Shown here one piece after another: positions 1 through 64,000 of a stretch of DNA of 64,000 bases. This DNA is from a virus. A program made the position numbers and the translations under genes. Where the stretch lies: IMG/VR virus record IMGVR_UViG_3300048591_000242, positions 124,001 through 188,000 of that record. The stretch is one strand, 5' to 3'. The notes beneath the pieces were generated by a model that was given only the letters and a program-made list of their open reading frames with translations, was not told where the DNA came from and ran no database searches. Every line of letters begins with the position of its first letter. Position 1 is the stretch's first letter.

Positions 1-5
1 TGGTA

Positions 6-305
6 ATGACGTTAGTAGGTGGTACCGACCCTATTATAATAATGGGTATGGCATTAGGTGCCATGACGTTACCCTTTCTTATGGATGTAATATTGAAGGG
101 AAATGTTAACCTATTTATATACTTAAACATGTTGCCTGTAGTAGTTGGGCTGGTAGGCGTAGTACATCTGTGGGGGACTGGTGTGGAGCCTGCTGGATTA
201 ACTGCCGTAGTGTTATGCGGCTCAGTCTATGTGATATGGCTTGGTATGAAAAAGGACAAGGCTAAAGCTTGTTTATGGCAGGCAAGAAACCTTTATCTTA
301 GTTAA
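6..305 (+). CDS. small multi-pass membrane protein, possibly 5'-truncated
   Basis: Unrecognised 99-residue protein made almost entirely of hydrophobic stretches: roughly residues 8-30, 34-55 and 64-80 could each span a membrane. It ends in a short basic tail (MKKDKAKA). The first ATG lies only five bases from the window edge and the frame stays open upstream, so the true start may lie outside and no ribosome site can be judged. A strong hairpin pair follows the stop, marking the end of a transcription unit. An inner-membrane location is inferred from hydrophobicity only. Confidence 0.5.
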   Translation: MTLVGGTDPIIIMGMALGAMTLPFLMDVILKGNVNLFIYLNMLPVVVGLVGVVHLWGTGVEPAGLTAVVLCGSVYVIWLGMKKDKAKACLWQARNLYLS

Positions 306-310
306 CAGCA

Positions 311-347
311 TAGCTATAGTCTACCCATAGTGGGTAGACTATAGCTA
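311..347. terminator. 17-bp perfect hairpin
   Basis: Positions 311-327 are perfectly complementary to 331-347 with a three-base TAG loop. No T-run follows directly. It sits between the end of the first gene and a classical terminator at 362-390, so it may be an RNA-processing or 3'-end protection stem, or half of a bidirectional terminator with the convergent minus-strand gene. Confidence 0.6.
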
Positions 348-361
348 CATGCAGTGCGTAT

Positions 362-390
362 AGGCGTTTTATAAAACGCCTTATTTTTTT
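362..390 (+). terminator. intrinsic terminator
   Basis: Nine-base-pair stem AGGCGTTTT / AAAACGCCT with a two-base AT loop, followed by TTATTTTTTT. This is the classical shape for plus-strand termination. It lies about 100 bases from the 3' end of the convergent minus-strand gene. Confidence 0.7.
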
Positions 391-493
391 GTTTAAAACA
401 AAGGAAAGATAAATTGTTAAAGATCCTCAGAAGTCATATAGCACTAGAACATACACGATTCTAATGACACATTGTTCCGCATAAGATAAGTTA

Positions 494-1231
494 TTATTTC
501 GGCAAACCCATGGTAATATAACGCATATGTGTTTCGCGATCCGCCATAATACTTATCTTCTTCCAACGTATTCTTAAGATATCCCTATAGATCTCCCAAC
601 TATCGGCATAGTCATCTACTAAACTACGCATTCTACCGTCTACTAAGCCGCCAGTGTTAGCAGTAATAGACATGTTTATAGAAAGTTTATTAAAGATATA
701 GCCCTTTGTAGCTACTACAGCTAAATCACCAAAGTCTAAAAGAGCCTTTTGGTTAAAGTTAGAAAGATTGGCGTCGTTTACTATAGTACAGCGTAAGTGA
801 CTGTTTTGATTCTGTGGGTTTACTGGCACGAAGATAGTATTTGGTGCCACTAGATATACCTCAGGTGTGCCGGTAAATCCAGGTACTCCATCAGATATAG
901 CATACGGCTCAACCCCTCTATTTACTATCTCTAACGAAAGTACTGAAGATATTAGCCTACCGTGTGTTTGGGATAAAGGTATTTCTATACGTACACCTTG
1001 CTCCATATACGTCCAAGCGGCATGTACTAGCGGCACAGTAATTACCTCACCACCCACTATATTACAGTCTACCATAACTATCTTACCGATAACCTCACTT
1101 CTTATAGTGTAGTCTAGAGACGTTCTATCGGTGTGATATCCCCATTGATTGGTACCAAAGGCCAATGCCAAAAGTGCCTCCGGCACCTCTCTATAAACCC
1201 GGCTAATGGCGTAGTCGATTGCGTTTGACAT
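494..1231 (-). CDS. hypothetical protein, possible virion protein
   Basis: 245-residue protein I do not recognise. It is rich in beta-forming and Asn/Thr residues, has no signal peptide or membrane segment, and carries no catalytic motif I can identify. The C-terminal 60 residues are more helical and basic (around IRWKKISIMADRETHMRY). It is a lone minus-strand gene between plus-strand units, the same arrangement as the other isolated minus-strand genes here that I suspect to be structural. The start is the ATG at 1231 preceded by an AGGGGAA-type site. A structural role is a guess from composition and orientation. Confidence 0.6.
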   Translation of the reverse strand: MSNAIDYAISRVYREVPEALLALAFGTNQWGYHTDRTSLDYTIRSEVIGKIVMVDCNIVGGEVITVPLVHAAWTYMEQGVRIEIPLSQTHGRLISSVLSLEIVNRGVEPYAISDGVPGFTGTPEVYLVAPNTIFVPVNPQNQNSHLRCTIVNDANLSNFNQKALLDFGDLAVVATKGYIFNKLSINMSITANTGGLVDGRMRSLVDDYADSWEIYRDILRIRWKKISIMADRETHMRYITMGLPK

Positions 1232-1290
1232 TGTATTTCCCCTAAAACTAATAAGTATATTAACACAGGATTCTTCAATGGTTTGTTAGG

Positions 1291-1300
1291 TATATATTAC
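1291..1300 (+). promoter_or_regulatory. TATATATTAC promoter motif upstream of phuZ
   Basis: Exact copy of the motif found before many plus-strand units in this window. TATATTAC is known as the early promoter consensus of phiKZ. It lies 104 bases before the phuZ start with no gene between. Confidence 0.7.
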
Positions 1301-1403
1301 CCAATAGCAGTAACAGAAAATAACAGCTTCAAGGAATTCTATGCACAACCTAGGTATGGCGTGGCTTCTTATATTTTTCAACTAAAACAAAGGAAATTAA
1401 AAA

Positions 1404-1715
1404 ATGGCTAGAAACTCAATTTCTATTTACGGCTGCGGTGGATTCGGCATCAACATCGTCCGTAACTTTGTGAATATTCCAGATGACCCGGAGCGGCAAC
1501 TGTATCCAAAAACAAGCATTCATGCCATTGACACCAGTGACAGTAATTTGGGCGCTTCACACAATGACATCAAGCACCATGTGGTGCCCGGAATCGACGG
1601 TGCCGGTAAAAACCGTAAACGTGCGTATGAAGCTACGCTGCCGCACATTGCTACAATACTTAACGATCATCGGCCGGGTATATTCAACGTCGTCATATTC
1701 TCAACATCAGGTGGT
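1404..1715 (+). CDS. phuZ: PhuZ phage tubulin, exon 1 (N-terminal part)
   Basis: First 104 codons of the phage tubulin that forms the bipolar spindle centring the phage nucleus and guiding capsids. The N-terminal nucleotide-binding glycine loop is visible (GCGGFGINIV), followed by HAIDTSDSN and GAGKNRKRA segments that align with PhuZ of 201phi2-1. The frame reads to the start of the tubulin signature (FSTSGG) and would then run into KVIH and a stop at 1730. Joining codon 1713-1715 (GGT) to AGT at 4065 restores STSGGSGSVLGPL without a gap. The joined protein is 347 residues, near the usual size of this family. The start follows an AAAGGA site. Confidence 0.9.
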
Positions 1716-1836
1716 AAAGTGATACATTAGTATCCATAGCCTGCTACAGCAGTGATGTTGTAGTAATCGTCTCCTAATTGCGGGAAACTCCTTCCTGTCC
1801 AATATTATGTTCACTAACATAACAAAGGTCAGGCAA

Positions 1837-2487
1837 ATGTCTAATTTTGAAACAAGAGTATGTTCGTATTGCAACAATGAGTATACGAATATTTATCGAG
1901 GACCACACGATGTGAAGGGATACACAATACCTACTTCATATTGTAGTAAATCATGCGCCGGAAAGGCGAAGGGTCCTATACTAGAAGATAGAGGTAAAGA
2001 AAACCTTAAGGCCGAAGCTTTGCAGTGCATTGAAGCGGCAGGTAGGTATCTCACTAAAGAAGAAATCTTAACTGAGGTTAAATGTTCTTCAAAAACACTT
2101 ACTAAACATGGTATTAAAATATCAGAACTAAATGCTGAATTAGGTTTCATTAAACCACGTTCAGTTTTTGAAGGTAAGGTGGGTAGGATACTTAAGGATA
2201 AATTTTCAAATGTAGAAAGTGAAAAAACATTTGAAGGTTTAACCGCACCAACAGGTTATCCCCTTAGGGTGGATTTTTATATACCCGAACTTAATCTAGT
2301 AGTTGAGGCCGACGGTTTACAACACTCCGATAAAAAACATCCATGGGCCACTCATCCCAATGGTACTGTCCGGGAATACGACGAAATCAAAAACAAATTC
2401 CTTCGTGATAATGAAATTGATCTTGTGCGTATTCCGTATAGTAAGAATGTTACTCCTGAAAGTGTTTTGGATAAATTAGATATTTGA
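1837..2487 (+). CDS. intron-encoded Vsr-like (EDxHD) homing endonuclease
   Basis: 216-residue protein inside the phuZ intron. It starts with a zinc-finger-like segment (CSYC near residue 9, then CSKSC near residue 37), continues with a basic helical linker, and ends in a PD-(D/E)XK nuclease fold of the Vsr/EDxHD homing type. The nuclease part shows RVDFYIP, VVEADGLQHS and REYDEIKNKFL, giving the expected D, E-x-D, H and D-x-x-K residues. It should cleave intronless phuZ alleles and drive intron homing. I prefer the ATG at 1837, which has an AAAGG site at good spacing; an ATG at 1807 is in frame upstream. Confidence 0.8.
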   Translation: MSNFETRVCSYCNNEYTNIYRGPHDVKGYTIPTSYCSKSCAGKAKGPILEDRGKENLKAEALQCIEAAGRYLTKEEILTEVKCSSKTLTKHGIKISELNAELGFIKPRSVFEGKVGRILKDKFSNVESEKTFEGLTAPTGYPLRVDFYIPELNLVVEADGLQHSDKKHPWATHPNGTVREYDEIKNKFLRDNEIDLVRIPYSKNVTPESVLDKLDI

Positions 2488-2739
2488 GAGCATTATATAC
2501 CAAGCTAATATCGAAAGATAAGTAGTGGCCTGACTAACTATCAGGGTATGGTAAAAATTATAATGATTGGACAATCCGCCGCGAAGCTTCTCTATGCTAA
2601 AGCAGTGAAGTGTGCTCAACGACTAACCCACTAACCAGGGTGTAGGGTACTAGTGTATCCGAAATGGAGACTGTCTTTAATCGACTAAAGTTTAATTATC
2701 AAAAATCTCGTGGGGGGATTTTTGATTCTGGAGGTGTTT

Positions 2740-3990
2740 ATAGAAAAGTGGAAACTTGTAAAATTGGCACCAAATTATGAAATATCTAGCTGTGGAAAAG
2801 TTAGAAGAGTTAAAGATCACTACCATCTAAAAATTGGTATAGACAGATATGGTTATAATAAAATACATCTAATAAAAAATGATGGATCTAATTATTACAC
2901 AACCATACATCGTCTAGTGGCTATTGCTTTTGTAGATAATCCAAATAGATATACTCAAGTTAATCACAAGGATGGCAATAAAGCAAACAACCACTATACC
3001 AACCTGGAGTGGTGTGACGCAAAACACAACGTTATCCACTCGTATGTGAATGGATTAAACAACAACAGGCTACCCGTTATACTAAAAGATTTAAATACCG
3101 GCTATAAAAAATCTTTTATCTCAATAAAAGAAATGTGTAGATATTTAAATTTGAAACCAAATGTGGTTACTCCTTATATCAAAATATCCCACAAATACCC
3201 TTTTATGGGGAAATACGTAATTGAGGCCGATGAGACTGCTATAAAAGGTATATCTAATAGTAAATCACATGGTGTTGATTGTTATGTTTATGATCATGTC
3301 TCTTGCAAACTGACCAAATATCCAAGCATCAATATGGCTTCGTATTTTACAGGAATTAGAGGGCTATCTAATTTATCTAAATACAGTCCTATTAATGTTG
3401 CTGGATATACAGTAAGCAAAATAAGAGAAGAGTGCGTGTCTGATAAACACAAAATAAGTCTTACCTATGCATCTGAAAAGAGGGAAAAATATCACAGCGT
3501 TTCATACACCCAAAGATCAGACGAGGGATATGAGACATATGACTATTATACAGGAAAAACTGTATGGCACAAGGACAGAGACTGTGTTAGGGACTGGATA
3601 AACAAACACAGGGTCATATCCACCTTGCCCATAGAAAGCGATAACGTTAACGTAGCGGTATCTAGTTCTAAGAAAAATAGCAGAACATGTCTTCTTAGGG
3701 GCTATGGGGTAAGATCACTACTTCATGGTTTTGAATGGTTTCCTTATACGGAGGAAGTTATTTTATCAAACATGTATAATAGAAAATTCATTACTAAGTG
3801 TTTTAAGCTAAAAATGTGTGGCAAAACTGAAATAGTATTTGGCCTTCCGGCATTAGCTAAAATATTAAATGCGCCGCATGACATGCCTTTTAACAAAATG
3901 TCTGTTACGTATTTAAACTCGTTGCTAAACGCACCCCACGAAAGCGTAGAGCGACTTAATAACATAGTCGATTTAAAGATAAAGATATAG
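2740..3990 (+). CDS. intron-encoded HNH homing endonuclease with NUMOD modules
   Basis: About 416-residue HNH endonuclease within the phuZ intron. A NUMOD4-like start (EKWKLVKLAPNYEISSCGKV) is followed by the HNH region with IHRLVAIAFVDNP, VNHKDGNKANNHYTNLEW and AKHNVIHSY. The long remainder holds several NUMOD1-like DNA-binding repeats of the form D-x-x-T/S-G-x-x-x-x-F-x-S-I. The start is uncertain: no ATG fits. The best ribosome site, GGAGG at 2730-2734, points to an ATA at 2740 that gives the natural family N-terminus; a GTG at 2710 is in frame but has no such site. It recognises an intronless target, presumably the phuZ G-box. Confidence 0.85.
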   Translation: MEKWKLVKLAPNYEISSCGKVRRVKDHYHLKIGIDRYGYNKIHLIKNDGSNYYTTIHRLVAIAFVDNPNRYTQVNHKDGNKANNHYTNLEWCDAKHNVIHSYVNGLNNNRLPVILKDLNTGYKKSFISIKEMCRYLNLKPNVVTPYIKISHKYPFMGKYVIEADETAIKGISNSKSHGVDCYVYDHVSCKLTKYPSINMASYFTGIRGLSNLSKYSPINVAGYTVSKIREECVSDKHKISLTYASEKREKYHSVSYTQRSDEGYETYDYYTGKTVWHKDRDCVRDWINKHRVISTLPIESDNVNVAVSSSKKNSRTCLLRGYGVRSLLHGFEWFPYTEEVILSNMYNRKFITKCFKLKMCGKTEIVFGLPALAKILNAPHDMPFNKMSVTYLNSLLNAPHESVERLNNIVDLKIKI

Positions 3991-4064
3991 TCTAGTCTGC
4001 ATGGAAACATGTAGCAGTTCATAAGAGAACGCGCACCATCTAACGAGTGGTGTGGAATATAACG

Positions 4065-4796
4065 AGTGGAAGTGTGTTGGGCCCGCTGATAGTAGCGGAG
4101 TTACTGCGTAGAGCTATCCCTGTCGTTGCGGTTATTGTGGGTTCCTCTGATTCCGCAAAAGAAGTAAACAACAGTCTAGATACGTTGTCTAGTTTACAGC
4201 AGATGTCGAACGGCGGCCATACTGGCGGTAGAGCTATTCCTATGGTTTATTTGGAAAATGCTCGCGCAGTGAAGGGTAATAAAGAAGACAAGATGGCGAG
4301 CCGCAGTGCTGTGGACAAGCAGGTTGAAGAAAATATTCGTCAACTGGCTTTACTGTTCTCTGGCATGCATCGTGAACTAGATAGAACTGATCTGGTAAAC
4401 TGGTTAGACCACAGTAAGGTTTCTCCTTCTATACCTGCCCAGTTACTGGAAGTCATTATTCACAAAGAAGACGACAGCAACATGCTGGAGGCTTATAGTG
4501 GTTTAGTGGTAGGGGTGGCTAGTTTATTGGCCAGTGAAGATGATCTTATTTCTGATCTAAATGCACCCTATGCCACTAAGGGGTATCTACAGGAAGAAGT
4601 TCTGGAATATGCTGATATTCCAAATCACACATACATTACTACAGCAGCTCGAGTACCAAAAATATTCGAGCGTTTTACCCAAGCTAAGCAGCTCCACCGA
4701 GATACCGTAGAGTCACTAAGCGGTATGGAAGTAGTAGGTGTTAATTCTGGATTTGGTACCTCCGGTATGTCCGGTGGAGACGGCATGGTAATTTAG
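4065..4796 (+). CDS. phuZ: PhuZ phage tubulin, exon 2 (C-terminal part)
   Basis: Remaining 243 codons of PhuZ after the intron. It opens with the second half of the tubulin signature (SGSVLGPLIVAELL), matching SGSVLGPLIAGQL of 201phi2-1 PhuZ, then VVAVIVGSSDSAKEVNNSLDT and the long C-terminal helix region. It ends with an acidic tail and the knuckle GGDGMVI, the counterpart of the DGMVV end that makes longitudinal filament contacts in PhuZ. Read alone the frame opens at a GTG at 4047, but the residues before 4065 belong to the intron. Both halves are intact, so splicing should give a working tubulin. Confidence 0.9.
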   Translation, partial: SGSVLGPLIVAELLRRAIPVVAVIVGSSDSAKEVNNSLDTLSSLQQMSNGGHTGGRAIPMVYLENARAVKGNKEDKMASRSAVDKQVEENIRQLALLFSGMHRELDRTDLVNWLDHSKVSPSIPAQLLEVIIHKEDDSNMLEAYSGLVVGVASLLASEDDLISDLNAPYATKGYLQEEVLEYADIPNHTYITTAARVPKIFERFTQAKQLHRDTVESLSGMEVVGVNSGFGTSGMSGGDGMVI

Positions 4797-4804
4797 TAGT
4801 TATT

Positions 4805-4830
4805 AGCAGGGTGACTTTGGTTGCCCTGCT
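4805..4830 (+). terminator. hairpin after phuZ
   Basis: AGCAGGG (4805-4811) pairs with CCCTGCT (4824-4830). It lies right after the phuZ stop. No T-run follows, so it may attenuate or stabilise the 3' end rather than terminate fully. Confidence 0.45.
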
Positions 4831-4833
4831 ATT

Positions 4834-5187
4834 ATGGAGCTATATGTGTCTATGAATGCATTAATAGTAAAGTTTGACTCTGATACACAGAGGGAGATCT
4901 TTGAAATAATAAACGGTATACTGGAGTACATAGCAGATCCGTTTGGATGTACGCCTGATGACCTGTACGTTCACTGGCTACTAACGCAGATATCACTAGT
5001 TTATAATAAAACTTATATTCCAACCACAACCACAGTACCTACGTTAGAAATGGAAAATACCATAGAAAGTTGCCTGTCATCATACGTTGATGCATTAAGA
5101 CAAATGGTGACGGTACCGGTAGTATTTCCAGATAATTTTACGGTACAAAGAATAGATTCTAATTCTTTGCTAATAAAAGGGGTTTAG
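4834..5187 (+). CDS. small paralogue-array protein 1
   Basis: 117 residues, unknown function, first of eight consecutive small genes. Its shape recurs along the array: a short beta strand (MNALIVKF), a helical middle with acidic and aromatic residues, and a C-terminal strand pair (FTVQRIDSNSLLIKGV). The listed ATG at 4834 has no ribosome site. The GGAG at 4836 suits a GTG at 4846 or an ATG at 4852 better, which would trim 4 to 6 residues. No membrane segment or catalytic motif is seen. Confidence 0.6.
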   Translation: MELYVSMNALIVKFDSDTQREIFEIINGILEYIADPFGCTPDDLYVHWLLTQISLVYNKTYIPTTTTVPTLEMENTIESCLSSYVDALRQMVTVPVVFPDNFTVQRIDSNSLLIKGV

Positions 5188-5192
5188 TAGTA

Positions 5193-5954
5193 ATGTCACA
5201 ATTCATAAAAACAAGTCTAATTGTAGAGTATAGACAAACTGCTATAGATGTTTTAACGGAATTGAATAACCTGGTCAGAAGTGAGCTATTGCCGGATCTA
5301 AATATAGACTTAGGCTTCTGTGAAAATATGATAATCTCTCAAGTAAAAGATATAGCTGAGCAGGAGCTACGTGCTATACTTAAAAATAAACCCAACGATT
5401 TTCTAGGTCATCTGGTAGCCAATAAAATAAAGGTACACCTGGCTAATAACAACATTCGTAAAGAATACCTTGATATGATGCCTGAAACCCACCGGGTGTT
5501 TTTGGCTGATAAAAAGAAACGGGAGATACTATTATACAGGTATGCGGCGGAAGGTATCAATGGTTTATTGGATGAGCTGTGTCATTTACCGTTTGCCATG
5601 CGTGACTATATAGTAGAATGTGTAGTTAGTATATGGCCGATAACTAGTACGTCGTACGGGCAATTAAATATGGCATTTAATGTTACTGACAGCGTGTATA
5701 GACCGGACATACGGGAGCTAGAACTAAGAGACATGGAAGCTGAGAAAGTTTCCGGTTTTATTGATAACGTAATGTGTATTATAGACGACTTAGGCTGTCT
5801 TAGTAGGCTAAGAGAATTGGTTTCCAGTAGAATCCATGGTAATCCCTATGATGTTTGGGATGTAACTATTAAACCAGGCGGTATAATGGTAGTAGAACAT
5901 GTAGGGGATTTCAGAATACTGGAATGGCATAGAGCAAACAACCACAGCAGGTAA
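5193..5954 (+). CDS. paralogue-array protein 2, double length
   Basis: 253 residues, unknown. It begins like the neighbours (FIKTSLIVEY) and ends with the same style of C-terminal strand pair (VTIKPGGIMVVEHVGDF), but is about twice their length. It may be a fusion of two copies or carry an inserted domain. The middle is helical and highly charged (for example HLANNNIRKEYLDMMPETHR). It starts five bases after the previous stop and is co-transcribed with it. No catalytic signature is visible. Confidence 0.6.
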   Translation: MSQFIKTSLIVEYRQTAIDVLTELNNLVRSELLPDLNIDLGFCENMIISQVKDIAEQELRAILKNKPNDFLGHLVANKIKVHLANNNIRKEYLDMMPETHRVFLADKKKREILLYRYAAEGINGLLDELCHLPFAMRDYIVECVVSIWPITSTSYGQLNMAFNVTDSVYRPDIRELELRDMEAEKVSGFIDNVMCIIDDLGCLSRLRELVSSRIHGNPYDVWDVTIKPGGIMVVEHVGDFRILEWHRANNHSR

Positions 5955-5960
5955 ATAAAA

Positions 5961-6311
5961 ATGATGCCTATTAAAGTACTTGTAGGTATAACTGATATAA
6001 CTAACCACCTTAAAGACTTATTGTCTAGATTCAGCCCTAGCGTAACCTTTATGGATCTAACACACATCACGGAACATTATGTCGACTGCTATATGTACGG
6101 ATCTATGTATGCACAGTACACCATAGATCCAATAGACGAGCTGTTTAGCAGTTTATCCGTACCTACAGATTACAGGACGTACATCAAGACTGACCTTAGT
6201 ATGTCTGTAGTTCTACTGATAGATGAGGCTATGAGGGGGTTGTCTCCAGCAGACGCTAGTTTTGTAATATCGTGGCTACCCAGGGGCGTTGGGGTAATTG
6301 AAGAGGTGTAG
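5961..6311 (+). CDS. small paralogue-array protein 3
   Basis: 116 residues, unknown. The N-terminal strand (IKVLVGITDI), the helical centre and a short C-terminal strand pair (VISWLPRGVGVIEEV) resemble the neighbours. It follows the previous gene by six bases. The next gene begins at a GTG two bases after its stop, so translation is probably coupled. Confidence 0.6.
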   Translation: MMPIKVLVGITDITNHLKDLLSRFSPSVTFMDLTHITEHYVDCYMYGSMYAQYTIDPIDELFSSLSVPTDYRTYIKTDLSMSVVLLIDEAMRGLSPADASFVISWLPRGVGVIEEV

Positions 6312-6312
6312 A

Positions 6313-6633
6313 GTGAGGATAATAGTACCACAACCACATGTAAACTGGATCTACAGAAATCTATCTACAGATGAGACATATATAGCTAGATACGTATATA
6401 TGCTTCTGGTAAATGGGTTTGCAGATTCCACTGAAGAAATCATTAGTAAACTTAACTCACATAACTGGCTAGGTGTATCCAGAGACGCTGACTATACACT
6501 AGTGCTAGAGAGAATAGTTTCCAGAATGGTTTCTGAATACCAGTCTACCGAGCTTGTAGGCTTAGTAAATAGTAAAGTAGTAGATATCTGTCTACTACCA
6601 CCAACCGCACTTATTTTAACGACCAAAGACTGA
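6313..6633 (+). CDS. small paralogue-array protein 4
   Basis: 106 residues, unknown. The start is the GTG at 6313, placed six bases after a GAGG site inside the previous gene; a TTG at 6298 is in frame but less likely. It has an N-terminal strand (VRIIVPQ), a helical middle (ETYIARYVYMLLVNGF) and a C-terminal strand pair (VVDICLLPPTALILTT). Membership of the local family is judged from layout, as pairwise identity is low. Confidence 0.6.
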   Translation: MRIIVPQPHVNWIYRNLSTDETYIARYVYMLLVNGFADSTEEIISKLNSHNWLGVSRDADYTLVLERIVSRMVSEYQSTELVGLVNSKVVDICLLPPTALILTTKD

Positions 6634-6664
6634 CTCTCTAGCCGGGAGTCAGTGAGGTTTTATT

Positions 6665-7060
6665 ATGCATTCCTATAATCATCTTTTTATGCCGTTTGAG
6701 CCTAATGTACAGGCGGCTATAGTTCTAGAACACCGTAACATTTTAAATATATGCTTAAATTCAGGCCTAGCAGATACGTGGTTGTTGTTGCCTGAAATAT
6801 ACACGTGCTTAATATTTAGACCAGAGATGGCGTATGAGGAAATAGCCGATCACCTCCTTAACAGTTCAATGGGGGATGTATTGGAGACTATGGTGGAATT
6901 TAATTATCCAAATTTTACAAATTTGCTTTATAAGTTTGTAGCTGATGTAGTGGAGAGTAGTAGTAAATTTCCATACGACCCAGCTATATACAGAGGCATG
7001 TATGTATTTGAGGCAAGGCCAGTTAGTCGTGACCACATAGCCATTACTTTTAATGTATGA
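6665..7060 (+). CDS. small paralogue-array protein 5
   Basis: 131 residues, unknown. The helical centre carries alternating hydrophobic and acidic residues, and the C-terminus (MYVFEARPVSRDHIAITFNV) matches the array's strand-D/N-strand ending. A GAGG site precedes the ATG. A short stem (6630-6636 with 6646-6652) sits in the gap before it. The last bases overlap the next start (ATGA). Confidence 0.6.
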   Translation: MHSYNHLFMPFEPNVQAAIVLEHRNILNICLNSGLADTWLLLPEIYTCLIFRPEMAYEEIADHLLNSSMGDVLETMVEFNYPNFTNLLYKFVADVVESSSKFPYDPAIYRGMYVFEARPVSRDHIAITFNV

Positions 7061-7425
7061 GAATATTTGTTATGAAATTAATTATAAGACATCCTGGAAT
7101 CCTTAGGGTATTGGAGGATACTGATCCTGCCATATCCCATATACTTCTGGCTGATGTTTTAAGATTACTTTTAAGTAATACTTATAAGGCACCAGATGAG
7201 ATAGTAGGTGAGCTGCATGCAGAATACGATGCAATGGAGAGACTGTATGATCAGTTACCGGAGAGAGATCCTTATTTGGTAGAAAACAGTGTAGACGATT
7301 TTGTATATGCATTATCGAGTACATTTGAATATCCATACAACCTTACTGACTTTATAGACCTAAGTACGATTTGGGTAAAGAAGGTAGACATTATAGGTAG
7401 AGATGGAGTAATACTGACAATTTGA
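7057..7425 (+). CDS. small paralogue-array protein 6
   Basis: 122 residues, unknown. It overlaps the upstream stop by four bases (ATGA), a sign of translational coupling. It starts with a strand (MRIFVMKLIIRH) and ends with the clearest form of the shared tail (VKKVDIIGRDGVILTI). The centre is acidic and helical. No known motif is present. Confidence 0.6.
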   Translation: MRIFVMKLIIRHPGILRVLEDTDPAISHILLADVLRLLLSNTYKAPDEIVGELHAEYDAMERLYDQLPERDPYLVENSVDDFVYALSSTFEYPYNLTDFIDLSTIWVKKVDIIGRDGVILTI

Positions 7426-7440
7426 CTAAGGCGGTGTGGT

Positions 7441-7752
7441 GTGGCGATAGATATAATAATCAGAGCCGACAACTGGGAAGAGCTAATTGGTGTCATACAC
7501 TGCATCAATTATGCCGATATACCCAGTGACGTATCTATAAGAATGGCCATTTGTAAAGATCTGGAAAAAACCATGAAGGCTTTGTTAAAGGCTAGTGTGG
7601 ATATAGATGATGTATTGTTATCTCATCCAGAAATAGCGATACATTTTAACGAACTTTGGGATAATATACAAGGCTACGGCTATGATATTTCGGATATCAA
7701 GATAATTGATAATTCCGGATCAATTTTAATGCGCATGGGGAGAATTAAATGA
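7441..7752 (+). CDS. small paralogue-array protein 7
   Basis: 103 residues, unknown, starting at a GTG after a GGCGGTGTG stretch. It shows the array layout: an N-terminal strand (AIDIIIRADNW), a helical middle, and a C-terminal strand pair (ISDIKIIDNSGSILMRMGRIK). Its stop overlaps the next start by four bases. Confidence 0.6.
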   Translation: MAIDIIIRADNWEELIGVIHCINYADIPSDVSIRMAICKDLEKTMKALLKASVDIDDVLLSHPEIAIHFNELWDNIQGYGYDISDIKIIDNSGSILMRMGRIK

Positions 7753-8168
7753 GTCCAATTAGTTTAGAAAACCTTAAGATAGGTGATAACATAATGTTCA
7801 CTACCTATGGTCCGGTTGCAGGTAAGGTAGAGTTTGCAGGTAAGGTAATAGGTTTATCTACAGCAGAATGGTTGCCTGTTACAACTACAGCCCCAACGGA
7901 TCACGTTAACATATATCGTGATTTACCTACTGAGGTACAAGAGTATGTAGAGGATAACTATAGCTCCTATAACTACATAGCAGTTAAAACCATAGACGGC
8001 GTGTTTTACATAGGAGAGCCGTGGATAGTTCTAGGTACACTTGTTTTGGATAATCCGGCCACAGCCACCGTTACCGTTTCTGATTATCGAGAATCTGATA
8101 CAAACCTTTTAACTCAGTTGCTATTATCTAATGGTTTTAAGGTAACTAAAGTAATTGTAAATAATTAA
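7749..8168 (+). CDS. hypothetical protein with SH3-like N-terminus
   Basis: 139 residues, unknown, the last gene of the array and different in style. The first 40 residues (LKIGDNIMFTTYGPVAGKVEFAGKVIGL) look like a small beta-barrel of SH3-like type. The rest is mostly beta with many Thr and Val. It overlaps the previous gene by four bases (ATGA) and ends the operon before a structured non-coding stretch. Confidence 0.55.
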   Translation: MSPISLENLKIGDNIMFTTYGPVAGKVEFAGKVIGLSTAEWLPVTTTAPTDHVNIYRDLPTEVQEYVEDNYSSYNYIAVKTIDGVFYIGEPWIVLGTLVLDNPATATVTVSDYRESDTNLLTQLLLSNGFKVTKVIVNN

Positions 8169-8199
8169 ACGATTTGTAATATATATGTGGAGTTATACT

Positions 8200-8360
8200 T
8201 TCACGCTGGTGTTTTCGGAGTAGGTCCTCGCTACTCATGTTTCCGACTAAAATCGGTCGCCCCTTTACCAGCGATCTTCTCGCATTCGGGTTTTTTACGT
8301 TTTCTCCCGATACTCCACGTACACGCCAGACCTTCGTGGTTGGGGATCTGGCGTGTACAC
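8200..8360 (+). ncRNA. candidate structured RNA (three-way junction plus long hairpin)
   Basis: No convincing ORF lies in 8169-8555, but the DNA is rich in stems. CGCTGGT (8204-8210) pairs with ACCAGCG (8267-8273) and encloses two hairpins: GAGTAG/CTACTC (8218-8223, 8231-8236) and CCGA/TCGG (8243-8246, 8253-8256). A hairpin TCGGG/CCCGA (8286-8290, 8306-8310) follows. A perfect 12-bp stem at 8319-8330 / 8347-8358 comes next. Base composition is visibly more G+C-rich than the neighbouring genes. A strong terminator at 8433-8483 closes the unit. I see no match to a tRNA or another named RNA family. Confidence 0.5.
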
Positions 8361-8432
8361 CTATTTTAAAGGTTTGCGCCCTCGTGCGATACAACGGACT
8401 ACTCTCCGGTTGTTTCTTATGGGCGTTTTGCT

Positions 8433-8490
8433 AAAGGCTACCATCTATCACTTTACCCTAGCAAAGTGCGGATGGTAGCCTTTTTCTCTA
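8433..8490 (+). terminator. strong intrinsic terminator
   Basis: AAAGGCTACCATC (8433-8445) pairs with GATGGTAGCCTTT (8471-8483). An inner stem CACTTT/AAAGTG sits inside, and TTTTTCTCT follows. It probably ends the transcript carrying the structured RNA at 8200-8360. Confidence 0.75.
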
Positions 8491-8555
8491 TGCCATATTT
8501 TTTAACAACAAAATATCATTTATATGAGAACAACATCTTAATATAGGAGGATAAC

Positions 8556-8850
8556 ATGAAGATATTTTCAGTAAGAAACATAGTTATACTTCTAAATACA
8601 GTGATAGGTCCAATAACTGATGCCTGCGTAATAGCGCATTGCAACAGCTATATAAACTGGGGGGACTCTAAGCGACACCGATGTCGCGTGGGTCGGAGTA
8701 ACTATAGACGCAGACTGGCACCAGATCGCCACGTGCCATACCGAAGGTGCATCGGGTGTACGTATGGGTAGAATTGCCCCAGTAGATGAAAGTCCTGTTC
8801 TCCGTTACGTAGTCCCGCCAAAAAACCTTTATAAGCATGGATACTCCTAG
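8556..8850 (+). pseudogene. small gene broken or recoded at a G6 run
   Basis: It begins with an excellent AGGAGG site and an ATG at 8556. The first frame encodes a hydrophobic, signal-like N-terminus (MKIFSVRNIVILLNTVIG) up to INWG, then becomes an Arg-rich, unlikely sequence that stops at 8771. The +1 frame after the G6 run (8659-8664) encodes a natural-looking stretch (DVAWVGVTIDADWHQIATCH ... PPKNLYKHGYS) ending at a TAG inside the next hairpin. The joined product would be about 97 residues. Programmed frameshifting, a real mutation or a homopolymer error are all possible. Function unknown. Confidence 0.45.
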
Positions 8851-8884
8851 GCTGATCCTAGGAGTATCGTACTATGCTGTATTT
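8834..8884 (+). terminator. clamped hairpin
   Basis: Inner stem ATACTCCTAGG / CCTAGGAGTAT (8841-8851, 8857-8867) with a five-base loop. It is flanked by AGCAT (8834-8838) and ATGCT (8874-8878), which can form an outer clamp, then TATGCTGTATTT. The same design recurs at several 3' ends in this window. Confidence 0.65.
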
Positions 8885-8960
8885 CCTAATTTAAAACAAT
8901 ATTAGGTAATTCTTTGTAATCAATGCACGTGTCGTTAAAGGACATAATGGGGAAGAACCA

Positions 8961-11292
8961 ATGAGCAATAACCCTTTCATAAGAGATCCGAAGAAATACA
9001 TAAGGGATCTTGATATAATTTCTAACTACTGTGAGAATATGGCGCAGTACTTAGCCATTTCTACTGGGGATAAATACGAAGACGTTCTATTGTGGGTAAA
9101 ATCAAACATCAAACCAGTAGAGCCTAAACTTAAAGTATTAGCCAGAAGAGACGGAGCTGATAGAAAAAAGGAAGTACAGGAATTATCCAAATATTTAAAT
9201 GAGGTATCTCATACTAACAGACTACTAGGGCCTAACCTAATAGTCTATGATAATCCTAAAAAGAATAAGTCTTTTATTTCTGAATTTATAGATAAGGGAT
9301 TAGAGAGGAGATCCATTGTAAAGAAGAAGGGACAGAAGGCTGAGATGGAAGGGGATATGGAAACAGCTATTTTCTGTGACAATCAACAGGGTAGAATAAA
9401 GATTCTAAACAACTCTATCTCGGGCGCACATGCGTCGCCACATAACCCTATTTATAATGCTACAGCGCATACTACACTTACCTCCGTATGTAGGTGTGCT
9501 ACTAGTTATTCTAATGCGGTAGTAGAAAAACTACTTACCGGCAACCGACATTATTATAGTCCGGAAATAGCTCTGGCTGACTTAGCCTCTATTATCAGAA
9601 TAACTGATTTAGATAAGCTAGAGAAAGCAATGGCTAAGTACTCCATAGTGCCACCTACAAAGGAATATGCTTTAGCGCATATTCTAGAGTCTTGTAATTT
9701 GTACTGGAGAAGTCCTACTGGAAACAGACAGCTATCTGAGTTTATAAACGCTATGTCTGACATAGAACTATCTGCTATAACTTACGTATCTGACCTTAAA
9801 GGTATAAGAGATACCAATGATGCCTTCATGCGCAGATTCATAGGCTGTTTGGTGGAAAAGGCCACAGTAGGTATAGATGAGCCTGAGAAGTATCACAAAG
9901 CCGCTGGTGGAGATTTACTGGCTATGGTAGGGTTAGTTATGTCTGAGGAGCTAAAGGGCCGTACGGTGGATAGAATGGCTAAAGAGGACCCAGAGTACTA
10001 CCGACTATATGGTGCTACTATAAAACAGATACTGGATAGCCTGTCCCTGTACACTGACTTTATAGATGCATTCTTGCGTACCGACAACATGCCGCCAGCA
10101 ATTCACACCATAACCTCATCGCTACGACGAGTGGCTATAGTCTCTGACACCGATAGTACTATTTTTACTACTGAAAACTGGGTAAGATGGTACTTAGGAA
10201 AAAATGAGTTTAATGTTAAAGCTATGTCGGTAGCTGGAGCTATAGCTTATATAGACTCACAGGTACTAGCTCATACATTGGCCATGTTATCTAGACATTT
10301 GGGGGTAGGAGACGATCAGTTATTTAGGTTAGCTATGAAGTCTGAGTTCTATCAGCCGGTACTGGGTGTAACTAACATGTCAAAACATTATTTCTCATAC
10401 ATACAGGCATGTGAAGGTAATGTATACTCAGAATTAAAGTTTGATACTAAGGGGGTAAACCTTAAAAACTCCAGGCTGCCTGGGGTAATTAAAACTGAAC
10501 TTAATAACTACATAAGGTGGATTATGGATTCGGTTATGTCTGAAACCAAACCTACCTTACGTGACGTATTAAGAATACCGGCTACTATAGCCCACGATAT
10601 ATCAGCTAGTCTTTCTTCTGGGGATACTAGCTATTTATCACACATGCAAATAAAACCTAAGTCTTCCTATAAGGGAGATAATCCACCAGCATGGGTACAG
10701 TATCAGCTATGGACTAAGGTATTTGCTCCGGTATATGGGCCAGCAGACCCACCCCCGTATTCTGCAGTAAAGGTACCAGTTATTATAGATAGTAGAGCTA
10801 AGATGGATAGTTGGGCTGAGACTTTAGATCCGGCTATGTCTAAAAGACTACGTGAAATGGTAATGGGTGAATACACGTACACTAGTGTTGATGGCTTAGT
10901 TGAACTAAGAGATGGAGATGTGGTTTTATTCATAACCAGAAAAGGAGGTATTTGCGGGGATATGGGTAAGCTGTATACCTATAGAGGTCAAGCCAAGTCT
11001 ATTGATTTAAGTAGCTTAGGATTAAGTGAAGTATCGTCCTCTACCAGAATATGGGAGTATACTGGTTCCACTAGAGAAAGCTTTACTAGTTTTATGGTAC
11101 CTGTATCTAGATTACGTGATGGTAAAATGCCTGTAGAAATAGCGCGTATTGTAGATTCTGCTAAAATTGAAGACGAAATGTTAGCTGGATTTATGATAGC
11201 TCTTGAGACTACTGGGTTCTACATACGTAACTCTGGTAAAACCAGATTACTGTCTAAAGAAATAGATATTGATATTTACAAGGAGAACAAAA

Positions 11293-11300
<8 letters not shown>
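8961..11300 (+). CDS. family B DNA polymerase, C-terminal half (palm and thumb)
   Basis: 779 residues. It carries polymerase motif B as KILNNSISGAH (from residue 148) and motif C as SDTDSTIF (Asp396-Thr397-Asp398), the metal-binding DTDS of family B enzymes. It has neither an exonuclease domain nor motif A. Those lie in the 552-residue minus-strand gene ending at 55909. The two proteins should associate to form one polymerase, with the cut between motifs A and B. The start ATG follows GGGGAAGAACCA. The last eight bases overlap the next gene. DNA ligase and dUTPase lie downstream, fitting a replication operon. The family assignment is firm from motif C and context; motif B is less canonical (S-G instead of Y-G). 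Confidence 0.85.
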
Positions 11301-13699
<2,399 letters not shown>

Positions 13700-13713
13700 A
13701 AGGAAAATGTAAG

Positions 13714-14253
13714 ATGTCTAAAGTTACTGAAATATCAAACGTAATTGGTGGATTAGAAGGTGTGAGTGTGGGCGGCATATTGTCGCGCTTAAAACCTACT
13801 ATGGCGGTAAAGCTTTTAGATAAGGAATTCTTTGAGGAGTATGGAATTCCATCGTACGCCACAAATGGATCTGCTGGTCTAGATCTACTAGCCCACGTAC
13901 CTGAAGATATTGTTGTAGAGCCCGGTGAAGTAAAGTTGGTACCTACTGGTATGTGCATTCAGTTACCGTCTGAAGATTTAGTCGCGTTTCTACTACCTAA
14001 GTCGGGTATTGGCCATAAGAGCGGTATCATTCTAGGTAACGGAACAGGGGTAATCGACGCAGATTACCGTGAGCAAATGTTTGTTTCGGTATGGAACAGA
14101 AGTGCGCAGGCATTTACAATTAGTCGCGGTATGAAGATCTGTCAAATGGTTATCTTGCCGGTAGTACAGGTAAATCTTGAAATTAAAGATGAACTAACCG
14201 AAACCGACAGAAGTGGTGGTTTTGGCAGTACTGGTAAATTTATTAACAGATAG
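13714..14253 (+). CDS. dut: dUTPase (deoxyuridine triphosphatase)
   Basis: 179 residues. It hydrolyses dUTP to dUMP, keeping uracil out of phage DNA and supplying thymidylate synthesis. The family motifs are in order: GSAGLDLLA (motif 1), PKSGIGHKSGI (motif 2), NGTGVIDADYRE (motif 3 with catalytic Asp), RGMKICQMVI (motif 4) and RSGGFGSTGK (motif 5, the flexible lid). A roughly 40-residue N-terminal extension precedes the trimeric core. It lies just after ligA. A clamped hairpin follows the stop and separates it from the convergent minus-strand gene. Confidence 0.93.
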   Translation: MSKVTEISNVIGGLEGVSVGGILSRLKPTMAVKLLDKEFFEEYGIPSYATNGSAGLDLLAHVPEDIVVEPGEVKLVPTGMCIQLPSEDLVAFLLPKSGIGHKSGIILGNGTGVIDADYREQMFVSVWNRSAQAFTISRGMKICQMVILPVVQVNLEIKDELTETDRSGGFGSTGKFINR

Positions 14254-14307
14254 CATAAGCTATACAGATACCTCCGATCGGAGGTATCTGTAATGTATGC
14301 TGTATTT
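14253..14307. terminator. clamped bidirectional hairpin
   Basis: CAGATACCTCC / GGAGGTATCTG (14265-14275, 14280-14290) around a GATC loop. It is enclosed by GCATA (14253-14257) and TATGC (14296-14300) and followed by TGTATTTCTTTT. It lies between convergent genes and can work for both strands. Confidence 0.7.
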
Positions 14308-14310
14308 CTT

Positions 14311-15405
14311 TTATTGTACCCAAAGCTCTATTCTACCTAGAGTAGCTTCTATTTTATCCCTAAGAATCCTATCTTCTATTTTACGTAAAACCCCTACATT
14401 ACGAATACGTCTATAGATCTTCTTTAGCGTGTTTCTGTACTTAGTAAGATTGCTATAGCTAGAGGATAGGAATAGGCTAGCTTCTACTAACTGTAGGCTG
14501 GCTAATACTAAAACAGTATAGTTAGCCTGTGTATCTGAGGCTGATATAGTGGCCATGCCGTCCAATATAGAAACGCTTTCACGTATGGAGGGTATGTTGG
14601 AAAGACATGCTTCTGGGGGGATATCCATTACGGTTATTCTATCCAATAAGCCAGATAGCTCCTTCTCTATTTTACTCTCATACGTAGTTACGTGCATACC
14701 TAGCTTGGACTGATAAAGATCCTCATGCCACTCCCCACTAATATTGGAAATCATGTTTAATATAGTACAATTAAACTGACTGTAAAGCATGTTAGGTAGC
14801 ACGTATGAACCTAGAAACTGCTCTATGGTCTCTCTGGTATAGTCTGGGTTTTCTTTAACTAACTTGTTGTTATATTTTACCCATCCAGAATACATTATGG
14901 CTAAAGCTGGTATATCTACAGAAATTACAGAATAGTCATGTCCCTTACCAAAGCCTACTGGATAATGGGTACCTAATAGTCTATAGGGGTGCCGTACTAC
15001 CTTCAATGGCTCCAATGTAATCCAGTCTTCTTCTACCATATTTAGCGTGTCCTTGTACTGTAGGTCACTTGTGGCAATAACATATTCTTGACAAGACGGA
15101 TAAAACACTGAATCAAAAGGAGAATTGCTATTTATGGCGGTGGTTATACCGGCGCCTTGCGCAAGCTCATCTTTACTATCGCTTATTGTCGAATATATAG
15201 AAGTATAGTCTTCTGAAGAGGAGAAGATAAAACTATATACCAGTCTTGTTAGAAAATGACTACCGTCTACTTTCATGCCGCTTTTTCTATAGTAACTTAT
15301 GGCTTTTTCTATAGAAACCATCTGCTGTTTCAGTAGCCTATCTAGGGTAGGCTCCGATAGCGTGGTTTTAGTGAATATAGAGGTTCTATCTAGTAAGGTA
15401 TACAT
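14311..15405 (-). CDS. hypothetical protein, possible virion protein
   Basis: 364 residues, not recognised. It is mixed helical with no membrane segment, zinc site or nucleotide-binding motif that I can find. The C-terminal 70 residues are basic and helical (LTKYRNTLKKIYRRIRNV). It is a lone minus-strand gene set between the dUTPase and chmA units. The minus-strand orientation shared with the baseplate-like gene at 61-64 kb hints at a late, structural role; nothing in the protein proves it. Confidence 0.6.
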   Translation of the reverse strand: MYTLLDRTSIFTKTTLSEPTLDRLLKQQMVSIEKAISYYRKSGMKVDGSHFLTRLVYSFIFSSSEDYTSIYSTISDSKDELAQGAGITTAINSNSPFDSVFYPSCQEYVIATSDLQYKDTLNMVEEDWITLEPLKVVRHPYRLLGTHYPVGFGKGHDYSVISVDIPALAIMYSGWVKYNNKLVKENPDYTRETIEQFLGSYVLPNMLYSQFNCTILNMISNISGEWHEDLYQSKLGMHVTTYESKIEKELSGLLDRITVMDIPPEACLSNIPSIRESVSILDGMATISASDTQANYTVLVLASLQLVEASLFLSSSYSNLTKYRNTLKKIYRRIRNVGVLRKIEDRILRDKIEATLGRIELWVQ

Positions 15406-15463
15406 TTTTCACCTTCTGTGTGTAGCTCGATTGTAGAATGTATATTATCGGCTATTCTTCGAG

Positions 15464-15473
15464 TATATATTAC
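15464..15473 (+). promoter_or_regulatory. TATATATTAC promoter motif
   Basis: Exact motif copy 73 bases before the tiny ORF at 15546. A weaker TATATTATC lies upstream at 15441. It would drive the tiny ORF and read into the chmA leader. Confidence 0.65.
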
Positions 15474-15545
15474 CGAAATAGATGTATGCGTATTTACATC
15501 TATTAAAGCTTCAAACTTAAGGACTAGATCCTAGGAGAAACAACC

Positions 15546-15662
15546 ATGTATAAGAAAATAATAGAACCTGTATTTTTGTTTACAATCATGCTAATGCTAG
15601 GTATGGAGTTACCCGCTAAGGAGCTTATCGAAACAAAACCTGAAATAAGGGTTGTAAAATAA
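15546..15662 (+). CDS. 38-residue membrane peptide
   Basis: Too short for usual gene calls, but preceded by a clear AGGAG site and a promoter motif. Residues 8-20 are hydrophobic (PVFLFTIMLMLGM) with Lys before and charged residues after, as in a small single-span or signal-anchor peptide. It is the first gene of the transcript leading to chmA. Function unknown. Confidence 0.5.
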   Translation: MYKKIIEPVFLFTIMLMLGMELPAKELIETKPEIRVVK

Positions 15663-15693
15663 GTAATTTTTTACACGCCTAACTATCATATAC

Positions 15694-15755
15694 GTTACAT
15701 ACACCAGTGCCTTCGGGTACTGGGTACCAAGCGCCGTCCGCTGGTTGTATGTAAC
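15694..15755 (+). ncRNA. T-shaped RNA fold upstream of chmA
   Basis: GTTACATACA (15694-15703) is perfectly complementary to TGTATGTAAC (15746-15755) and encloses two hairpins. The first is ACCAGTGCC with a TTCG tetraloop and GGTACTGGGT (15703-15725). The second is ACCAAGCG/CGCTGGT around a CCGTC loop (15726-15745). Together they make a three-way junction. It lies between the tiny membrane ORF and a second promoter motif before chmA. It could be a leader control element, a processed small RNA or a 3'-end stem. Confidence 0.55.
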
Positions 15756-15868
15756 ACAGTTGTATTTTAATACACCTTGTACTCATGTTGTGCGATAGAA
15801 AGACAATGGTCTTCTATTCCAATCTTGATGTATATTCTAACCACAGTAACTTTCAGGTTTGTTTTAGG

Positions 15869-15878
15869 TATATATCAC
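15869..15878 (+). promoter_or_regulatory. TATATATCAC promoter motif before chmA
   Basis: One-base variant of the TATATATTAC motif, 68 bases before the chmA start. The same variant precedes the genes at 44977 and 46531. Confidence 0.6.
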
Positions 15879-15946
15879 TAACCTGGTGTTCTAGAACTCA
15901 CCAAGAAATAAATAAAACCATAAACCCAATGTTGGAGTAATAAAAA

Positions 15947-17860
15947 ATGGCTATTAAGAAAACAGGTGGAGAATCCGCAGAAGTGTCACAAGACAATGCT
16001 GGACCACAACAAGGATACACGTACCAACCACAATCTACAGGTGACGACCTGTTCTCTGGTATTGGTGTAGAGACTCTTTCTGGAGGCGTAGATACTGAAG
16101 GCTTCGCTGCGTTCAGTGCTGAGATGGAAAGACTATCTAAGTTACCTGAAGTACTCAGAACTATTAAGTTGAGTGTTATTCCGGTATCAAACCAACACCT
16201 TAGACTGCCGGTATTGGCCATGGCGGCTGAGTCTAAAGACGGGGTTGTGGTTTACAGCCTTCTTATTGAAGGCATGATGGGTCAGCCTTTGGAGCCTATT
16301 CGTGAAATCCGTCGTGATTTCGGTGGCCCACAGGGAGCTGAGATTATTATTGATCGTCCTACTAGTCGTTGCTATGACAACGGTTTGCGTAAGATCGTAG
16401 CGGCTGCGGTAGCTACGCAGTTAAATACCAGTGCTGAGCGTATCGTTCACCAGTCACATTGTGTTGTGCCACGTGGCGCTAACCTTAAGTGTGCTGAAAC
16501 CTGTCGCTCGTTCTTTGACAGCGCTAACCTAGCTCTGACAAACGCTGTAGCGCGCGATCGTATTGCCGGTGTTACCGTAGCTAACCTTACCAACCCAGCG
16601 GGTGTGGTAAATCAGCGTACTACTATTACACCTGGACAAAACAAGTTGAACAAAATCGGTTTGCCTATTGCGGCTGACTTTACAACCACTATTGAACTTG
16701 CTCGTAAGGCGCAAGAAAAGACCAGTTGGTCATCAGATATTCACGTTGCACAACAGCGTTACCATTTGGCAGAAGTAAGCGGTTACATTGATTTCTCAGT
16801 AGCTGGCCCAATTCCACCAAAACCAAACATGAATCCAATGCTGCCACAAACTGTACCTGGTTACATTCCTATGGTTGTAATTACAGAAATCGCTGGTTTG
16901 GCAAACAACGGTTCCTCTATTGAAGACATGCGCACGCAGTTACTGGGTATTGCTGCTACTACAGCGCTTACTGCAGATCACGGCTGGGTACGTGTATTTG
17001 AAAAGATGGCCGGTGCCAAATCCGTCAAGGCAGATATCGGTTTATTAGGTTTGGAACACGATCCGTATATCGGTCGTACACCAGAACTAGGTATGGTTAG
17101 CGTAGACAGCATTAGCTACGGTAAGCAGCCAAAAGAAGGCACAATGACTCCGAAGCAAGTAGCGGATTTGTGGTGTACTGATAAAGTAGCAGTAGCGCTG
17201 GATGTTGAACAGGGTGGCCGTTTGCACTGGATTCAGGATATCTTTGTAGCGGCCTCTGGTGTAGGTGATGAAACTGGTCGCCGTACCGCAGCTAACGAAC
17301 GTATCATTGCTGAGTGTGATGTTCTTACTAACGGTATTTTCTCACGTCTATGGACTGAGTTAAACGGTGGTCAGAAAGCACACGTGGTAGCTACTGAAAC
17401 TGTAGCAGTACATTTGGGTACGTATGATGGCGGTAAGAATGGCGGTCGCCGTGATCTTCGTTCTATCGACTATCTGACAATGCTAGGTCAAATGCCGAAA
17501 GATCTGGAAAAGCTAAGTGCAGCTACTGCCGCTACCATTCCTGGTGGCTGTAATGCTATTACACTTACTGATCGCAGAAACGCTATTGAAAACATTGTGG
17601 GCGATTGTGAATTCACCGGTATGGCTACACGCGTCTTCTTAACTGGTGGTTTCATCAATACTTTCGTACGTGCACTTATCCAGGCAGGTGTTACTTTCCG
17701 TTCTGACGATTTGTTAGGTTACGGTCAGTCTAGCCAGCGTGTGGTAATGAACTACAACTTGGCCGGTACTGCTTCTGAAGGTTTATATCAGACAGCATAT
17801 CAGCAGGGTTCAGTACCAGGCATCCCAGGCGGTGCTGGGTATATTAACCCATTGTTCTAG
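15947..17860 (+). CDS. chmA: chimallin-like phage nucleus shell protein
   Basis: 637 residues, the length expected for the protein that assembles the protein shell of the phage nucleus (family of phiKZ gp54 and 201phi2-1 gp105). The call rests on length, the MAIKK N-terminus, a flexible N-terminal tail, and position directly before the beta-prime N-terminal RNA polymerase gene, as gp54-gp55 in phiKZ. I cannot align it residue by residue from memory. Codon choice differs from the neighbours: many CGT, GGT, CTG and AAC codons, as in very highly expressed genes. It has its own promoter motif and a hairpin after the stop. No membrane segment. Confidence 0.85.
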   Translation: MAIKKTGGESAEVSQDNAGPQQGYTYQPQSTGDDLFSGIGVETLSGGVDTEGFAAFSAEMERLSKLPEVLRTIKLSVIPVSNQHLRLPVLAMAAESKDGVVVYSLLIEGMMGQPLEPIREIRRDFGGPQGAEIIIDRPTSRCYDNGLRKIVAAAVATQLNTSAERIVHQSHCVVPRGANLKCAETCRSFFDSANLALTNAVARDRIAGVTVANLTNPAGVVNQRTTITPGQNKLNKIGLPIAADFTTTIELARKAQEKTSWSSDIHVAQQRYHLAEVSGYIDFSVAGPIPPKPNMNPMLPQTVPGYIPMVVITEIAGLANNGSSIEDMRTQLLGIAATTALTADHGWVRVFEKMAGAKSVKADIGLLGLEHDPYIGRTPELGMVSVDSISYGKQPKEGTMTPKQVADLWCTDKVAVALDVEQGGRLHWIQDIFVAASGVGDETGRRTAANERIIAECDVLTNGIFSRLWTELNGGQKAHVVATETVAVHLGTYDGGKNGGRRDLRSIDYLTMLGQMPKDLEKLSAATAATIPGGCNAITLTDRRNAIENIVGDCEFTGMATRVFLTGGFINTFVRALIQAGVTFRSDDLLGYGQSSQRVVMNYNLAGTASEGLYQTAYQQGSVPGIPGGAGYINPLF

Positions 17861-17871
17861 TAGTTAAACTC

Positions 17872-17899
17872 CAGGGTACTCCTTAATTGGGGTACCCTG
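17872..17899 (+). terminator. hairpin after chmA
   Basis: An 11-bp stem (17872-17882 with 17889-17899, one G-U pair) directly follows the chmA stop. A moderate T-rich stretch follows. It probably limits read-through from the heavily expressed gene into the RNA polymerase gene. Confidence 0.6.
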
Positions 17900-17934
17900 A
17901 CTTATTACACTAAAAATTTTACTAGGAAATAAGA

Positions 17935-19152
17935 ATGAGTAAAAACATCCGCGTACTGGATCACGATGAACATTTTAGAAGTTTAAATTTTCCACCGATT
18001 ATTCTAAACGATATACCGGCCAGAACTAAGGAGGAGAGAGAAGCACTAAATAACATCATAATGACCACGTACGACAACACAGATACTTTAGAGTCAGTAC
18101 CTAGCTGTGCGTGTGGGGCTCTGTCGTATGGGCATAACTTAGGGGCCATGTGTAGTAGCTGTGGTACCAGAGTAGAAACCCCTACAGACAGAAAAATAGA
18201 GGCTACCGTATGGATACGTTCTCCAGAAGGTATAGTTTCTTTAGTAAACCCAGTATTGTGGTTGGTGTTAGGGAAGATCTTAACAAAATCACACTACAAC
18301 GTTCTGTATTGGTTTTGTAACCCATATGCTGAAGATCCCCCACATAACAACAAGGCTGCTATTCAGTTAATACGCAGATTTTTAAACTCTGGCATACCTC
18401 GAGGATTAAATTCCTTTATAGTGAACTTCGATCAGTTAGTACCTATCTTTCTGGCCGCAGTACCACTAGCTTCTAACCGACCACATCTGGAATCTTTTAT
18501 TTCAGAAAATAAAGACAAGTTCTTTCCACAGCACCTACCAGTACCGTCTAAGGTAGCGTTTGTTCTGGAGAAAACTAGTACTGGCTCTTATGCCGATATT
18601 AACATAAGAGACCCTATTAACGCATGTCTTACTGTAACTTCACTGGACTCTGGTACCTTAAGTAACGTTAAGAGACTAGAAAGCAGAATGTCTTCTGTTA
18701 TCAATGATTTATCGAACTATTACAAACATATGTTTGGTGATCCGTTCTCAGCTAAGGCCGGTCTTCTTAGAAAGACTGTATTTGGCAGTAGGATGGGTTA
18801 TAGTTTTCGATGCGTTATAACCAGTGCTCACGGGGTACACGACTATGAGCAAATAAAGATACCTTATTCTCAAGCGGTAACTCTACTTAAGGCACACCTT
18901 CTAAACAAGCTACACAAGTTGGAGTATAACGAGAGAGATGCTAAGGCTTATATAGCCCAGCATACCAAGGAGAGAGATCCTCTGCTTCTTAGGCTCTTAT
19001 ATGAGCTTATAGCAGAAGCACCAGGGGGTAAAGGTATACGTTGTCTCTGGATTCGGTACCCTACTTTAACGAGGGGCAGTATACAGTCGCTTCATATCTC
19101 GGATATCTCCGAGATGTCAGCTAGTCTTAGTATATTGGCCCTAAACGGCGCT
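17935..19152 (+). CDS. non-virion RNA polymerase beta-prime N-terminal subunit, exon 1
   Basis: First about 406 codons of a beta-prime-like subunit, equivalent by order to phiKZ gp55. A zinc-ribbon (CACG ... CSSCG, near residues 60-80) sits where bacterial beta-prime has its N-terminal zinc site. LLRKTVFGSRMGYSFRCVITS corresponds to the conserved GKRVDYSGRSVI region. RYPTLTRGSIQSL corresponds to NRAPTLHRLGIQAF. The frame then runs into non-homologous sequence and a stop at 19173, and the catalytic loop appears only at 20674, after an intron. The splice point is placed after GCT at 19152; a shift of a few codons is possible. Confidence 0.85.
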
Positions 19153-20646
19153 ACGGCTGATGAAGCGGCTTAACTAACGATACTTGAACAATTGTGTTTG
19201 CTAATGTACATTAATGCTCTATGTGTTCTTTAAATTAAATAAATATCATGGTGAGGATAAATGTATGTTAGTTGAAATTAAAGGTTTTCCTGGGTTCTAT
19301 AGGGCTGTTGGTACAACAAACCTGGCCGTAAATAAAAATGGAATCATTCTAGATTTAGTTACCCGTAAATACAAACTCACCGACGTTGCATCGGATGGGT
19401 ACATCACCACAAATGATGGCGGAGTAACTAGGAACGTTCATCGCATTATGGGTGATACATTCCTAAAACGTCCTAGCGGGAAGGGGACGTACATAATCAA
19501 CCATAAGGACGGAGATAAAACTAATCCTAGGTTAGATAATTTAGAATGGGTTACATATAGCGGTAACATAGAACATGCCTACGCTAATGGTCTAAGAACA
19601 GACAACACTCCGGTTGAAGTTTATAACTTGAAAACGGATGAAATTATAAAATTTATTAGTATACAGCAGTGTGCTAAGTATTTTAAACGTAACCATAACG
19701 CTATAGTTAAGTATCTTAAAAGCAAGCGTAATGCACCGTTTATGTTGTCGTACAGCATTAGAAAGGTAGGGGAAGGTTGGCCACCTCTTACCAAGAATGA
19801 TATTGGTAAAGTGGTAAATGGGGCACCCGTTAGCATAATAGCGGTTAATGTAAGTACCGGTGAAAAAATAATTTTCAGTGGTGCTAAAGCGGCGTCAGAA
19901 TATCTGGGTCTAAAGAAATCTGGAATAGGTGGTAACTTACGTGGCACACATGGCGATAAGCCGTACCACGGTTATAGATTTTACCATCTTAACACCTATA
20001 ATCTTGAGTCTACAGATAACGCAATTGATGTGCGTGATCCTCAATCAACTAAATCTAAAGGAAAACCACCTAGACAAAAGCCCAAAATGGTTAGTGCATT
20101 TAATCATGATACCGGTATTGAGGATGTGTTTAACTCCATGCGCGTATTTGCTGAGTCTGTAGGGACAACCTATGATGCAATAGCTAGATCGGTATGGAAA
20201 AACGCTGGTAGGTGGAAAAACTACACAATCAAGTATATAGGTTAAGCCGATAGTCCTCTAGGCTAGTAATGGTCTAGTAGTTTCTCTCTAATTGCTGGAA
20301 CCCACTAAAGATTCACCCACTACAACGTAACTGGAAACGGTAAGCGTGAAGGTATCGAAAGATAGAAAAAAGTGGTGAGTATGGAATATGACGATAGTAA
20401 GTCTAAGTTCTATAGACAATGTGGGAATCAGCAGCGAAGTTCCTAAGCTACTCTACCTTGGTAGAGGTGTATGGAATGTGCTCAACGATCAACCGGTAGC
20501 TCGGTGTAGGGTGGCAAGCGATGTAACAATCAGGCCATTCGAAATGGGAGGGGGCCTTTCATGTTTGTGTGAAAGGTTCATGATATGATCTAATATCCAT
20601 CTGTAATGGATGGGAAGTTCGCTACTTCGGTAGTGAGAACTGTATG
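19153..20646 (+). mobile_element. group I intron in the RNA polymerase beta-prime gene
   Basis: About 1.5 kb separates the PTLTR region from the catalytic aspartate loop. Core pieces resemble the phuZ intron: AATTGCTGGAACCC near 20290, GGGAATCAGCAGCGAAG near 20422 and GTGCTCAACGATCAACCGG near 20477. The last exon base before it is T and the last intron base is G. The homing endonuclease gene sits before the core, near the 5' side. The exact ends need RNA evidence. Confidence 0.8.
19265..20245 (+). CDS. intron-encoded HNH homing endonuclease with NUMOD modules
   Basis: 326 residues. A NUMOD4-like opening (KGFPGFYRAVGTTNLAVNKNG) is followed by the HNH core: VHRIMGDTFLKRP, INHKDGDKTNPRLDNLEWVTY and GNIEHAYANGL. 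NUMOD1-like repeats come next (VEVYNLKTDEIIKFISIQQC, IAVNVSTGEKIIFSGAKAAS) and give sequence-specific DNA binding. It should cut the intronless RNA polymerase gene. The ATG at 19265 is chosen for its GAGG site at good spacing; the frame is open to 19214. It is related to the endonuclease at 2740-3990 but much shorter. Confidence 0.87.
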   Translation: MLVEIKGFPGFYRAVGTTNLAVNKNGIILDLVTRKYKLTDVASDGYITTNDGGVTRNVHRIMGDTFLKRPSGKGTYIINHKDGDKTNPRLDNLEWVTYSGNIEHAYANGLRTDNTPVEVYNLKTDEIIKFISIQQCAKYFKRNHNAIVKYLKSKRNAPFMLSYSIRKVGEGWPPLTKNDIGKVVNGAPVSIIAVNVSTGEKIIFSGAKAASEYLGLKKSGIGGNLRGTHGDKPYHGYRFYHLNTYNLESTDNAIDVRDPQSTKSKGKPPRQKPKMVSAFNHDTGIEDVFNSMRVFAESVGTTYDAIARSVWKNAGRWKNYTIKYIG

Positions 20647-20883
20647 GGTGTCGCGGCCCATATGAATGCAATGTACGATGGTGATGTTCTCAGTGGCTGT
20701 ATAGCCCTTAGTAGGAAGCAATATGATGACTTTGAGTACTTCAGACCACACTACGGTATTCATTCCTTTGTTAAGTTAGGTGAGCTAAATGGAAACTGCA
20801 GTTTACCAGAAACCGACATCGGTGTGATTAACTCGTGGTTTGAGTATGAAGAAGATGAGTTAGGTATTGTAGCTGAACGATAG
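20647..20883 (+). CDS. non-virion RNA polymerase beta-prime N-terminal subunit, exon 2
   Basis: 78 codons finishing the gp55-like subunit, giving about 484 residues in all. It starts with VAAHMNAMYDGDVLSG, the counterpart of the NADFDGD catalytic loop that holds the magnesium ion. Here the first aspartate position is Met, leaving two of the three aspartates. The rest (IALSRKQYDDFEYFRP ... WFEYEEDELGIV) ends soon after the loop, as expected for a split beta-prime whose C-terminal part is a separate gene (34511-36484). A terminator follows. Confidence 0.8.
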   Translation, partial: GVAAHMNAMYDGDVLSGCIALSRKQYDDFEYFRPHYGIHSFVKLGELNGNCSLPETDIGVINSWFEYEEDELGIVAER

Positions 20884-20893
20884 TTGTAGACAG

Positions 20894-20920
20894 GGGGAGC
20901 CAATGGCTCCCCTTTTATTT
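20894..20920 (+). terminator. intrinsic terminator
   Basis: GGGGAGCC / GGCTCCCC (20894-20901, 20905-20912) with a three-base loop, followed by TTTTATTTTT. Ends the beta-prime gene. Confidence 0.8.
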
Positions 20921-20944
20921 TTGTGCTGTTTGGAGGAAAGGTTT

Positions 20945-21340
20945 ATGGTTATTCAAAATGTGCCAGTAGGTTGGGTATTGGTAGCGGAAGGTAGTGAGGT
21001 ACCGACGGTACATAGGGAAGGACATGTACAGGATGATGGTAGTGTGGTGTGGGCAGATATTCAATATGAGCACACCGATGCTACGCCTGAATGGGTAGGT
21101 CAACAGGAGGGCGTATATATACTTACAACACTAGGGCATTTATTTAACATATATGTTAATAAAGGCGGCTATCGAATATTTCCAGACGGTACCGTGTTTA
21201 TAACCAAACATAATAGGCCGTCTGGGGACATGTATCGTAGTTTTAGACGAGACAAGGTTGGCAGTTTAATATGTAAAGAAACTGGGGATTACTTATTTAA
21301 GTATGAGGAACACAAACCATGCAGTTATGTGGAGTTTTAG
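20945..21340 (+). CDS. hypothetical protein
   Basis: 131 residues, not recognised. The ATG at 20945 follows a GGAGGAAAGG site; an upstream in-frame ATG at 20903 lies inside the terminator hairpin and is rejected. Residues are largely beta-forming with an aromatic-rich middle (GVYILTTLGHLFNIYVNKGGYRIF), and the C-terminus is charged. Its last 22 bases overlap the next gene. No motif identifies a function. Confidence 0.6.
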   Translation: MVIQNVPVGWVLVAEGSEVPTVHREGHVQDDGSVVWADIQYEHTDATPEWVGQQEGVYILTTLGHLFNIYVNKGGYRIFPDGTVFITKHNRPSGDMYRSFRRDKVGSLICKETGDYLFKYEEHKPCSYVEF

Positions 21341-21798
21341 TAGTAGATATCGCTAATGGCTTTTGTTATATATTTGAGTCTAGCGAATCTGCTTCAAGAT
21401 ACCTTATAGGGGAGAACATATTACATATAGAACCCAGTACGGTGGAAAATCTAATACGGGGTACAAATGGTAATCTGTATAAGGGACTCTTCTTTATACT
21501 AATAAACGATTATGCATATAGTCTATCCATAGCTAGAAACGTACACATGCATGCTAGGACTATGCGTATAGAAGCTATGGATACTAACTCTGGTATTATA
21601 ACTGAATATGTAAACTCCATTATGTTTGCTATGGTTACTAGAGTAAATTTATCTAGTTTGAAGCTTTTGTTTACAGGGCATGAGAAACTGGTATATGTAG
21701 GGAGTTGGGTAGTGCGTTTAAAGGATACACCAGTAGACTGGCCTACGGAGGAGGAGATTAATGATTATTTTAATTACATAACCGGCAAGGTATTGTAA
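21319..21798 (+). CDS. NUMOD1-like DNA-binding protein without a nuclease domain
   Basis: 159 residues with two copies of a module that resembles the DNA-binding repeats of the HNH endonucleases in this window. Copy one runs from VVDIANGFCYIFESSESASR to YKGLFFILI; copy two runs from IEAMDTNSGIITEYVNS to YVGSWVVRL. The spacing of the D-x-x-x-G turn, the S-x-x-x-A helix and the final Y-x-G-x-x-x-x strand matches NUMOD1. No HNH or GIY-YIG residues are present. It could be a domesticated DNA-binding regulator or an endonuclease remnant. It overlaps the previous gene by 22 bases. Confidence 0.5.
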   Translation: MQLCGVLVVDIANGFCYIFESSESASRYLIGENILHIEPSTVENLIRGTNGNLYKGLFFILINDYAYSLSIARNVHMHARTMRIEAMDTNSGIITEYVNSIMFAMVTRVNLSSLKLLFTGHEKLVYVGSWVVRLKDTPVDWPTEEEINDYFNYITGKVL

Positions 21799-21866
21799 TA
21801 TAACTGCGCATGGGTATATGTTGGAGTACTTTCTGTGCCCTATATAAGGCTCAGCACAATACCAGA

Positions 21867-21876
21867 TATATATTAC
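21867..21876 (+). promoter_or_regulatory. TATATATTAC promoter with leader box
   Basis: Exact motif, followed after 11 bases by ACAACCAC (21888-21895). The same motif-to-box spacing is found at 27474, 32280 and 34464. It precedes the gene starting near 21932. Confidence 0.7.
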
Positions 21877-21931
21877 GGTATAGACACACAACCACAAAAA
21901 GCATGGGAAAAGCCCATGGGAGGATAATAAG

Positions 21932-22549
21932 ATAGCTACCTTTTATGGGTCACCAGAAGAAGCGGCTGCCGCACTATACAGTGGTCCCAGTAACGCAGCC
22001 ATGCAGTACGTAAATCAAACTGTAGATAGATTTGTAGGCTACGCGCAGGCTATGCCCGGTAGTATAGCTAACGTAGTACGGCAGAAACACCAGGAGCTTT
22101 TGTCCAGTAGCACTAGTCGTAAAGTAGAGGCTATACGTCACAAAATAAACAACATGTGGCAGGATAATACTGTACGGGTAATGTGGAGTGTAGGGGCAGC
22201 TCAACAGGCACCAGACGCTATGGTACGTTGGATGATGGCTAATCCTAGAATACGTTCCTTGTATCATGACGGTAGGGTAGAAGGCTATGGCGATAGGTAC
22301 AATGATATTCAGCCTAACTGTGTAGGGGAAGAACAGTATGATTATCGCAGGGTAATGGACGGGATGATTGTTAATACTGAAACAGGAAGCCATTATACTA
22401 CCTATCACGAAGAAATAATACCGGATGACGTTGTATTAAATACTTTAGAGAAAATGAGTATTAGATTATCCTGGGACATCGTTAATAAGGAAATAGAAGA
22501 TGGGAATATGGATGATCCGACGTCAGAATGGAACGCACTGATTGGTTAG
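21932..22549 (+). CDS. hypothetical protein with probable ATA start
   Basis: 205 residues, not recognised. The first ATG is at 22001 with no ribosome site, but the frame upstream is clearly coding (ATFYGSPEEAAAALYSGPSN). A GGGAGG site at 21918-21923 lies eight bases before an ATA at 21932; no ATG, GTG or TTG fits. The protein is helical in the first 70 residues and acidic near the end, with no catalytic motif seen. A promoter with leader box sits directly upstream and a terminator follows. Confidence 0.55.
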   Translation: MATFYGSPEEAAAALYSGPSNAAMQYVNQTVDRFVGYAQAMPGSIANVVRQKHQELLSSSTSRKVEAIRHKINNMWQDNTVRVMWSVGAAQQAPDAMVRWMMANPRIRSLYHDGRVEGYGDRYNDIQPNCVGEEQYDYRRVMDGMIVNTETGSHYTTYHEEIIPDDVVLNTLEKMSIRLSWDIVNKEIEDGNMDDPTSEWNALIG

Positions 22550-22565
22550 TAAATTCAAAATAACA

Positions 22566-22594
22566 AAAGGGCAAAATTTTGCCCTTTATTTTTT
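22566..22594 (+). terminator. intrinsic terminator
   Basis: AAAGGGC / GCCCTTT (22566-22572, 22581-22587) with an AAAATTTT centre, then a run ending in TTTTTT. Confidence 0.8.
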
Positions 22595-22618
22595 ATCAAA
22601 AATACAAGGAGAACAGTC

Positions 22619-23023
22619 GTGTCTAAGACGTTACCTATGTTAGGTGGAGAGGGTTGGCTGACTGATCCTGAACTCATTATGAGTAGAATATACATGCATG
22701 TATTTCTAACGGATCACTCACAGAGTAATATTTACCAGGGCAACATTATCAGCATCCAGTATATTCTATCAAACTCCGGTGATGATCCGGTGGATATTTC
22801 CTCAAACATACAAGCTGGACTGAAGGCTATTTACTCCAAGTACTATGAAAACGTAGACGTAAGTTTTGAACAGTTACCTTCAGATTCATACGGTTTATCT
22901 GAAGCTATAATGGTATTCGGGCTGTCTGTAAAGGGCGAGTTAGATGGGGTTATCTATACGCTGGATAAGGTTTTACAGACAGATAAATCTAGTAGTGTTA
23001 GAAAATTTAAAGAATTAGGATAA
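22619..23023 (+). CDS. hypothetical protein
   Basis: 134 residues from a GTG start behind AAGGAGAAC. Not recognised. It is acidic, with alternating strand and helix segments (IYMHVFLTDHSQSNIYQG, GLKAIYSKYYENVDVSFEQL), and has no membrane span. It is the first gene of the run leading to the Mre11-like nuclease, nine bases before the next gene, so a nucleic-acid role is possible but unproven. Confidence 0.6.
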   Translation: MSKTLPMLGGEGWLTDPELIMSRIYMHVFLTDHSQSNIYQGNIISIQYILSNSGDDPVDISSNIQAGLKAIYSKYYENVDVSFEQLPSDSYGLSEAIMVFGLSVKGELDGVIYTLDKVLQTDKSSSVRKFKELG

Positions 23024-23032
23024 GGTGAATTT

Positions 23033-23500
23033 ATGTCAATGGAAAGCCTAAAGGCGCAACTTGGTAATCTACCGAAGATTTCTCAATCTGAATTTAGAAA
23101 ATTCTTACCGATTCTAATAGATCCTAAGGCAGATATAACCCTTAAGAGAAAGTGGTTAGATATCTGCATAGATCCAAGATTATCAGTTATCGTGGTAGAC
23201 GATAGTACTGGGGAAGAAGTACATAGGGTACCGCCACTTATTTATACCACTCAGGAGCTTACTGGTAGAAACATATCTGGTACATTAGATGTCATTGGTA
23301 GAATGGCTGATGCTAATCCTTTATTGGGTAGAAAGTATGCCAGAGAAAACCTTACTCCTGAGGTGGTTATTGGTAAGCCACCTGAAGAAGATGTTCAGCT
23401 ATGGAGAGAAATATTAGTCAGGTATGATATCACTAAAGAGGAGGATGCTGAGGCCTCTAATGTAGTAGCTGGTTTATCGGATGACCCAGGTGCCTGGTAA
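23033..23500 (+). CDS. hypothetical protein
   Basis: 155 residues, not recognised. Mostly helical and charged, with an acidic tail ending in DDPGAW. It lies between an unknown gene and the Mre11-like nuclease with short gaps, indicating one operon. No zinc, Walker or catalytic pattern is seen. Confidence 0.6.
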   Translation: MSMESLKAQLGNLPKISQSEFRKFLPILIDPKADITLKRKWLDICIDPRLSVIVVDDSTGEEVHRVPPLIYTTQELTGRNISGTLDVIGRMADANPLLGRKYARENLTPEVVIGKPPEEDVQLWREILVRYDITKEEDAEASNVVAGLSDDPGAW

Positions 23501-23518
23501 CTTAACGGAGTAACTGCT

Positions 23519-24655
23519 GTGGGTATTAAACAGAAACCGTATGTTTTAAATCTAGCCTTTATCTCAGATATACATCTAGGTAATCCTAGAGTACCTACGC
23601 ATGACATTATATCTAGGCTAGAAAAGGCATTTCCCTCTAATGCAAAAACAGGGGAATTAGATATACTTTTTATAGGGGGAGATTTATTTGATCAAATATT
23701 GAATCTTCCTGAGAATCAAGTAACTGAGATTCACCTATGGATGTATAGGCTTCTAGGCATATGTAAAAAATGGGATATAAAGCTTAGAGTACTGGAAGGT
23801 ACGCCATCTCACGATAGAGGACAAAGTGCGTTATTTGATACAGTAAACACCGTTAGTAAAATAGGTGCTGACTGCAAGTATATAGACAGACTATCCATAG
23901 AGCACATGGACGATCTGGATTTGGATATTCTCTATATACCAGATGAATGGCGACATGATCCGGATGATACCTGGAGCGATGTACAGGAGGCACTGAATAA
24001 AGCAGGCATTGATAAAGTAGATTATTCCATAATGCACGGGGTATTTGAACATCAGCTCCCTGCCCATCTTAGAATACCCACACACATCGGTTCTAGGTAT
24101 TTAGGCATTACAAGGAAGTATATCTCCATAGGCCATCATCACACCATGGTGGTGAGGGATAGGATCATAGCACAAGGCTCTTTCGATAGGCTAAGGCATG
24201 GGGAAGAAGAGGCTAAAGGTTTCTTTAAAGTAACCTCTAGGGATAGAGTAAAGTGCGATAATGATACTTTGCTATTTGTAGAGAATAAGGAAGCAGCTAC
24301 CTTTAAAACCATTAACTTAGTGGGTATGGACGAGGACACTATAAAAAACAGGCTGAATGAAGTTTGCTTATATAGGCAGGGTTCGCACATTCGTGTAGTT
24401 ATAGATAAATTCTCACCTAGTATGGGTCTGGTACAAAGCTATATTAAAGCTAAAGTGGAATTTAAGTGGTCTACTGTAGCAGAAGGAGAGACAGGTAGCA
24501 AGGAGATAAAACCAGTGGAATTTGATAAAACCAAAATAGCTGTAGATATAGGTAAAAGAGATATCACGCAAGTACTAGAGACTCGTCTACGTACTAAGGG
24601 GCACTCTGATAAATTTATATCTAAGGCACTGTCTTTGTTGGAGGCTATTAAATGA
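23519..24655 (+). CDS. Mre11/SbcD-like metallophosphoesterase nuclease
   Basis: 378 residues from a GTG start. The calcineurin-like nuclease motifs are in order: SDIHLG (motif I), GGDLFDQ (motif II), TPSHDRGQ (motif III, in place of GNHD), a His in SIMHGVFEH (motif IV) and GHHH (motif V). These place two metal ions for DNA end processing, as in SbcD, Mre11 and T4 gp47. The C-terminal part would form the capping and partner-binding region. No Rad50/SbcC-type ATPase is seen next to it; the neighbour downstream, overlapping by four bases, is unknown and too small for one. Likely role: recombination or host DNA degradation. Confidence 0.85.
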   Translation: MGIKQKPYVLNLAFISDIHLGNPRVPTHDIISRLEKAFPSNAKTGELDILFIGGDLFDQILNLPENQVTEIHLWMYRLLGICKKWDIKLRVLEGTPSHDRGQSALFDTVNTVSKIGADCKYIDRLSIEHMDDLDLDILYIPDEWRHDPDDTWSDVQEALNKAGIDKVDYSIMHGVFEHQLPAHLRIPTHIGSRYLGITRKYISIGHHHTMVVRDRIIAQGSFDRLRHGEEEAKGFFKVTSRDRVKCDNDTLLFVENKEAATFKTINLVGMDEDTIKNRLNEVCLYRQGSHIRVVIDKFSPSMGLVQSYIKAKVEFKWSTVAEGETGSKEIKPVEFDKTKIAVDIGKRDITQVLETRLRTKGHSDKFISKALSLLEAIK

Positions 24656-25443
24656 TTACTCGAGAATTAGGCGAGAAGGTGGCTGTCAGCATAGGCACTG
24701 CCATACCGATAGAGGAGCAGCTACTAAAGGAAAGTTTACCTATTAGTCATTTGTGGGTTAACCTTAGTACCATCTTTAGAAACTTATACGAAGCGTATGA
24801 TGATCCACAGATGATACCCAGGGGCAACCTTATAGGTGAGTTTATTGAGGAGTTGGAGAATATAGCTGGTTTGTTAAGTGGGATAGTGGAAGTGGTCTTC
24901 TATTCTACGGATTCTAGTTACCTACAACAGAAGTTCCCGCACGCTAATGTAAAGGTACCTACTACACCCAAACAGAAGTTATACGCCAACATGGAGCGTT
25001 TGGCTATAGCCGCTGCCACTAACAAGAAAACAGTACCTATAATTAAATGCAAATTAAAAATACCCGGTGATAATACTAGAGCATGGATACTAACCCATCA
25101 TCCTTTAGATTTAATCTCCAGGTATGAGTTTTCCGAATTGACATTACTTAGTAGCCACACCGGATCACTTAAGAAACCGGTAGAGTGGATAGCTAAGCTT
25201 ACTGCTAATCCGGAATATTTAAACATGCCGTTTAACCTACTTACTATACAGGTAGTAGGTGATAGGGCCACACAGTTTAAAGCCGGTAGCGCTATCTTTA
25301 GAAAGATGTTACTTAATGTAGCTAAGGGTGCTAACTGGAAACCAACTACTACCAGATCTAAAGTTAACCACGACTTGGATAAAATAATCGTCCCAGATGT
25401 AAGGGATATCTTTAAGAAAATGTTAAACGTAAAATTAACATAA
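24652..25443 (+). CDS. hypothetical protein coupled to the Mre11-like nuclease
   Basis: 263 residues, not recognised. It overlaps the nuclease stop by four bases (ATGA), so the two are probably made in fixed ratio and may interact. Visible segments include a helical N-terminus, a middle with YSTDSSYLQQKFP, THHPLDL, and a basic C-terminus (ANWKPTTTRSKVNHDLDK). No P-loop is present, so it is not an SbcC ATPase. Confidence 0.6.
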   Translation: MITRELGEKVAVSIGTAIPIEEQLLKESLPISHLWVNLSTIFRNLYEAYDDPQMIPRGNLIGEFIEELENIAGLLSGIVEVVFYSTDSSYLQQKFPHANVKVPTTPKQKLYANMERLAIAAATNKKTVPIIKCKLKIPGDNTRAWILTHHPLDLISRYEFSELTLLSSHTGSLKKPVEWIAKLTANPEYLNMPFNLLTIQVVGDRATQFKAGSAIFRKMLLNVAKGANWKPTTTRSKVNHDLDKIIVPDVRDIFKKMLNVKLT

Positions 25444-25462
25444 TTGTGCTAGGAGAATATAC

Positions 25463-26242
25463 ATGACTACATTTAAAGCTATACCCAAGAAAAACGTAAC
25501 GGATGACCCTAAGTTAGCTCTGTTTGGGGAACCTTGGAGAGAAGGGGATTACAGTAAGAAACCTAGTATGAAGTTGAGAGTAATCAACTCTACGGGTAAT
25601 CCAAAATCGGAAGTAAAACAAAGCACAGTCGGTGTTTGGATTACCGTATATTTAAATCATCCAGATGAAAATGATGATGCAAAGAAAATTGACATCAAAA
25701 TGGATGCGGTCATATCGTCTACATTTATAGCTGCTATAGAGCGAGCTATAAAGAACCGAGAAGCCACTATGTTGGGTATAGATAACATGGGGTATACCTT
25801 TGTAGGGGGCAACAAGTCAGATAAGCCCACTAGCCTGGGTAAGGTATTTGTGGGTAGAAACGGTGAGGGAGTATTGTGTCTGGTGGTAGATGCACCCAAT
25901 AGACCAAGGGCTTTATTTCCGTTTACACCTACCTTTTGGTGGGCCCTTATTAATAAGAACGGGGATAAAATATCTGCCGTAGAGGCCTCTGAGTTGGTAG
26001 CAGAAGGCTGGGTAGCCATAGTGCGTCCTTTACTAGCTATGGCTGTAAAGGAAACCTACGACGACAAAGAAGCTGCACACAGAAAAGCTGAATTGGAGGC
26101 AAATCGTAACTCACAAGGCAATAGCGGTGGTTACAGCAAGCCGTATGAGAAGAAGAGCTACGATGACAAAAAGAGCTATGAAAAGAAACCGTATAACAAC
26201 CCAAAGCCAACCACCACAGATGTCTTTGATAGCATTCATTAA
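25463..26242 (+). CDS. hypothetical protein with basic Tyr/Lys-repeat tail
   Basis: 259 residues. The first about 200 residues form a beta-rich domain (VGVWITVYLNHP, LGKVFVGRNGEGVLCLVVDA). The end is a low-complexity tail with repeats of YEKK, SYDDKK and KPYNN, then TTDVFDSIH. A folded beta domain with a flexible tail and a short acidic-hydrophobic tip recalls single-stranded DNA-binding proteins, and the position next to recombination genes fits. No certain OB-fold signature can be claimed, so this stays a suggestion. Confidence 0.6.
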   Translation: MTTFKAIPKKNVTDDPKLALFGEPWREGDYSKKPSMKLRVINSTGNPKSEVKQSTVGVWITVYLNHPDENDDAKKIDIKMDAVISSTFIAAIERAIKNREATMLGIDNMGYTFVGGNKSDKPTSLGKVFVGRNGEGVLCLVVDAPNRPRALFPFTPTFWWALINKNGDKISAVEASELVAEGWVAIVRPLLAMAVKETYDDKEAAHRKAELEANRNSQGNSGGYSKPYEKKSYDDKKSYEKKPYNNPKPTTTDVFDSIH

Positions 26243-26252
26243 TTAACTATTT

Positions 26253-26280
26253 TAGGTAAAGGGCTTAGGCTCTTTACCTA
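26253..26280 (+). terminator. hairpin
   Basis: TAGGTAAAG / CTTTACCTA (26253-26261, 26272-26280), just after the previous stop. No T-run, so termination may be partial. Confidence 0.45.
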
Positions 26281-26303
26281 AAGTATGCCTGGAGTACTGT
26301 AAA

Positions 26304-26852
26304 ATGAATAGTGAAAAAACAGTTAACATGCACACGGATATAGATGTGGCTAGATACTTATTAGCTACAGAAAACGCCAAACATATGTTTCTGGCATTAA
26401 GGGAAGCCATGTCGCCCTATGGCCAAGTAGATATGACCGTACATTGTGGCATATATACCAACAATGACAATCTGCTAGCAGCCATGTACAACTTATGTAT
26501 ACCTCTGGATTGCGTAAGAAACAATGAGGGCATAGGCAGTATAGTGTTGACGGTAGATAATAGGATATGCCCTACCTACAGATACGATCGTGAGAACAGA
26601 GTACTGGTGTTCGATATGGCCCATAACGGAAAACATGTTAAGGTACAAATACCGCCTATTCTAATTATGGGTATGTGCGTGCGGGATTATCCTAGCACTA
26701 GAGTTAGTGTATCTAACTATGGGATAAATGAGTTTATCTCTGTAGCCGGAGATATGGCTATTACTAAATGCCCTGAGACCATATACAAAAGAACGTTAAT
26801 AAAGGGACAGAAGAATTTACCAGATAACGTGGTTTCTATATTCAACAAATAA
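26304..26852 (+). CDS. SspB-like protein, copy 1
   Basis: 182 residues. By eye the layout follows the SspB fold: a first helix (NAKHMFLALREAM), strands VDMTVHCGIY, GSIVLTVDNRI, NRVLVFDMAHNGKHVKVQIP, then a helix MGMCVRD. These parallel SspB segments DVTLPGVQVP, GQIVLNIAPRA, RFNARFGGIPRQVSVPL and LAIYAREN. The tail ends DNVVSIFNK; alphaproteobacterial SspB tails end in a VVSLD..F-K-like ClpX-docking motif. SspB delivers ssrA-tagged substrates to ClpXP. The gene sits in tandem with a paralogue (26865-27422). The call is fold-level pattern matching, not a database hit. Confidence 0.5.
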   Translation: MNSEKTVNMHTDIDVARYLLATENAKHMFLALREAMSPYGQVDMTVHCGIYTNNDNLLAAMYNLCIPLDCVRNNEGIGSIVLTVDNRICPTYRYDRENRVLVFDMAHNGKHVKVQIPPILIMGMCVRDYPSTRVSVSNYGINEFISVAGDMAITKCPETIYKRTLIKGQKNLPDNVVSIFNK

Positions 26853-26864
26853 TGAGGTTTTACT

Positions 26865-27422
26865 GTGACTGATAATCTACCTTACCTTGAGTGTAACACT
26901 GAGCGATACCTAGCCAGCACTATAGCGGCTAAAGATTTATTTATGCATATGCGAAGCATTATGTCCAAGTATGGTACAGTACATGCCGCTATAAACTGTG
27001 GTACCTTTGTGAGTCCAACTGAGTTTATACCGGCGATGACCAATCTTAAAGTACCACAACCATACATAGAAAATCGAAATGGTGCCGGTGTCATGATTTT
27101 GTCTGTATCAGAAGGCTCGTGCATTCATTACGACTATGATCTGTCTAAACGAGTTTTTGTTTTTAATTTGAGTTTCGGAGGTGTAGCCACTGTAGTACAT
27201 ATACCGCCTATTTTAATAGTGGGTCTGTATGTTAAAGACCACCCAGCTACTGTATCTACCATATCTACATACTCACGAGATGAGTTTATTGGGGTAGCCA
27301 ACGGTATGGCAGTTGGTATATGTCCAGATGAGGTCTATAGAAATTTGTTTCTACCGGTACATGAACCTGTAGGTAATGTAGTTAGTATATTCGATAAAAG
27401 CAAGGGTAAGCCGTCTAAGTAG
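26865..27422 (+). CDS. SspB-like protein, copy 2
   Basis: 185 residues, clear paralogue of the preceding gene: YLASTIAAKDLFMHMRSIM, AINCGTFV, GVMILSVSEGSC, RVFVFNLSFGGVATVVHIPP and VGNVVSIFDKS align along the whole length. The tail has an extra basic end (KGKPSK) after the VVSIF motif. The two copies may bind different tags or targets. GTG start after a GAGG site. A promoter motif with leader box begins the next unit 50 bases downstream. Confidence 0.5.
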   Translation: MTDNLPYLECNTERYLASTIAAKDLFMHMRSIMSKYGTVHAAINCGTFVSPTEFIPAMTNLKVPQPYIENRNGAGVMILSVSEGSCIHYDYDLSKRVFVFNLSFGGVATVVHIPPILIVGLYVKDHPATVSTISTYSRDEFIGVANGMAVGICPDEVYRNLFLPVHEPVGNVVSIFDKSKGKPSK

Positions 27423-27473
27423 TATTTAACGGTACCTACGTATTGGGTAGACCCGTTTTAATAGAATGACAGG

Positions 27474-27483
27474 TATATATTAC
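27474..27483 (+). promoter_or_regulatory. TATATATTAC promoter with leader box
   Basis: Exact motif, followed after 11 bases by CCAACCAC (27495-27502). It begins the three-gene unit 27517-31819. Confidence 0.75.
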
Positions 27484-27516
27484 CTACATGTAAACCAACC
27501 ACGCTAGGATGTTATC

Positions 27517-28953
27517 ATGGAAATAAAAATGAGTGAAATTGAAAAGAATATTCTTTTCGTCACCCACAGAGGGGAGAGTATTCGGTGCCCTACCTCCGGA
27601 TACTTTAAGAAACTATCAACCACAGGCAATAGCTTTGACCCATTAAACGAATACTGGGCCACACTTAGCACGCTGCATCAAGACGCCATATATGCGCTAT
27701 ACGCTGAAGCCAATATGGTTATCGAGGAAACCAATAGTTTTGACAGAACTAAAGCCGATTTGACTGATATCGTAGCTAGACTGTTTGATTTAATAGACTA
27801 CGGTCATCTAACTGATTGGGTACTTAGATATGGTAAGATTTCTTACAACAAAGATATCGCTACGTCCTATAGTGGTGTCTATGAAGAAAGATTAACTTAT
27901 CTAAAAGACGACTATGATGGTCTGGTTGTGCTATCCATGTTCTTTAAGATGCTTACACCTATATGGGGTTTATTCTCTGATACTTCACCTAATTTGGATA
28001 TGGGGTTTAAGGAGATAAATGCATTAGAGATGATGGATACGTCTAAGGTACATTCATTACCGGCCATGGCCAGATTAAAGGACTATTGTGAGGCATTGGT
28101 AAATAAAAACAAGAAGGGGATGACTCCTGCTATACTGGGTAGACATATTGGTACCAGTGAGGTACCTAAGTACTTTTTGGCGTTAGCCGTCGTGCGCAGG
28201 TTAGCGATAGGTGACATTAGAGACAACAAAGACACGTTGATAAAACTGGTTTATAAGTTTCTAAAGTCAAATATAGAAAACCTTAGCAAGGGTGTCAGGG
28301 ATAAGCGTGGGTACAGTAGTGACCCAGATGACCCAGAGTCAGTAGCAGAAAGATATCGTATTTCTCAGAGGGTACCAGATAACGATATTACTACTGCCGA
28401 GTCTTATGTAAAAGACATAGCTAGGTTTGTAACCGATGTATCGCCTACGGGTAATGTAGATAAAGCTATCGCTTATGTAAACGCTATTAAAAATAGCGCT
28501 AGCTTTAGCATAGCTGGATTTCACATACAGTTCATGGGACTAGTTTGTGATAGGGTTATAAGTCCTAGGACATGCAGATTAATGTCAAGAAATAGTTATT
28601 TAACTGTTTTGGGAGTTACCGCTGGTTGGTTATCTGATAACGGGTATCAACTACTGGCCAACATTATAATGTCGCCTAGATATGAAAGAGACCCTGAAGC
28701 CATGCAAATGCATTCGGTATCTGGTTTTGCTTTTACTGGATTAATTAAGGAAAACCGTGAAGCCTTGGATGCTATTTATAGCCACCAACAGCTAGACTTA
28801 CAGGGTAAATCTAAGGGTAACCCTGGAGTAATGATGATTGATATGATCGTGGAAGAAATAAATTCTTACGATTGGGATGAAACGTTAGTCGTACCACAGA
28901 ACATAAGGAACGACATAGCTGCACTGTTATTATACCGGGAGAACGCGCTGTGA
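27517..28953 (+). CDS. hypothetical protein, candidate fifth non-virion RNA polymerase subunit (gp68-like)
   Basis: 478 residues, mostly helical, with no motif I recognise. The suggestion comes from order. In phiKZ the fifth subunit gp68 precedes gp71-73 (beta C-terminal) and gp74 (beta-prime C-terminal). Here three genes precede the matching beta and beta-prime genes, and this is the first of the three. Length is close to what I recall for gp68. It overlaps the next gene by four bases. An ATG at 27532 is also in frame, but the AGGATG site favours 27517. Confidence 0.5.
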   Translation: MEIKMSEIEKNILFVTHRGESIRCPTSGYFKKLSTTGNSFDPLNEYWATLSTLHQDAIYALYAEANMVIEETNSFDRTKADLTDIVARLFDLIDYGHLTDWVLRYGKISYNKDIATSYSGVYEERLTYLKDDYDGLVVLSMFFKMLTPIWGLFSDTSPNLDMGFKEINALEMMDTSKVHSLPAMARLKDYCEALVNKNKKGMTPAILGRHIGTSEVPKYFLALAVVRRLAIGDIRDNKDTLIKLVYKFLKSNIENLSKGVRDKRGYSSDPDDPESVAERYRISQRVPDNDITTAESYVKDIARFVTDVSPTGNVDKAIAYVNAIKNSASFSIAGFHIQFMGLVCDRVISPRTCRLMSRNSYLTVLGVTAGWLSDNGYQLLANIIMSPRYERDPEAMQMHSVSGFAFTGLIKENREALDAIYSHQQLDLQGKSKGNPGVMMIDMIVEEINSYDWDETLVVPQNIRNDIAALLLYRENAL

Positions 28954-30446
28954 GCTTAACAAATACCATAGAGTTAGTAAAGGCCTCATTCATAGGTGTA
29001 CCCTGTGAGGCAAACATGCACTATCGCCCATACAAGGCGACATTAGATACCGCTACATTAAATGAGGTAGCAGAAACTACCAGAGGTGGCACTAATATAG
29101 GGTCCAATGCATTTAGCGGTGTAGCTGGCAGAATCTTAGCGCCATCGAGTCAGTCTATGGGGGGTCTAATGATTCCATACGGCTGGGATCAGCGACGCTA
29201 CAGTGTTGTACTGGAGTTTGATGTGATAACGCCATTTGCCGTCGAGCGCTCTATTATAACTGGATATACCGGTTATGATGAGATCACTGCAACTGGCCAT
29301 TTAGATCCAAATATGCCCATATTTGTAAACAGTCACACCATAGCTACCGCTACTGCATTTAAGGATCAAATGGGTATTCGTCGTAACGCCTATAGAAGTA
29401 ATGGGGCCAAGCAAGTACTTAGTGGTGTACAGTACATTAACAATACTGACGGTAGTGTTAATACGGCTAGTACACCAATGCGTCCCTCAGATGCTTTGTT
29501 ATACAAACAAAGACAAGAGATGTGTCTGCTAAATAACGTTGTAGACGCTCGCTCTATGTTGGGAGATGGATATTTGTCATCTAACCGAGATAACGTTATT
29601 GGCAGTAAGTATTTATCTAAGGTCTGTATGGGCTATAGACAGGCGGCCTTATCCAATAGCGAGTATGCTGATACCGATGCGGTTATTTATGGAGATGCTG
29701 CTGAGGTATACGGTGTAGCTGAAAGCAACATAAACAAATCTTTGTTATTCCAAAGACTGAAGGCTCTTACTAGTTACGGACATAACAACTCCATAACTGT
29801 AGGTGAATTGGCTAGCGTATGGCCACAGATTCATGACGATACCACTAAAACGGTTATTCACATGACTCCTGGGCTACCAGAGACTACAGCTAACTGTAAC
29901 AACCACTGGGGTGGTGCTATAAAGGAAACTGCATTGGCATATATGCTTTGTCAATCAGTACCTGCATTGATGAGTACTTTACTATTTAGTGAGTTCTCTT
30001 TTGCTATGGATAACAAAACTATGGACGGCAGCGTACGTATAGCTCTATTAGGCATGCCTAAGTTCATTGTACCGATTCCAGATGACTTACATCGAATCCA
30101 GGCTATGGAGAGTAATCTAGTATCTGACGTAGCCGCACAAATTACTTCTAGTGGTGTAACTGATTTTGATGTAGTTATGACCTGTAGGATAATCGGTAGC
30201 AATCAAGTTACCATTTCTGTCAACGGAGGGGAAAGAATACCCTATAGCGCTCCGGCTTACTGTGATGCCATATACACACCTGTAATGGGTGAGAGCGCCG
30301 ATTCATTAGTTAATTTAGGTAATGACATCGGTTATATGCTACATGGTATATTTGGAGACAGCCACAATAGGTCCAATATACAGCAGCCTGCGGTAGCGTG
30401 GGATGACATTAACGATACACCCGACATATACCTAGGGGGAATGTAG
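28950..30446 (+). CDS. conserved phiKZ-like protein (gp69-like by order)
   Basis: 498 residues, not recognised by motif. Gly-, Asn- and Ser-rich with many strands (GGLMIPYGWDQRRYSVVLEF, GSVRIALLGMPKFIVPIP), like a large beta-rich or virion-type protein. It overlaps the upstream gene by four bases and abuts the next one, ending in the base that starts its GTG codon. Position suggests equivalence to phiKZ gp69, of which I know no function. Confidence 0.55.
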   Translation: MSLTNTIELVKASFIGVPCEANMHYRPYKATLDTATLNEVAETTRGGTNIGSNAFSGVAGRILAPSSQSMGGLMIPYGWDQRRYSVVLEFDVITPFAVERSIITGYTGYDEITATGHLDPNMPIFVNSHTIATATAFKDQMGIRRNAYRSNGAKQVLSGVQYINNTDGSVNTASTPMRPSDALLYKQRQEMCLLNNVVDARSMLGDGYLSSNRDNVIGSKYLSKVCMGYRQAALSNSEYADTDAVIYGDAAEVYGVAESNINKSLLFQRLKALTSYGHNNSITVGELASVWPQIHDDTTKTVIHMTPGLPETTANCNNHWGGAIKETALAYMLCQSVPALMSTLLFSEFSFAMDNKTMDGSVRIALLGMPKFIVPIPDDLHRIQAMESNLVSDVAAQITSSGVTDFDVVMTCRIIGSNQVTISVNGGERIPYSAPAYCDAIYTPVMGESADSLVNLGNDIGYMLHGIFGDSHNRSNIQQPAVAWDDINDTPDIYLGGM

Positions 30447-31819
30447 TGAAACCTATAGTAAAGTTCTATAAACAATTTTTACAAGACTTAGGCCTTACCA
30501 TTGGTGACGATGATGAGGTGATGTTGGTGGTAAAGGGACATGACCCTATACACATTAAAGTGAACGTTAAACGGGGTAAAGTATTTAAGCAGTTGCCTTT
30601 GTACTTACCCACTGACAGACATTTAAACGTGGATAATGGGGATAAGGTCTATTTTCATCCAGCAGGGGAGAGTTGTTCTCGCGGGCAAAGTGAGGTATTT
30701 AATGCTACACTTAAAATTGCTACTGAACGTATGTTTGCAGCAGTTACCTGTACAGTAGATAGTTTGCTTAAGCTGTGTGCCGATAGGGAGGCGCATAGTA
30801 ACTCTAATGTTACTGTAGAGGCAGTGGAGCTATTAAGAGACGTAGGGGATGTATCTAAGCCTACAGTAGAGCAGTGGAAATCTTTATTTAAGAAGACTAC
30901 TGGGTATACTGGGGAAAGACCGATTATGTCGGTAGTAGTAGGTAGAAATAAAACCATAGATAAGGTTAGTTATTCTAGAATCTGTGGTGTGCGTTTACCT
31001 ATATTAGACAGTGCTGACATGTATGACATAAAGCTAACTAAGACTGCCCAGATGGCAATACGTAAGTCATTTGATTTGGTTTTAGGTAGTGAGCCTTGTG
31101 TTAACGGTAGTAACTCTCCTACAGCACCATACTTCATGGCATTGGCCAAAACCTATCATCAAGTAATGACCAGCGTTATGTCTGTGGTTCGTATTATAGA
31201 GCCATACATGCATGGTGAAGTTAAGTTTGATGGCCGGTGGCTAAAATCTCTGGATAAACTACATGACTGGTATAGAAACGACTTCTATATTCAGTTAGAA
31301 GGTAATTTGGGTTTAGGTAAGACCGTAGAGGAAGAAGACAAACCTGCAAGTAATACACAGGCTCCCCAACGTATCCTTACTGAAGCTAGACAGGACTCTA
31401 GTGAATCCAGTGTGCGTCCAGTACAAATGCCTACACAGCAGCACGTGGAGCCTATACAGGTACCGGTAAAAGAGCCTGTGCCAGATGACGGCATACCGAG
31501 ATTCAAACCACCCACTGGCGCTACGTTGCCTCCTCCATTACCTGCATACCAGCAATATGGTTACGGGCAACAGCCACAAAACAACGATACTTACTTTGAT
31601 AGCCGTACCGGTACATACCGACCCAGGGGCAGCAACAATGTGGCGCCTAATCAGCAGCCGCAGTACCAGCAACCCCAGCAATATCCACCTGGGTACGCTC
31701 CACCACAACCACAGTACGTACCACCACCGACCTATCAACAACCACAACAGCCTATGGGTTATCCACCACAAGTGCAGCCTATAGCGTATGACCAATACGG
31801 GAGACCAATATACAGGTAA
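30446..31819 (+). CDS. protein with long Pro/Gln/Tyr-rich disordered tail (gp70-like by order)
   Basis: 457 residues from a GTG start. The N-terminal about 290 residues are an ordered, unrecognised domain (PIVKFYKQFLQDLGLTIGDD ...). The last about 130 residues are low-complexity, dominated by P, Q, Y and G with repeated QQP, QPQY and YPP units, ending YDQYGRPIYR. Such tails often drive weak multivalent contacts or condensation. It closes the operon before a bidirectional hairpin. Function unknown; association with the RNA polymerase genes is by position only. Confidence 0.6.
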   Translation: MKPIVKFYKQFLQDLGLTIGDDDEVMLVVKGHDPIHIKVNVKRGKVFKQLPLYLPTDRHLNVDNGDKVYFHPAGESCSRGQSEVFNATLKIATERMFAAVTCTVDSLLKLCADREAHSNSNVTVEAVELLRDVGDVSKPTVEQWKSLFKKTTGYTGERPIMSVVVGRNKTIDKVSYSRICGVRLPILDSADMYDIKLTKTAQMAIRKSFDLVLGSEPCVNGSNSPTAPYFMALAKTYHQVMTSVMSVVRIIEPYMHGEVKFDGRWLKSLDKLHDWYRNDFYIQLEGNLGLGKTVEEEDKPASNTQAPQRILTEARQDSSESSVRPVQMPTQQHVEPIQVPVKEPVPDDGIPRFKPPTGATLPPPLPAYQQYGYGQQPQNNDTYFDSRTGTYRPRGSNNVAPNQQPQYQQPQQYPPGYAPPQPQYVPPPTYQQPQQPMGYPPQVQPIAYDQYGRPIYR

Positions 31820-31820
31820 T

Positions 31821-31880
31821 GGCATAAAGATACTCACTCCCACTAAAAGGGAGTGAGTATACTTATCGCTCTATTTTATT
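31821..31880. terminator. bidirectional hairpin
   Basis: ATACTCACTCCC / GGGAGTGAGTAT (31830-31841, 31849-31860), perfect 12-bp stem between convergent genes. It is preceded by GGCATA and followed by CTATTTTATTTTT. Confidence 0.75.
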
Positions 31881-31881
31881 T

Positions 31882-32226
31882 TTATAATCTACCACTAGCA
31901 CTAAGGTGTCTATCCAGAATACCAGTTATGGTGGAAGGTCTAATTATTTTGATTTGCATGTTTGGGTCTAGATAGTCGCCACTGGAATGTAATTCATTTA
32001 CTCTTAGAGTTATCCAATGTAAATGCTCTCTTACACCTAGCTCTATAAGTAATCCAGTAAAGTCACCTTTGTATTTACTGTACTGTCTGCCACTAGGAGT
32101 CTCTACTCTTTCTATGCCACTTACACGAATTAAATCTAAATGATCTTCTATTACTTGACGAAATTCAGGACTATGAAACTCAACAGGGCCCATATCCCTG
32201 GCTGTTCTTATAATAGACATTGTCAT
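31882..32226 (-). CDS. hypothetical protein
   Basis: 114 residues, not recognised. A lone minus-strand gene between two RNA polymerase-associated units. It has a charged helical start, a central FTGLLIELGVREHLHWITLRV strand-rich part and a basic end. By orientation it may be a late or structural gene. The region after its start codon holds the promoter for the opposite-strand beta gene. Confidence 0.55.
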   Translation of the reverse strand: MTMSIIRTARDMGPVEFHSPEFRQVIEDHLDLIRVSGIERVETPSGRQYSKYKGDFTGLLIELGVREHLHWITLRVNELHSSGDYLDPNMQIKIIRPSTITGILDRHLSASGRL

Positions 32227-32279
32227 GTTGTTATACCCTAGATTATGATTTATATATTATCGTCTAACCGATTGTTAAG

Positions 32280-32289
32280 TATATATTAC
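32280..32289 (+). promoter_or_regulatory. TATATATTAC promoter with leader box
   Basis: Exact motif, followed after 11 bases by ACAACCAC (32301-32308) and the beta C-terminal gene. A second, weaker TATATATTAT lies at 32251-32260. Confidence 0.78.
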
Positions 32290-32327
32290 TTAAATGTAAG
32301 ACAACCACTATAAAAGGAGAAATGTTC

Positions 32328-34415
32328 ATGGGCAAACGTACCCTAACACTAGAAGAAAGAAAGGTACCCCTAACCAGAAGAACACATGGCACCATAGCGA
32401 CTTTATCTAGTACCACTACGTTCGATAGTGCCTCCAGGGTACAAATGGCTAGTGTACAGGCAGGTCAAGCCCTAGTGCCACACAAGTCAGATATACCAAG
32501 AATGTTACCTGGATTTGAAGATCAGTTAGCCAAATACACTTTTGGCGTAAAAGCACCAGATGATCTTAAGATTGTCTCAGTAATAAGTAAGTATAGCGGG
32601 GGCTTAGGCGCACATGCCATAAAGTCAAACCCCCTCATAACGGTAATTTATGTAAGTCTGAATACTGGGGAATATGGTTGCTTCCATATAGAGCAATATC
32701 AAAACCAGAGTGAGCGAGTACATGAGACTTTTGGCTTCAAATACAAACTTACTCCTAAAGCCAAGAATTTACACGTTAACATGTGTTTAGAGAAAGGTGA
32801 AGTACTGTCTATCTCTCCCAATGTAGATGAACATGGATGGTACGCCACTGGTATATCAGCTAACGTAGCATACATGTCTACTCCAGCTACTACGGAAGAC
32901 GGATTTGAGATAAGTGATAGTCTATTGGAGAGAGCTAAGCCTACAGCTACTGGTTCTCGTGTAGCAGAATGGGGTAAGAAGTGTTATCCACTAAACATTT
33001 ACAATGAGGGCGATGACAAGTATCGCCCTTTCCCAGAGATAGGAGACCCGATTCGTGAGGATGGTCTGGTGTACGCCATGCGTGACTATGATGACGTTTT
33101 AGCTGGCTTAGACATGACCAACAAGTCTCTTTGTAAGGTGGACTTTGTACACGACGAGTGTGTCTACGGTAAACCAGGGGCTAAGGTATTTGATATAACT
33201 ATCTATACTACTACCAATGAAGGTAGACGTAGCCATAACACTCCATCTGGCATGGAAAAGCTTTGTGAGAAATACTCAAAGCAGCACAGTCAGTATTATG
33301 AAAAGATACTGGAGTGCTATGCTAGCATTAAGCGAGTAACTAATGGGGATTTTAAAATAACCCCAGAATTACAAAACTTAATAGTAAGGGCTAACGGGGA
33401 CATGCCTAACGTAGTGGTACGTAGACTGGAGGACAAGATACGTAAGAAAAATAGTATTATTAAAACTTGGCGAGCTAACCCTATAGATGAGTGGCGAGTA
33501 GAGGTGTTCTATGAGTATTTATTCCCTATAGGGGAAGGGGCTAAGTTTAGTAATCGCCATGGAAGTAAGGGGGTTATTTGTCGAGTCACAAAATCTGAAG
33601 ATATGCCTGTAGATGCCTTCGGTAACAGAGTAGATATAATTATCTATTCTAAAGGTTCTATCTCCAGACTAAACCCCGGGCAGTTTTATGAGCACTTCAT
33701 AAACGCGTGTTCTAGAGACGTCACTCTGGACATAAAGGCCATGATAGGTACTGGTGATAGAAAGGGAGCACTGAAGCATCTGTTGGAGTATTTACGCATT
33801 GCATCGCCTAGGTCATACGAGTTAATTGACTTTGATAATCAGGAGGAACTGGATGACTTATTGGATAGAGCGTGTAAGTATGGTATTTATGTATTCGCGC
33901 CCTCTGACGATAAGGATTTAGGCATAGCTACGTTCTTTAAGCTAATGGAGTTTCGACCACCAAATAAATCACAAGTAACATATCGTGATGTATCTGGTAG
34001 GTTAGTTACTACAGTAGAACCTATTTTGGTAGGGGAAGAGGACGTTATTGTACTAGATAAGCTAGATCATAAACCGATGGCTGTATCTGGTATAAGAAGA
34101 CAACATCATGGTTTCCCTGCTGTAGAGAATAAGAGTACTAAACATAGTACTCCTAGTAAGGAGCAGCCACCTAAGATTATCGGTGAGTCTGAGGCTAGGA
34201 CTGCGGCTGCCGTAATGGGTGGGGATGCAGTATCTGAGTTGTTGGATGTTACTACTAATCCAGAAACACACAGACGTACAGCGGCTGCTATATTCGAAGC
34301 AGAAAATCCAATGGACATAGCGGATTTGGTTGATAGAGAGAATCCTTCTACTGGTGGTAGAAGTATACAATTTATTAAGCATGTGCTTAGCTGTGCTGGC
34401 TATACGATAAAATAA
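32328..34415 (+). CDS. non-virion RNA polymerase beta C-terminal subunit (gp71-73-like)
   Basis: 695 residues. KFSNRHGSKGVICRV matches the K-x-x-x-RHGNKGV region of bacterial beta. EDMPVDAFGNRVDIII and SRLNPGQFYE match the conserved EDMPF...VDI and P-S-R-M-N-x-G-Q segments at the beta-beta-prime interface near the active site. Further upstream TEDGFEISDSLLERA matches the EDAI-type beta segment. Equivalent to phiKZ gp71-73 by content and order; here the gene is uninterrupted. The ATG at 32328 is chosen over 32322 because AAGGAG is then eight rather than two bases away. The beta-prime C-terminal gene follows under its own promoter. Confidence 0.9.
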   Translation: MGKRTLTLEERKVPLTRRTHGTIATLSSTTTFDSASRVQMASVQAGQALVPHKSDIPRMLPGFEDQLAKYTFGVKAPDDLKIVSVISKYSGGLGAHAIKSNPLITVIYVSLNTGEYGCFHIEQYQNQSERVHETFGFKYKLTPKAKNLHVNMCLEKGEVLSISPNVDEHGWYATGISANVAYMSTPATTEDGFEISDSLLERAKPTATGSRVAEWGKKCYPLNIYNEGDDKYRPFPEIGDPIREDGLVYAMRDYDDVLAGLDMTNKSLCKVDFVHDECVYGKPGAKVFDITIYTTTNEGRRSHNTPSGMEKLCEKYSKQHSQYYEKILECYASIKRVTNGDFKITPELQNLIVRANGDMPNVVVRRLEDKIRKKNSIIKTWRANPIDEWRVEVFYEYLFPIGEGAKFSNRHGSKGVICRVTKSEDMPVDAFGNRVDIIIYSKGSISRLNPGQFYEHFINACSRDVTLDIKAMIGTGDRKGALKHLLEYLRIASPRSYELIDFDNQEELDDLLDRACKYGIYVFAPSDDKDLGIATFFKLMEFRPPNKSQVTYRDVSGRLVTTVEPILVGEEDVIVLDKLDHKPMAVSGIRRQHHGFPAVENKSTKHSTPSKEQPPKIIGESEARTAAAVMGGDAVSELLDVTTNPETHRRTAAAIFEAENPMDIADLVDRENPSTGGRSIQFIKHVLSCAGYTIK

Positions 34416-34463
34416 ACCATAAACTATCTAGTACTACAGCCATACTTTGGAGACAGTACTAGA

Positions 34464-34473
34464 TATATATTAC
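34464..34473 (+). promoter_or_regulatory. TATATATTAC promoter with leader box
   Basis: Exact motif, followed after 11 bases by ACAACCAC (34485-34492). Drives the beta-prime C-terminal gene. Confidence 0.78.
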
Positions 34474-34510
34474 CTTTTGAGTATACAACCACTAGTTAGG
34501 AGAAGAATAA

Positions 34511-36484
34511 ATGTCAATACCTAAATATAAGGCAAATGACATAGCCTTAATGTCTGAGGATGAGGTATGGGGTTTACCTAGGCAGATAGAAATTTTATTT
34601 GCAGATAAGGTAAAGTTAGTTACTACATGTAGAAGAACTATTATCAGTTGGTACATGTGGAGACTACATAGGGACTTTCCTGGGTGTCCTGTATTGAGTA
34701 CGCATCACATAGGTAACAAGCGATTTGTGAAGCGTAGTGAGCTTAAAAGACTATCGGTTATTTTCTGGGACGTATATGAGGGTCATCTGGAAAAGCATGA
34801 AAATACCGTATGGGAGATGAGTAAAGCTACCTATGAAATAATAAATACCATTCACAACATAACGGTATCTAGACTGAGTCCTTATGTAACTACTACGGAC
34901 TTAGCTGATATAGCTGAGATTATGACTCACCCAGTAATAGCTGGAGCTAAACGCAAGGCACAAGAGCGAATAGATGCTAATGAGGATGGTTCGGTAGTAC
35001 TGGCTGAAACCTTTAATGAAATCTTTTCTACGTTGGATGGAGATGACCCTAGCTTACGTAGAAATGGCATAGCCAAAATGGTTCGTTGTGGATTGTTAAA
35101 TAGAAACCAGATTTTACAATTCATAGGGCCTAGGGGATTTGTTAAGTCTACTGACGGTACTATGTATAGTGAGCCTATCTATGCAGGGTATGCGGATGGG
35201 TTAAAGAATCTGTATGACTCTATGACTGAGTCTAGAACTGCATCTTTAGCACTGTATATGAACGAAGGTCCTTTACAGGACTCTGAGTACTTTAACAGAC
35301 AGATGCAGCTTTTAGCAGCAGTTATCTCTGGGGTAGGTCAAGATGACTGTGGTACTCAGCATACCTTGGAGTGGTATGTAAATGAGAACGACCTAGAAGG
35401 GTTAGAGGGCAAGTACCATATAGTAGATGGCAAACCTGTTTTATTCAGTAAGCGGGACAGCCATTATGTAGGTAAGATTATTAATCTTAGATCTATTACT
35501 AGATGTGCTAATCCAGACCCTACTGTAGTCTGTAAAACCTGTCTAGGATTAGTGCACAGGGTAATACCGCCTAGGACTAACGTAGGGCACTTTCTTACAA
35601 TTGAACCTCTAGCTACCTTGAGTCAGCTTATACTGTCTACAAAGCACGTAGTAGCCAGCGTAGCCTCATTGTATCTAGATTTGTCTGGTTTACCGGGTAA
35701 ATGGTTTAGATATGACTCTCAGAATAAATCCGCTATACGTGTAAAGAAAGCTAATATAGCTAACTCTTACTGTATTCGGTTTTTAGCTAGTGAGGCTTCT
35801 GGTTTAAACAGTATAGCTTCCTGTAGCGATGTATCGTCTTTACCGCCGCAGCGCATAAGTTGTATTACTGGCATACAGATAGCTAACGCTGATGTAGACG
35901 GTAGTCCTAAGGGAGAATGGGATTCATTTGATACTGTGGTAGGTGGCGTGGGTAGTGCCTTGTCTGGGGATGTGATAGAAGCCATACAGCGTAATGGCTT
36001 TAAAGTAGTAGGGGAGATGATTGAGGTTTTGTTGGATGATTTTAGGGATAAGGTAATTATTATTACTCCTAGAAGAAACGAAGATATGATGACTTATCTT
36101 AAACAGGTAAAGCATTTTGTATTCGGAGCTGAAAACAAAAACGACAAAGGGGACTCTCTAGTTAGCTATACTAACCCGGCTTTAGCTGTAGCTTCTTTGA
36201 AAAGAATATTTGATGAGAAGATTACAGTTAACGTTATACATGCTGAGATCTTAGTGAGGGCATGTATGACAAGGATAAATCCGAATGACAGGTATGGTAA
36301 CACTGACTACAATTTGCCGGTAGGGGGAGAGGCCTTTAGATTTACTAATGCTAAAGCTATAATTCATAATAGAAGTATATCTGCGGCACTAGCATTTCAG
36401 GGACAGAAGAACTTACTTACCAATCCACAAACGTTTCTGGTACGAGACAGGCATCCACACCCACTGGATGCCTTTATTTATTAA
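34511..36484 (+). CDS. non-virion RNA polymerase beta-prime C-terminal subunit (gp74-like)
   Basis: 657 residues. A central segment NPDPTVVCKTCLGLVHRVIP then NVGHFLTIEPLATLSQLILSTKHV matches the bacterial beta-prime C-terminal region with CxxC followed by the G-x-A-V-G-I-I-A-A-Q-S-I-G-E-P trigger-loop-proximal helix. It completes the beta-prime polypeptide begun by the intron-split gene at 17935-20883. Equivalent to phiKZ gp74 by content and order. AGGAGAAG site before the ATG. MazG-like and membrane genes follow without a strong terminator. Confidence 0.85.
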   Translation: MSIPKYKANDIALMSEDEVWGLPRQIEILFADKVKLVTTCRRTIISWYMWRLHRDFPGCPVLSTHHIGNKRFVKRSELKRLSVIFWDVYEGHLEKHENTVWEMSKATYEIINTIHNITVSRLSPYVTTTDLADIAEIMTHPVIAGAKRKAQERIDANEDGSVVLAETFNEIFSTLDGDDPSLRRNGIAKMVRCGLLNRNQILQFIGPRGFVKSTDGTMYSEPIYAGYADGLKNLYDSMTESRTASLALYMNEGPLQDSEYFNRQMQLLAAVISGVGQDDCGTQHTLEWYVNENDLEGLEGKYHIVDGKPVLFSKRDSHYVGKIINLRSITRCANPDPTVVCKTCLGLVHRVIPPRTNVGHFLTIEPLATLSQLILSTKHVVASVASLYLDLSGLPGKWFRYDSQNKSAIRVKKANIANSYCIRFLASEASGLNSIASCSDVSSLPPQRISCITGIQIANADVDGSPKGEWDSFDTVVGGVGSALSGDVIEAIQRNGFKVVGEMIEVLLDDFRDKVIIITPRRNEDMMTYLKQVKHFVFGAENKNDKGDSLVSYTNPALAVASLKRIFDEKITVNVIHAEILVRACMTRINPNDRYGNTDYNLPVGGEAFRFTNAKAIIHNRSISAALAFQGQKNLLTNPQTFLVRDRHPHPLDAFIY

Positions 36485-36542
36485 ACTACAGAACGATAGG
36501 GTACAGCCGTGCCCTATCCGACTACATGGGAGTATATGGATA

Positions 36543-36830
36543 ATGAATAGACTAGAACATTTGATGGTTATATTCATGGAAGAATGTGGCGAGGTAGCGC
36601 ACGAAACATCTAAGTTAATGCGTTTTGGTGTTAATGAAAGACAAAGTGATAAACATCTGACTAACATAGAAAGATTATCTATTGAGTTTAGTCAACTTAT
36701 GGCTATGCGCGAAATGTTGGCTGATGAGGGTATAGACATTCAAATATATCCGGCATATCTGGCTGAGAAGAAACTGAAGGTAGAAGATTTTCTTGAGTAC
36801 TCCAGACAGATTGGTACGCTAGTGCCATAA
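36543..36830 (+). CDS. MazG-like nucleotide pyrophosphohydrolase
   Basis: 95 residues. FMEECGEVAHETSKLMRFG carries the E-E-x-x-E metal-binding pattern of all-alpha NTP pyrophosphohydrolases, and a downstream helix (NIERLSIEFSQLMAMREML) supplies the second acidic pair. Such enzymes remove non-standard dNTPs or lower (p)ppGpp during phage infection. The ATG at 36543 follows GGAGTATAT; the frame is open further upstream but overlaps the previous gene. Small and without the second MazG repeat. Confidence 0.7.
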   Translation: MNRLEHLMVIFMEECGEVAHETSKLMRFGVNERQSDKHLTNIERLSIEFSQLMAMREMLADEGIDIQIYPAYLAEKKLKVEDFLEYSRQIGTLVP

Positions 36831-36905
36831 TGGATGATATGTAACTTAAGGGGGTATGTATTTTATTATATATCTGTATTAACATTTGTTATAAGGCTTA
36901 GTGAT

Positions 36906-37118
36906 ATGATGTCGTGGCTAGCCGGACAGGGAATGTTAGTTATTAGTGTGGCAAGTATGTTTATTGTACTTTTAGGTATGTTAGTTCTGGTAATACTTCT
37001 ATTTAATATATTAAATTATTTAGAAAAGGATGCTAAGGGCAGTTACAAGTACAGTAGTGGGTATTCGCTGTTTAATAGTAGAAGTAATAATTCAAGTGAC
37101 GGGGAGAGTAGAAAGTGA
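36906..37118 (+). CDS. small membrane protein
   Basis: 70 residues from ATG 36906 (an alternative longer start at 36834 adds another hydrophobic stretch). Residues about 10-35 are a strong membrane span (LVISVASMFIVLLGMLVLVILLF, abbreviated by position here as one continuous span), followed by a polar Ser/Asn-rich tail. It lies between the MazG-like gene and a basic small protein whose start overlaps its stop (GTGA). It could belong to a lysis cassette with the holin-like gene at 37402. Confidence 0.5.
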   Translation: MMSWLAGQGMLVISVASMFIVLLGMLVLVILLFNILNYLEKDAKGSYKYSSGYSLFNSRSNNSSDGESRK

Positions 37119-37294
37119 AGAAAAGTAATTTAAAGGTACGACCTAATCAGAAGGCTAAGGCTGTAGCACGTAGAAAGAAAGGTATAGCTAAGCGTAATTC
37201 TCGAGGTGGGCAGCGACCGACTACACTAGCGAATCTACCACCAGAGATTCAGAAGATGGTGGCAGACATGCAGTTAAAACAAAAAGCCCAATAA
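37115..37294 (+). CDS. 59-residue basic protein
   Basis: Too short for usual tracks. It starts at a GTG overlapping the previous TGA. The N-terminal 35 residues are extremely basic (KAKAVARRKKGIAKRNSRGG). A short Pro-containing helix follows (LPPEIQKMVADMQLKQKAQ). Likely nucleic-acid-binding or a small structural peptide. A clamped-type hairpin follows. Confidence 0.5.
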   Translation: MKKSNLKVRPNQKAKAVARRKKGIAKRNSRGGQRPTTLANLPPEIQKMVADMQLKQKAQ

Positions 37295-37314
37295 TTAAGG
37301 CTAGATTTAAGTGA

Positions 37315-37357
37315 CTAGAGAGAGGATAAAACCTCTCTCTAGCTATGCTCTATTTTT
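37315..37357 (+). terminator. intrinsic terminator
   Basis: CTAGAGAGAGG / CCTCTCTCTAG (37315-37325, 37332-37342), then CTATGCTCTATTTTTT, sharing the TATGC...ATTTT tail of other 3' ends here. Confidence 0.75.
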
Positions 37358-37401
37358 TGAATGTAAGTTATGATATGGATTCTATTTTTAGGAGAAGTAT
37401 C

Positions 37402-37767
37402 ATGAAACCGCATAACTGGATGATGGTTAATTGGAAACCTATGTATGCGTTAATCTATTCTATAGTCTGTCTTGCTGATTTTGTAGTCTTTCCAGCCTGG
37501 GTAGGCATACATCGAGTTAACTATTTTGAACTTTTAGAGGCAGTTAGTAAGTTTGATCCTAAGGTACAAGCGGAGCTTATACACGTCGCTATGAAGAGTT
37601 GGGAGCCATTTACGTTAAAAGGTACCGGTCTATTTCATCTAGCTTCCGGGGCACTATTAACAGGCGCTGCCATTACTAAAGGACCAGACAGTAATGCGGT
37701 CTTTACTGACAAAGGTCTTAAGTTTGCACGTAGAAAAGAAGATAGAGTAAAGGTAAGTGTAGAGTAA
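37402..37767 (+). CDS. holin-like membrane protein
   Basis: 121 residues from an ATG after AGGAGAAG. The N-terminus (HNWMMVNWKPMYALIYSI) enters a first membrane span, with a second near FHLASGALLTGAAIT. The pattern W-x-P-x-x-x-x-G-x-x-x-F-H-x-A-x-G-A (here WEPFTLKGTGLFHLASGA) is what I remember from holins of several T4-like and jumbo phages. It would release the endolysin at the end of infection. No lysozyme gene lies next to it in the window. A basic tail ends the protein. Confidence 0.55.
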   Translation: MKPHNWMMVNWKPMYALIYSIVCLADFVVFPAWVGIHRVNYFELLEAVSKFDPKVQAELIHVAMKSWEPFTLKGTGLFHLASGALLTGAAITKGPDSNAVFTDKGLKFARRKEDRVKVSVE

Positions 37768-37906
37768 ACGTTCTAGGGTATGGGTTTAGGCCTGTACTCT
37801 AAACGCTATGCTGTAGTTTAAATATTAATCAGGGTAGAGAATGGTATACGGCCCATATATAAAGGCCCTATGCCATTTAGCGTTCGCAGACATCCAAGGA
37901 GTTCCC

Positions 37907-40315
37907 ATGGTACGTTATAAGTTCTCGGTATTTTCACATGGATTTACCGTTAGTCTTTTCTATGTAAACGACAAGCAGGCTATCCTTGAGTTTAGTAAAG
38001 ACCTAGCTACATTTGAAGAAATGTGGGTACCCAAGCTACGTAGAAAAATAAGAAAGGTAAAGTCTGTGTTTGCAGCAGCTAGTATGGATAGAATGGAATA
38101 TAGTTTTCTTATAGCTGACTTTGTACCTTTAATAAAATTCTTAAAGGAAAGAGGCTATACCGATGCGGATATGTCTATATATAAACATAACGCCTCAGAG
38201 GGTATGCCTATTGAGATTGAATTGGGGGATGGAGTGGCTCCTAAAGATCAAGAACAAAGAGACGTAGTTGAGTTTATCAATAGTCCAGACAAAACCAATA
38301 TTGTTTTAAATCTAAGAACAGGTGGAGGTAAAGCACAACCTTTAGCTTCTAAGATTAAGATACCGGGTGGTTGGAGTACTATGGGTGAGATGGAAGTAGG
38401 TAAAATTATAACTGCTCCAGACGGTACCCCCACTAAGGTAACCGGTGTACACCCTCAGGGGTTAAAGGGTTGTTATAAATTAACTTTTAGCGACGGTAGA
38501 AGTTGTGAGGCTGACGGGGAACATTTATGGCGAGTATATGTGAAGGGAGAAGAACTTACTATAGATACCGCTGAAGTACATGGCTTGGTAGGTACAGGTA
38601 ACGTACTGACCATACCGCTACCTACATCTGAGCACATATCGGAAGTAGAGTTACCCATGGACCCATATGAGCTAGGAATTGGTTTAGGAGCTATGGATAA
38701 TAACCATAAACTACCTACTGGTATAGTGGATTTAGAGGGATATACTCAGCTAAATGGATTAGCTTATGGCGAATATATCCCTAAACTATATCTACATGCT
38801 TCTACCACACAAAGACTAAATTTAGTACGTGGATTAATGGATGCTTGTGGTCACACTGTAACGGACGGCTCTGTTTACTTTACCTCCAATACCTATACCC
38901 TGGCAAAGAACCTTCAATATTTAGTTAGATCACTAGGAGGTTGTGCTAGCTTAACCACCAATACCACCAACAGGTTTGTAAGAGGGGCTATAAATAGAAC
39001 TAGCTCGAGCTATAGGGTCTATGTAGAGTACCCTATTGTCACTGAGTTATATAGTTGTAATAGAAAGAAAACCAACTGTATGTCTAGAGGCAAATACTTA
39101 AATAAGGTAGAGTGTCGTATAGTGAATGTAGAATACATAGGTAGAAAGGAAACTCAGTGTATCTCTGTAGATCACCCAGACAAGCTTTACATTACTGATG
39201 ACTTTATAGTAACGCATAACACGTTTTTGGGATTAAACTCCATAGCTAACTTTAAAGTACGCACGGCATTGATAATGAATGCCGGGCACTTTAAGACATG
39301 GCAGGATTCCATGTCGTGGGTATACAAGGACGAAAAAAACTACTGTATAGTTAGGGGTAGAGATAATCTTAAACGGCTTATAGAGCTATCTATAGCTGGA
39401 GAAAATGAGTATAAGCTTATCTATATCTCCATAGCTACGCTTAGAAAGTATATTACTGACTATCTAGCCACAGGGGAGACTATAGAGGGGGTACATCCTA
39501 GAGAGTTATTTAGTGTATTAGGGGTAGGTTATCGCATAGTAGATGAGGCACATCAATCTATACATGCGATAGCCATACAAAACATTTTTACTCACGTAAA
39601 CAAAACACTTTACTTATCTGCTACTTTAGTAACGGAAGATCCGTTTCTACAGAAACAGTATAAGAAAATGTTTCCTTTAGAAGATCAGTTTAAGAAAGGA
39701 GTAACTAACAAACACGCTCGAGGTATTAGTATTACCTATAGGGTAAAGGATAGGGATAAGATTCGCTGTACAGGGGGTAAAGGCTATAGTCATGTTGTTT
39801 ATGAACATTGGATTATGTCAAATAAACAAAGACTTAGTAATTACATAGAGATGATAGAAAGTATTTTAACTGAATCATTCATAAGTGTAAGGGAAGGGAA
39901 ACAAAAGGCACTTATCTTCTGCAGCACCACTGAGTTATGTAAGATAGTGGCAGATCAGCTAAGAATAAGTTATGGTGATAGATTTACCATATCAGATTAC
40001 GTAGCCAGTCACGATCCGTCTGTACTACACGACAACGATATAGTGGTATCTACACCACTATCGGCAGGTACTGGTGTAGATATAGAAGACCTAAGAGTAG
40101 CCATATCTACTGTAGCCGTAAGATCCATTCAGCTTAACCAGCAGATGGCCGGGCGATTACGTCCGCTACGTAATCATCCAAATGTAACACCGGATTACAT
40201 CTGGCTAAACTGTGGAGATATACCACAGCACTTGCAGTATAACTCAGCTAAGATGGAGCAGTTAGGAAACCATACCAAAGAGATTAAGTATACCTTTTAT
40301 AACACTGAAATATAA
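37907..40315 (+). CDS. SF2 DEAH-type helicase interrupted by an intein
   Basis: 802-residue precursor giving an approximately 506-residue helicase after splicing. The Walker A motif is LRTGGGK-T, split by the intein between K and T. The rest shows DEAHQS (motif II), LYLSATL (motif III) and QQMAGRLRPL (motif VI), the pattern of UvsW-like superfamily 2 helicases that remodel replication and recombination intermediates. The ATG at 37907 is preferred for its AAGGAG site five bases upstream; an ATG at 37841 is in frame with a weaker site. The intein covers 38333-39220. A hairpin with a T-run follows the stop. Confidence 0.85.
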   Translation: MVRYKFSVFSHGFTVSLFYVNDKQAILEFSKDLATFEEMWVPKLRRKIRKVKSVFAAASMDRMEYSFLIADFVPLIKFLKERGYTDADMSIYKHNASEGMPIEIELGDGVAPKDQEQRDVVEFINSPDKTNIVLNLRTGGGKAQPLASKIKIPGGWSTMGEMEVGKIITAPDGTPTKVTGVHPQGLKGCYKLTFSDGRSCEADGEHLWRVYVKGEELTIDTAEVHGLVGTGNVLTIPLPTSEHISEVELPMDPYELGIGLGAMDNNHKLPTGIVDLEGYTQLNGLAYGEYIPKLYLHASTTQRLNLVRGLMDACGHTVTDGSVYFTSNTYTLAKNLQYLVRSLGGCASLTTNTTNRFVRGAINRTSSSYRVYVEYPIVTELYSCNRKKTNCMSRGKYLNKVECRIVNVEYIGRKETQCISVDHPDKLYITDDFIVTHNTFLGLNSIANFKVRTALIMNAGHFKTWQDSMSWVYKDEKNYCIVRGRDNLKRLIELSIAGENEYKLIYISIATLRKYITDYLATGETIEGVHPRELFSVLGVGYRIVDEAHQSIHAIAIQNIFTHVNKTLYLSATLVTEDPFLQKQYKKMFPLEDQFKKGVTNKHARGISITYRVKDRDKIRCTGGKGYSHVVYEHWIMSNKQRLSNYIEMIESILTESFISVREGKQKALIFCSTTELCKIVADQLRISYGDRFTISDYVASHDPSVLHDNDIVVSTPLSAGTGVDIEDLRVAISTVAVRSIQLNQQMAGRLRPLRNHPNVTPDYIWLNCGDIPQHLQYNSAKMEQLGNHTKEIKYTFYNTEI
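38333..39220 (+). mobile_element. intein (296 residues) in the helicase Walker A motif
   Basis: Begins with Ala after GGGK (AQPLASKIKIPGGW) and ends VTHN before Thr. The splicing blocks are visible: block B-like ADGEHLWRV with its His, block F-like ISVDHPDKLYITDDFIV, and the C-terminal His-Asn. The first residue is Ala, so it belongs to the inteins without an N-terminal Cys/Ser nucleophile. The LAGLIDADG helices survive (LGIGLGAMDN and LVRGLMDACG), but Ala and Cys stand where the two catalytic Asp residues should be. Splicing looks competent and homing dead. Confidence 0.85.
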
Positions 40316-40320
40316 ACCCA

Positions 40321-40350
40321 GGACTAGGGGATATCCTCTAGTCCTTTTAT
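40321..40350 (+). terminator. intrinsic terminator
   Basis: GGACTAG / CTAGTCC (40321-40327, 40338-40344) followed by TTTTATGCTGTATATT. Ends the helicase unit. Confidence 0.65.
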
Positions 40351-40372
40351 GCTGTATATTGGAGAATTAATT

Positions 40373-41041
40373 ATGATATCAATTTGTTTTAATAATAAGA
40401 TGGTGGCTACAGACTCATTGCACCCAAAAACACCTATAGGGGGTAAAAACTATGGCGCCATATTTACCACGAAATGTGGAAAATTAAACGGCAACAAAAT
40501 AATTGCTGTTGCATGCTGTGGAAATATCGTATTAGCTGGCCAGCTACTATACTCATATTTAGGTGACGTAACGCTGTATAATACACCTGGAAATGAAGAG
40601 GATTTTTCTGTGTGGATCAGTAGAACCTATAAAAGGCTGTTAGGATTTGTCGATAACAGCGAAGTTGTAGTTTTCAGTAAGGGTACAGAAGGTACAGTTA
40701 TACATACTTTTGGCATAAGTAGAAACGGTATATCTACGATTAAGGAAATACCTATGACTGAAGATGATATTGGTGTCTTAGACACATGTATTTATACCTC
40801 TGACGATCTAGACGAATATTGCGATAGTAAAGCCAACGTCAAATTACCAACCAACCCACTGGATAGGATGTGGGTTTATTCTAAATACCACCAGGGTCGT
40901 AATCCTACTATCACATATCTAGAATTTGATACTATGGAACTTAAAACATACTCACCCACACCCGCCATTAAAAGGAAATTAACTAAACTTGCAAAAGATA
41001 CCCTTGAGTTTAGATTAGCTATAATAGAAAATAGAATTTAA
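40373..41041 (+). CDS. Ntn-hydrolase-like (proteasome/HslV fold) protein
   Basis: 222 residues from the ATG at 40373, which follows GGAG; an ATG at 40349 is in frame but inside the preceding tail motif. The order of segments recalls proteasome beta-type folds: ISICFNNKMVATDSL at the start, then TTKCGKLNGNKIIAVACCGNIVLAGQLL, then VVVFSKGTEGTVIHTFGISRNG. HslV shows a comparable N-terminal strand, an ADG/ADS turn and a K-x-x-x-L-x-x-x-x-I-A-G-x-A-G segment. There is no N-terminal Thr-Thr; the nearest nucleophile would be Ser3. The fold call is moderate and activity is unproven. Confidence 0.45.
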   Translation: MISICFNNKMVATDSLHPKTPIGGKNYGAIFTTKCGKLNGNKIIAVACCGNIVLAGQLLYSYLGDVTLYNTPGNEEDFSVWISRTYKRLLGFVDNSEVVVFSKGTEGTVIHTFGISRNGISTIKEIPMTEDDIGVLDTCIYTSDDLDEYCDSKANVKLPTNPLDRMWVYSKYHQGRNPTITYLEFDTMELKTYSPTPAIKRKLTKLAKDTLEFRLAIIENRI

Positions 41042-41127
41042 TCATGTATTGTATTATATGTAAGTTGCCGTGTCTTAAATGCTTTATCGAGTATTTCTAG
41101 CAAACGAGACAATAGCACATAACCCGT

Positions 41128-41157
41128 TCTATGGCTAGCTTTAGTGCTAGCCATAGA
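41128..41157 (+). terminator. hairpin
   Basis: TCTATGGCTAGC / GCTAGCCATAGA (41128-41139, 41146-41157), perfect 12-bp stem, with a TTTTTTATTTTT run about 13 bases later. Separates the Ntn-like gene from the duplicated internal-head-type genes. Confidence 0.6.
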
Positions 41158-41197
41158 CACCCTTTATACCGCTTTTTTATTTTTGGGGAATGCTGTA

Positions 41198-42220
41198 ATG
41201 TATACAGAAATCGTAGCAGAAGAATTAGAATTAGATGCAGCATTGGACTGTTGCTTGGTAAAGTCTAGACTGGTTATGGGGCTAGAGGATATATTTGAAA
41301 GTTTACCTACAGACTGTGACATGGGTAAAACGGTATTGGCTGTGGCGGCAACAAACACTGGCAATACACCCACATATAGTGCAGAAGGTATTTCCGATTT
41401 CCTCGCACAACTGTGGGAGGGGATTAAGAATGTAATGTCTAAGATCTGGGAAAACATTAAGAAATTCGGGGCATGGCTACGTGCTGGCGTGTTAAGATTG
41501 TTTGGTATGTCCAAAAGTATAAAAGAAGAGGCGGATGGTAAACTTGACTTGGTAGGTCAGATAAAAGCGGAACAGTTACAATTTCTTAAAGGGATGGCTG
41601 CTTATGACGATGGTATACGCAATGCAATGAATTTAAGTGAGGGTAGAGTGGGTGCCATTATAGATGCTGTTGATGAATTCAGTAAGAAAGAAATACCTAC
41701 TACAGAAGAAACTATGGCCAATGCCAGGGCTTTTTTGGATGCTAAAAGAGCAGCAAAGGATGCTAAAGCTATTACCGATAAACTGGCCATGGGGGAAATA
41801 GAAGTGACATCCACTAAAGATCCAGAATCTGGGGAAGAGACACTGGTTGGGTTTAATTATGTACCTAACAAACCAGCCAAGGACAGCGATAAGGTTACTA
41901 AAATAACCGGTAAGGATATTTCTAAAATGGCTGGAGAAATATCTAAGACAGAAAGTAAGGTCTTAGATATGACTAAACGATTAACGGACACCAAATGGGC
42001 CGAGGATGCCATTAAGAAAATGGACTCAATGATACGTAGACTGGGTAGTGCGCCGGAAGGTAAAGTAAAACGCTACGTCGCCAGAAAATCCAGAGAACTA
42101 TCTAGGGCCATCCAAACAGAAATAAAGCTCAATAAAATAATAGCCGATGACCTAAAAAAGACACTGGATGCATCCATTAGTGGTTTGGATGGGGCTCTTA
42201 AGTCACTCAGCAACAAATAA
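41198..42220 (+). CDS. internal head (inner body) type protein, copy 1
   Basis: 340 residues from the ATG at 41198 behind GGGGAATGC. Layout: an acidic about 70-residue N-terminal part (EELELDAALD, GLEDIFESLP), then TYSAEGISDFL, an amphipathic helix (LWEGIKNVMSKIWENIKKFG), and a long Lys/Asp-rich helical remainder. In phiKZ relatives internal head proteins carry N-terminal propeptides cut after S/A/G-x-E; SAE-G fits such a site. It is a tandem paralogue of the next gene, sharing long identical DNA near the start. Likely packed with DNA in the capsid and ejected; this is inferred. Confidence 0.6.
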   Translation: MYTEIVAEELELDAALDCCLVKSRLVMGLEDIFESLPTDCDMGKTVLAVAATNTGNTPTYSAEGISDFLAQLWEGIKNVMSKIWENIKKFGAWLRAGVLRLFGMSKSIKEEADGKLDLVGQIKAEQLQFLKGMAAYDDGIRNAMNLSEGRVGAIIDAVDEFSKKEIPTTEETMANARAFLDAKRAAKDAKAITDKLAMGEIEVTSTKDPESGEETLVGFNYVPNKPAKDSDKVTKITGKDISKMAGEISKTESKVLDMTKRLTDTKWAEDAIKKMDSMIRRLGSAPEGKVKRYVARKSRELSRAIQTEIKLNKIIADDLKKTLDASISGLDGALKSLSNK

Positions 42221-42251
42221 TAGCCACCAGTAAACTTTGAGGAATGCCGTA

Positions 42252-43256
42252 ATGTATACAGAAGAATTAGAATTAGATGCAGCATTGGATGACTGCATCG
42301 CCAAGGCCAATTTAACTATCGGCCTGGAGAGTGTATTTCCAGATTTACCAGAAAATAGTAAGCTAGGTAGAAAGGTTTTAGAGGTAGCTTCCATGCATAC
42401 CGGCATTACACCTACATATAGTGCTGAGGGTATAGGTGACTTTTTAATTAATGTCTGGGAAGGCATTAAAAATGTAATGTCTAAGATCTGGGAGAGTATT
42501 AAGAAGTTTGCTAAATGGGTAAAAGAGTCCATTGGCAATATGTTTGGCAAAATTGACGATAAAAGAATTGATTCAATAGCCGACAGCGATGTAGTTGTTG
42601 AAGTAGAAGAAGCTGCTGAGTTACCAGATCTTGCTAAACTTAAAAAAATGAATGAAGACGTTCTCTATGAAGGTGACGTTGAAAAGCAAATTGATGCTTT
42701 AGAGAAGGTAGATGAAGATCTTACCGATGACGTAGCTGAAGTAATAGAGGCCGGTACCGCTGAAGTAGATAAAGGTAAGGTAAAAGATCTTAATGAATTC
42801 TTTACTAATAACCAGGTAGTAATTGAATCTACTATTGACCCGCACAGTGGTAAAGAAACCAGAAATGCGGTTACTGTTGTGCCGTTAAACAGAAAAACCA
42901 ATACGGTTAAAATTAAACGTATGAGTGGTAAGGATTTGGCCAAGATGGCTAAGGACACCAAGTCGCTACAAAAGGATGTAGAAGACGCAGTGGAAAATCT
43001 TACCGACACTAAATGGGGTGAAAAGCGTTTAGCCGATTTGGATAAAATCATTAAACGCATCAGTAAGGCGGGTACCTTAAAAGCTAAGAGTGTAGTAAAG
43101 AAACAGGCTATTACTCTTAGCGGTGTAGTGCGGGATAACCTTAAGGTAAAAAGAGCTATGGCTCGTGACCTATTAGAGTCATTAGAGGCCCGTATTAAAA
43201 TAATTGATGGCGCCATTAAGGCTATGGAAGCTGCTGAAAAAGCCGATAAAGAGTAA
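42252..43256 (+). CDS. internal head (inner body) type protein, copy 2
   Basis: 334 residues. The start region repeats that of copy 1 in both leader (GGAATGCCGTAATG) and protein (MYTEELELDAALDDC). It again has GLESVF, TYSAEGIGDFL and the amphipathic helix VWEGIKNVMSKIWESIKKFA. After about residue 110 the two copies diverge, but both keep the pattern GKDLAKMAKDTKSLQKDVED / TDTKWGEKRLADLDKII near the C-terminal third. Same inferred role and same candidate SAE-G cleavage. The ClpP-like pair begins seven bases after its stop, so the four genes form one unit. Confidence 0.6.
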   Translation: MYTEELELDAALDDCIAKANLTIGLESVFPDLPENSKLGRKVLEVASMHTGITPTYSAEGIGDFLINVWEGIKNVMSKIWESIKKFAKWVKESIGNMFGKIDDKRIDSIADSDVVVEVEEAAELPDLAKLKKMNEDVLYEGDVEKQIDALEKVDEDLTDDVAEVIEAGTAEVDKGKVKDLNEFFTNNQVVIESTIDPHSGKETRNAVTVVPLNRKTNTVKIKRMSGKDLAKMAKDTKSLQKDVEDAVENLTDTKWGEKRLADLDKIIKRISKAGTLKAKSVVKKQAITLSGVVRDNLKVKRAMARDLLESLEARIKIIDGAIKAMEAAEKADKE

Positions 43257-43262
43257 CGCATT

Positions 43263-43751
43263 ATGAAATATATTCCGATTTTTGATGATACTACGGTAGG
43301 TTCTGTATTTGCTGAGCTTTTGGCCTGTCAGAGTGAAGGGGAGACTGAGGCTACTTTAATCTTCAGTGCCCCTGATATGGGTATGTATATAGGTTTGGCC
43401 TTTAGAGACCTTTTATATACCTTTAAGGACACTCTTGCGCTTACGGCGGTAGCCCACATACCCCCTAACCTAAATGAGCTTGTAGCGATTACAGGGTTGC
43501 CTGTAGAGCAGAGAAAGATTACTAAGTCAAATCTAGTAATCTTTGTAAAAGAAACCTGGTTTATCGAAGGCTCTGTTTCTGAGCAGTACATTACTCATTC
43601 AGAAAAGCTTTTAGTAGAAAATAAAATTGTAAAACTAATAAGCGAGTCTTCTAAGCTTACCGAAGAAAACATAAACAACCTAATTAAAGACGGTAAGGTT
43701 GTTCATGCTAAGGATGCTATAGAGGCAGGGTTATTTGGGAGTACTGTATAA
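43263..43751 (+). CDS. ClpP-like pseudoprotease
   Basis: 162 residues with the ClpP/crotonase repeat layout but no catalytic triad. Segments TLIFSAPDMGMYIGLAFRDL, LALTAVAHIPPNLNELVAIT and VVHAKDAIEAGLFGSTV line up with the intact ClpP encoded next (IVLFINSYGGRVDVCLAIVD, YTVGYGQVMSAGAFILANG, YYLSATEAVEFGIVDTV). The Ser position falls in PPNLNE, the His position in LVIFVKE and the Asp position in DGKVV, so all three appear lost. Stop and next start overlap (TAATG). Similar dead/active pairs are known in ClpR/ClpP rings, suggesting a mixed complex. Confidence 0.65.
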   Translation: MKYIPIFDDTTVGSVFAELLACQSEGETEATLIFSAPDMGMYIGLAFRDLLYTFKDTLALTAVAHIPPNLNELVAITGLPVEQRKITKSNLVIFVKETWFIEGSVSEQYITHSEKLLVENKIVKLISESSKLTEENINNLIKDGKVVHAKDAIEAGLFGSTV

Positions 43752-44248
43752 TGGCTACTAAAAGAATACTTTACATTACCGATGACATAGCTTTAGAAAA
43801 CGGCTATGAGGTAATTATAGGTTTGCGTAAGCTAGAGGCAGAAGACCCTATCTCCCCTATAGTTTTGTTTATAAATTCATACGGTGGCAGAGTAGACGTA
43901 TGTCTGGCTATAGTAGACGTTATGAACGATCTGTCGTGTCCTGTATATACCGTGGGATACGGTCAGGTTATGTCAGCAGGTGCCTTTATTTTAGCAAACG
44001 GCTCTAAAGGTAATAGAAGCTTAGCCCCTAATGCCAGAGTACTACTACATCACCCTAACGGCAATAACGTACTGGGAGATACAGACACCGGCATGGCTGT
44101 ATTCTTAGCCTATCGTGATATGGTAGATGTATTAATAGCAGAAGCTTCTGAAAGAAGTATAGAAGAGGTATCTTCTAAGATGTCTACTGACTATTATTTA
44201 TCTGCTACAGAAGCTGTAGAATTTGGTATAGTAGATACTGTTTTATAG
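43751..44248 (+). CDS. ClpP-like serine protease
   Basis: 165 residues with the complete ClpP triad: Ser75 in GQVMSAGAFIL, His100 in ARVLLHHP and Asp147 in STDYYLSATEAVEFG. The substrate-strand motif FINSYGGRVD matches the family's F-I-N-S-P-G-G. It is about 30 residues shorter than bacterial ClpP and lacks a propeptide. It could act with a host ClpX/ClpA, with the upstream dead paralogue, or as a head-maturation protease, since S14-type enzymes serve that role in other phages and internal-head-type genes lie just upstream. No ATPase gene is next to it. Confidence 0.88.
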   Translation: MATKRILYITDDIALENGYEVIIGLRKLEAEDPISPIVLFINSYGGRVDVCLAIVDVMNDLSCPVYTVGYGQVMSAGAFILANGSKGNRSLAPNARVLLHHPNGNNVLGDTDTGMAVFLAYRDMVDVLIAEASERSIEEVSSKMSTDYYLSATEAVEFGIVDTVL

Positions 44249-44256
44249 CGTATTAG

Positions 44257-44289
44257 GTATAGTCCTCCATATAGAGGACTATACTTTTT
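44257..44289 (+). terminator. intrinsic terminator
   Basis: GTATAGTCCTC / GAGGACTATAC (44257-44267, 44274-44284), then TTTTT. Ends the ClpP unit. Confidence 0.8.
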
Positions 44290-44315
44290 ATGATGTTGTT
44301 TAGGTATTAGTAAAA

Positions 44316-44325
44316 TATATATTAC
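44316..44325 (+). promoter_or_regulatory. TATATATTAC promoter with hairpin-containing leader
   Basis: Exact motif. The ACAACCAC box appears at 44392-44399, farther than elsewhere; the extra bases hold a hairpin CTAGAAAACCTCT / AGAGGTTTTCTAG (44343-44355, 44370-44382). Confidence 0.7.
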
Positions 44326-44449
44326 CTAGATGTATATGCACGCTAGAAAACCTCTAATTTAGCCCACAAGAGGTTTTCTAGTTTTAGCCATACAACCACA
44401 GGCCTTAAAATAAAACGGCTGTAAATGAAAATAAGAAGGAAGCATAAGA

Positions 44450-44839
44450 ATGTCAGTAGATGAAGCTTTTATGTTAAAAATAAAACCTTTACTTAAAAAC
44501 AGAGACGCTCTTTTAGAGATACAACAGTCTATAGATTTAGAGAAGCGAGAAGTAAAACGCTATCTAGATATAGAGACTAGAAAGAACAAGCACCCAGATA
44601 GAGACAGAAACTTGTCTATTCTAAAGGACGACTTAGTTTCTCTAGTAGAAAAAGGAAACTATGTTAGGGAAAAGCTACGTATACTGAAAAAGGAAAGGAC
44701 TACTTTAAACAAAGCTAAAACTCGCGCTCTTAGATTTAATGATGCTTTTGTAGCAGCGGCTGAGCTTTTATTAGATGAGGAGCTATTTCTAGAGTTAGAA
44801 GCTAAGGCAGGTACATTGCTTTCTATAAACGAAAACTAA
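44450..44839 (+). CDS. coiled-coil hypothetical protein
   Basis: 129 residues, highly charged and almost wholly helical (KNRDALLEIQQSIDLEKREV, REKLRILKKERTTLNKAKTR), predicted by eye as long coiled coils. No other motif. It is a single-gene unit with its own promoter and a strong hairpin after it. Function unknown. Confidence 0.6.
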   Translation: MSVDEAFMLKIKPLLKNRDALLEIQQSIDLEKREVKRYLDIETRKNKHPDRDRNLSILKDDLVSLVEKGNYVREKLRILKKERTTLNKAKTRALRFNDAFVAAAELLLDEELFLELEAKAGTLLSINEN

Positions 44840-44841
44840 TA

Positions 44842-44885
44842 GGCACTATACACTCTAGGTTGTCCTAGAGTGTATAGCCTTATGC
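44842..44885 (+). terminator. clamped hairpin
   Basis: CTATACACTCTAGG / CCTAGAGTGTATAG (44846-44859, 44864-44877), perfect 14-bp stem. GGCA lies before it and TATGC after it, then a long T-rich stretch. Confidence 0.75.
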
Positions 44886-44908
44886 TTCTATTCAATTTTT
44901 TTTTCAAA

Positions 44909-44918
44909 TATATATCAC
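44909..44918 (+). promoter_or_regulatory. TATATATCAC promoter variant
   Basis: Variant motif followed by CCTTATAGA; the same downstream element TTATAGA occurs after the motifs at 46459 and 49168. Confidence 0.65.
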
Positions 44919-44976
44919 CCTTATAGATAAAACTTAAACTTTACGTAGAGGTATAACCTCAAAAGGAATGTTTTCT

Positions 44977-45324
44977 ATGATAGATAAAGTATTGAAAAAG
45001 GTCTTAGTACAAATAGGTAATCTTTCAGATAAAGAAGGAGTTAGTCTTACCGAAGGTATACTGATATATCCAGTAATGGGTATATTAGAATGCTGGGTAG
45101 TAGTATACCCAGAAGGACTATGCCATGCGGTTTATAAAGACGGCTACTACGTAGCTACACTTACGATACCCAAGCAGATGATGGGTAGTTGGGATACTTT
45201 ATTAAAGATAGAGCCTTCTGCTGAGCTAGCTATTCTAATGGAAGCCCTTAATGTGTTAGAGGTAGGGATTACTAATGAAGCCATCTTAAATGAACAGATT
45301 AACAAACTAATGAATAAGGAATAA
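44977..45324 (+). CDS. hypothetical protein, paralogue A
   Basis: 115 residues from the ATG at 44977, eight bases after AAGGA; the ATG at 44968 is too close to that site. Shares with the next gene the pattern T/S-EGIL-V ... YP-E/D-GLC-x-x-V ... DG-x-Y-x-x-TL (TEGILIYPVMG, VVVYPEGLCHAVYKDGYYVATL). Small alpha/beta protein of unknown function under a phage promoter motif, so probably early-expressed. Confidence 0.6.
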   Translation: MIDKVLKKVLVQIGNLSDKEGVSLTEGILIYPVMGILECWVVVYPEGLCHAVYKDGYYVATLTIPKQMMGSWDTLLKIEPSAELAILMEALNVLEVGITNEAILNEQINKLMNKE

Positions 45325-45328
45325 GAAA

Positions 45329-45688
45329 ATGGAAACTAAGTTATCTAAACTAAAAGTAATACTGGAAATAGGGGCTACAGGTGAACCCATAGGTGCTATG
45401 CTATCTGAGGGTATACTGGTACGTAAGGTAGAGACAGAGCAAGACACATACATAGCTGCTTATCCAGACGGACTATGTAAGGTAGTCCTACAGGAAGACG
45501 GTCACTACAAAAGTACCCTAGTACTGTCTAAGCCTTTCTCATTCTGCTGGAATACGCATTTCGGTGTAACAGTAGCAGAAGTAGAAAACGATATGGCTGA
45601 CGTACGGTATCTATATACCGGTATAATCTTTAAGTCTGAGATAGGAGACAGACTACGAGAATTAATGGAGTCTAAATATGCAGCATAA
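45329..45688 (+). CDS. hypothetical protein, paralogue B
   Basis: 119 residues, tandem diverged copy of the preceding gene (SEGILVRKVET, AAYPDGLCKVVLQEDGHYKSTL). Four bases separate the two genes. A hairpin follows the stop. Paired small early proteins of this type in phages often target host functions, but nothing here shows which. Confidence 0.6.
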   Translation: METKLSKLKVILEIGATGEPIGAMLSEGILVRKVETEQDTYIAAYPDGLCKVVLQEDGHYKSTLVLSKPFSFCWNTHFGVTVAEVENDMADVRYLYTGIIFKSEIGDRLRELMESKYAA

Positions 45689-45694
45689 AACATT

Positions 45695-45735
45695 ACTCTC
45701 AGATTTCGGTCTGAGAGTATTTTCTATATTCTTTA
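45695..45735 (+). terminator. hairpin
   Basis: ACTCTCAGA / TCTGAGAGT (45695-45703, 45710-45718) followed by ATTTTCTATATTCTTTATTTTTT. Confidence 0.65.
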
Positions 45736-46112
45736 TTTTTTGTAAAAAAATCCTAGTAATAAAATACTGGCTAGGAGTTATATGGACATCAGTTTTTCAG
45801 AATTATTTTTCACGTAAACATTGAATGCAATGATGTCGGTTTATTCGTCGGGGCCTTACGCCCCCTCCTCATAAACCTCCCCTCTTTTTACAAATCATCA
45901 GTAAACTGAATTAATTTTTACTAAATTTTGATATGTATGAACATAGTTTTTTAACATAAAAATGAGGTACAAAGTAACTCATTTTCTATACTAAAAATGT
46001 AAGTTTAAATTAAAATATTTTAATAGTATATTTTACCTTTAGTTTAGGTTACTAAACTAAAACAGAGGCAGTATGTTAGTTAACTATTCTAAACCTTTAA
46101 AACAATTAAGCT

Positions 46113-46174
46113 TCTCTTATTCTCACTAAGCAATAACGTGAGTGAGAATAAATAACGTGAGTGAGAATAAGAGA
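46113..46174. repeat. nested inverted and direct repeats
   Basis: TCTCTTATTCTCACT (46113-46127) is perfectly complementary to 46160-46174. Between and across them lies a 19-bp unit AATAACGTGAGTGAGAATA repeated in tandem (from 46132 and from 46151). The right arm of the inverted repeat is made of the second direct copy, so two alternative stems can form. Confidence 0.75.
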
Positions 46175-46458
46175 GTATATGTTTGTTTTACTGCAAAAAG
46201 AGAAAAGACTAGTTTTGATTTATATCTAGCCTTATACTTCTACCTGATCTTTAGCGTATGCTTATACTAAAGCGACTAGCGCTACACAAATTGGATTAGG
46301 GCCGTTTTCTGAAACCATATATTAAACCAGTATAAACGTAAACGAGAAGGCTCCTAATCTTCTTATAGAGAGCATATTGGCTATGTACCTATACAAAGGT
46401 ATAGGTAAAATAAACTAAGCTTGTATGGGCTTACAATTAGCTTTAAGAAACATTCAGA

Positions 46459-46468
46459 TATATATCAC
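46459..46468 (+). promoter_or_regulatory. TATATATCAC promoter variant
   Basis: Followed by TTTTATAGAAGAAGAC, closely matching the leaders after 44909 and 49168. Lies 63 bases before the gene at 46531. Confidence 0.68.
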
Positions 46469-46530
46469 TTTTATAGAAGAAGACAATACCTGTCTTTACC
46501 TAATAGGGTTTTAAACCCAGGAGATTTAAT

Positions 46531-47103
46531 ATGAATACTGAAACTAATGTAAATGTAGATTCCTTGAATATTTCTGATAGAGATAAAGAGGGATTAAGAG
46601 AAATACAAAATGACTCCGAACTCAGTAATGAGGGAGTTATGGTAGTTCCATTCAAAAACGAATGGATTAGTGGTGATGGTACATTGGCTAATGCTACTGA
46701 GGAGCCAGTACCTCAAGGAAAGATCAGAATATTTGTAGACCCTACTGGTAGAAAGGCTATGCTCATAGGTACCGTAGCTGGTACTATTGTAGTCTATAAC
46801 AAGTATCCTGGTAATAACGAAATAGTGGTTTGTAATTTGCCTAATGGATTTGATCTTGGTATTACGGAGATGCGTGAGGATGATTTGAACTTCTTTGCGT
46901 CATTAGCTACAGAGGAAGAGCTATGCCCATTCAAGGCAAAGGCTTTATATTACATGTGGAAGTTGGAGGACGGCCGTATCGGCGACTACGATTATGACTT
47001 AGAAACGCTGATGAACAAGAAGGACATCGTACCTAGATGGAGTGAGGAGCTAGATGAGTTAGATATAGAAAGACTCATTAGAGCATATTCTTCCGCTAGA
47101 TAA
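46531..47103 (+). CDS. hypothetical protein
   Basis: 190 residues, acidic, not recognised. After a disordered-looking start comes a beta-rich centre (KIRIFVDPTGRKAMLIGTVA), and the C-terminal part is acidic and helical (SEELDELDIERLIRAYSSAR). It has its own promoter and an AGGAGA site. A Tyr/Pro-tailed gene follows after 24 bases. No known motif. Confidence 0.6.
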   Translation: MNTETNVNVDSLNISDRDKEGLREIQNDSELSNEGVMVVPFKNEWISGDGTLANATEEPVPQGKIRIFVDPTGRKAMLIGTVAGTIVVYNKYPGNNEIVVCNLPNGFDLGITEMREDDLNFFASLATEEELCPFKAKALYYMWKLEDGRIGDYDYDLETLMNKKDIVPRWSEELDELDIERLIRAYSSAR

Positions 47104-47127
47104 AACAACAGATTAAGGAAACTATTT

Positions 47128-47553
47128 ATGGCTAAACAAACTAAAGGTAAAGTGGAATGGGAATTTGACGTGTTTTTAAGGAGGACAACTAGTTCTATCC
47201 CAATCACCGGCTATTCCGATATAATCAACAAGGCTGTAGTTGTTGCAGAAGTACCAATTGTTGTCAATGAGGCATTTGAGTATATTGCCACTGTGCTTGG
47301 TTCCAATATAGAAGCATCTAAAACTAGTACATTAAGATTATTTTCTGGTAGCGAGCTTCTTACAAGTGAATATGGCGATTCTTTCCGGGCACGGGTACTT
47401 GAAAAACTAACACCTTTCTATACGGGTCGTCTAGATGTTGCCTATGACACTTACATCCATGTGCCATATCTAATGAGTAGGATGAGCCATTTGTATCCAC
47501 CAGGATATCAGAATCCTGGCTATCAAAATAGATATGGTAGCCCACTTGGTTAG
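47128..47553 (+). CDS. hypothetical protein with Tyr/Pro/Asn tail
   Basis: 141 residues, not recognised. An alpha/beta domain is followed by a short low-complexity tail (YPPGYQNPGYQNRYGSPLG), similar in flavour to the long tail of the protein at 30446. It is the second gene of its unit and a classical terminator follows. Confidence 0.6.
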   Translation: MAKQTKGKVEWEFDVFLRRTTSSIPITGYSDIINKAVVVAEVPIVVNEAFEYIATVLGSNIEASKTSTLRLFSGSELLTSEYGDSFRARVLEKLTPFYTGRLDVAYDTYIHVPYLMSRMSHLYPPGYQNPGYQNRYGSPLG

Positions 47554-47565
47554 TGCTGTAGTTAG

Positions 47566-47595
47566 AATAAGAGGGGCTTCCCTCTTATTTTTTTT
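47566..47595 (+). terminator. intrinsic terminator
   Basis: AATAAGAGGG / CCCTCTTATT (47566-47575, 47580-47589) with a four-base loop, then T6. Confidence 0.85.
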
Positions 47596-47637
47596 AATTA
47601 AATGCTATGGATTAAACATTTAAATTAGGAATTAGTT

Positions 47638-48483
47638 ATGGCGTTTTGGTCGGATTTAAGAATAGCAGTTAAGGAAATGCGGTATATCAAATATCTCTCT
47701 TGGTCTAATAGAGGGGATGGTCCTTATATGAACTGGCCTGAAGATAAACAGGTGATACGGGGCTTTAGAGGTACTATAGCTGGCATACTAAGTGCCTTTG
47801 TAGGGGATCACTCTAATAAGCCAGTCAGTGCTCCTTTAATAGCCAACAAGTACATGGACAATTATAAGGAAGACGAGATTTGGATTTTTGTAAACGGTAT
47901 TATGACAGATACCGATATTTTGAAGAATAACGGCGAGGCTTTAAATTACATATTTAGAAGGCCTATCCATCTTTATCATAATCCTACTCGTGGCTTTATA
48001 AATGACATAGCTGAGGTTATGTTTGAGCGTACCTTTGAAGGGGTAAGTGACATTACCAGACAGATCTATGTTAGAGTATTAGCACTTTTAAACTCCGGTA
48101 CAAAGGTTAGGCTTATCGGCCACAGTCAGGGTACCATTATTCTAAGCGCAGTAATGGATTTACTTTTAGAGGCTAATGTAGTATTAGCAGAAGGAGACCT
48201 AGAGGTCTACTGTTTAGCAGGAGCTGATCGTAGAATGGCGGTACCTAAAAATACACACATTGAGTCCTTTGCCAATGAGCTAGACTATGTGGCACGCATA
48301 GGTACTTTAGCTCACGATATGCATGTGGCTGGGCCTACCTATATTCGTAAAGGAGCTACTGGACACTTATTAAACTGTCACTATTTACCTGGTTTGGTAA
48401 GGGGCTCATTTGGTACTGAGAATAAGCTGTTTGATTATGTAGATCCAAAGGTGTTTATTGACTTAGAATTATCTAATAGATAA
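47638..48483 (+). CDS. alpha/beta hydrolase
   Basis: 281 residues. LIGHSQGTII is the nucleophile elbow G-x-S-x-G of lipases and esterases, following the strand VRLIG, and DEIWIFVNGIM is the usual early strand with an oxyanion-type turn. A later acidic segment (YCLAGADRR) and a His in GHLLNCHYL are candidates for the other triad members. No signal peptide, so probably cytoplasmic. The substrate cannot be told. Single-gene unit between two hairpins. Confidence 0.72.
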   Translation: MAFWSDLRIAVKEMRYIKYLSWSNRGDGPYMNWPEDKQVIRGFRGTIAGILSAFVGDHSNKPVSAPLIANKYMDNYKEDEIWIFVNGIMTDTDILKNNGEALNYIFRRPIHLYHNPTRGFINDIAEVMFERTFEGVSDITRQIYVRVLALLNSGTKVRLIGHSQGTIILSAVMDLLLEANVVLAEGDLEVYCLAGADRRMAVPKNTHIESFANELDYVARIGTLAHDMHVAGPTYIRKGATGHLLNCHYLPGLVRGSFGTENKLFDYVDPKVFIDLELSNR

Positions 48484-48489
48484 AACTCT

Positions 48490-48535
48490 ATACCCTAGGG
48501 CCAGTGCCCTAGGGTATATATGCCGTTATTTTTTA
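48490..48535 (+). terminator. hairpin with TATGCCG tail
   Basis: ATACCCTAGGGC / GCCCTAGGGTAT (48490-48501, 48506-48517), perfect 12-bp stem, then ATATGCCGTTATTTTTT. Confidence 0.78.
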
Positions 48536-48599
48536 ATTAATTAAAGTATTTAGTTAAATTATGAATCTTAATAAAAACGTAAGAAAGGAATATACTAAA

Positions 48600-49145
48600 A
48601 TGAAAGAAAATAAATTTCCAGAATTAATGAGTCCTAGATACTTCATACTCGGCTTCGGACGAGCAGGGAAAGACTCCGTAGCTGAGATGTTAGTAAAAAA
48701 GTTAAACTACAACATGGCTGCTTCTAGTTGGATTTGTGCTAATGAGTTTATCTTTGATAGGCTAAAGAATACCTTTGGATATAAGACGGTAGATGAGTGC
48801 TTCAGGGACAGGCATAGAAATCAGGAAATGCGCGACCTGTGGCATAACCTAATATTTGAATATAACCAAAATGACTTAACTAGATTAAGTAAACTTATAT
48901 TCAAACACAACAACATCTATGTCGGTATAAGAAAAGATGTAGAGCTGTTGGCTGCACAAGAAATAGGTTTAGCGGATCACTACATCTGGGTAGAGGCAGG
49001 GGATAGGATAGAGCCTGAGCCCATTACAAGCATGAATGTTACTAAAGACATGGCTGACTATGTTTTAGATAATACTGGCCCTGAAGAGCATTTAGAGGCT
49101 ATGGTAGATATGATGATAAATGATTTAAACCTACAGCCTATGTAA
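48600..49145 (+). CDS. deoxynucleoside monophosphate kinase-like protein
   Basis: 181 residues from the ATG at 48600, nine bases after AAGGAA; the ATG at 48561 lacks a site. The P-loop is GFGRAGKDSVAEML, the G-x-x-x-x-GK-D-x-x-A form typical of phage dNMP kinases such as T4 gp1. The LID-region equivalent (IYVGIRKDVELLAAQEI) and the end (VTKDMADYVLDNTGPEEHLE) follow the same family layout. It would phosphorylate dNMPs from host DNA breakdown. Assignment to exact substrates is not possible. Confidence 0.72.
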   Translation: MKENKFPELMSPRYFILGFGRAGKDSVAEMLVKKLNYNMAASSWICANEFIFDRLKNTFGYKTVDECFRDRHRNQEMRDLWHNLIFEYNQNDLTRLSKLIFKHNNIYVGIRKDVELLAAQEIGLADHYIWVEAGDRIEPEPITSMNVTKDMADYVLDNTGPEEHLEAMVDMMINDLNLQPM

Positions 49146-49167
49146 ATTGTCTCAGCTAACCTTCAGG

Positions 49168-49177
49168 TATATATAAC
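49168..49177 (+). promoter_or_regulatory. TATATATAAC promoter variant
   Basis: Followed by CGTTATAGAAGACAG, matching the leader element after 46459 (TTATAGAAGAAGAC). Confidence 0.6.
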
Positions 49178-49234
49178 CGTTATAGAAGACAGATGTTGTC
49201 TTCTATATCCAATAAAGCTTTATAGGTCTGGATA

Positions 49235-49326
49235 ATGTTTTTGTAAAAGGCATACAAGCGGGTTGGGTTGACACACTAACCGAAGATGAGTTGGCTTTAA
49301 TAAGGTCGGCTTACCTTAAAGTATAA
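49235..49326 (+). pseudogene. tiny ORF needing a frame change
   Basis: ATG at 49235 stops after three codons (TTT TTG TAA). In the other frame the next about 27 codons read GIQAGWVDTLTEDELALIRS and end at 49326, which looks like real protein. A one-base change in the T5 run at 49238-49242 would join them. It may be a recoded peptide, a decayed gene end or a sequencing slip. Confidence 0.25.
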
Positions 49327-49349
49327 ATTTAATTTACCTGGAGTAAAAC

Positions 49350-49601
49350 ATGTCTAAGTTAAACCCTAATGAGGTAGAGGTTGTTAAATTTGGTACAGTA
49401 GTAGTTGAAAACAAATATGATCTTCTACGTACCATGTTAAATGACGTACTTGTAGAGCTTAATAAAATACCATCTAATGAGCAAAGAGAAGAGATTGGTA
49501 TCAAGTTAGCTGGCGGTATAATTACCTTAAGTAAAAACCCAACCCTAAGAACCTTTCCGGCTTTTGAGAAAATAGTAGACGCTAAGGTTATTATTAAATA
49601 A
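49350..49601 (+). CDS. small hypothetical protein
   Basis: 83 residues, not recognised. CTGGAG site before the ATG. Short alpha/beta protein with a strand (VEVVKFGTVVVEN) and a long helix (KYDLLRTMLNDVLVELNKI). It is under the promoter at 49168 and ends at a strong hairpin shared with a convergent minus-strand operon. Confidence 0.6.
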   Translation: MSKLNPNEVEVVKFGTVVVENKYDLLRTMLNDVLVELNKIPSNEQREEIGIKLAGGIITLSKNPTLRTFPAFEKIVDAKVIIK

Positions 49602-49602
49602 A

Positions 49603-49655
49603 GCATAAAGCACAGCTAGACTAGGGGATTCCCCTAGTCTAGCTTGTTTATTTTT
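49603..49655. terminator. bidirectional hairpin
   Basis: GCTAGACTAGGGG / CCCCTAGTCTAGC (49615-49627, 49631-49643) with a three-base loop, preceded by GCATAAAG and followed by TTGTTTATTTTTT, between convergent genes. Confidence 0.8.
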
Positions 49656-50134
49656 TACATTCTATTACCTAAAGCACTCATCAGCCCTTCCAAATCATCC
49701 ATCTCGTTCATCTCTGTAGTAGTAAGTGCCCTACAGGAATTAACTACAATCTTAAAGGTTTCGGTGGGCAGGTTCATAAGCTCTAATAAAGACATGTTGG
49801 TTTTTTGAGGAACCTTATACTTTAATAGCATTCTTATTTGATTTGCTCCGGTAGAATGTTTAATGTTAGAAGAAAACTCGTTGTGTGTGGCCAGGGGATA
49901 CGGATTGTTAGGATCTGTATTATCGTGGTCATATACATCGAGTATAGTCTCTATACGCTCTATAGAAAGCATTCTGTCTAGAACACCACTGTGGGTATTA
50001 GGGTGTTCTAATAAGCCCTTTAATAAAGCCAGTCTTTGTTTTTCAGTGGGACTATAGGCTGGCGATATAATTGGTTTTACAGTATAGGGCTTTACAGTGC
50101 CATCTGGGCTGTAGCGATTCGTCCCAATCGCCAC
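49655..50134 (-). CDS. hypothetical protein of a probable structural operon
   Basis: 159 residues, not recognised. Its ATG lies 43 bases inside the end of the preceding minus-strand gene, in another frame, so the two are translationally linked. The protein is mostly helical with an acidic tip (TTEMNEMDDLEGLMSAL). Long out-of-frame overlaps are found in phage tail-assembly genes, but the C-terminal contents here do not prove that role. Confidence 0.55.
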   Translation of the reverse strand: MAIGTNRYSPDGTVKPYTVKPIISPAYSPTEKQRLALLKGLLEHPNTHSGVLDRMLSIERIETILDVYDHDNTDPNNPYPLATHNEFSSNIKHSTGANQIRMLLKYKVPQKTNMSLLELMNLPTETFKIVVNSCRALTTTEMNEMDDLEGLMSALGNRM

Positions 50135-51603
50135 GCCATTATGGTAAAAAAATAGCTCACCATATCCATAGGAATAAGACCATGCTTAGCTTCTTCACCA
50201 GTTACCTGACTAGTGCCGCAGCTAGGGCACTTAAAGTTGGGTATACCGGTAAAAGAAACCTGTGTATCGGTCTTGTACTCATTCACAGACTCGGTAGCTA
50301 AATTAACCAGTTTTTCGTTTTGTGCGATTTCTTCCATTAAACCAAAGATAGTTTTAATGTCAGTTACTACTACTACGTCATCGCTTTCTAAATCTAAACC
50401 GTACTGAATGGATTTAATCCAGGGGGCATGTTTTTGGAAACGTAAGATATACTCATAATCCTTAATAAAGTCACGACGCTTAGCTGCACGTGTTTTATTG
50501 TCAGCACCATTTACTGCCTTCATGGCTTTCTCTACCATATCGGTAATGCCAGCTATCCAGTATAACCCAGTGCTCTCGTATCGCTTAAGGTTAGGTTGCT
50601 GATAAGATAAACGCAGCTTAGCTTCCCCTAGTTCTAATACCTCACTTAAGTTATCAGTACTATTAAAGCTTGCCTGATAGCTAAGAATAGACTCTTTGCT
50701 ACGGCTACCCATGGCAGAAGACATGTGGCGTTTAGCTTCCAGACTTACGCGGTTAGTATCTACCCAGACAGTACGGTTAAACTTCAATAAAGAATCCGGA
50801 GTAAACTCCAAATTACCTATTTCCATTTTAACACCACCTTTATAATCACACTTATCTGTGCCACTATTAATGCAGTGTTTTTCGGTAGGATAACCAGACG
50901 GGTAAATAGAATCCAAAGAACCAGCTAACATAGAGGGTACATCGGATACTAAAATAAGTTCCTTTAACGTAGCTTTATCACCTTGTATCCAGTCTTTTAC
51001 GTTGGTAGCTATAACGTGATCTAGTACGAAGTCTACTACCTCCATTACTAGATTTACGTCATTACCAGAAAATAGGAACCCTTGTGTGGCGTAACCTAGC
51101 TCCATACGTTGCTCGTTTAAAGTATGGTTTAGAGAAAGCATCTCACTTTCTTTAAAGTTACCTACAGTTAATACTACACCGCTATGCCATAAAGGTATCT
51201 TAGTAGGTCGACCGACACCCATCATGTTTTGTAGCGCTATAATGGCACTAGCTCCGGTAGTAGCAGATTTATTGCTCATCTGCTGACCTTGTATGCGGAT
51301 AGGGCCACTTTCAGAATCTACCGTTTGATTAAACGCCGCTCCTTCCTTGACAAATAGGCTACTATACTCCCCACGTAACCAATGTCCAGTATAGATAGAC
51401 TTTAACTTACTACTATACTCCTTAATGGCAGCTATAGCGTCGTCTTCATCCAACTTACCCATTACTTCTTTTGTATATTCAGTAATAAGTTCACCGATTT
51501 CTTTTACTGTAGTTTCCGACATAGGTACCGGTACAGTCCAGTCTTTTACTAGAGCTATGCTGTCCTCTATGGATTCAAACGGACTAGTGTAATTGTTAGA
51601 CAT
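50092..51603 (-). CDS. hypothetical protein with C-terminal zinc motif
   Basis: 503 residues from the ATG at 51603, which overlaps the upstream stop by eight bases. A candidate zinc knuckle (KCPSCGTSQ) lies near residue 465, followed by GLIPMDMVSYFFTIMAW. Two further Cys (HCINSGTDKCDYKGG) lie mid-protein. This layout, a large helical protein with a late CxxC and a hydrophobic end, reminds me of T4-type baseplate-hub or tail-assembly proteins; that is a weak resemblance. Middle of a three-gene minus-strand operon. Confidence 0.5.
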   Translation of the reverse strand: MSNNYTSPFESIEDSIALVKDWTVPVPMSETTVKEIGELITEYTKEVMGKLDEDDAIAAIKEYSSKLKSIYTGHWLRGEYSSLFVKEGAAFNQTVDSESGPIRIQGQQMSNKSATTGASAIIALQNMMGVGRPTKIPLWHSGVVLTVGNFKESEMLSLNHTLNEQRMELGYATQGFLFSGNDVNLVMEVVDFVLDHVIATNVKDWIQGDKATLKELILVSDVPSMLAGSLDSIYPSGYPTEKHCINSGTDKCDYKGGVKMEIGNLEFTPDSLLKFNRTVWVDTNRVSLEAKRHMSSAMGSRSKESILSYQASFNSTDNLSEVLELGEAKLRLSYQQPNLKRYESTGLYWIAGITDMVEKAMKAVNGADNKTRAAKRRDFIKDYEYILRFQKHAPWIKSIQYGLDLESDDVVVVTDIKTIFGLMEEIAQNEKLVNLATESVNEYKTDTQVSFTGIPNFKCPSCGTSQVTGEEAKHGLIPMDMVSYFFTIMAWRLGRIATAQMAL

Positions 51604-52021
51604 TTTGCTTTTTCCTCTCATCGTGTTCTAATGACATGCTGGTTAGTATTGAAAATGGCTCAATTAACTTACCGGGTAATTCTTCATTTAATAAAACCAA
51701 ATTACTGTAGGCTACATAGTAATGTGGAAACTGATCTTCCGTTACGGTAACTTTAGTTTCCGTAGGTAACGTATTAGCTATTTCTTTTAATTCATTTTTA
51801 AGTGGCACTATAGCCTTTACTATTAAATCTATACAGCCTTTAGCTGAGTCTCCGCATTCAGCCATAAACTCAGAGTTTTCTTTAAGTTTTAAAACACCCA
51901 GTGCGGTGCTTCTAATGATACCGTCGATGCATTTAGCTAAATCTATAGCATCGTCCCAGGTAGCCTGTGGTTTAGGGGCAGGTTTCTTTTTCTTTATAAC
52001 TCTTTTCTTTTTAACCGACAT
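51596..52021 (-). CDS. hypothetical protein with basic N-terminus
   Basis: 141 residues. The first 17 residues are a Lys-rich patch (KKKRVIKKKKPAPKP), followed by a helical domain. First gene of the minus-strand operon 52021-49655, overlapping the next by eight bases. Not recognised. Confidence 0.55.
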   Translation of the reverse strand: MSVKKKRVIKKKKPAPKPQATWDDAIDLAKCIDGIIRSTALGVLKLKENSEFMAECGDSAKGCIDLIVKAIVPLKNELKEIANTLPTETKVTVTEDQFPHYYVAYSNLVLLNEELPGKLIEPFSILTSMSLEHDERKKQNV

Positions 52022-52152
52022 ACATGCTCTTCCTATAGTACTGGGGGTGTTTGTTTTGAATTCACATACTGTTATATGTGCTTGTGTATTTTTAATCTAT
52101 ACCTGTCGGGTGGATAGTATATAAGAAACCAATAAATAAAGGGTATATACCG

Positions 52153-52965
52153 ATGGTACCGCAAACTCTAATAGACATATCTTCATTTACACCAGCCACT
52201 GAACTTAGTCTATATGTAGATATAGAAAAAACATTGTTTAAGCTTAACTATACTGATCACCTGGTAGGACTGGATAACTCTGTAGGCGGAGAGAGTTTAA
52301 CTAGCAATGACATTATAGCTAACATCCGCTCCGTCTATACCGAGACACTGGAAGATGTTTTAGAGCAACACGGCATTTTACTAAACGAAGAAGAAACCGT
52401 ACCCCTTAGATTTATGCTAGCTCTGGTAGACGCTATATTAGTATTAGCCGATGGCGACATAGCGGACATAGTAGCCTCTATAGATCTAGAAGAGGCAGAC
52501 GATTTGACTATTTTAGGTACCTTAATTACTGAGGTGAGTGAATTGGATCTGGGAGATATTTACAAATATCTATCTGAGGTGGACTCTGGTTTAATTAAAA
52601 AGATAGCCGCTTCCGTGGTAATAGAGGAAGACTCGTCTAATTCTGATTACTACAAACAAAGGTATTTGGCTTATGTAGGGGAAAGGCGACATGGAGTGGT
52701 AAAAGACTTTATATCCAAAAGAGGCACCCTACCTTTAGACTTTATTTTCTCAGTAACTGCACTAAAGGACAAGCTTTCTGAAATAACTGATATAGAGGAG
52801 TTAGCCTTTGAGTACATTTCACTGTTTAATGCCTCAGATTTAAACACAGAAGACTTCGTATCGGTAGGCTTAAAAGCAATAGAAGACAGCACTGAGGTAT
52901 CCTTATTTATACCGCTGTCAAACAGAATTACTACATATGTAAGGGAGCTAACAAATGGCCAGTAA
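52153..52965 (+). CDS. acidic hypothetical protein coupled to an RNA polymerase subunit
   Basis: 270 residues, strongly acidic and helical (LEDVLEQHGILLNEEE, VASIDLEEADDLT). No recognised motif. It overlaps the following beta-prime-like gene by 11 bases, so the two are probably made together and could interact, for example as a virion RNA polymerase partner or assembly factor. That link is inferred from coupling only. Confidence 0.6.
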   Translation: MVPQTLIDISSFTPATELSLYVDIEKTLFKLNYTDHLVGLDNSVGGESLTSNDIIANIRSVYTETLEDVLEQHGILLNEEETVPLRFMLALVDAILVLADGDIADIVASIDLEEADDLTILGTLITEVSELDLGDIYKYLSEVDSGLIKKIAASVVIEEDSSNSDYYKQRYLAYVGERRHGVVKDFISKRGTLPLDFIFSVTALKDKLSEITDIEELAFEYISLFNASDLNTEDFVSVGLKAIEDSTEVSLFIPLSNRITTYVRELTNGQ

Positions 52966-54229
52966 GTATGAGTATTTTAAGTTAGCACACTCTTTAGGTT
53001 GCACTAAGGAGAGATATTGGGTAATGAGAGTATTCTCCATGCCCACTACTACTAGAAAGCATAGCCATTCTTTAGACACCCCTGGCTATATTTTCTATAA
53101 TGAACTAGAAGTGCCTTTGTTTATAAATGCAGAGGGTAAGCCGGAAACTATAGATGACTATAAACCAGGTGAGCCTATATACGGCATAAAGGAAAAAGTA
53201 GTTATTTCTAAGGGCGACTTTACTATAGCCGATAGCGATTACGATAGTTTTTATAGTACACTCTACTTAAACCTTATTCTGCTGGAATACGCGTTTGGTA
53301 ATATCTTCCCATATCACAATGGCAAATTTAGCGCCAAACAGTTAGATACTTTAATCGGTGCCGCTCTTAAAAACGGTACTATTACAGTAGCTCAATATCG
53401 TGAATACTCCAAGACCTTAGGTTTTATAACGTGTCTTTCTACCGTAGCACTACCTGCCGCTTCTAGGAAGTCCATTATACCCCCGGCCGATATTACCAAA
53501 ATACGAGATAAGTTACTGGCTGAACATAAAGAACAGTTAGATGATCCTGTAGTAGTGGCTAAGATAGAAAAGCAGTTGGTGGATATTTACAAAGACTATA
53601 TAAAAGGTGATATTTCAGAAGGTTTCTTCTTAGACGAAAAGATTTATTCGGTAGTACTTAAGAAGTCATACATAATGCTTGGCTCTGAACCTAAGTTAGA
53701 AGATCCGAATAAGATTAACTTATCGGTTACTTCTCTTAAAGAGGGCTGGCAGGTTAAGGACTTACCCATGATAGCTAACTCACTTAGAATGGGGTCGTAT
53801 AACCGAGGGGCTGCTACTGCTTTAGGCGGTGAGGCAGCTAAGTTTTCTAGTCGTATATACCAGAATACTAAACTTATACCTGGGGACTGCGGCTCTACTG
53901 TAGGCATACCGGTAAATGTAAACAAGTATAACGTTGACTCATTTAACGGCAGAGCTATGCTTGTAAACGGAAAGCCAGTTTACCTAAATAAAGGTGACCT
54001 AGCTAAGCACTTAGGTAAAACCGTATACATGCGTTCCCCACAAACATGTAATACACCTAGCGGTGATTTTTGTGAGGTGTGTATGGGCAAGGAGGTAACT
54101 GAGGTAGGCTTAGGCTTAGGCCCACAGGCGTCTGCGGTAGGCAGTGTGTTCCTGTCGCAATCGTTAGCAGCTATGCATGGTACGAGTCTTTCTTTAGAGC
54201 CTATAGACCTAGAAAATTCAATGGATTAA
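52955..54229 (+). CDS. virion RNA polymerase beta-prime C-terminal subunit (gp80-like)
   Basis: 424 residues. Near the end VYMRSPQTCNTPSGDFCEVC then GLGLGPQASAVGSVFLSQSLAAMHG mirrors the bacterial VRSPLTC...G-x-C-x-x-C-Y-G...G-E-A-V-G-I-I-A-A-Q-S region with the last Cys cluster and trigger-loop helix. It is a second, separate beta-prime C-terminal piece besides that at 34511, so it most likely belongs to the virion RNA polymerase injected with the DNA (phiKZ gp80). The other virion subunits are outside the window. It ends shortly after the conserved helix. Confidence 0.8.
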   Translation: MASKYEYFKLAHSLGCTKERYWVMRVFSMPTTTRKHSHSLDTPGYIFYNELEVPLFINAEGKPETIDDYKPGEPIYGIKEKVVISKGDFTIADSDYDSFYSTLYLNLILLEYAFGNIFPYHNGKFSAKQLDTLIGAALKNGTITVAQYREYSKTLGFITCLSTVALPAASRKSIIPPADITKIRDKLLAEHKEQLDDPVVVAKIEKQLVDIYKDYIKGDISEGFFLDEKIYSVVLKKSYIMLGSEPKLEDPNKINLSVTSLKEGWQVKDLPMIANSLRMGSYNRGAATALGGEAAKFSSRIYQNTKLIPGDCGSTVGIPVNVNKYNVDSFNGRAMLVNGKPVYLNKGDLAKHLGKTVYMRSPQTCNTPSGDFCEVCMGKEVTEVGLGLGPQASAVGSVFLSQSLAAMHGTSLSLEPIDLENSMD

Positions 54230-54272
54230 TAAAACACCATGCATTCTTGTGGTATACAAATGGATTAGAATA

Positions 54273-54776
54273 ATGAACCTATTGTACCTTTTTAGCGTAC
54301 TTCTATGTGTGTTATTCGACCTAATACTTATACTGACTGTATCTATAGTAGCTATAAAGTCCGACCTGTCTTTAAAAAGACTAGAAGTCGGACTAGTACT
54401 ATGTATACACTGGTTGTATTTATCAATATACCTAAATATGGCAAATAGTGATAGTTATACGTTATCCATATTAGGTTTTGTATTGTTTTCATCCGGAGCA
54501 GCTTTAAGACTATTGGGCGCTATACTCAAAGAGAACGATACGTATAACGACTCTGAAGTAAAGGAGCTAGAATATACCTCCATAGGACTTTTAGCTTTAT
54601 CAGCTACAAGCTTTGGCGTTATAAGCTTCTTTTCTTCTAGCATTAATTACATGAATAGCTTATCTAGTGTACCAGCGGTACCTATTTACATTGTGTGTTT
54701 AATGCTAATATTCGATCGTAAGTTTAGAATACAACTAGACAAAGCGATTTTGAATTTTTTATTCTCCCACCGATAA
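54273..54776 (+). CDS. four-span membrane protein
   Basis: 167 residues from the ATG at 54273. Hydrophobic spans lie near residues 2-26, 38-58, 62-85 and 102-150 (the last long enough for two). Short charged loops (KSDLSLKRL, KENDTYNDSEVKEL) separate them and a basic end follows. Unknown function; it might be an inner-membrane or injection-related protein. Confidence 0.6.
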   Translation: MNLLYLFSVLLCVLFDLILILTVSIVAIKSDLSLKRLEVGLVLCIHWLYLSIYLNMANSDSYTLSILGFVLFSSGAALRLLGAILKENDTYNDSEVKELEYTSIGLLALSATSFGVISFFSSSINYMNSLSSVPAVPIYIVCLMLIFDRKFRIQLDKAILNFLFSHR

Positions 54777-54821
54777 AACTTAAACTAATAACAAGGGCCC
54801 TATAAAGGGTAGGTATAAACA

Positions 54822-55151
54822 ATGCTTTTAAAATTAATCGACAACACTAAGAACTCCATGAAAACCATGTTAGAAATATCAGTACCCGGTAGAGTCTATA
54901 GAAAGGTAATGGACTTTATGACACCCGGTGAGTTTCTGATAGACTCTGAAGAAACCTTTGTTAAGTTAGAATATGTACCAGAGGCTGATTTGGATAGTCT
55001 GCGTAATGACATAGAGGACTACATAGACCTCGAGTATACCAGAATCAAACGTGGTAAAGGAAGTGATGTCGTATTAGAAGCGTTGGCTGAGTTATATGAC
55101 ATGTTGGTGGAGATTAAAGATACTGGTAAAACAGTATTACTTACAAACTAA
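54822..55151 (+). CDS. small hypothetical protein
   Basis: 109 residues, not recognised; acidic in the middle with a helical C-terminal half (DVVLEALAELYDMLVEIKD). It is followed by a clamped hairpin that separates it from the convergent gene. Confidence 0.58.
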   Translation: MLLKLIDNTKNSMKTMLEISVPGRVYRKVMDFMTPGEFLIDSEETFVKLEYVPEADLDSLRNDIEDYIDLEYTRIKRGKGSDVVLEALAELYDMLVEIKDTGKTVLLTN

Positions 55152-55156
55152 ATAAG

Positions 55157-55211
55157 CGGCATAAAAGCTATACTGTCCCTTGTGGGACAGTATAGTACTT
55201 ATGCCGTAATT
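55157..55211. terminator. clamped bidirectional hairpin
   Basis: CTATACTGTCCC / GGGACAGTATAG (55168-55179, 55184-55195), enclosed by CGGCATA (55157-55163) and TATGCCG (55200-55206). The best example of the clamp design here, with a seven-base outer stem. Confidence 0.8.
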
Positions 55212-55824
55212 AACCTACGTTATAGGCAATACGTAGACGACGCATAATGGTTTCGCTACGAGTAGGAGACATGAAGCGCCCCATGCCACTCCAGTCGAGC
55301 TTCTTAATTTCGTTACCACGTGTAGAAGGATCTGCTGTATTTTCAAATAAAGCCAGTAAAGATTCGATTTCACGACGGTCTTCTTTGCTATTCCATGGAG
55401 TAACATCATAGAAACGGAACAAAGAACGAATGCTGAAAACACCAGTTTTGTCGTTGTGAATGAAGTTCAGGATTTCTTTAATGTTAGCTACAGCTTTAGT
55501 TTCATCTGCATCTGTAACTGCATTAATGATGGCCGCCCTGAAAGCCTTCTGATGCTTAGCACCTGTACGCGCATCTGTAGGCTTATTAGGAGCCATAGAC
55601 TCTGCGTATGTTCTTAAAGCACGACCGATTACAGTATCGCTGGTAGCTTCTTCTTTAATTACTGGTACTGGTGTAGGCTCTGGGGCAGGAACCGGTTGTA
55701 CTTCTGGCTCAGCCGCAGGTTCAGTAGCTACATTGGCTTCTGCAGTAACCGTCTCTTCTTGGGTAGCTACAGGCTCCGTTACAGTAGCCGGTTTAGTTGT
55801 AGCTTGTGAGTTTTTCTTAGCCAT
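55210..55824 (-). CDS. hypothetical protein with Pro/Glu/Val-rich N-terminal tail
   Basis: 204 residues from the ATG at 55824 behind GGAGATAATAAAG. The first about 80 residues are low-complexity (ATKPATVTEPVATQEE, PEVQPVPAPEPTPVPV). The remainder is a compact helical domain (RALRTYAESMAPNKPTDART ... SETIMRRLRIAY). Codons such as CGT, GGT and AAC are more frequent than in neighbours, suggesting high expression. A virion or abundant nuclear protein is possible. Not recognised. Confidence 0.6.
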   Translation of the reverse strand: MAKKNSQATTKPATVTEPVATQEETVTAEANVATEPAAEPEVQPVPAPEPTPVPVIKEEATSDTVIGRALRTYAESMAPNKPTDARTGAKHQKAFRAAIINAVTDADETKAVANIKEILNFIHNDKTGVFSIRSLFRFYDVTPWNSKEDRREIESLLALFENTADPSTRGNEIKKLDWSGMGRFMSPTRSETIMRRLRIAYNVG

Positions 55825-55908
55825 CTTTATTATCTCCAAACATAATTTATGTTAGTTTATTGGTATATGATACACAGCGGTACCGTGTAGTGCAAAGGGG
55901 GTAGTTGC

Positions 55909-57567
55909 CTACCCCTTACTTACCTTGTAATCTCTAAGCATATCGCCCATAGAAGGTAGATTGTACAAAGTCTGACCAAGGTCTATAGCATTGTTTCGGA
56001 TAGCAGTCATATTAACTCCTACCCTACGTAATTCTTGTTCTGGTAAACCATTAATACCACATACCTCTCTAAGCGTAGTGGCTTTACTGATATTCATAAT
56101 GGCACCGGTAGTAGGATAACCACTGGCAATGTCGACGTCGAATACGTGCGTAAATAACTTAGACGGCATGTTATCTATATCGCTTATTATCGGTGTACCT
56201 CCTTCTGCCAGTAGCTCAGAATGCAAGGTCACGATCCACCCTACCATAGACATTGTAAGGCTGTCCATTTCCTCCGTCATGTTTGGAGAAGTAGCGCAGA
56301 TAATTTTACCCTGTTCCTTTAAAAACAGATGTAGATCATTGGCTAGGTTCTTAGGGCCACTAGTTAAACTACTTAAGTCAGTTATACCACAGCCGGACAA
56401 TACAGCTTTTCGTAGATCACCTGTCTTCTCGTCTAATAGCTCTAGAGATATACCGTCGAATATAGCATATACGCCATATTCTAGTTTGTGGTTCTTCTGC
56501 ATGAACTGATGCCACTCTAGCCCCTCTAAACCCTCCGCCTCTTTGAATCTAAGTTTTCCTAGATTTAGTTCTTCTTTTAAAATATTATCCAAACTGTAAC
56601 TGTGTCTGGCTGCTTCTCTAACTCTATTTATCTTAAAGAAGCACATTGCATCAATGATATAGAAGCTAGCAGGCGCGTCTACCACGTGCCATAGGTTGGC
56701 ATGGTGCTTACTAGTAACCTTTCCGGTAGCAGTAGTTTTCTGTGGATTATCCTTTCTCCAGTTAAATCTTCTATACTTTTCCGGGACTATTGGATCACAG
56801 AATATTTCAGCAGGATCTACGTTATAGTACTCCAGACATTCTACTATTTTGTCTATGTCGAACGCCATGTTCCAGATGGATACAAAGTCAGGTTTTTTAC
56901 TATGTAGAAAACGAAACATTAACTTAACTACACCTAGGTCATTTTCCATGACCTTTACGTATAAATCTATGTTTCTTTCTTTTTTGTATTTACCTAAGTA
57001 ATCTTCAAACAGATCGTGTATCCTAGCTTCTGGATCTACCATCTGACCCAACCACTCACCATTTACAGCCAATACTGCTTTATCTTTAAAGGTACATACG
57101 CCGTAGATTATTTCACCGCGTTCAGAGAAAACATTTGTCTCTGTATCTAGAGTGGCCACTGTAGCTTCTGGCTGATAGGTTGGCCACTTCTCTACGTATT
57201 GCTGTTTTATAAGTGAGGTAGTGGTTATGTCGGTACCGTATAAATAGGGACTTTCCCTAAGTTCTGACATGCGTGCATAGCCGTTTATACCCATGGCTTT
57301 AGCTATGGCTCTAGGTAATCTAGCCTGGTTGGTACTATAGACATCTAGATTTTCTAAATACTCAAACTCCTTTTTGGTTTTGTGTGTGGCCCTATGGCCT
57401 TTCTTGGTGATATAGAACTCTCGTTGAAAATTATGAATAAGGCGCACCTCTGATCTCTCAGTGCCGTCTTGTTCACGTATACGTTCCTTTATAAGGACAA
57501 TGTCGTCACCAGATCTATCTGTGGCCTCACTGTATGTAGCTAACATACACGCTCTTGCTTTTTTCAT
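55909..57567 (-). CDS. family B DNA polymerase, N-terminal half (3'-5' exonuclease and motif A)
   Basis: 552 residues. The exonuclease motifs are complete: ExoI TLDTETN (Asp141, Glu143), ExoII SIWNMAFDIDKI and ExoIII EYGVYAIFDGISL. Polymerase motif A follows near residue 485 as FDVDIASGYPTTGAI, and the protein stops soon after. Motifs B and C are missing and lie in the plus-strand gene at 8961-11300. Together the two cover a full family B polymerase of about 1330 residues. Separate strands and about 45 kb between them mean the halves must meet as proteins. A short hairpin overlaps the stop. Confidence 0.88.
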   Translation of the reverse strand: MKKARACMLATYSEATDRSGDDIVLIKERIREQDGTERSEVRLIHNFQREFYITKKGHRATHKTKKEFEYLENLDVYSTNQARLPRAIAKAMGINGYARMSELRESPYLYGTDITTTSLIKQQYVEKWPTYQPEATVATLDTETNVFSERGEIIYGVCTFKDKAVLAVNGEWLGQMVDPEARIHDLFEDYLGKYKKERNIDLYVKVMENDLGVVKLMFRFLHSKKPDFVSIWNMAFDIDKIVECLEYYNVDPAEIFCDPIVPEKYRRFNWRKDNPQKTTATGKVTSKHHANLWHVVDAPASFYIIDAMCFFKINRVREAARHSYSLDNILKEELNLGKLRFKEAEGLEGLEWHQFMQKNHKLEYGVYAIFDGISLELLDEKTGDLRKAVLSGCGITDLSSLTSGPKNLANDLHLFLKEQGKIICATSPNMTEEMDSLTMSMVGWIVTLHSELLAEGGTPIISDIDNMPSKLFTHVFDVDIASGYPTTGAIMNISKATTLREVCGINGLPEQELRRVGVNMTAIRNNAIDLGQTLYNLPSMGDMLRDYKVSKG

Positions 57568-57641
57568 GTCTCTGTACTCCTTTTGGTCTACAGAATAGAA
57601 CCGATCAATTATTAACTATCTTTTTATGGAGCATTACGGTA

Positions 57642-58949
57642 ATGTCAATTTTAAGTGTAGCTATGGAAGCTATTCGCTTTCAAACTAATTCTAAACTAGG
57701 GGAAAGCATCGAGAGTGCTATTAAGCTTATTAGAGGTAGCGATAGCGTTACCGATAGAACAGTAAGTAATTCTGGCCTAGAGAAGGCCATAAAAGATGCT
57801 ACCGGGCTAGACATAGAGGTAGCCTTAGCTAATGGTGAATTCGGTGACATTGAAAACTTTGCGGCTATAGCTGTTACTGACATAGATAGAAACAATCCAG
57901 TACTAAACGACTGGAGACAAGCCTACGCTACTGGCAAAGATGGTTTTAAAGAATTAAGTAAAAGAGATAACGTCATAAAAGGTGAGGTGGATTTAGTAAA
58001 CGCTAAGGTTAGTGGTGATTTTACTAAATTTAAATCTACTCTTTATTTAAGCCGTGACGTTATTTCTAAAGGCAGTAGATTTACTGTTAAGGAGATAACC
58101 GCTATCATACTACATGAAATAGGTCACAAGTTCTCCTACATGGAAGCTTTAGGTAGAAGCGTTAGAACCAATCATGTTTTAATGACGGCAGCTAAGGAAT
58201 TGATTGGCACCAGTGATGCTCAAAAGAAGTATGAGATTCTGGATGAGGTAGAAGCCTTTACCAAATCAAAAATCACTGATAGAAATACCATACTGCAGGC
58301 TAATGAGCCGATGGCAATAACTACCGTGTTGCTAAGTGAGTCAATGATAGCCATGCGTAGTGAGTTAGGTTGTAACATTTATGACTACCGGGGTTTTGAA
58401 CAATTGGCTGATCAGTTCGCTACTCGAATGGGCTACGGTGCAGACATTGTATCGGCATTAGATAAGCTGTTTAGACTGTATGGGGATAAAGCATATTACG
58501 GTAGAATTGGGTTTAGCTTGATGGAGGTGTTTAAACTTACTCTATTTGTGGTTGGAACGGCTGCAACTATTATGCTAGCTACCTTAGCTCCTGTCATGGC
58601 AATGCTATATGCATCTATGGGCGTACTCATGTTAAGTATGAACCCGCTATTAGATGAATATGACAACCCTAAGCGTAGGTTTGAAGTTATTCGTAATGAA
58701 ATTCAGAAAGCGCTTAAGAATACCAAACTGCCTAAGGCAGACAAACAGCGTTATTTAGAGAATCTGGAGTGCATTGAAAACGTTCTGATAAATATGAATG
58801 ATCATAAACCTCTATATGAGTGGGTGTGGCGTAACATCTATCCTTGGGGTAGAAAACAGGCTAAAGCCATTGATGTCCAAAAGGCATTAGAGGATTTAGC
58901 CAATACACGACTGTATGCGGTTTCCGCTAAATTAGATTTACTGGTTTGA
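57642..58949 (+). CDS. HEIGH zinc metallopeptidase with membrane segment
   Basis: 435 residues from the ATG at 57642. AIILHEIGHKFSY supplies HExxH, and FEQLADQFATRMGYG about 125 residues later fits the E-x-x-A-D third-ligand region of M48/M41-type peptidases. A long hydrophobic stretch follows (FKLTLFVVGTAATIMLATLA and beyond). The gene sits with an unknown gene and an internal-head-type gene, so it may be a virion protein carried into the cell. The N-terminal MSILSVAMEAI contains a possible A-M-E cleavage site. Substrate unknown. Confidence 0.72.
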   Translation: MSILSVAMEAIRFQTNSKLGESIESAIKLIRGSDSVTDRTVSNSGLEKAIKDATGLDIEVALANGEFGDIENFAAIAVTDIDRNNPVLNDWRQAYATGKDGFKELSKRDNVIKGEVDLVNAKVSGDFTKFKSTLYLSRDVISKGSRFTVKEITAIILHEIGHKFSYMEALGRSVRTNHVLMTAAKELIGTSDAQKKYEILDEVEAFTKSKITDRNTILQANEPMAITTVLLSESMIAMRSELGCNIYDYRGFEQLADQFATRMGYGADIVSALDKLFRLYGDKAYYGRIGFSLMEVFKLTLFVVGTAATIMLATLAPVMAMLYASMGVLMLSMNPLLDEYDNPKRRFEVIRNEIQKALKNTKLPKADKQRYLENLECIENVLINMNDHKPLYEWVWRNIYPWGRKQAKAIDVQKALEDLANTRLYAVSAKLDLLV

Positions 58950-58959
58950 GGTTAAGAAA

Positions 58960-59781
58960 ATGATAAGCAAAACACACCTTGAAAACATCAAGAAAGAAAT
59001 AAAGGCATACAACGGTGACTCCAGAGCAAAGTGCCTTGTAGTAGCTATGATTATTATGGCTAATGTAAAAGTACAACCGGCGTCTTCTATACCAGAATCG
59101 GTGTCTGAATGGACAGATACTTACTCTAAAATGGTTAAAACTGAATACGATAAGCTAACTACGGCTGTGTACCTAAACAAAGCTTTAGTAATAGAAATGT
59201 GTCGTCAGTTATACAGCATCAGGTCTCTGTTTGCATATAAGCACACAGGGTTAATTTTTGATGATGAAACTATCGTTAATGGCATAACTAGTACTAAAGA
59301 AGAGGCCGATCGCTTAAATGCAATTCAATCGGATAGTATCGGTTTTCTTTTAGACGCATTAGTCTCTAAGTACTCCAATGTCTCGGATACCATTGTCTAC
59401 ATTATGGCAGGTAATGGTCCGGATGCATTTATTAAATCCCCAGATGAAATAAGGGTAGCGGTATCTGAGCTAGGTTTACGTAAAGAAGACAGTACCTTTG
59501 TTTATCATCACGCCATGCAGTTGCGCTTAGTTAAATATTCCATTACTCAGTTTATTTTGGAAGGCGACTACACCGGCTACTTACTGCAGGGTAGATACAG
59601 TAATCCGCTGTCTACCGAACTCTTTATGACTGCCTTCAATGAGACTACACTCAAGAAAGAGGAACTTATCTCTGCATTTGAGATCCTTGAAAGAACCAAA
59701 GTAGAATTTCGTAGTAAGTCATTAAAAACACCAACCGAGCTTAGACTGTTAAAGGTAAATCGTTATGGAGCAACTTCCTGA
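58960..59781 (+). CDS. hypothetical protein
   Basis: 273 residues, helical, not recognised. It starts 11 bases after the metallopeptidase and overlaps the next gene by 17 bases, so all three are one unit. Notable segments are ETIVNGITSTKEEADRLNAI and ILERTKVEFRSKSLKTPTEL. By context it may be a virion-associated protein. Confidence 0.58.
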   Translation: MISKTHLENIKKEIKAYNGDSRAKCLVVAMIIMANVKVQPASSIPESVSEWTDTYSKMVKTEYDKLTTAVYLNKALVIEMCRQLYSIRSLFAYKHTGLIFDDETIVNGITSTKEEADRLNAIQSDSIGFLLDALVSKYSNVSDTIVYIMAGNGPDAFIKSPDEIRVAVSELGLRKEDSTFVYHHAMQLRLVKYSITQFILEGDYTGYLLQGRYSNPLSTELFMTAFNETTLKKEELISAFEILERTKVEFRSKSLKTPTELRLLKVNRYGATS

Positions 59782-60994
59782 GTATTTTGTAGAAACTGAG
59801 TCGGTGCTAGCAAAGATAGCTGAAACTGATATGTTGGTAAGTAACCTACACTGTGTTTACAAATCGGCTCTAGCGGATGGAGTGAATAGAGATTTGGCTC
59901 TATCGCTGGAGTCGATTTGCCCTGAAGCTATACCGAAAGGTCTTTTAGTTCAGTCGTATACGGAGGCTAAATCTACTACTAATCTAAATGTTACTTTAGA
60001 GGGCATTCTAGTTAGTATAAAGGAAGCTATAGTCAATGTACTAACCTATGTGTATGATGCCATTTTAAAGGCTATACGGGCCATTATAAAGTTCTTTAGT
60101 AAGGAAACTAGTGGTAATGGCAGTCAGTCTCCTAAGGCTATAGCTACAGTGGTGGAGGCGGTAGAGGCTAATACTAAATCAGTTAAGGTAGGTAGATTTA
60201 AGGTATCTGTTTCTACTGCTACCTATGAAAACAAAAATCACGCCATGCGGTATATAGAAAACGAATACAAGCATCTTACCACAAATAAGCAGGCACTTCG
60301 GCTATTCAAAGAGACTACTGATCTAATGGTGCTTATTACAAGTCGAATGGATTCCGCTATAGACAATCTTTCTGTTTACTCAGAAGAGGAGTATAGTAAG
60401 GACAAGTTTGATAAGGTTTTTATGGAGGCCTATACTGGACTCAGAAAACCCATAGAAAAGCTATGGAATTCTGCTCCGATAATGGATCTATATAGAACCA
60501 CAACTAACTATTTCTATACGGTTGGTTTAGATAAAGCTATAAAGCTTCCCCCGGTATCTCCTAAAGATACTGACGTGCCTAATAATCGCAGAATGCCGCA
60601 TTCATTATCCATAATGGAGCGCAGAAGGATAATGCTTGCCGGAATGCGAGATACGGCTACCGTCAATAAAGTATCTGTAAAAGAAATGTTTGAAATGGCG
60701 GAACACGGCCTAGATGTAGAATCTTATCCACATGCAATAGCGGATATAGTTAGTCTTTTTGAATCTTTAGAGGGAAGAATAGAGAAATCAAAAAATAGCC
60801 TTATAAAGAACCGAAGTAAAATTGTTAATAGAAATCCTTTAGTAGCAGAACATCGTGAGTTGATTATGGAAAGTGCCAGATATATGGTAATGTTCGGCAG
60901 ATATCAGGAAGTAACTATTACCATGATGCGTATAGTGCAACATGAGAAGAGAAAGATTCTAGATAACTACAACAACTCCATGGTGCCTGCATAA
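59765..60994 (+). CDS. internal head (inner body) type protein, third copy
   Basis: 409 residues. An acidic N-terminal part with ALSLESICPEAIP, then VTLEGILVSIKEAIVNVLTY and an amphipathic helix (YDAILKAIRAIIKFFSK), resembles the layout of the proteins at 41198 and 42252. TLE-G sits where those have SAE-G. The remainder is helical and basic. A role as an internal, ejected head protein processed by the head protease is inferred from this layout. A clamped hairpin follows the stop. Confidence 0.5.
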   Translation: MEQLPEYFVETESVLAKIAETDMLVSNLHCVYKSALADGVNRDLALSLESICPEAIPKGLLVQSYTEAKSTTNLNVTLEGILVSIKEAIVNVLTYVYDAILKAIRAIIKFFSKETSGNGSQSPKAIATVVEAVEANTKSVKVGRFKVSVSTATYENKNHAMRYIENEYKHLTTNKQALRLFKETTDLMVLITSRMDSAIDNLSVYSEEEYSKDKFDKVFMEAYTGLRKPIEKLWNSAPIMDLYRTTTNYFYTVGLDKAIKLPPVSPKDTDVPNNRRMPHSLSIMERRRIMLAGMRDTATVNKVSVKEMFEMAEHGLDVESYPHAIADIVSLFESLEGRIEKSKNSLIKNRSKIVNRNPLVAEHRELIMESARYMVMFGRYQEVTITMMRIVQHEKRKILDNYNNSMVPA

Positions 60995-61044
60995 GGCATA
61001 CAGACTGTCCCAGCTAAGGGACAGTCTGTACTTATGCCGTATTT
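60995..61044. terminator. clamped bidirectional hairpin
   Basis: ACAGACTGTCCC / GGGACAGTCTGT (61000-61011, 61018-61029) enclosed by GGCATA (60995-61000) and TATGCC (61033-61038), then GTATTT. Between convergent genes. Confidence 0.8.
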
Positions 61045-63922
61045 AAGCAGTTACTTTCTTGCTAAAGGTTACTTCTAACGCATCTGCGATGGTAAGCTTA
61101 CCATTACTCAGTGGCCTAATCTCTGATTTAATAGAGAATCTGCCGTTTCCTGGTATAAGGGTAACTACGTTATAATCACCCAAAGGACTACCGATATCTA
61201 CATCTACTACGTTATTACCTCCGTTTATCTTAAGGCGACTAATAAGCTCCCCTAAAGATAATGTACTATCAGTAAGTACTGAGTTAATAATAGTTTTAGT
61301 GGATTTAGTTAACTCCTTACGAATAGAGCTATCTTCATATGCTCCAGGTACTAGCATATAGTTAATGGTAAACGCTATGGATGTATCCACAACTACCGTG
61401 CTCTTTCCGTCTACTATACCAGTTACTTCTCCTATAGTAGCAGTAGGCTGTAATACTAGTTTAGTTCTAGCCATCATATCTTTAGAGATTACATCTATGT
61501 CTTGCTCTAAAGAATCCAGCACTGAGTCTACTACATCACTGCGATAGGTTTCCAATACATCGGTATCTGCGAAACGATATCTAGCATCTAGCAATACAGG
61601 TTCTATCTCCCAAACCATTCTTTCTTCAGTCAACACAGTAGGTGCACCATATGCATCTAACACTGGGTCACCAGCTCTATACTTCAACACTGAATTACCA
61701 CTACCGTCTAACACTGGATCACCTACATTGTGCAGTATAGTAAATACCGGTGTATTAGTAAGTGGATCTATAGACCACTCTAATTTACCTTCACTGTCTC
61801 TACTGTATACTACACTAGTGTATGTGGCATATACGTCATCGCTATGAGTAAGATAGGTAGGGGGTATTAAATAACCCTTAGACCGTACATGTAGATTAGT
61901 TAGCTCTGTGCCAAAGACAACATCAAAGGTTTCGTGTGTTATACCTATAGCTCCTACAATGCCAGCGGTCTCTACGTCATTGTCAAATAACGCCGGAGGA
62001 TAACTATCCTCCCCTACCTTTATGTAGTACAGGTCAAAGCTAGACTCTAAACCCATCAGTATACTACCAGTTAGACCAGAATTATCGGTAAGATTAACTA
62101 CTTCCATGTTGTTATCTGAGGTTATATCCAGTGTACTTTCTAGTACATACGTAAGTGTAAAATACGTATCACTTATAGATACACTCTGAGCATTTAACCT
62201 GTATTTCTTACCCGAGGGTTCGGTATACACTAACTGACCAATTACGTCAGCTATGCCTTTAGGGCCTTCCGCTGTAATTGTAAGTACAAACTGATTATCC
62301 ACTCTACGGATCTTTATAGCTTTAGTATTTACGGCGTATGGTAATGCTACGTTATTAGCCACAAATGACCTGCTGTTAGATACTGGCTTATCTAGGTGAT
62401 AGGTACGGATACTAAATAAACTATTAGCTGGATCTAATACGTAAACAAACGGACTATAGTAATATCTGTTGTTGTTTAGCTCGCTAGCAAACAACTCAGT
62501 CTCACTTACTCGTTTATCTAACAACGTACCAATCTCCGTATCAGATAAAATATTTATTCCAATATCCGTTTCCTTATACAGTGCCTGAGTAGTTATGGTA
62601 GAGCGCTTGCTGTGGTTAATTACCGATAAGGCGTTATCCGTTCTATCGGTATCCACAACTACCTTACCGTGTCTTACTCCTACGCGGTTAGTGCTACTAT
62701 CGGTATCTAGCATAGGTAATGGTTTTGAACAAATGTACTTACGCTCAGTAAGATTATCCTTGCTCTTAGTAACACTGTAACCTCTGTCACTTAACTCAAA
62801 AGACAACTCTTCATAGGTTATACTTACACGACTATCCGCACTTCTATAGATTACCCTTTCACGTAACTCACTAAAGGAAAGTGGGTTTCTACCCCCTACT
62901 ACTTTGTCTGAAGCAAACAACAACATATCCGTCATTGTCTTAAGTGGTAAAATATAGGGATTCTGTTGATTACCTATATCCTGCCATCTGCCCTCAAAAT
63001 CACCAGAACTAAAGTCACCTAAATCTATGTCTATGGCTCCCTTAGTAGTAAGTAAGTCTACCCTAATGGTTTCCCCTATTACCCCAGTACTTGCATAAAT
63101 TTCTGGTAGCTTAAGCTTCAAGCTACCCTCCGTCACAATAGCTAGTAGCGTAGGAGCGGTAGGGTCGTATACCTGTTTGCTATGTGTTACGCTAAGCTCA
63201 TGCCAAACTCCATCCCCAAAGGTATGATAAGCCCTTGTGTGGTAGTAATGATCAGAGTAGTTTATAGTTACATTAAATCCATTGGATGCAGAAATAGGTA
63301 CACTTAAGGTATCTAATCGCAACTGCTCTACCGGAATATCTATAACCAACTCTTCCCTACCAGCATTATTAGTTATGTTGTAGTTAAGTAGGTTGTTGTT
63401 GGTAGATACTAACGGTGTCTTAGCAGCCATATCGTAGTATACCTGGATAGCTCCGTTAGGTGATACTACAATGTCTATAGGGCGGTGTACGTACCAGTGT
63501 AAACCACCTACTACGAAAGCTGTATCTTTAGGTATAGTAACCTTAGAAGTACCTGAGATTGGATCACTTACTGCATTTAGCTTTAAACTGTTTACCGACA
63601 ATACCAGGGTAAGTATAGTTCTACTAGGAGAGGCAAATCTATCTAGGTAATCTATATCACTCATGTGGTTGTAAAGGTCAGAATAGTTAGTAGCTAATAG
63701 AGGATATAATTCCCGTGATACTGATTCCGACTTTAACATAGCTGCATGCGTATTTGATGCACTAGCCTCCAGTAGAAACATAAATGGATTGGAGGCATCT
63801 ACAATATCAAATTTGCCCTCTGTGGCTTCTTCCAGTAAATCTAGAGCTACCTTCTGTATAAGAGAAGGGTTGTTGTAGTACAAAGCTACTTCATTAGCTA
63901 TTGTATTTTTTGTATTTGACAT
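61043..63922 (-). CDS. large baseplate-wedge-like protein
   Basis: 959 residues, the largest intact gene here. N-terminal features SDLYNHMSDIDYLDRFASPS, TLTLVLSVNSLK and VTIPKDTAFVVGGLHWYV follow the layout of large phage baseplate wedge proteins of the T4 gp6 / baseplate-J type. The rest is repetitive beta structure, and the C-terminal part (ELTKSTKTIINSVLTDSTLSLGE ... GDYNVVTLIP) resembles the oligomerising end of gp6-like proteins. It lies on the minus strand with another minus-strand gene 15 bases upstream, probably a late tail operon. Confidence 0.65.
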   Translation of the reverse strand: MSNTKNTIANEVALYYNNPSLIQKVALDLLEEATEGKFDIVDASNPFMFLLEASASNTHAAMLKSESVSRELYPLLATNYSDLYNHMSDIDYLDRFASPSRTILTLVLSVNSLKLNAVSDPISGTSKVTIPKDTAFVVGGLHWYVHRPIDIVVSPNGAIQVYYDMAAKTPLVSTNNNLLNYNITNNAGREELVIDIPVEQLRLDTLSVPISASNGFNVTINYSDHYYHTRAYHTFGDGVWHELSVTHSKQVYDPTAPTLLAIVTEGSLKLKLPEIYASTGVIGETIRVDLLTTKGAIDIDLGDFSSGDFEGRWQDIGNQQNPYILPLKTMTDMLLFASDKVVGGRNPLSFSELRERVIYRSADSRVSITYEELSFELSDRGYSVTKSKDNLTERKYICSKPLPMLDTDSSTNRVGVRHGKVVVDTDRTDNALSVINHSKRSTITTQALYKETDIGINILSDTEIGTLLDKRVSETELFASELNNNRYYYSPFVYVLDPANSLFSIRTYHLDKPVSNSRSFVANNVALPYAVNTKAIKIRRVDNQFVLTITAEGPKGIADVIGQLVYTEPSGKKYRLNAQSVSISDTYFTLTYVLESTLDITSDNNMEVVNLTDNSGLTGSILMGLESSFDLYYIKVGEDSYPPALFDNDVETAGIVGAIGITHETFDVVFGTELTNLHVRSKGYLIPPTYLTHSDDVYATYTSVVYSRDSEGKLEWSIDPLTNTPVFTILHNVGDPVLDGSGNSVLKYRAGDPVLDAYGAPTVLTEERMVWEIEPVLLDARYRFADTDVLETYRSDVVDSVLDSLEQDIDVISKDMMARTKLVLQPTATIGEVTGIVDGKSTVVVDTSIAFTINYMLVPGAYEDSSIRKELTKSTKTIINSVLTDSTLSLGELISRLKINGGNNVVDVDIGSPLGDYNVVTLIPGNGRFSIKSEIRPLSNGKLTIADALEVTFSKKVTA

Positions 63923-63937
63923 TAGTTAGTTTCCTTT

Positions 63938-64000
63938 TTAAACAAAACTACCATTGGCAAGATTGCCTATAGCAGAAAGATCGAATGCGCCTACGGTATT
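63938..64000 (-). CDS. C-terminal end of another minus-strand gene (partial)
   Basis: The last 20 residues of a protein running off the window edge (NTVGAFDLSAIGNLANGSFV, then TAA). It lies 15 bases upstream of the baseplate-like gene and is probably part of the same tail operon. Too little is visible to name it. Confidence 0.6.
   Translation of the reverse strand, partial: NTVGAFDLSAIGNLANGSFV

Follow-up and report, generated by a model that had tools for sequence, protein, structure and literature searches.

Locus and gene neighbourhood

The window, a 64,000-base stretch that corresponds to bases 124001–188000 of a virus record of 202,179 bases, carries two overlapping genes of the ClpP protease family on its plus strand. 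The first encodes a homologue without the catalytic triad (the dead subunit) and the second a catalytic subunit (the active subunit). The pair forms the end of a five-gene unit that is flanked by two strong terminator-like hairpins. The features of the locus are:

15947–17860, plus strand: chimallin homologue, which marks the phage type
37841–40315, plus strand: UvsW-type helicase with an intein-like insert
40320–40345, plus strand: terminator-like hairpin at the end of the helicase gene
41144–42220, plus strand: phiKZ_IP-like gene (weak match to an internal head protein), 5′ of the ClpP pair and within its unit
42237–43256, plus strand: second phiKZ_IP-like gene, weak match, which stops 6 bases before the ClpP pair
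43263–43751, plus strand: dead ClpP homologue (ClpR-like subunit), 162 aa
43737–43741, plus strand: GGGAG, a Shine–Dalgarno-like sequence read from the sequence, 9 bases 5′ of the start codon of the active subunit
43749–43753, plus strand: TAATG stop/start overlap of the two genes, one base shared
43751–44248, plus strand: catalytic ClpP-family subunit, 165 aa
43973–43975, plus strand: codon of catalytic Ser75
44048–44050, plus strand: codon of catalytic His100
44189–44191, plus strand: codon of catalytic Asp147
44255–44286, plus strand: terminator-like hairpin directly 3′ of the ClpP pair

The combination of chimallin (nuclear shell protein; phrog_4795, E 1.8e-37 and 5.2e-39), split multi-subunit RNA polymerase genes and phiKZ_IP-like proteins in the window identifies its record, on gene content, as a nucleus-forming, phiKZ-type jumbo phage (Chimalliviridae). 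Chimallin is also encoded by the other records that bear the pair, with the exception of G001. By RNA polymerase, the closest isolates are Vibrio phages (34–37% identity) and the closest IMG/VR record shares 54% identity. The RNA polymerase gene at 17935–22549 appears to be split by an HNH homing endonuclease-like gene (19214–20245), and a tubulin-like gene (1404–4796, weak match) appears to be split by another (2710–3990); both may represent introns. The intein-like insert of the helicase lies between GGGKAQPL and the ITDDFIVTHNT junction, and the helicase of a related IMG/VR record (L043) holds a similar insert plus an HNH-like gene.

Three further genes separate the helicase from the pair in the window. 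The product of 40349–41041 resembles an HslV/proteasome-type Ntn hydrolase by eye, an identity that would have placed two chamber proteases within one unit; comparisons with Pfam, PHROGs, NCBIfam, PDB sequences and the Proteasome profile were all negative, and we make no such assignment. The other two (41144–42220 and 42237–43256) are paralogues in tandem that weakly resemble the internal head proteins of phiKZ and lie immediately 5′ of the pair.

The open reading frames (43263–43751 and 43751–44248) and their TAATG overlap are exactly as the first-pass annotation had given them. Shine–Dalgarno-like sequences precede each gene of the pair in the window, and the active gene has such a site of its own in seven of seven lineages, from which coupling of the dead and active genes appears likely. 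Equal synthesis of both subunits, suggested earlier from the overlap, we can only infer.

The position of the pair bears on a role in head maturation. Prohead proteases of ClpP type are known, there are matches to PHROG head-maturation families, and two phiKZ_IP-like genes lie upstream, all of which would suit an active copy that serves as the prohead protease. However, the window's record encodes a separate phiKZ gp175-type head protease (98420–99124, E 6e-74), as do six of six other pair-bearing records, which makes a head-maturation role for the ClpP pair unlikely in all seven phages. Against it as well, the score for NCBIfam NF045542 (ClpP-related head maturation protease) is 44.3 bits, below the cut-off of 120, and the pair adjoins nvRNAP and helicase genes. 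We therefore consider a prohead protease highly improbable, in agreement with the earlier remark that this is not a standard head protease arrangement.

Active and dead ClpP subunits

The active subunit matches Pfam CLP_protease (PF00574) at 135.1 bits (E 3.3e-39, cut-off 20.2, positions 14–179 of 182) and solved ClpPs at 5.6e-25, and its model finds ClpPs at 5e-17. The proposed triad of Ser75, His100 and Asp147 is confirmed: all three residues are invariant in a five-phage alignment and align with Ser97, His122 and Asp171 of E. coli ClpP, and the GG oxyanion motif is kept. The E. coli sequence used for numbering has a length of 193, equal to that of PDB chain 1yg8, and aligns cleanly with the Acinetobacter ClpP of record L003. 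Against the NCBIfam clpP equivalog TIGR00493 the subunit scores 107.1 bits, below the cut-off of 308.6. On these matches, the second gene product is a predicted ClpP-family (S14) protease, yet one that is far from the bacterial ClpP orthologue.

The dead protein alone matches Pfam CLP_protease weakly (18.2 bits, E 0.0023; 20.9 bits in the genome search). Its homology is made solid by three tests that are free of any active ClpP. First, a profile of the five first-found dead proteins recovers PDB ClpPs at 1.7e-7 and unrelated phage ClpPs down to 1.2e-12. Second, the dead protein of L043, a closer relative, scores 44.6 bits, well above the Pfam cut-off. Third, AlphaFold2, supplied with an alignment of four dead proteins (window and IMG/VR rows), predicts a confident ClpP fold (pLDDT 89, pTM 0.84) that is low only at residues 100–107, the tip of the handle. 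Structure prediction had been proposed as a check on the claim that the first gene shares the ClpP fold, with unrelated folds as the adverse outcome; run for the dead protein, it bears the claim out, and the structural neighbours of the model are ClpPs with TM-scores of up to 0.82. Top matches among predicted viral structures include chains of 190, 174, 189 and 164 residues, which by length only would correspond to the dead proteins of BONAISHI, pir03 and Yong and the active protein of pir03.

In the window's dead protein the three triad positions are replaced (N/V/G or L/V/G, by alignment) and both oxyanion glycines are lost. The annotated loss of the whole triad thus stands for this protein; it does not extend to every relative, as Ser or His is still in place in some (BONAISHI, pir03 and sm033), depending on the alignment.

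Pairing, selection and descent

A dead-then-active pair occurs in the window and in six further lineages: the Vibrio phages vB_pir03, sm033, Yong XC31 and BONAISHI, and the IMG/VR records L043/L044 and L048. In all six relatives the pair is located after the same helicase, with one intervening gene in Yong XC31, and across the seven lineages the start-to-stop spacing within the pair ranges from an 8-base overlap to a 3-base gap. Identity to the window protein is 26–36% for active subunits and 11–28% for dead subunits, which are far more diverged. Single-sequence searches gave no relatives: blast found no match to the dead protein in the phage collection, tblastn with dead proteins found none in phage records, and IMG/VR scans that used just one of the pair proteins, or just one RNAP sequence, likewise recovered none. 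The dead-protein alignment holds no stretch sufficiently conserved for a pattern scan.

Two pairs of relatives were measured, and in both the dead gene shows purifying selection. Its dN/dS is 0.15 between pir03 and sm033 and 0.10–0.17 between L043 and L044, and that of the active gene is 0.10 and 0.06–0.09, respectively, with dS above 2 and saturated in the pir03/sm033 comparison. A decaying pseudogene, or a first gene that is no ClpP homologue at all, might be proposed from the weak Pfam score of the single protein and the lack of a blast match in the phage collection. The profile, fold and selection evidence and a frame that is intact in seven lineages oppose this, leaving it virtually no chance, and as far as sequence and predicted fold can tell, we take it as refuted.

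In a ClpP tree that contained no ClpR row, the dead genes of all seven lineages group as a single clade (100/99), albeit with long branches. An AU test did not reject the active genes as a single clade (p 0.30), and close kinship of dead and active genes, as in a duplication inside these phages, was neither supported nor rejected (p 0.19). The order of the Vibrio phages is identical in the ClpP and RNA polymerase trees, as expected of vertical descent.

These data favour, at a probability of about 0.55, a reading in which both genes make one phage-specific two-subunit ClpP-type protease with a ClpR-like dead partner, probably with no standard drive by ClpX or ClpA. Alternatively, the active subunit could be a lone homo-oligomer and the dead protein a separate regulator, one that inhibits its partner or serves it as an adaptor, or else a subunit that enters host ClpP and poisons it. 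The greater divergence of the dead subunits and the Shine–Dalgarno-like site before each gene would suit a separate regulator, but the scanned loci include no dead gene without its partner, gene order and spacing are fixed, and a poison of host ClpP needs no active phage ClpP beside it. We regard this alternative as unlikely.

Scanned relatives of the clade hold the pair, a fusion in record L045 or nothing, and no unpaired ClpP was found among them; a helicase-based scan yielded 18 loci without any ClpP. Among other IMG/VR ClpP loci (9 and 46 in two sets), an adjoining ClpP-like gene is limited to this clade and L107, so phage ClpPs are not paired in general. The viral contig L107 (447 kb) is unrelated and carries an overlapping dead-then-active pair (5328–5915 and 5902–6507), in which the triad positions are N/G/I in the first gene and intact S/H/D in the second, and the N-terminus and docking pocket are kept. 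It is apparently an independent ClpP/ClpR-like pair in a huge phage.

The strongest counter-evidence to a two-subunit protease is the L045 fusion. There, a single ORF of 374 aa (15626–16750) replaces the pair, its C-terminal ClpP domain has no triad, and no second ClpP was found in the record. In the RNA polymerase tree L045 and the window fall together (95/93). The likeness of the N-terminal domain to the dead subunit is weak (hhalign E 0.0013, probability 18%) and only suggestive of kinship. In L048 the second gene (16258–16740) keeps Ser and His, with Glu for the catalytic Asp and SAA for SAG. Together, the triad-less domain of L045 and the Asp-to-Glu change of L048 indicate that catalysis is not indispensable in every lineage, and they would fit a pair of structural or binding modules with proteolysis lost or of secondary importance. 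The other six lineages nevertheless retain Ser-His-Asp and the GG oxyanion motif intact despite divergence to 28–36% identity to the window protein, and such modules appear very unlikely.

A chamber probably without standard ClpX/ClpA docking

Four features that the first-pass annotation had not described set the pair apart, as judged from sequence: missing axial loops, a docking pocket that is not kept, no Clp ATPase, and a shortened active handle beside a canonical dead handle. Counted on E. coli ClpP, each subunit starts only near residue 25, roughly 25 residues late, and the axial loop is absent in seven of seven lineages. The active subunit has 4 residues before its first core strand, versus about 25, and the open frame adds at most 13, with no start codon. 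In the window, open frames of just 178 and 164 aa for the two subunits leave no room for a start further upstream.

The pocket that docks the IGF loop of ClpX reads V L F Y Y F I M F L L in E. coli and I R K V F D V Y S A L in the window's active subunit, such that L48, F49, F82 and F112 become R, K, D and S. Read at the sequence level from alignments at about 30% identity, the hydrophobic character of this pocket is apparently not kept. No AAA_2 or AAA ATPase was found in the window's record, and the six other records with the pair likewise gave no AAA_2 match. An AAA_2 match in the L107 record was considered as a ClpX and set aside, as by eye it looks more like a MoxR-type ATPase.

Docking of host ClpX or ClpA, implied by the earlier proposal of a pull-down, is thus probably wrong. 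The corresponding alternative, a canonical ClpP/ClpR core fed by host ClpX or ClpA, has points in its favour: no unfoldase gene was found in the phage, and bacteria infected by such phages generally possess ClpX/ClpA. Jumbo-phage ClpP has also been proposed to act against host proteins (PMC7824862), and the Erwinia phage RAY, likewise a nucleus-forming phage with self-compartmentalising proteolysis genes, encodes an SspB-like ClpXP adaptor (gp039) besides gp116 of the HslUV family (PMC10299810). These RAY proteins belong to different families, and gp039 would feed host ClpXP, not replace it. With axial loops absent from both subunits and Arg, Lys, Asp and Ser in the active-subunit pocket, we find a host-fed core quite unlikely.

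The handle, measured from His122 to residue 150 in E. coli numbering, comprises 27 residues in the window's active subunit and 25 in those of the six relatives, whereas the dead handle has 29 residues in seven of seven lineages, the same as E. coli (29). The shorter active handle could be explained just as well by single rings made of the active subunit by itself.

In the two-subunit protease that we favour, the second gene would provide the catalytic subunit, and the first a non-catalytic, ClpR-like subunit of ClpP fold that co-assembles with it as an obligate structural and allosteric partner, the role that ClpR has (PMC7966870). Assembly may take the form of mixed heptamers or of an active ring stacked on a dead ring, with the intact handle of the dead subunit making up for what the active one has partly lost. 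The handle, when intact, positions the catalytic triad (PMC12383707), so a dead partner that supplies handle contacts is a fair but unproven guess. Given the missing axial loops, the eroded ClpX pocket and the lack of a Clp ATPase, the chamber most likely acts without ClpX or ClpA in the standard way. It would then be a peptidase that is open, or gated in another way, and acts on small or unfolded proteins, or it would be fed by a partner other than standard ClpX/ClpA.

A more specific version, which we put forward tentatively as possible but below even odds, is a protease that does without an AAA+ unfoldase altogether. The dead subunit would contribute the handle, to stack the rings and close the chamber, and catalysis would come from the truncated active subunit, perhaps within the phage nucleus or close to it. 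L107, in which the docking parts are kept, may represent a second origin of this division of labour.

The loss of axial loops and pocket in both subunits yields a sharp prediction, independence from ClpX. Pseudo-enzymes in protease rings are usually studied in plastids, with nine subunits; if the phage subunits co-assemble, they would provide a small minimal model for why such rings keep pseudo-enzymes. The pair would also add a candidate proteolytic machine to nucleus-forming phages, in which protein sorting and host take-over are open questions. In the literature searched, which left most subscription papers outside its scope, no paper discusses a dead/active ClpP pair in a phage, and we are aware of no virus for which an active/inactive ClpP pair of its own has been demonstrated.

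Relation to known ClpP systems

Paired bacterial paralogues with unequal roles are found in ClpP1/ClpP2 of Listeria (4ryf), Mycobacterium tuberculosis, Pseudomonas aeruginosa (9ndj) and Chlamydia, there as hetero-tetradecamers. Both bacterial paralogues generally keep most of the triad, whereas one phage subunit is without triad and oxyanion hole and both are without axial loops. Chlamydia ClpP1 resembles both phage subunits in the latter respect; it is said not to bind ClpX for want of axial loops, and its heterotypic complexes with ClpP2 have been reported in vitro (PMC9823225).

The likeness to mixed ClpP/ClpR rings drawn in the first-pass annotation is a fair analogy. ClpR is a ClpP homologue without the triad that works with active ClpP (PMC7966870), and the ClpP/ClpR systems of cyanobacteria, plastids and apicoplasts likewise combine an active ClpP with a triad-less homologue of the same fold. 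Cellular ClpP/ClpR is fed by ClpC; the phage pair, in contrast, has no ATPase, axial loops or kept docking pocket, its active handle is shortened, and its genes are adjacent and overlapping.

The 2018 genome paper of Vibrio phage BONAISHI (PMC6207643) names ORF86 a 'Clp protease subunit' and ORF87 ClpP, which are the same gene pair as that of the window; the passages found there list both ORFs without remark on a dead active site or on pairing. The lone ClpPs of the jumbo phages RaK2, PA5oct, Atu_ph07 and Serratia phage BF also belong to family S14 but differ in having no adjoining dead partner that was seen, a canonical or longer handle, a longer N-terminus and other neighbours.
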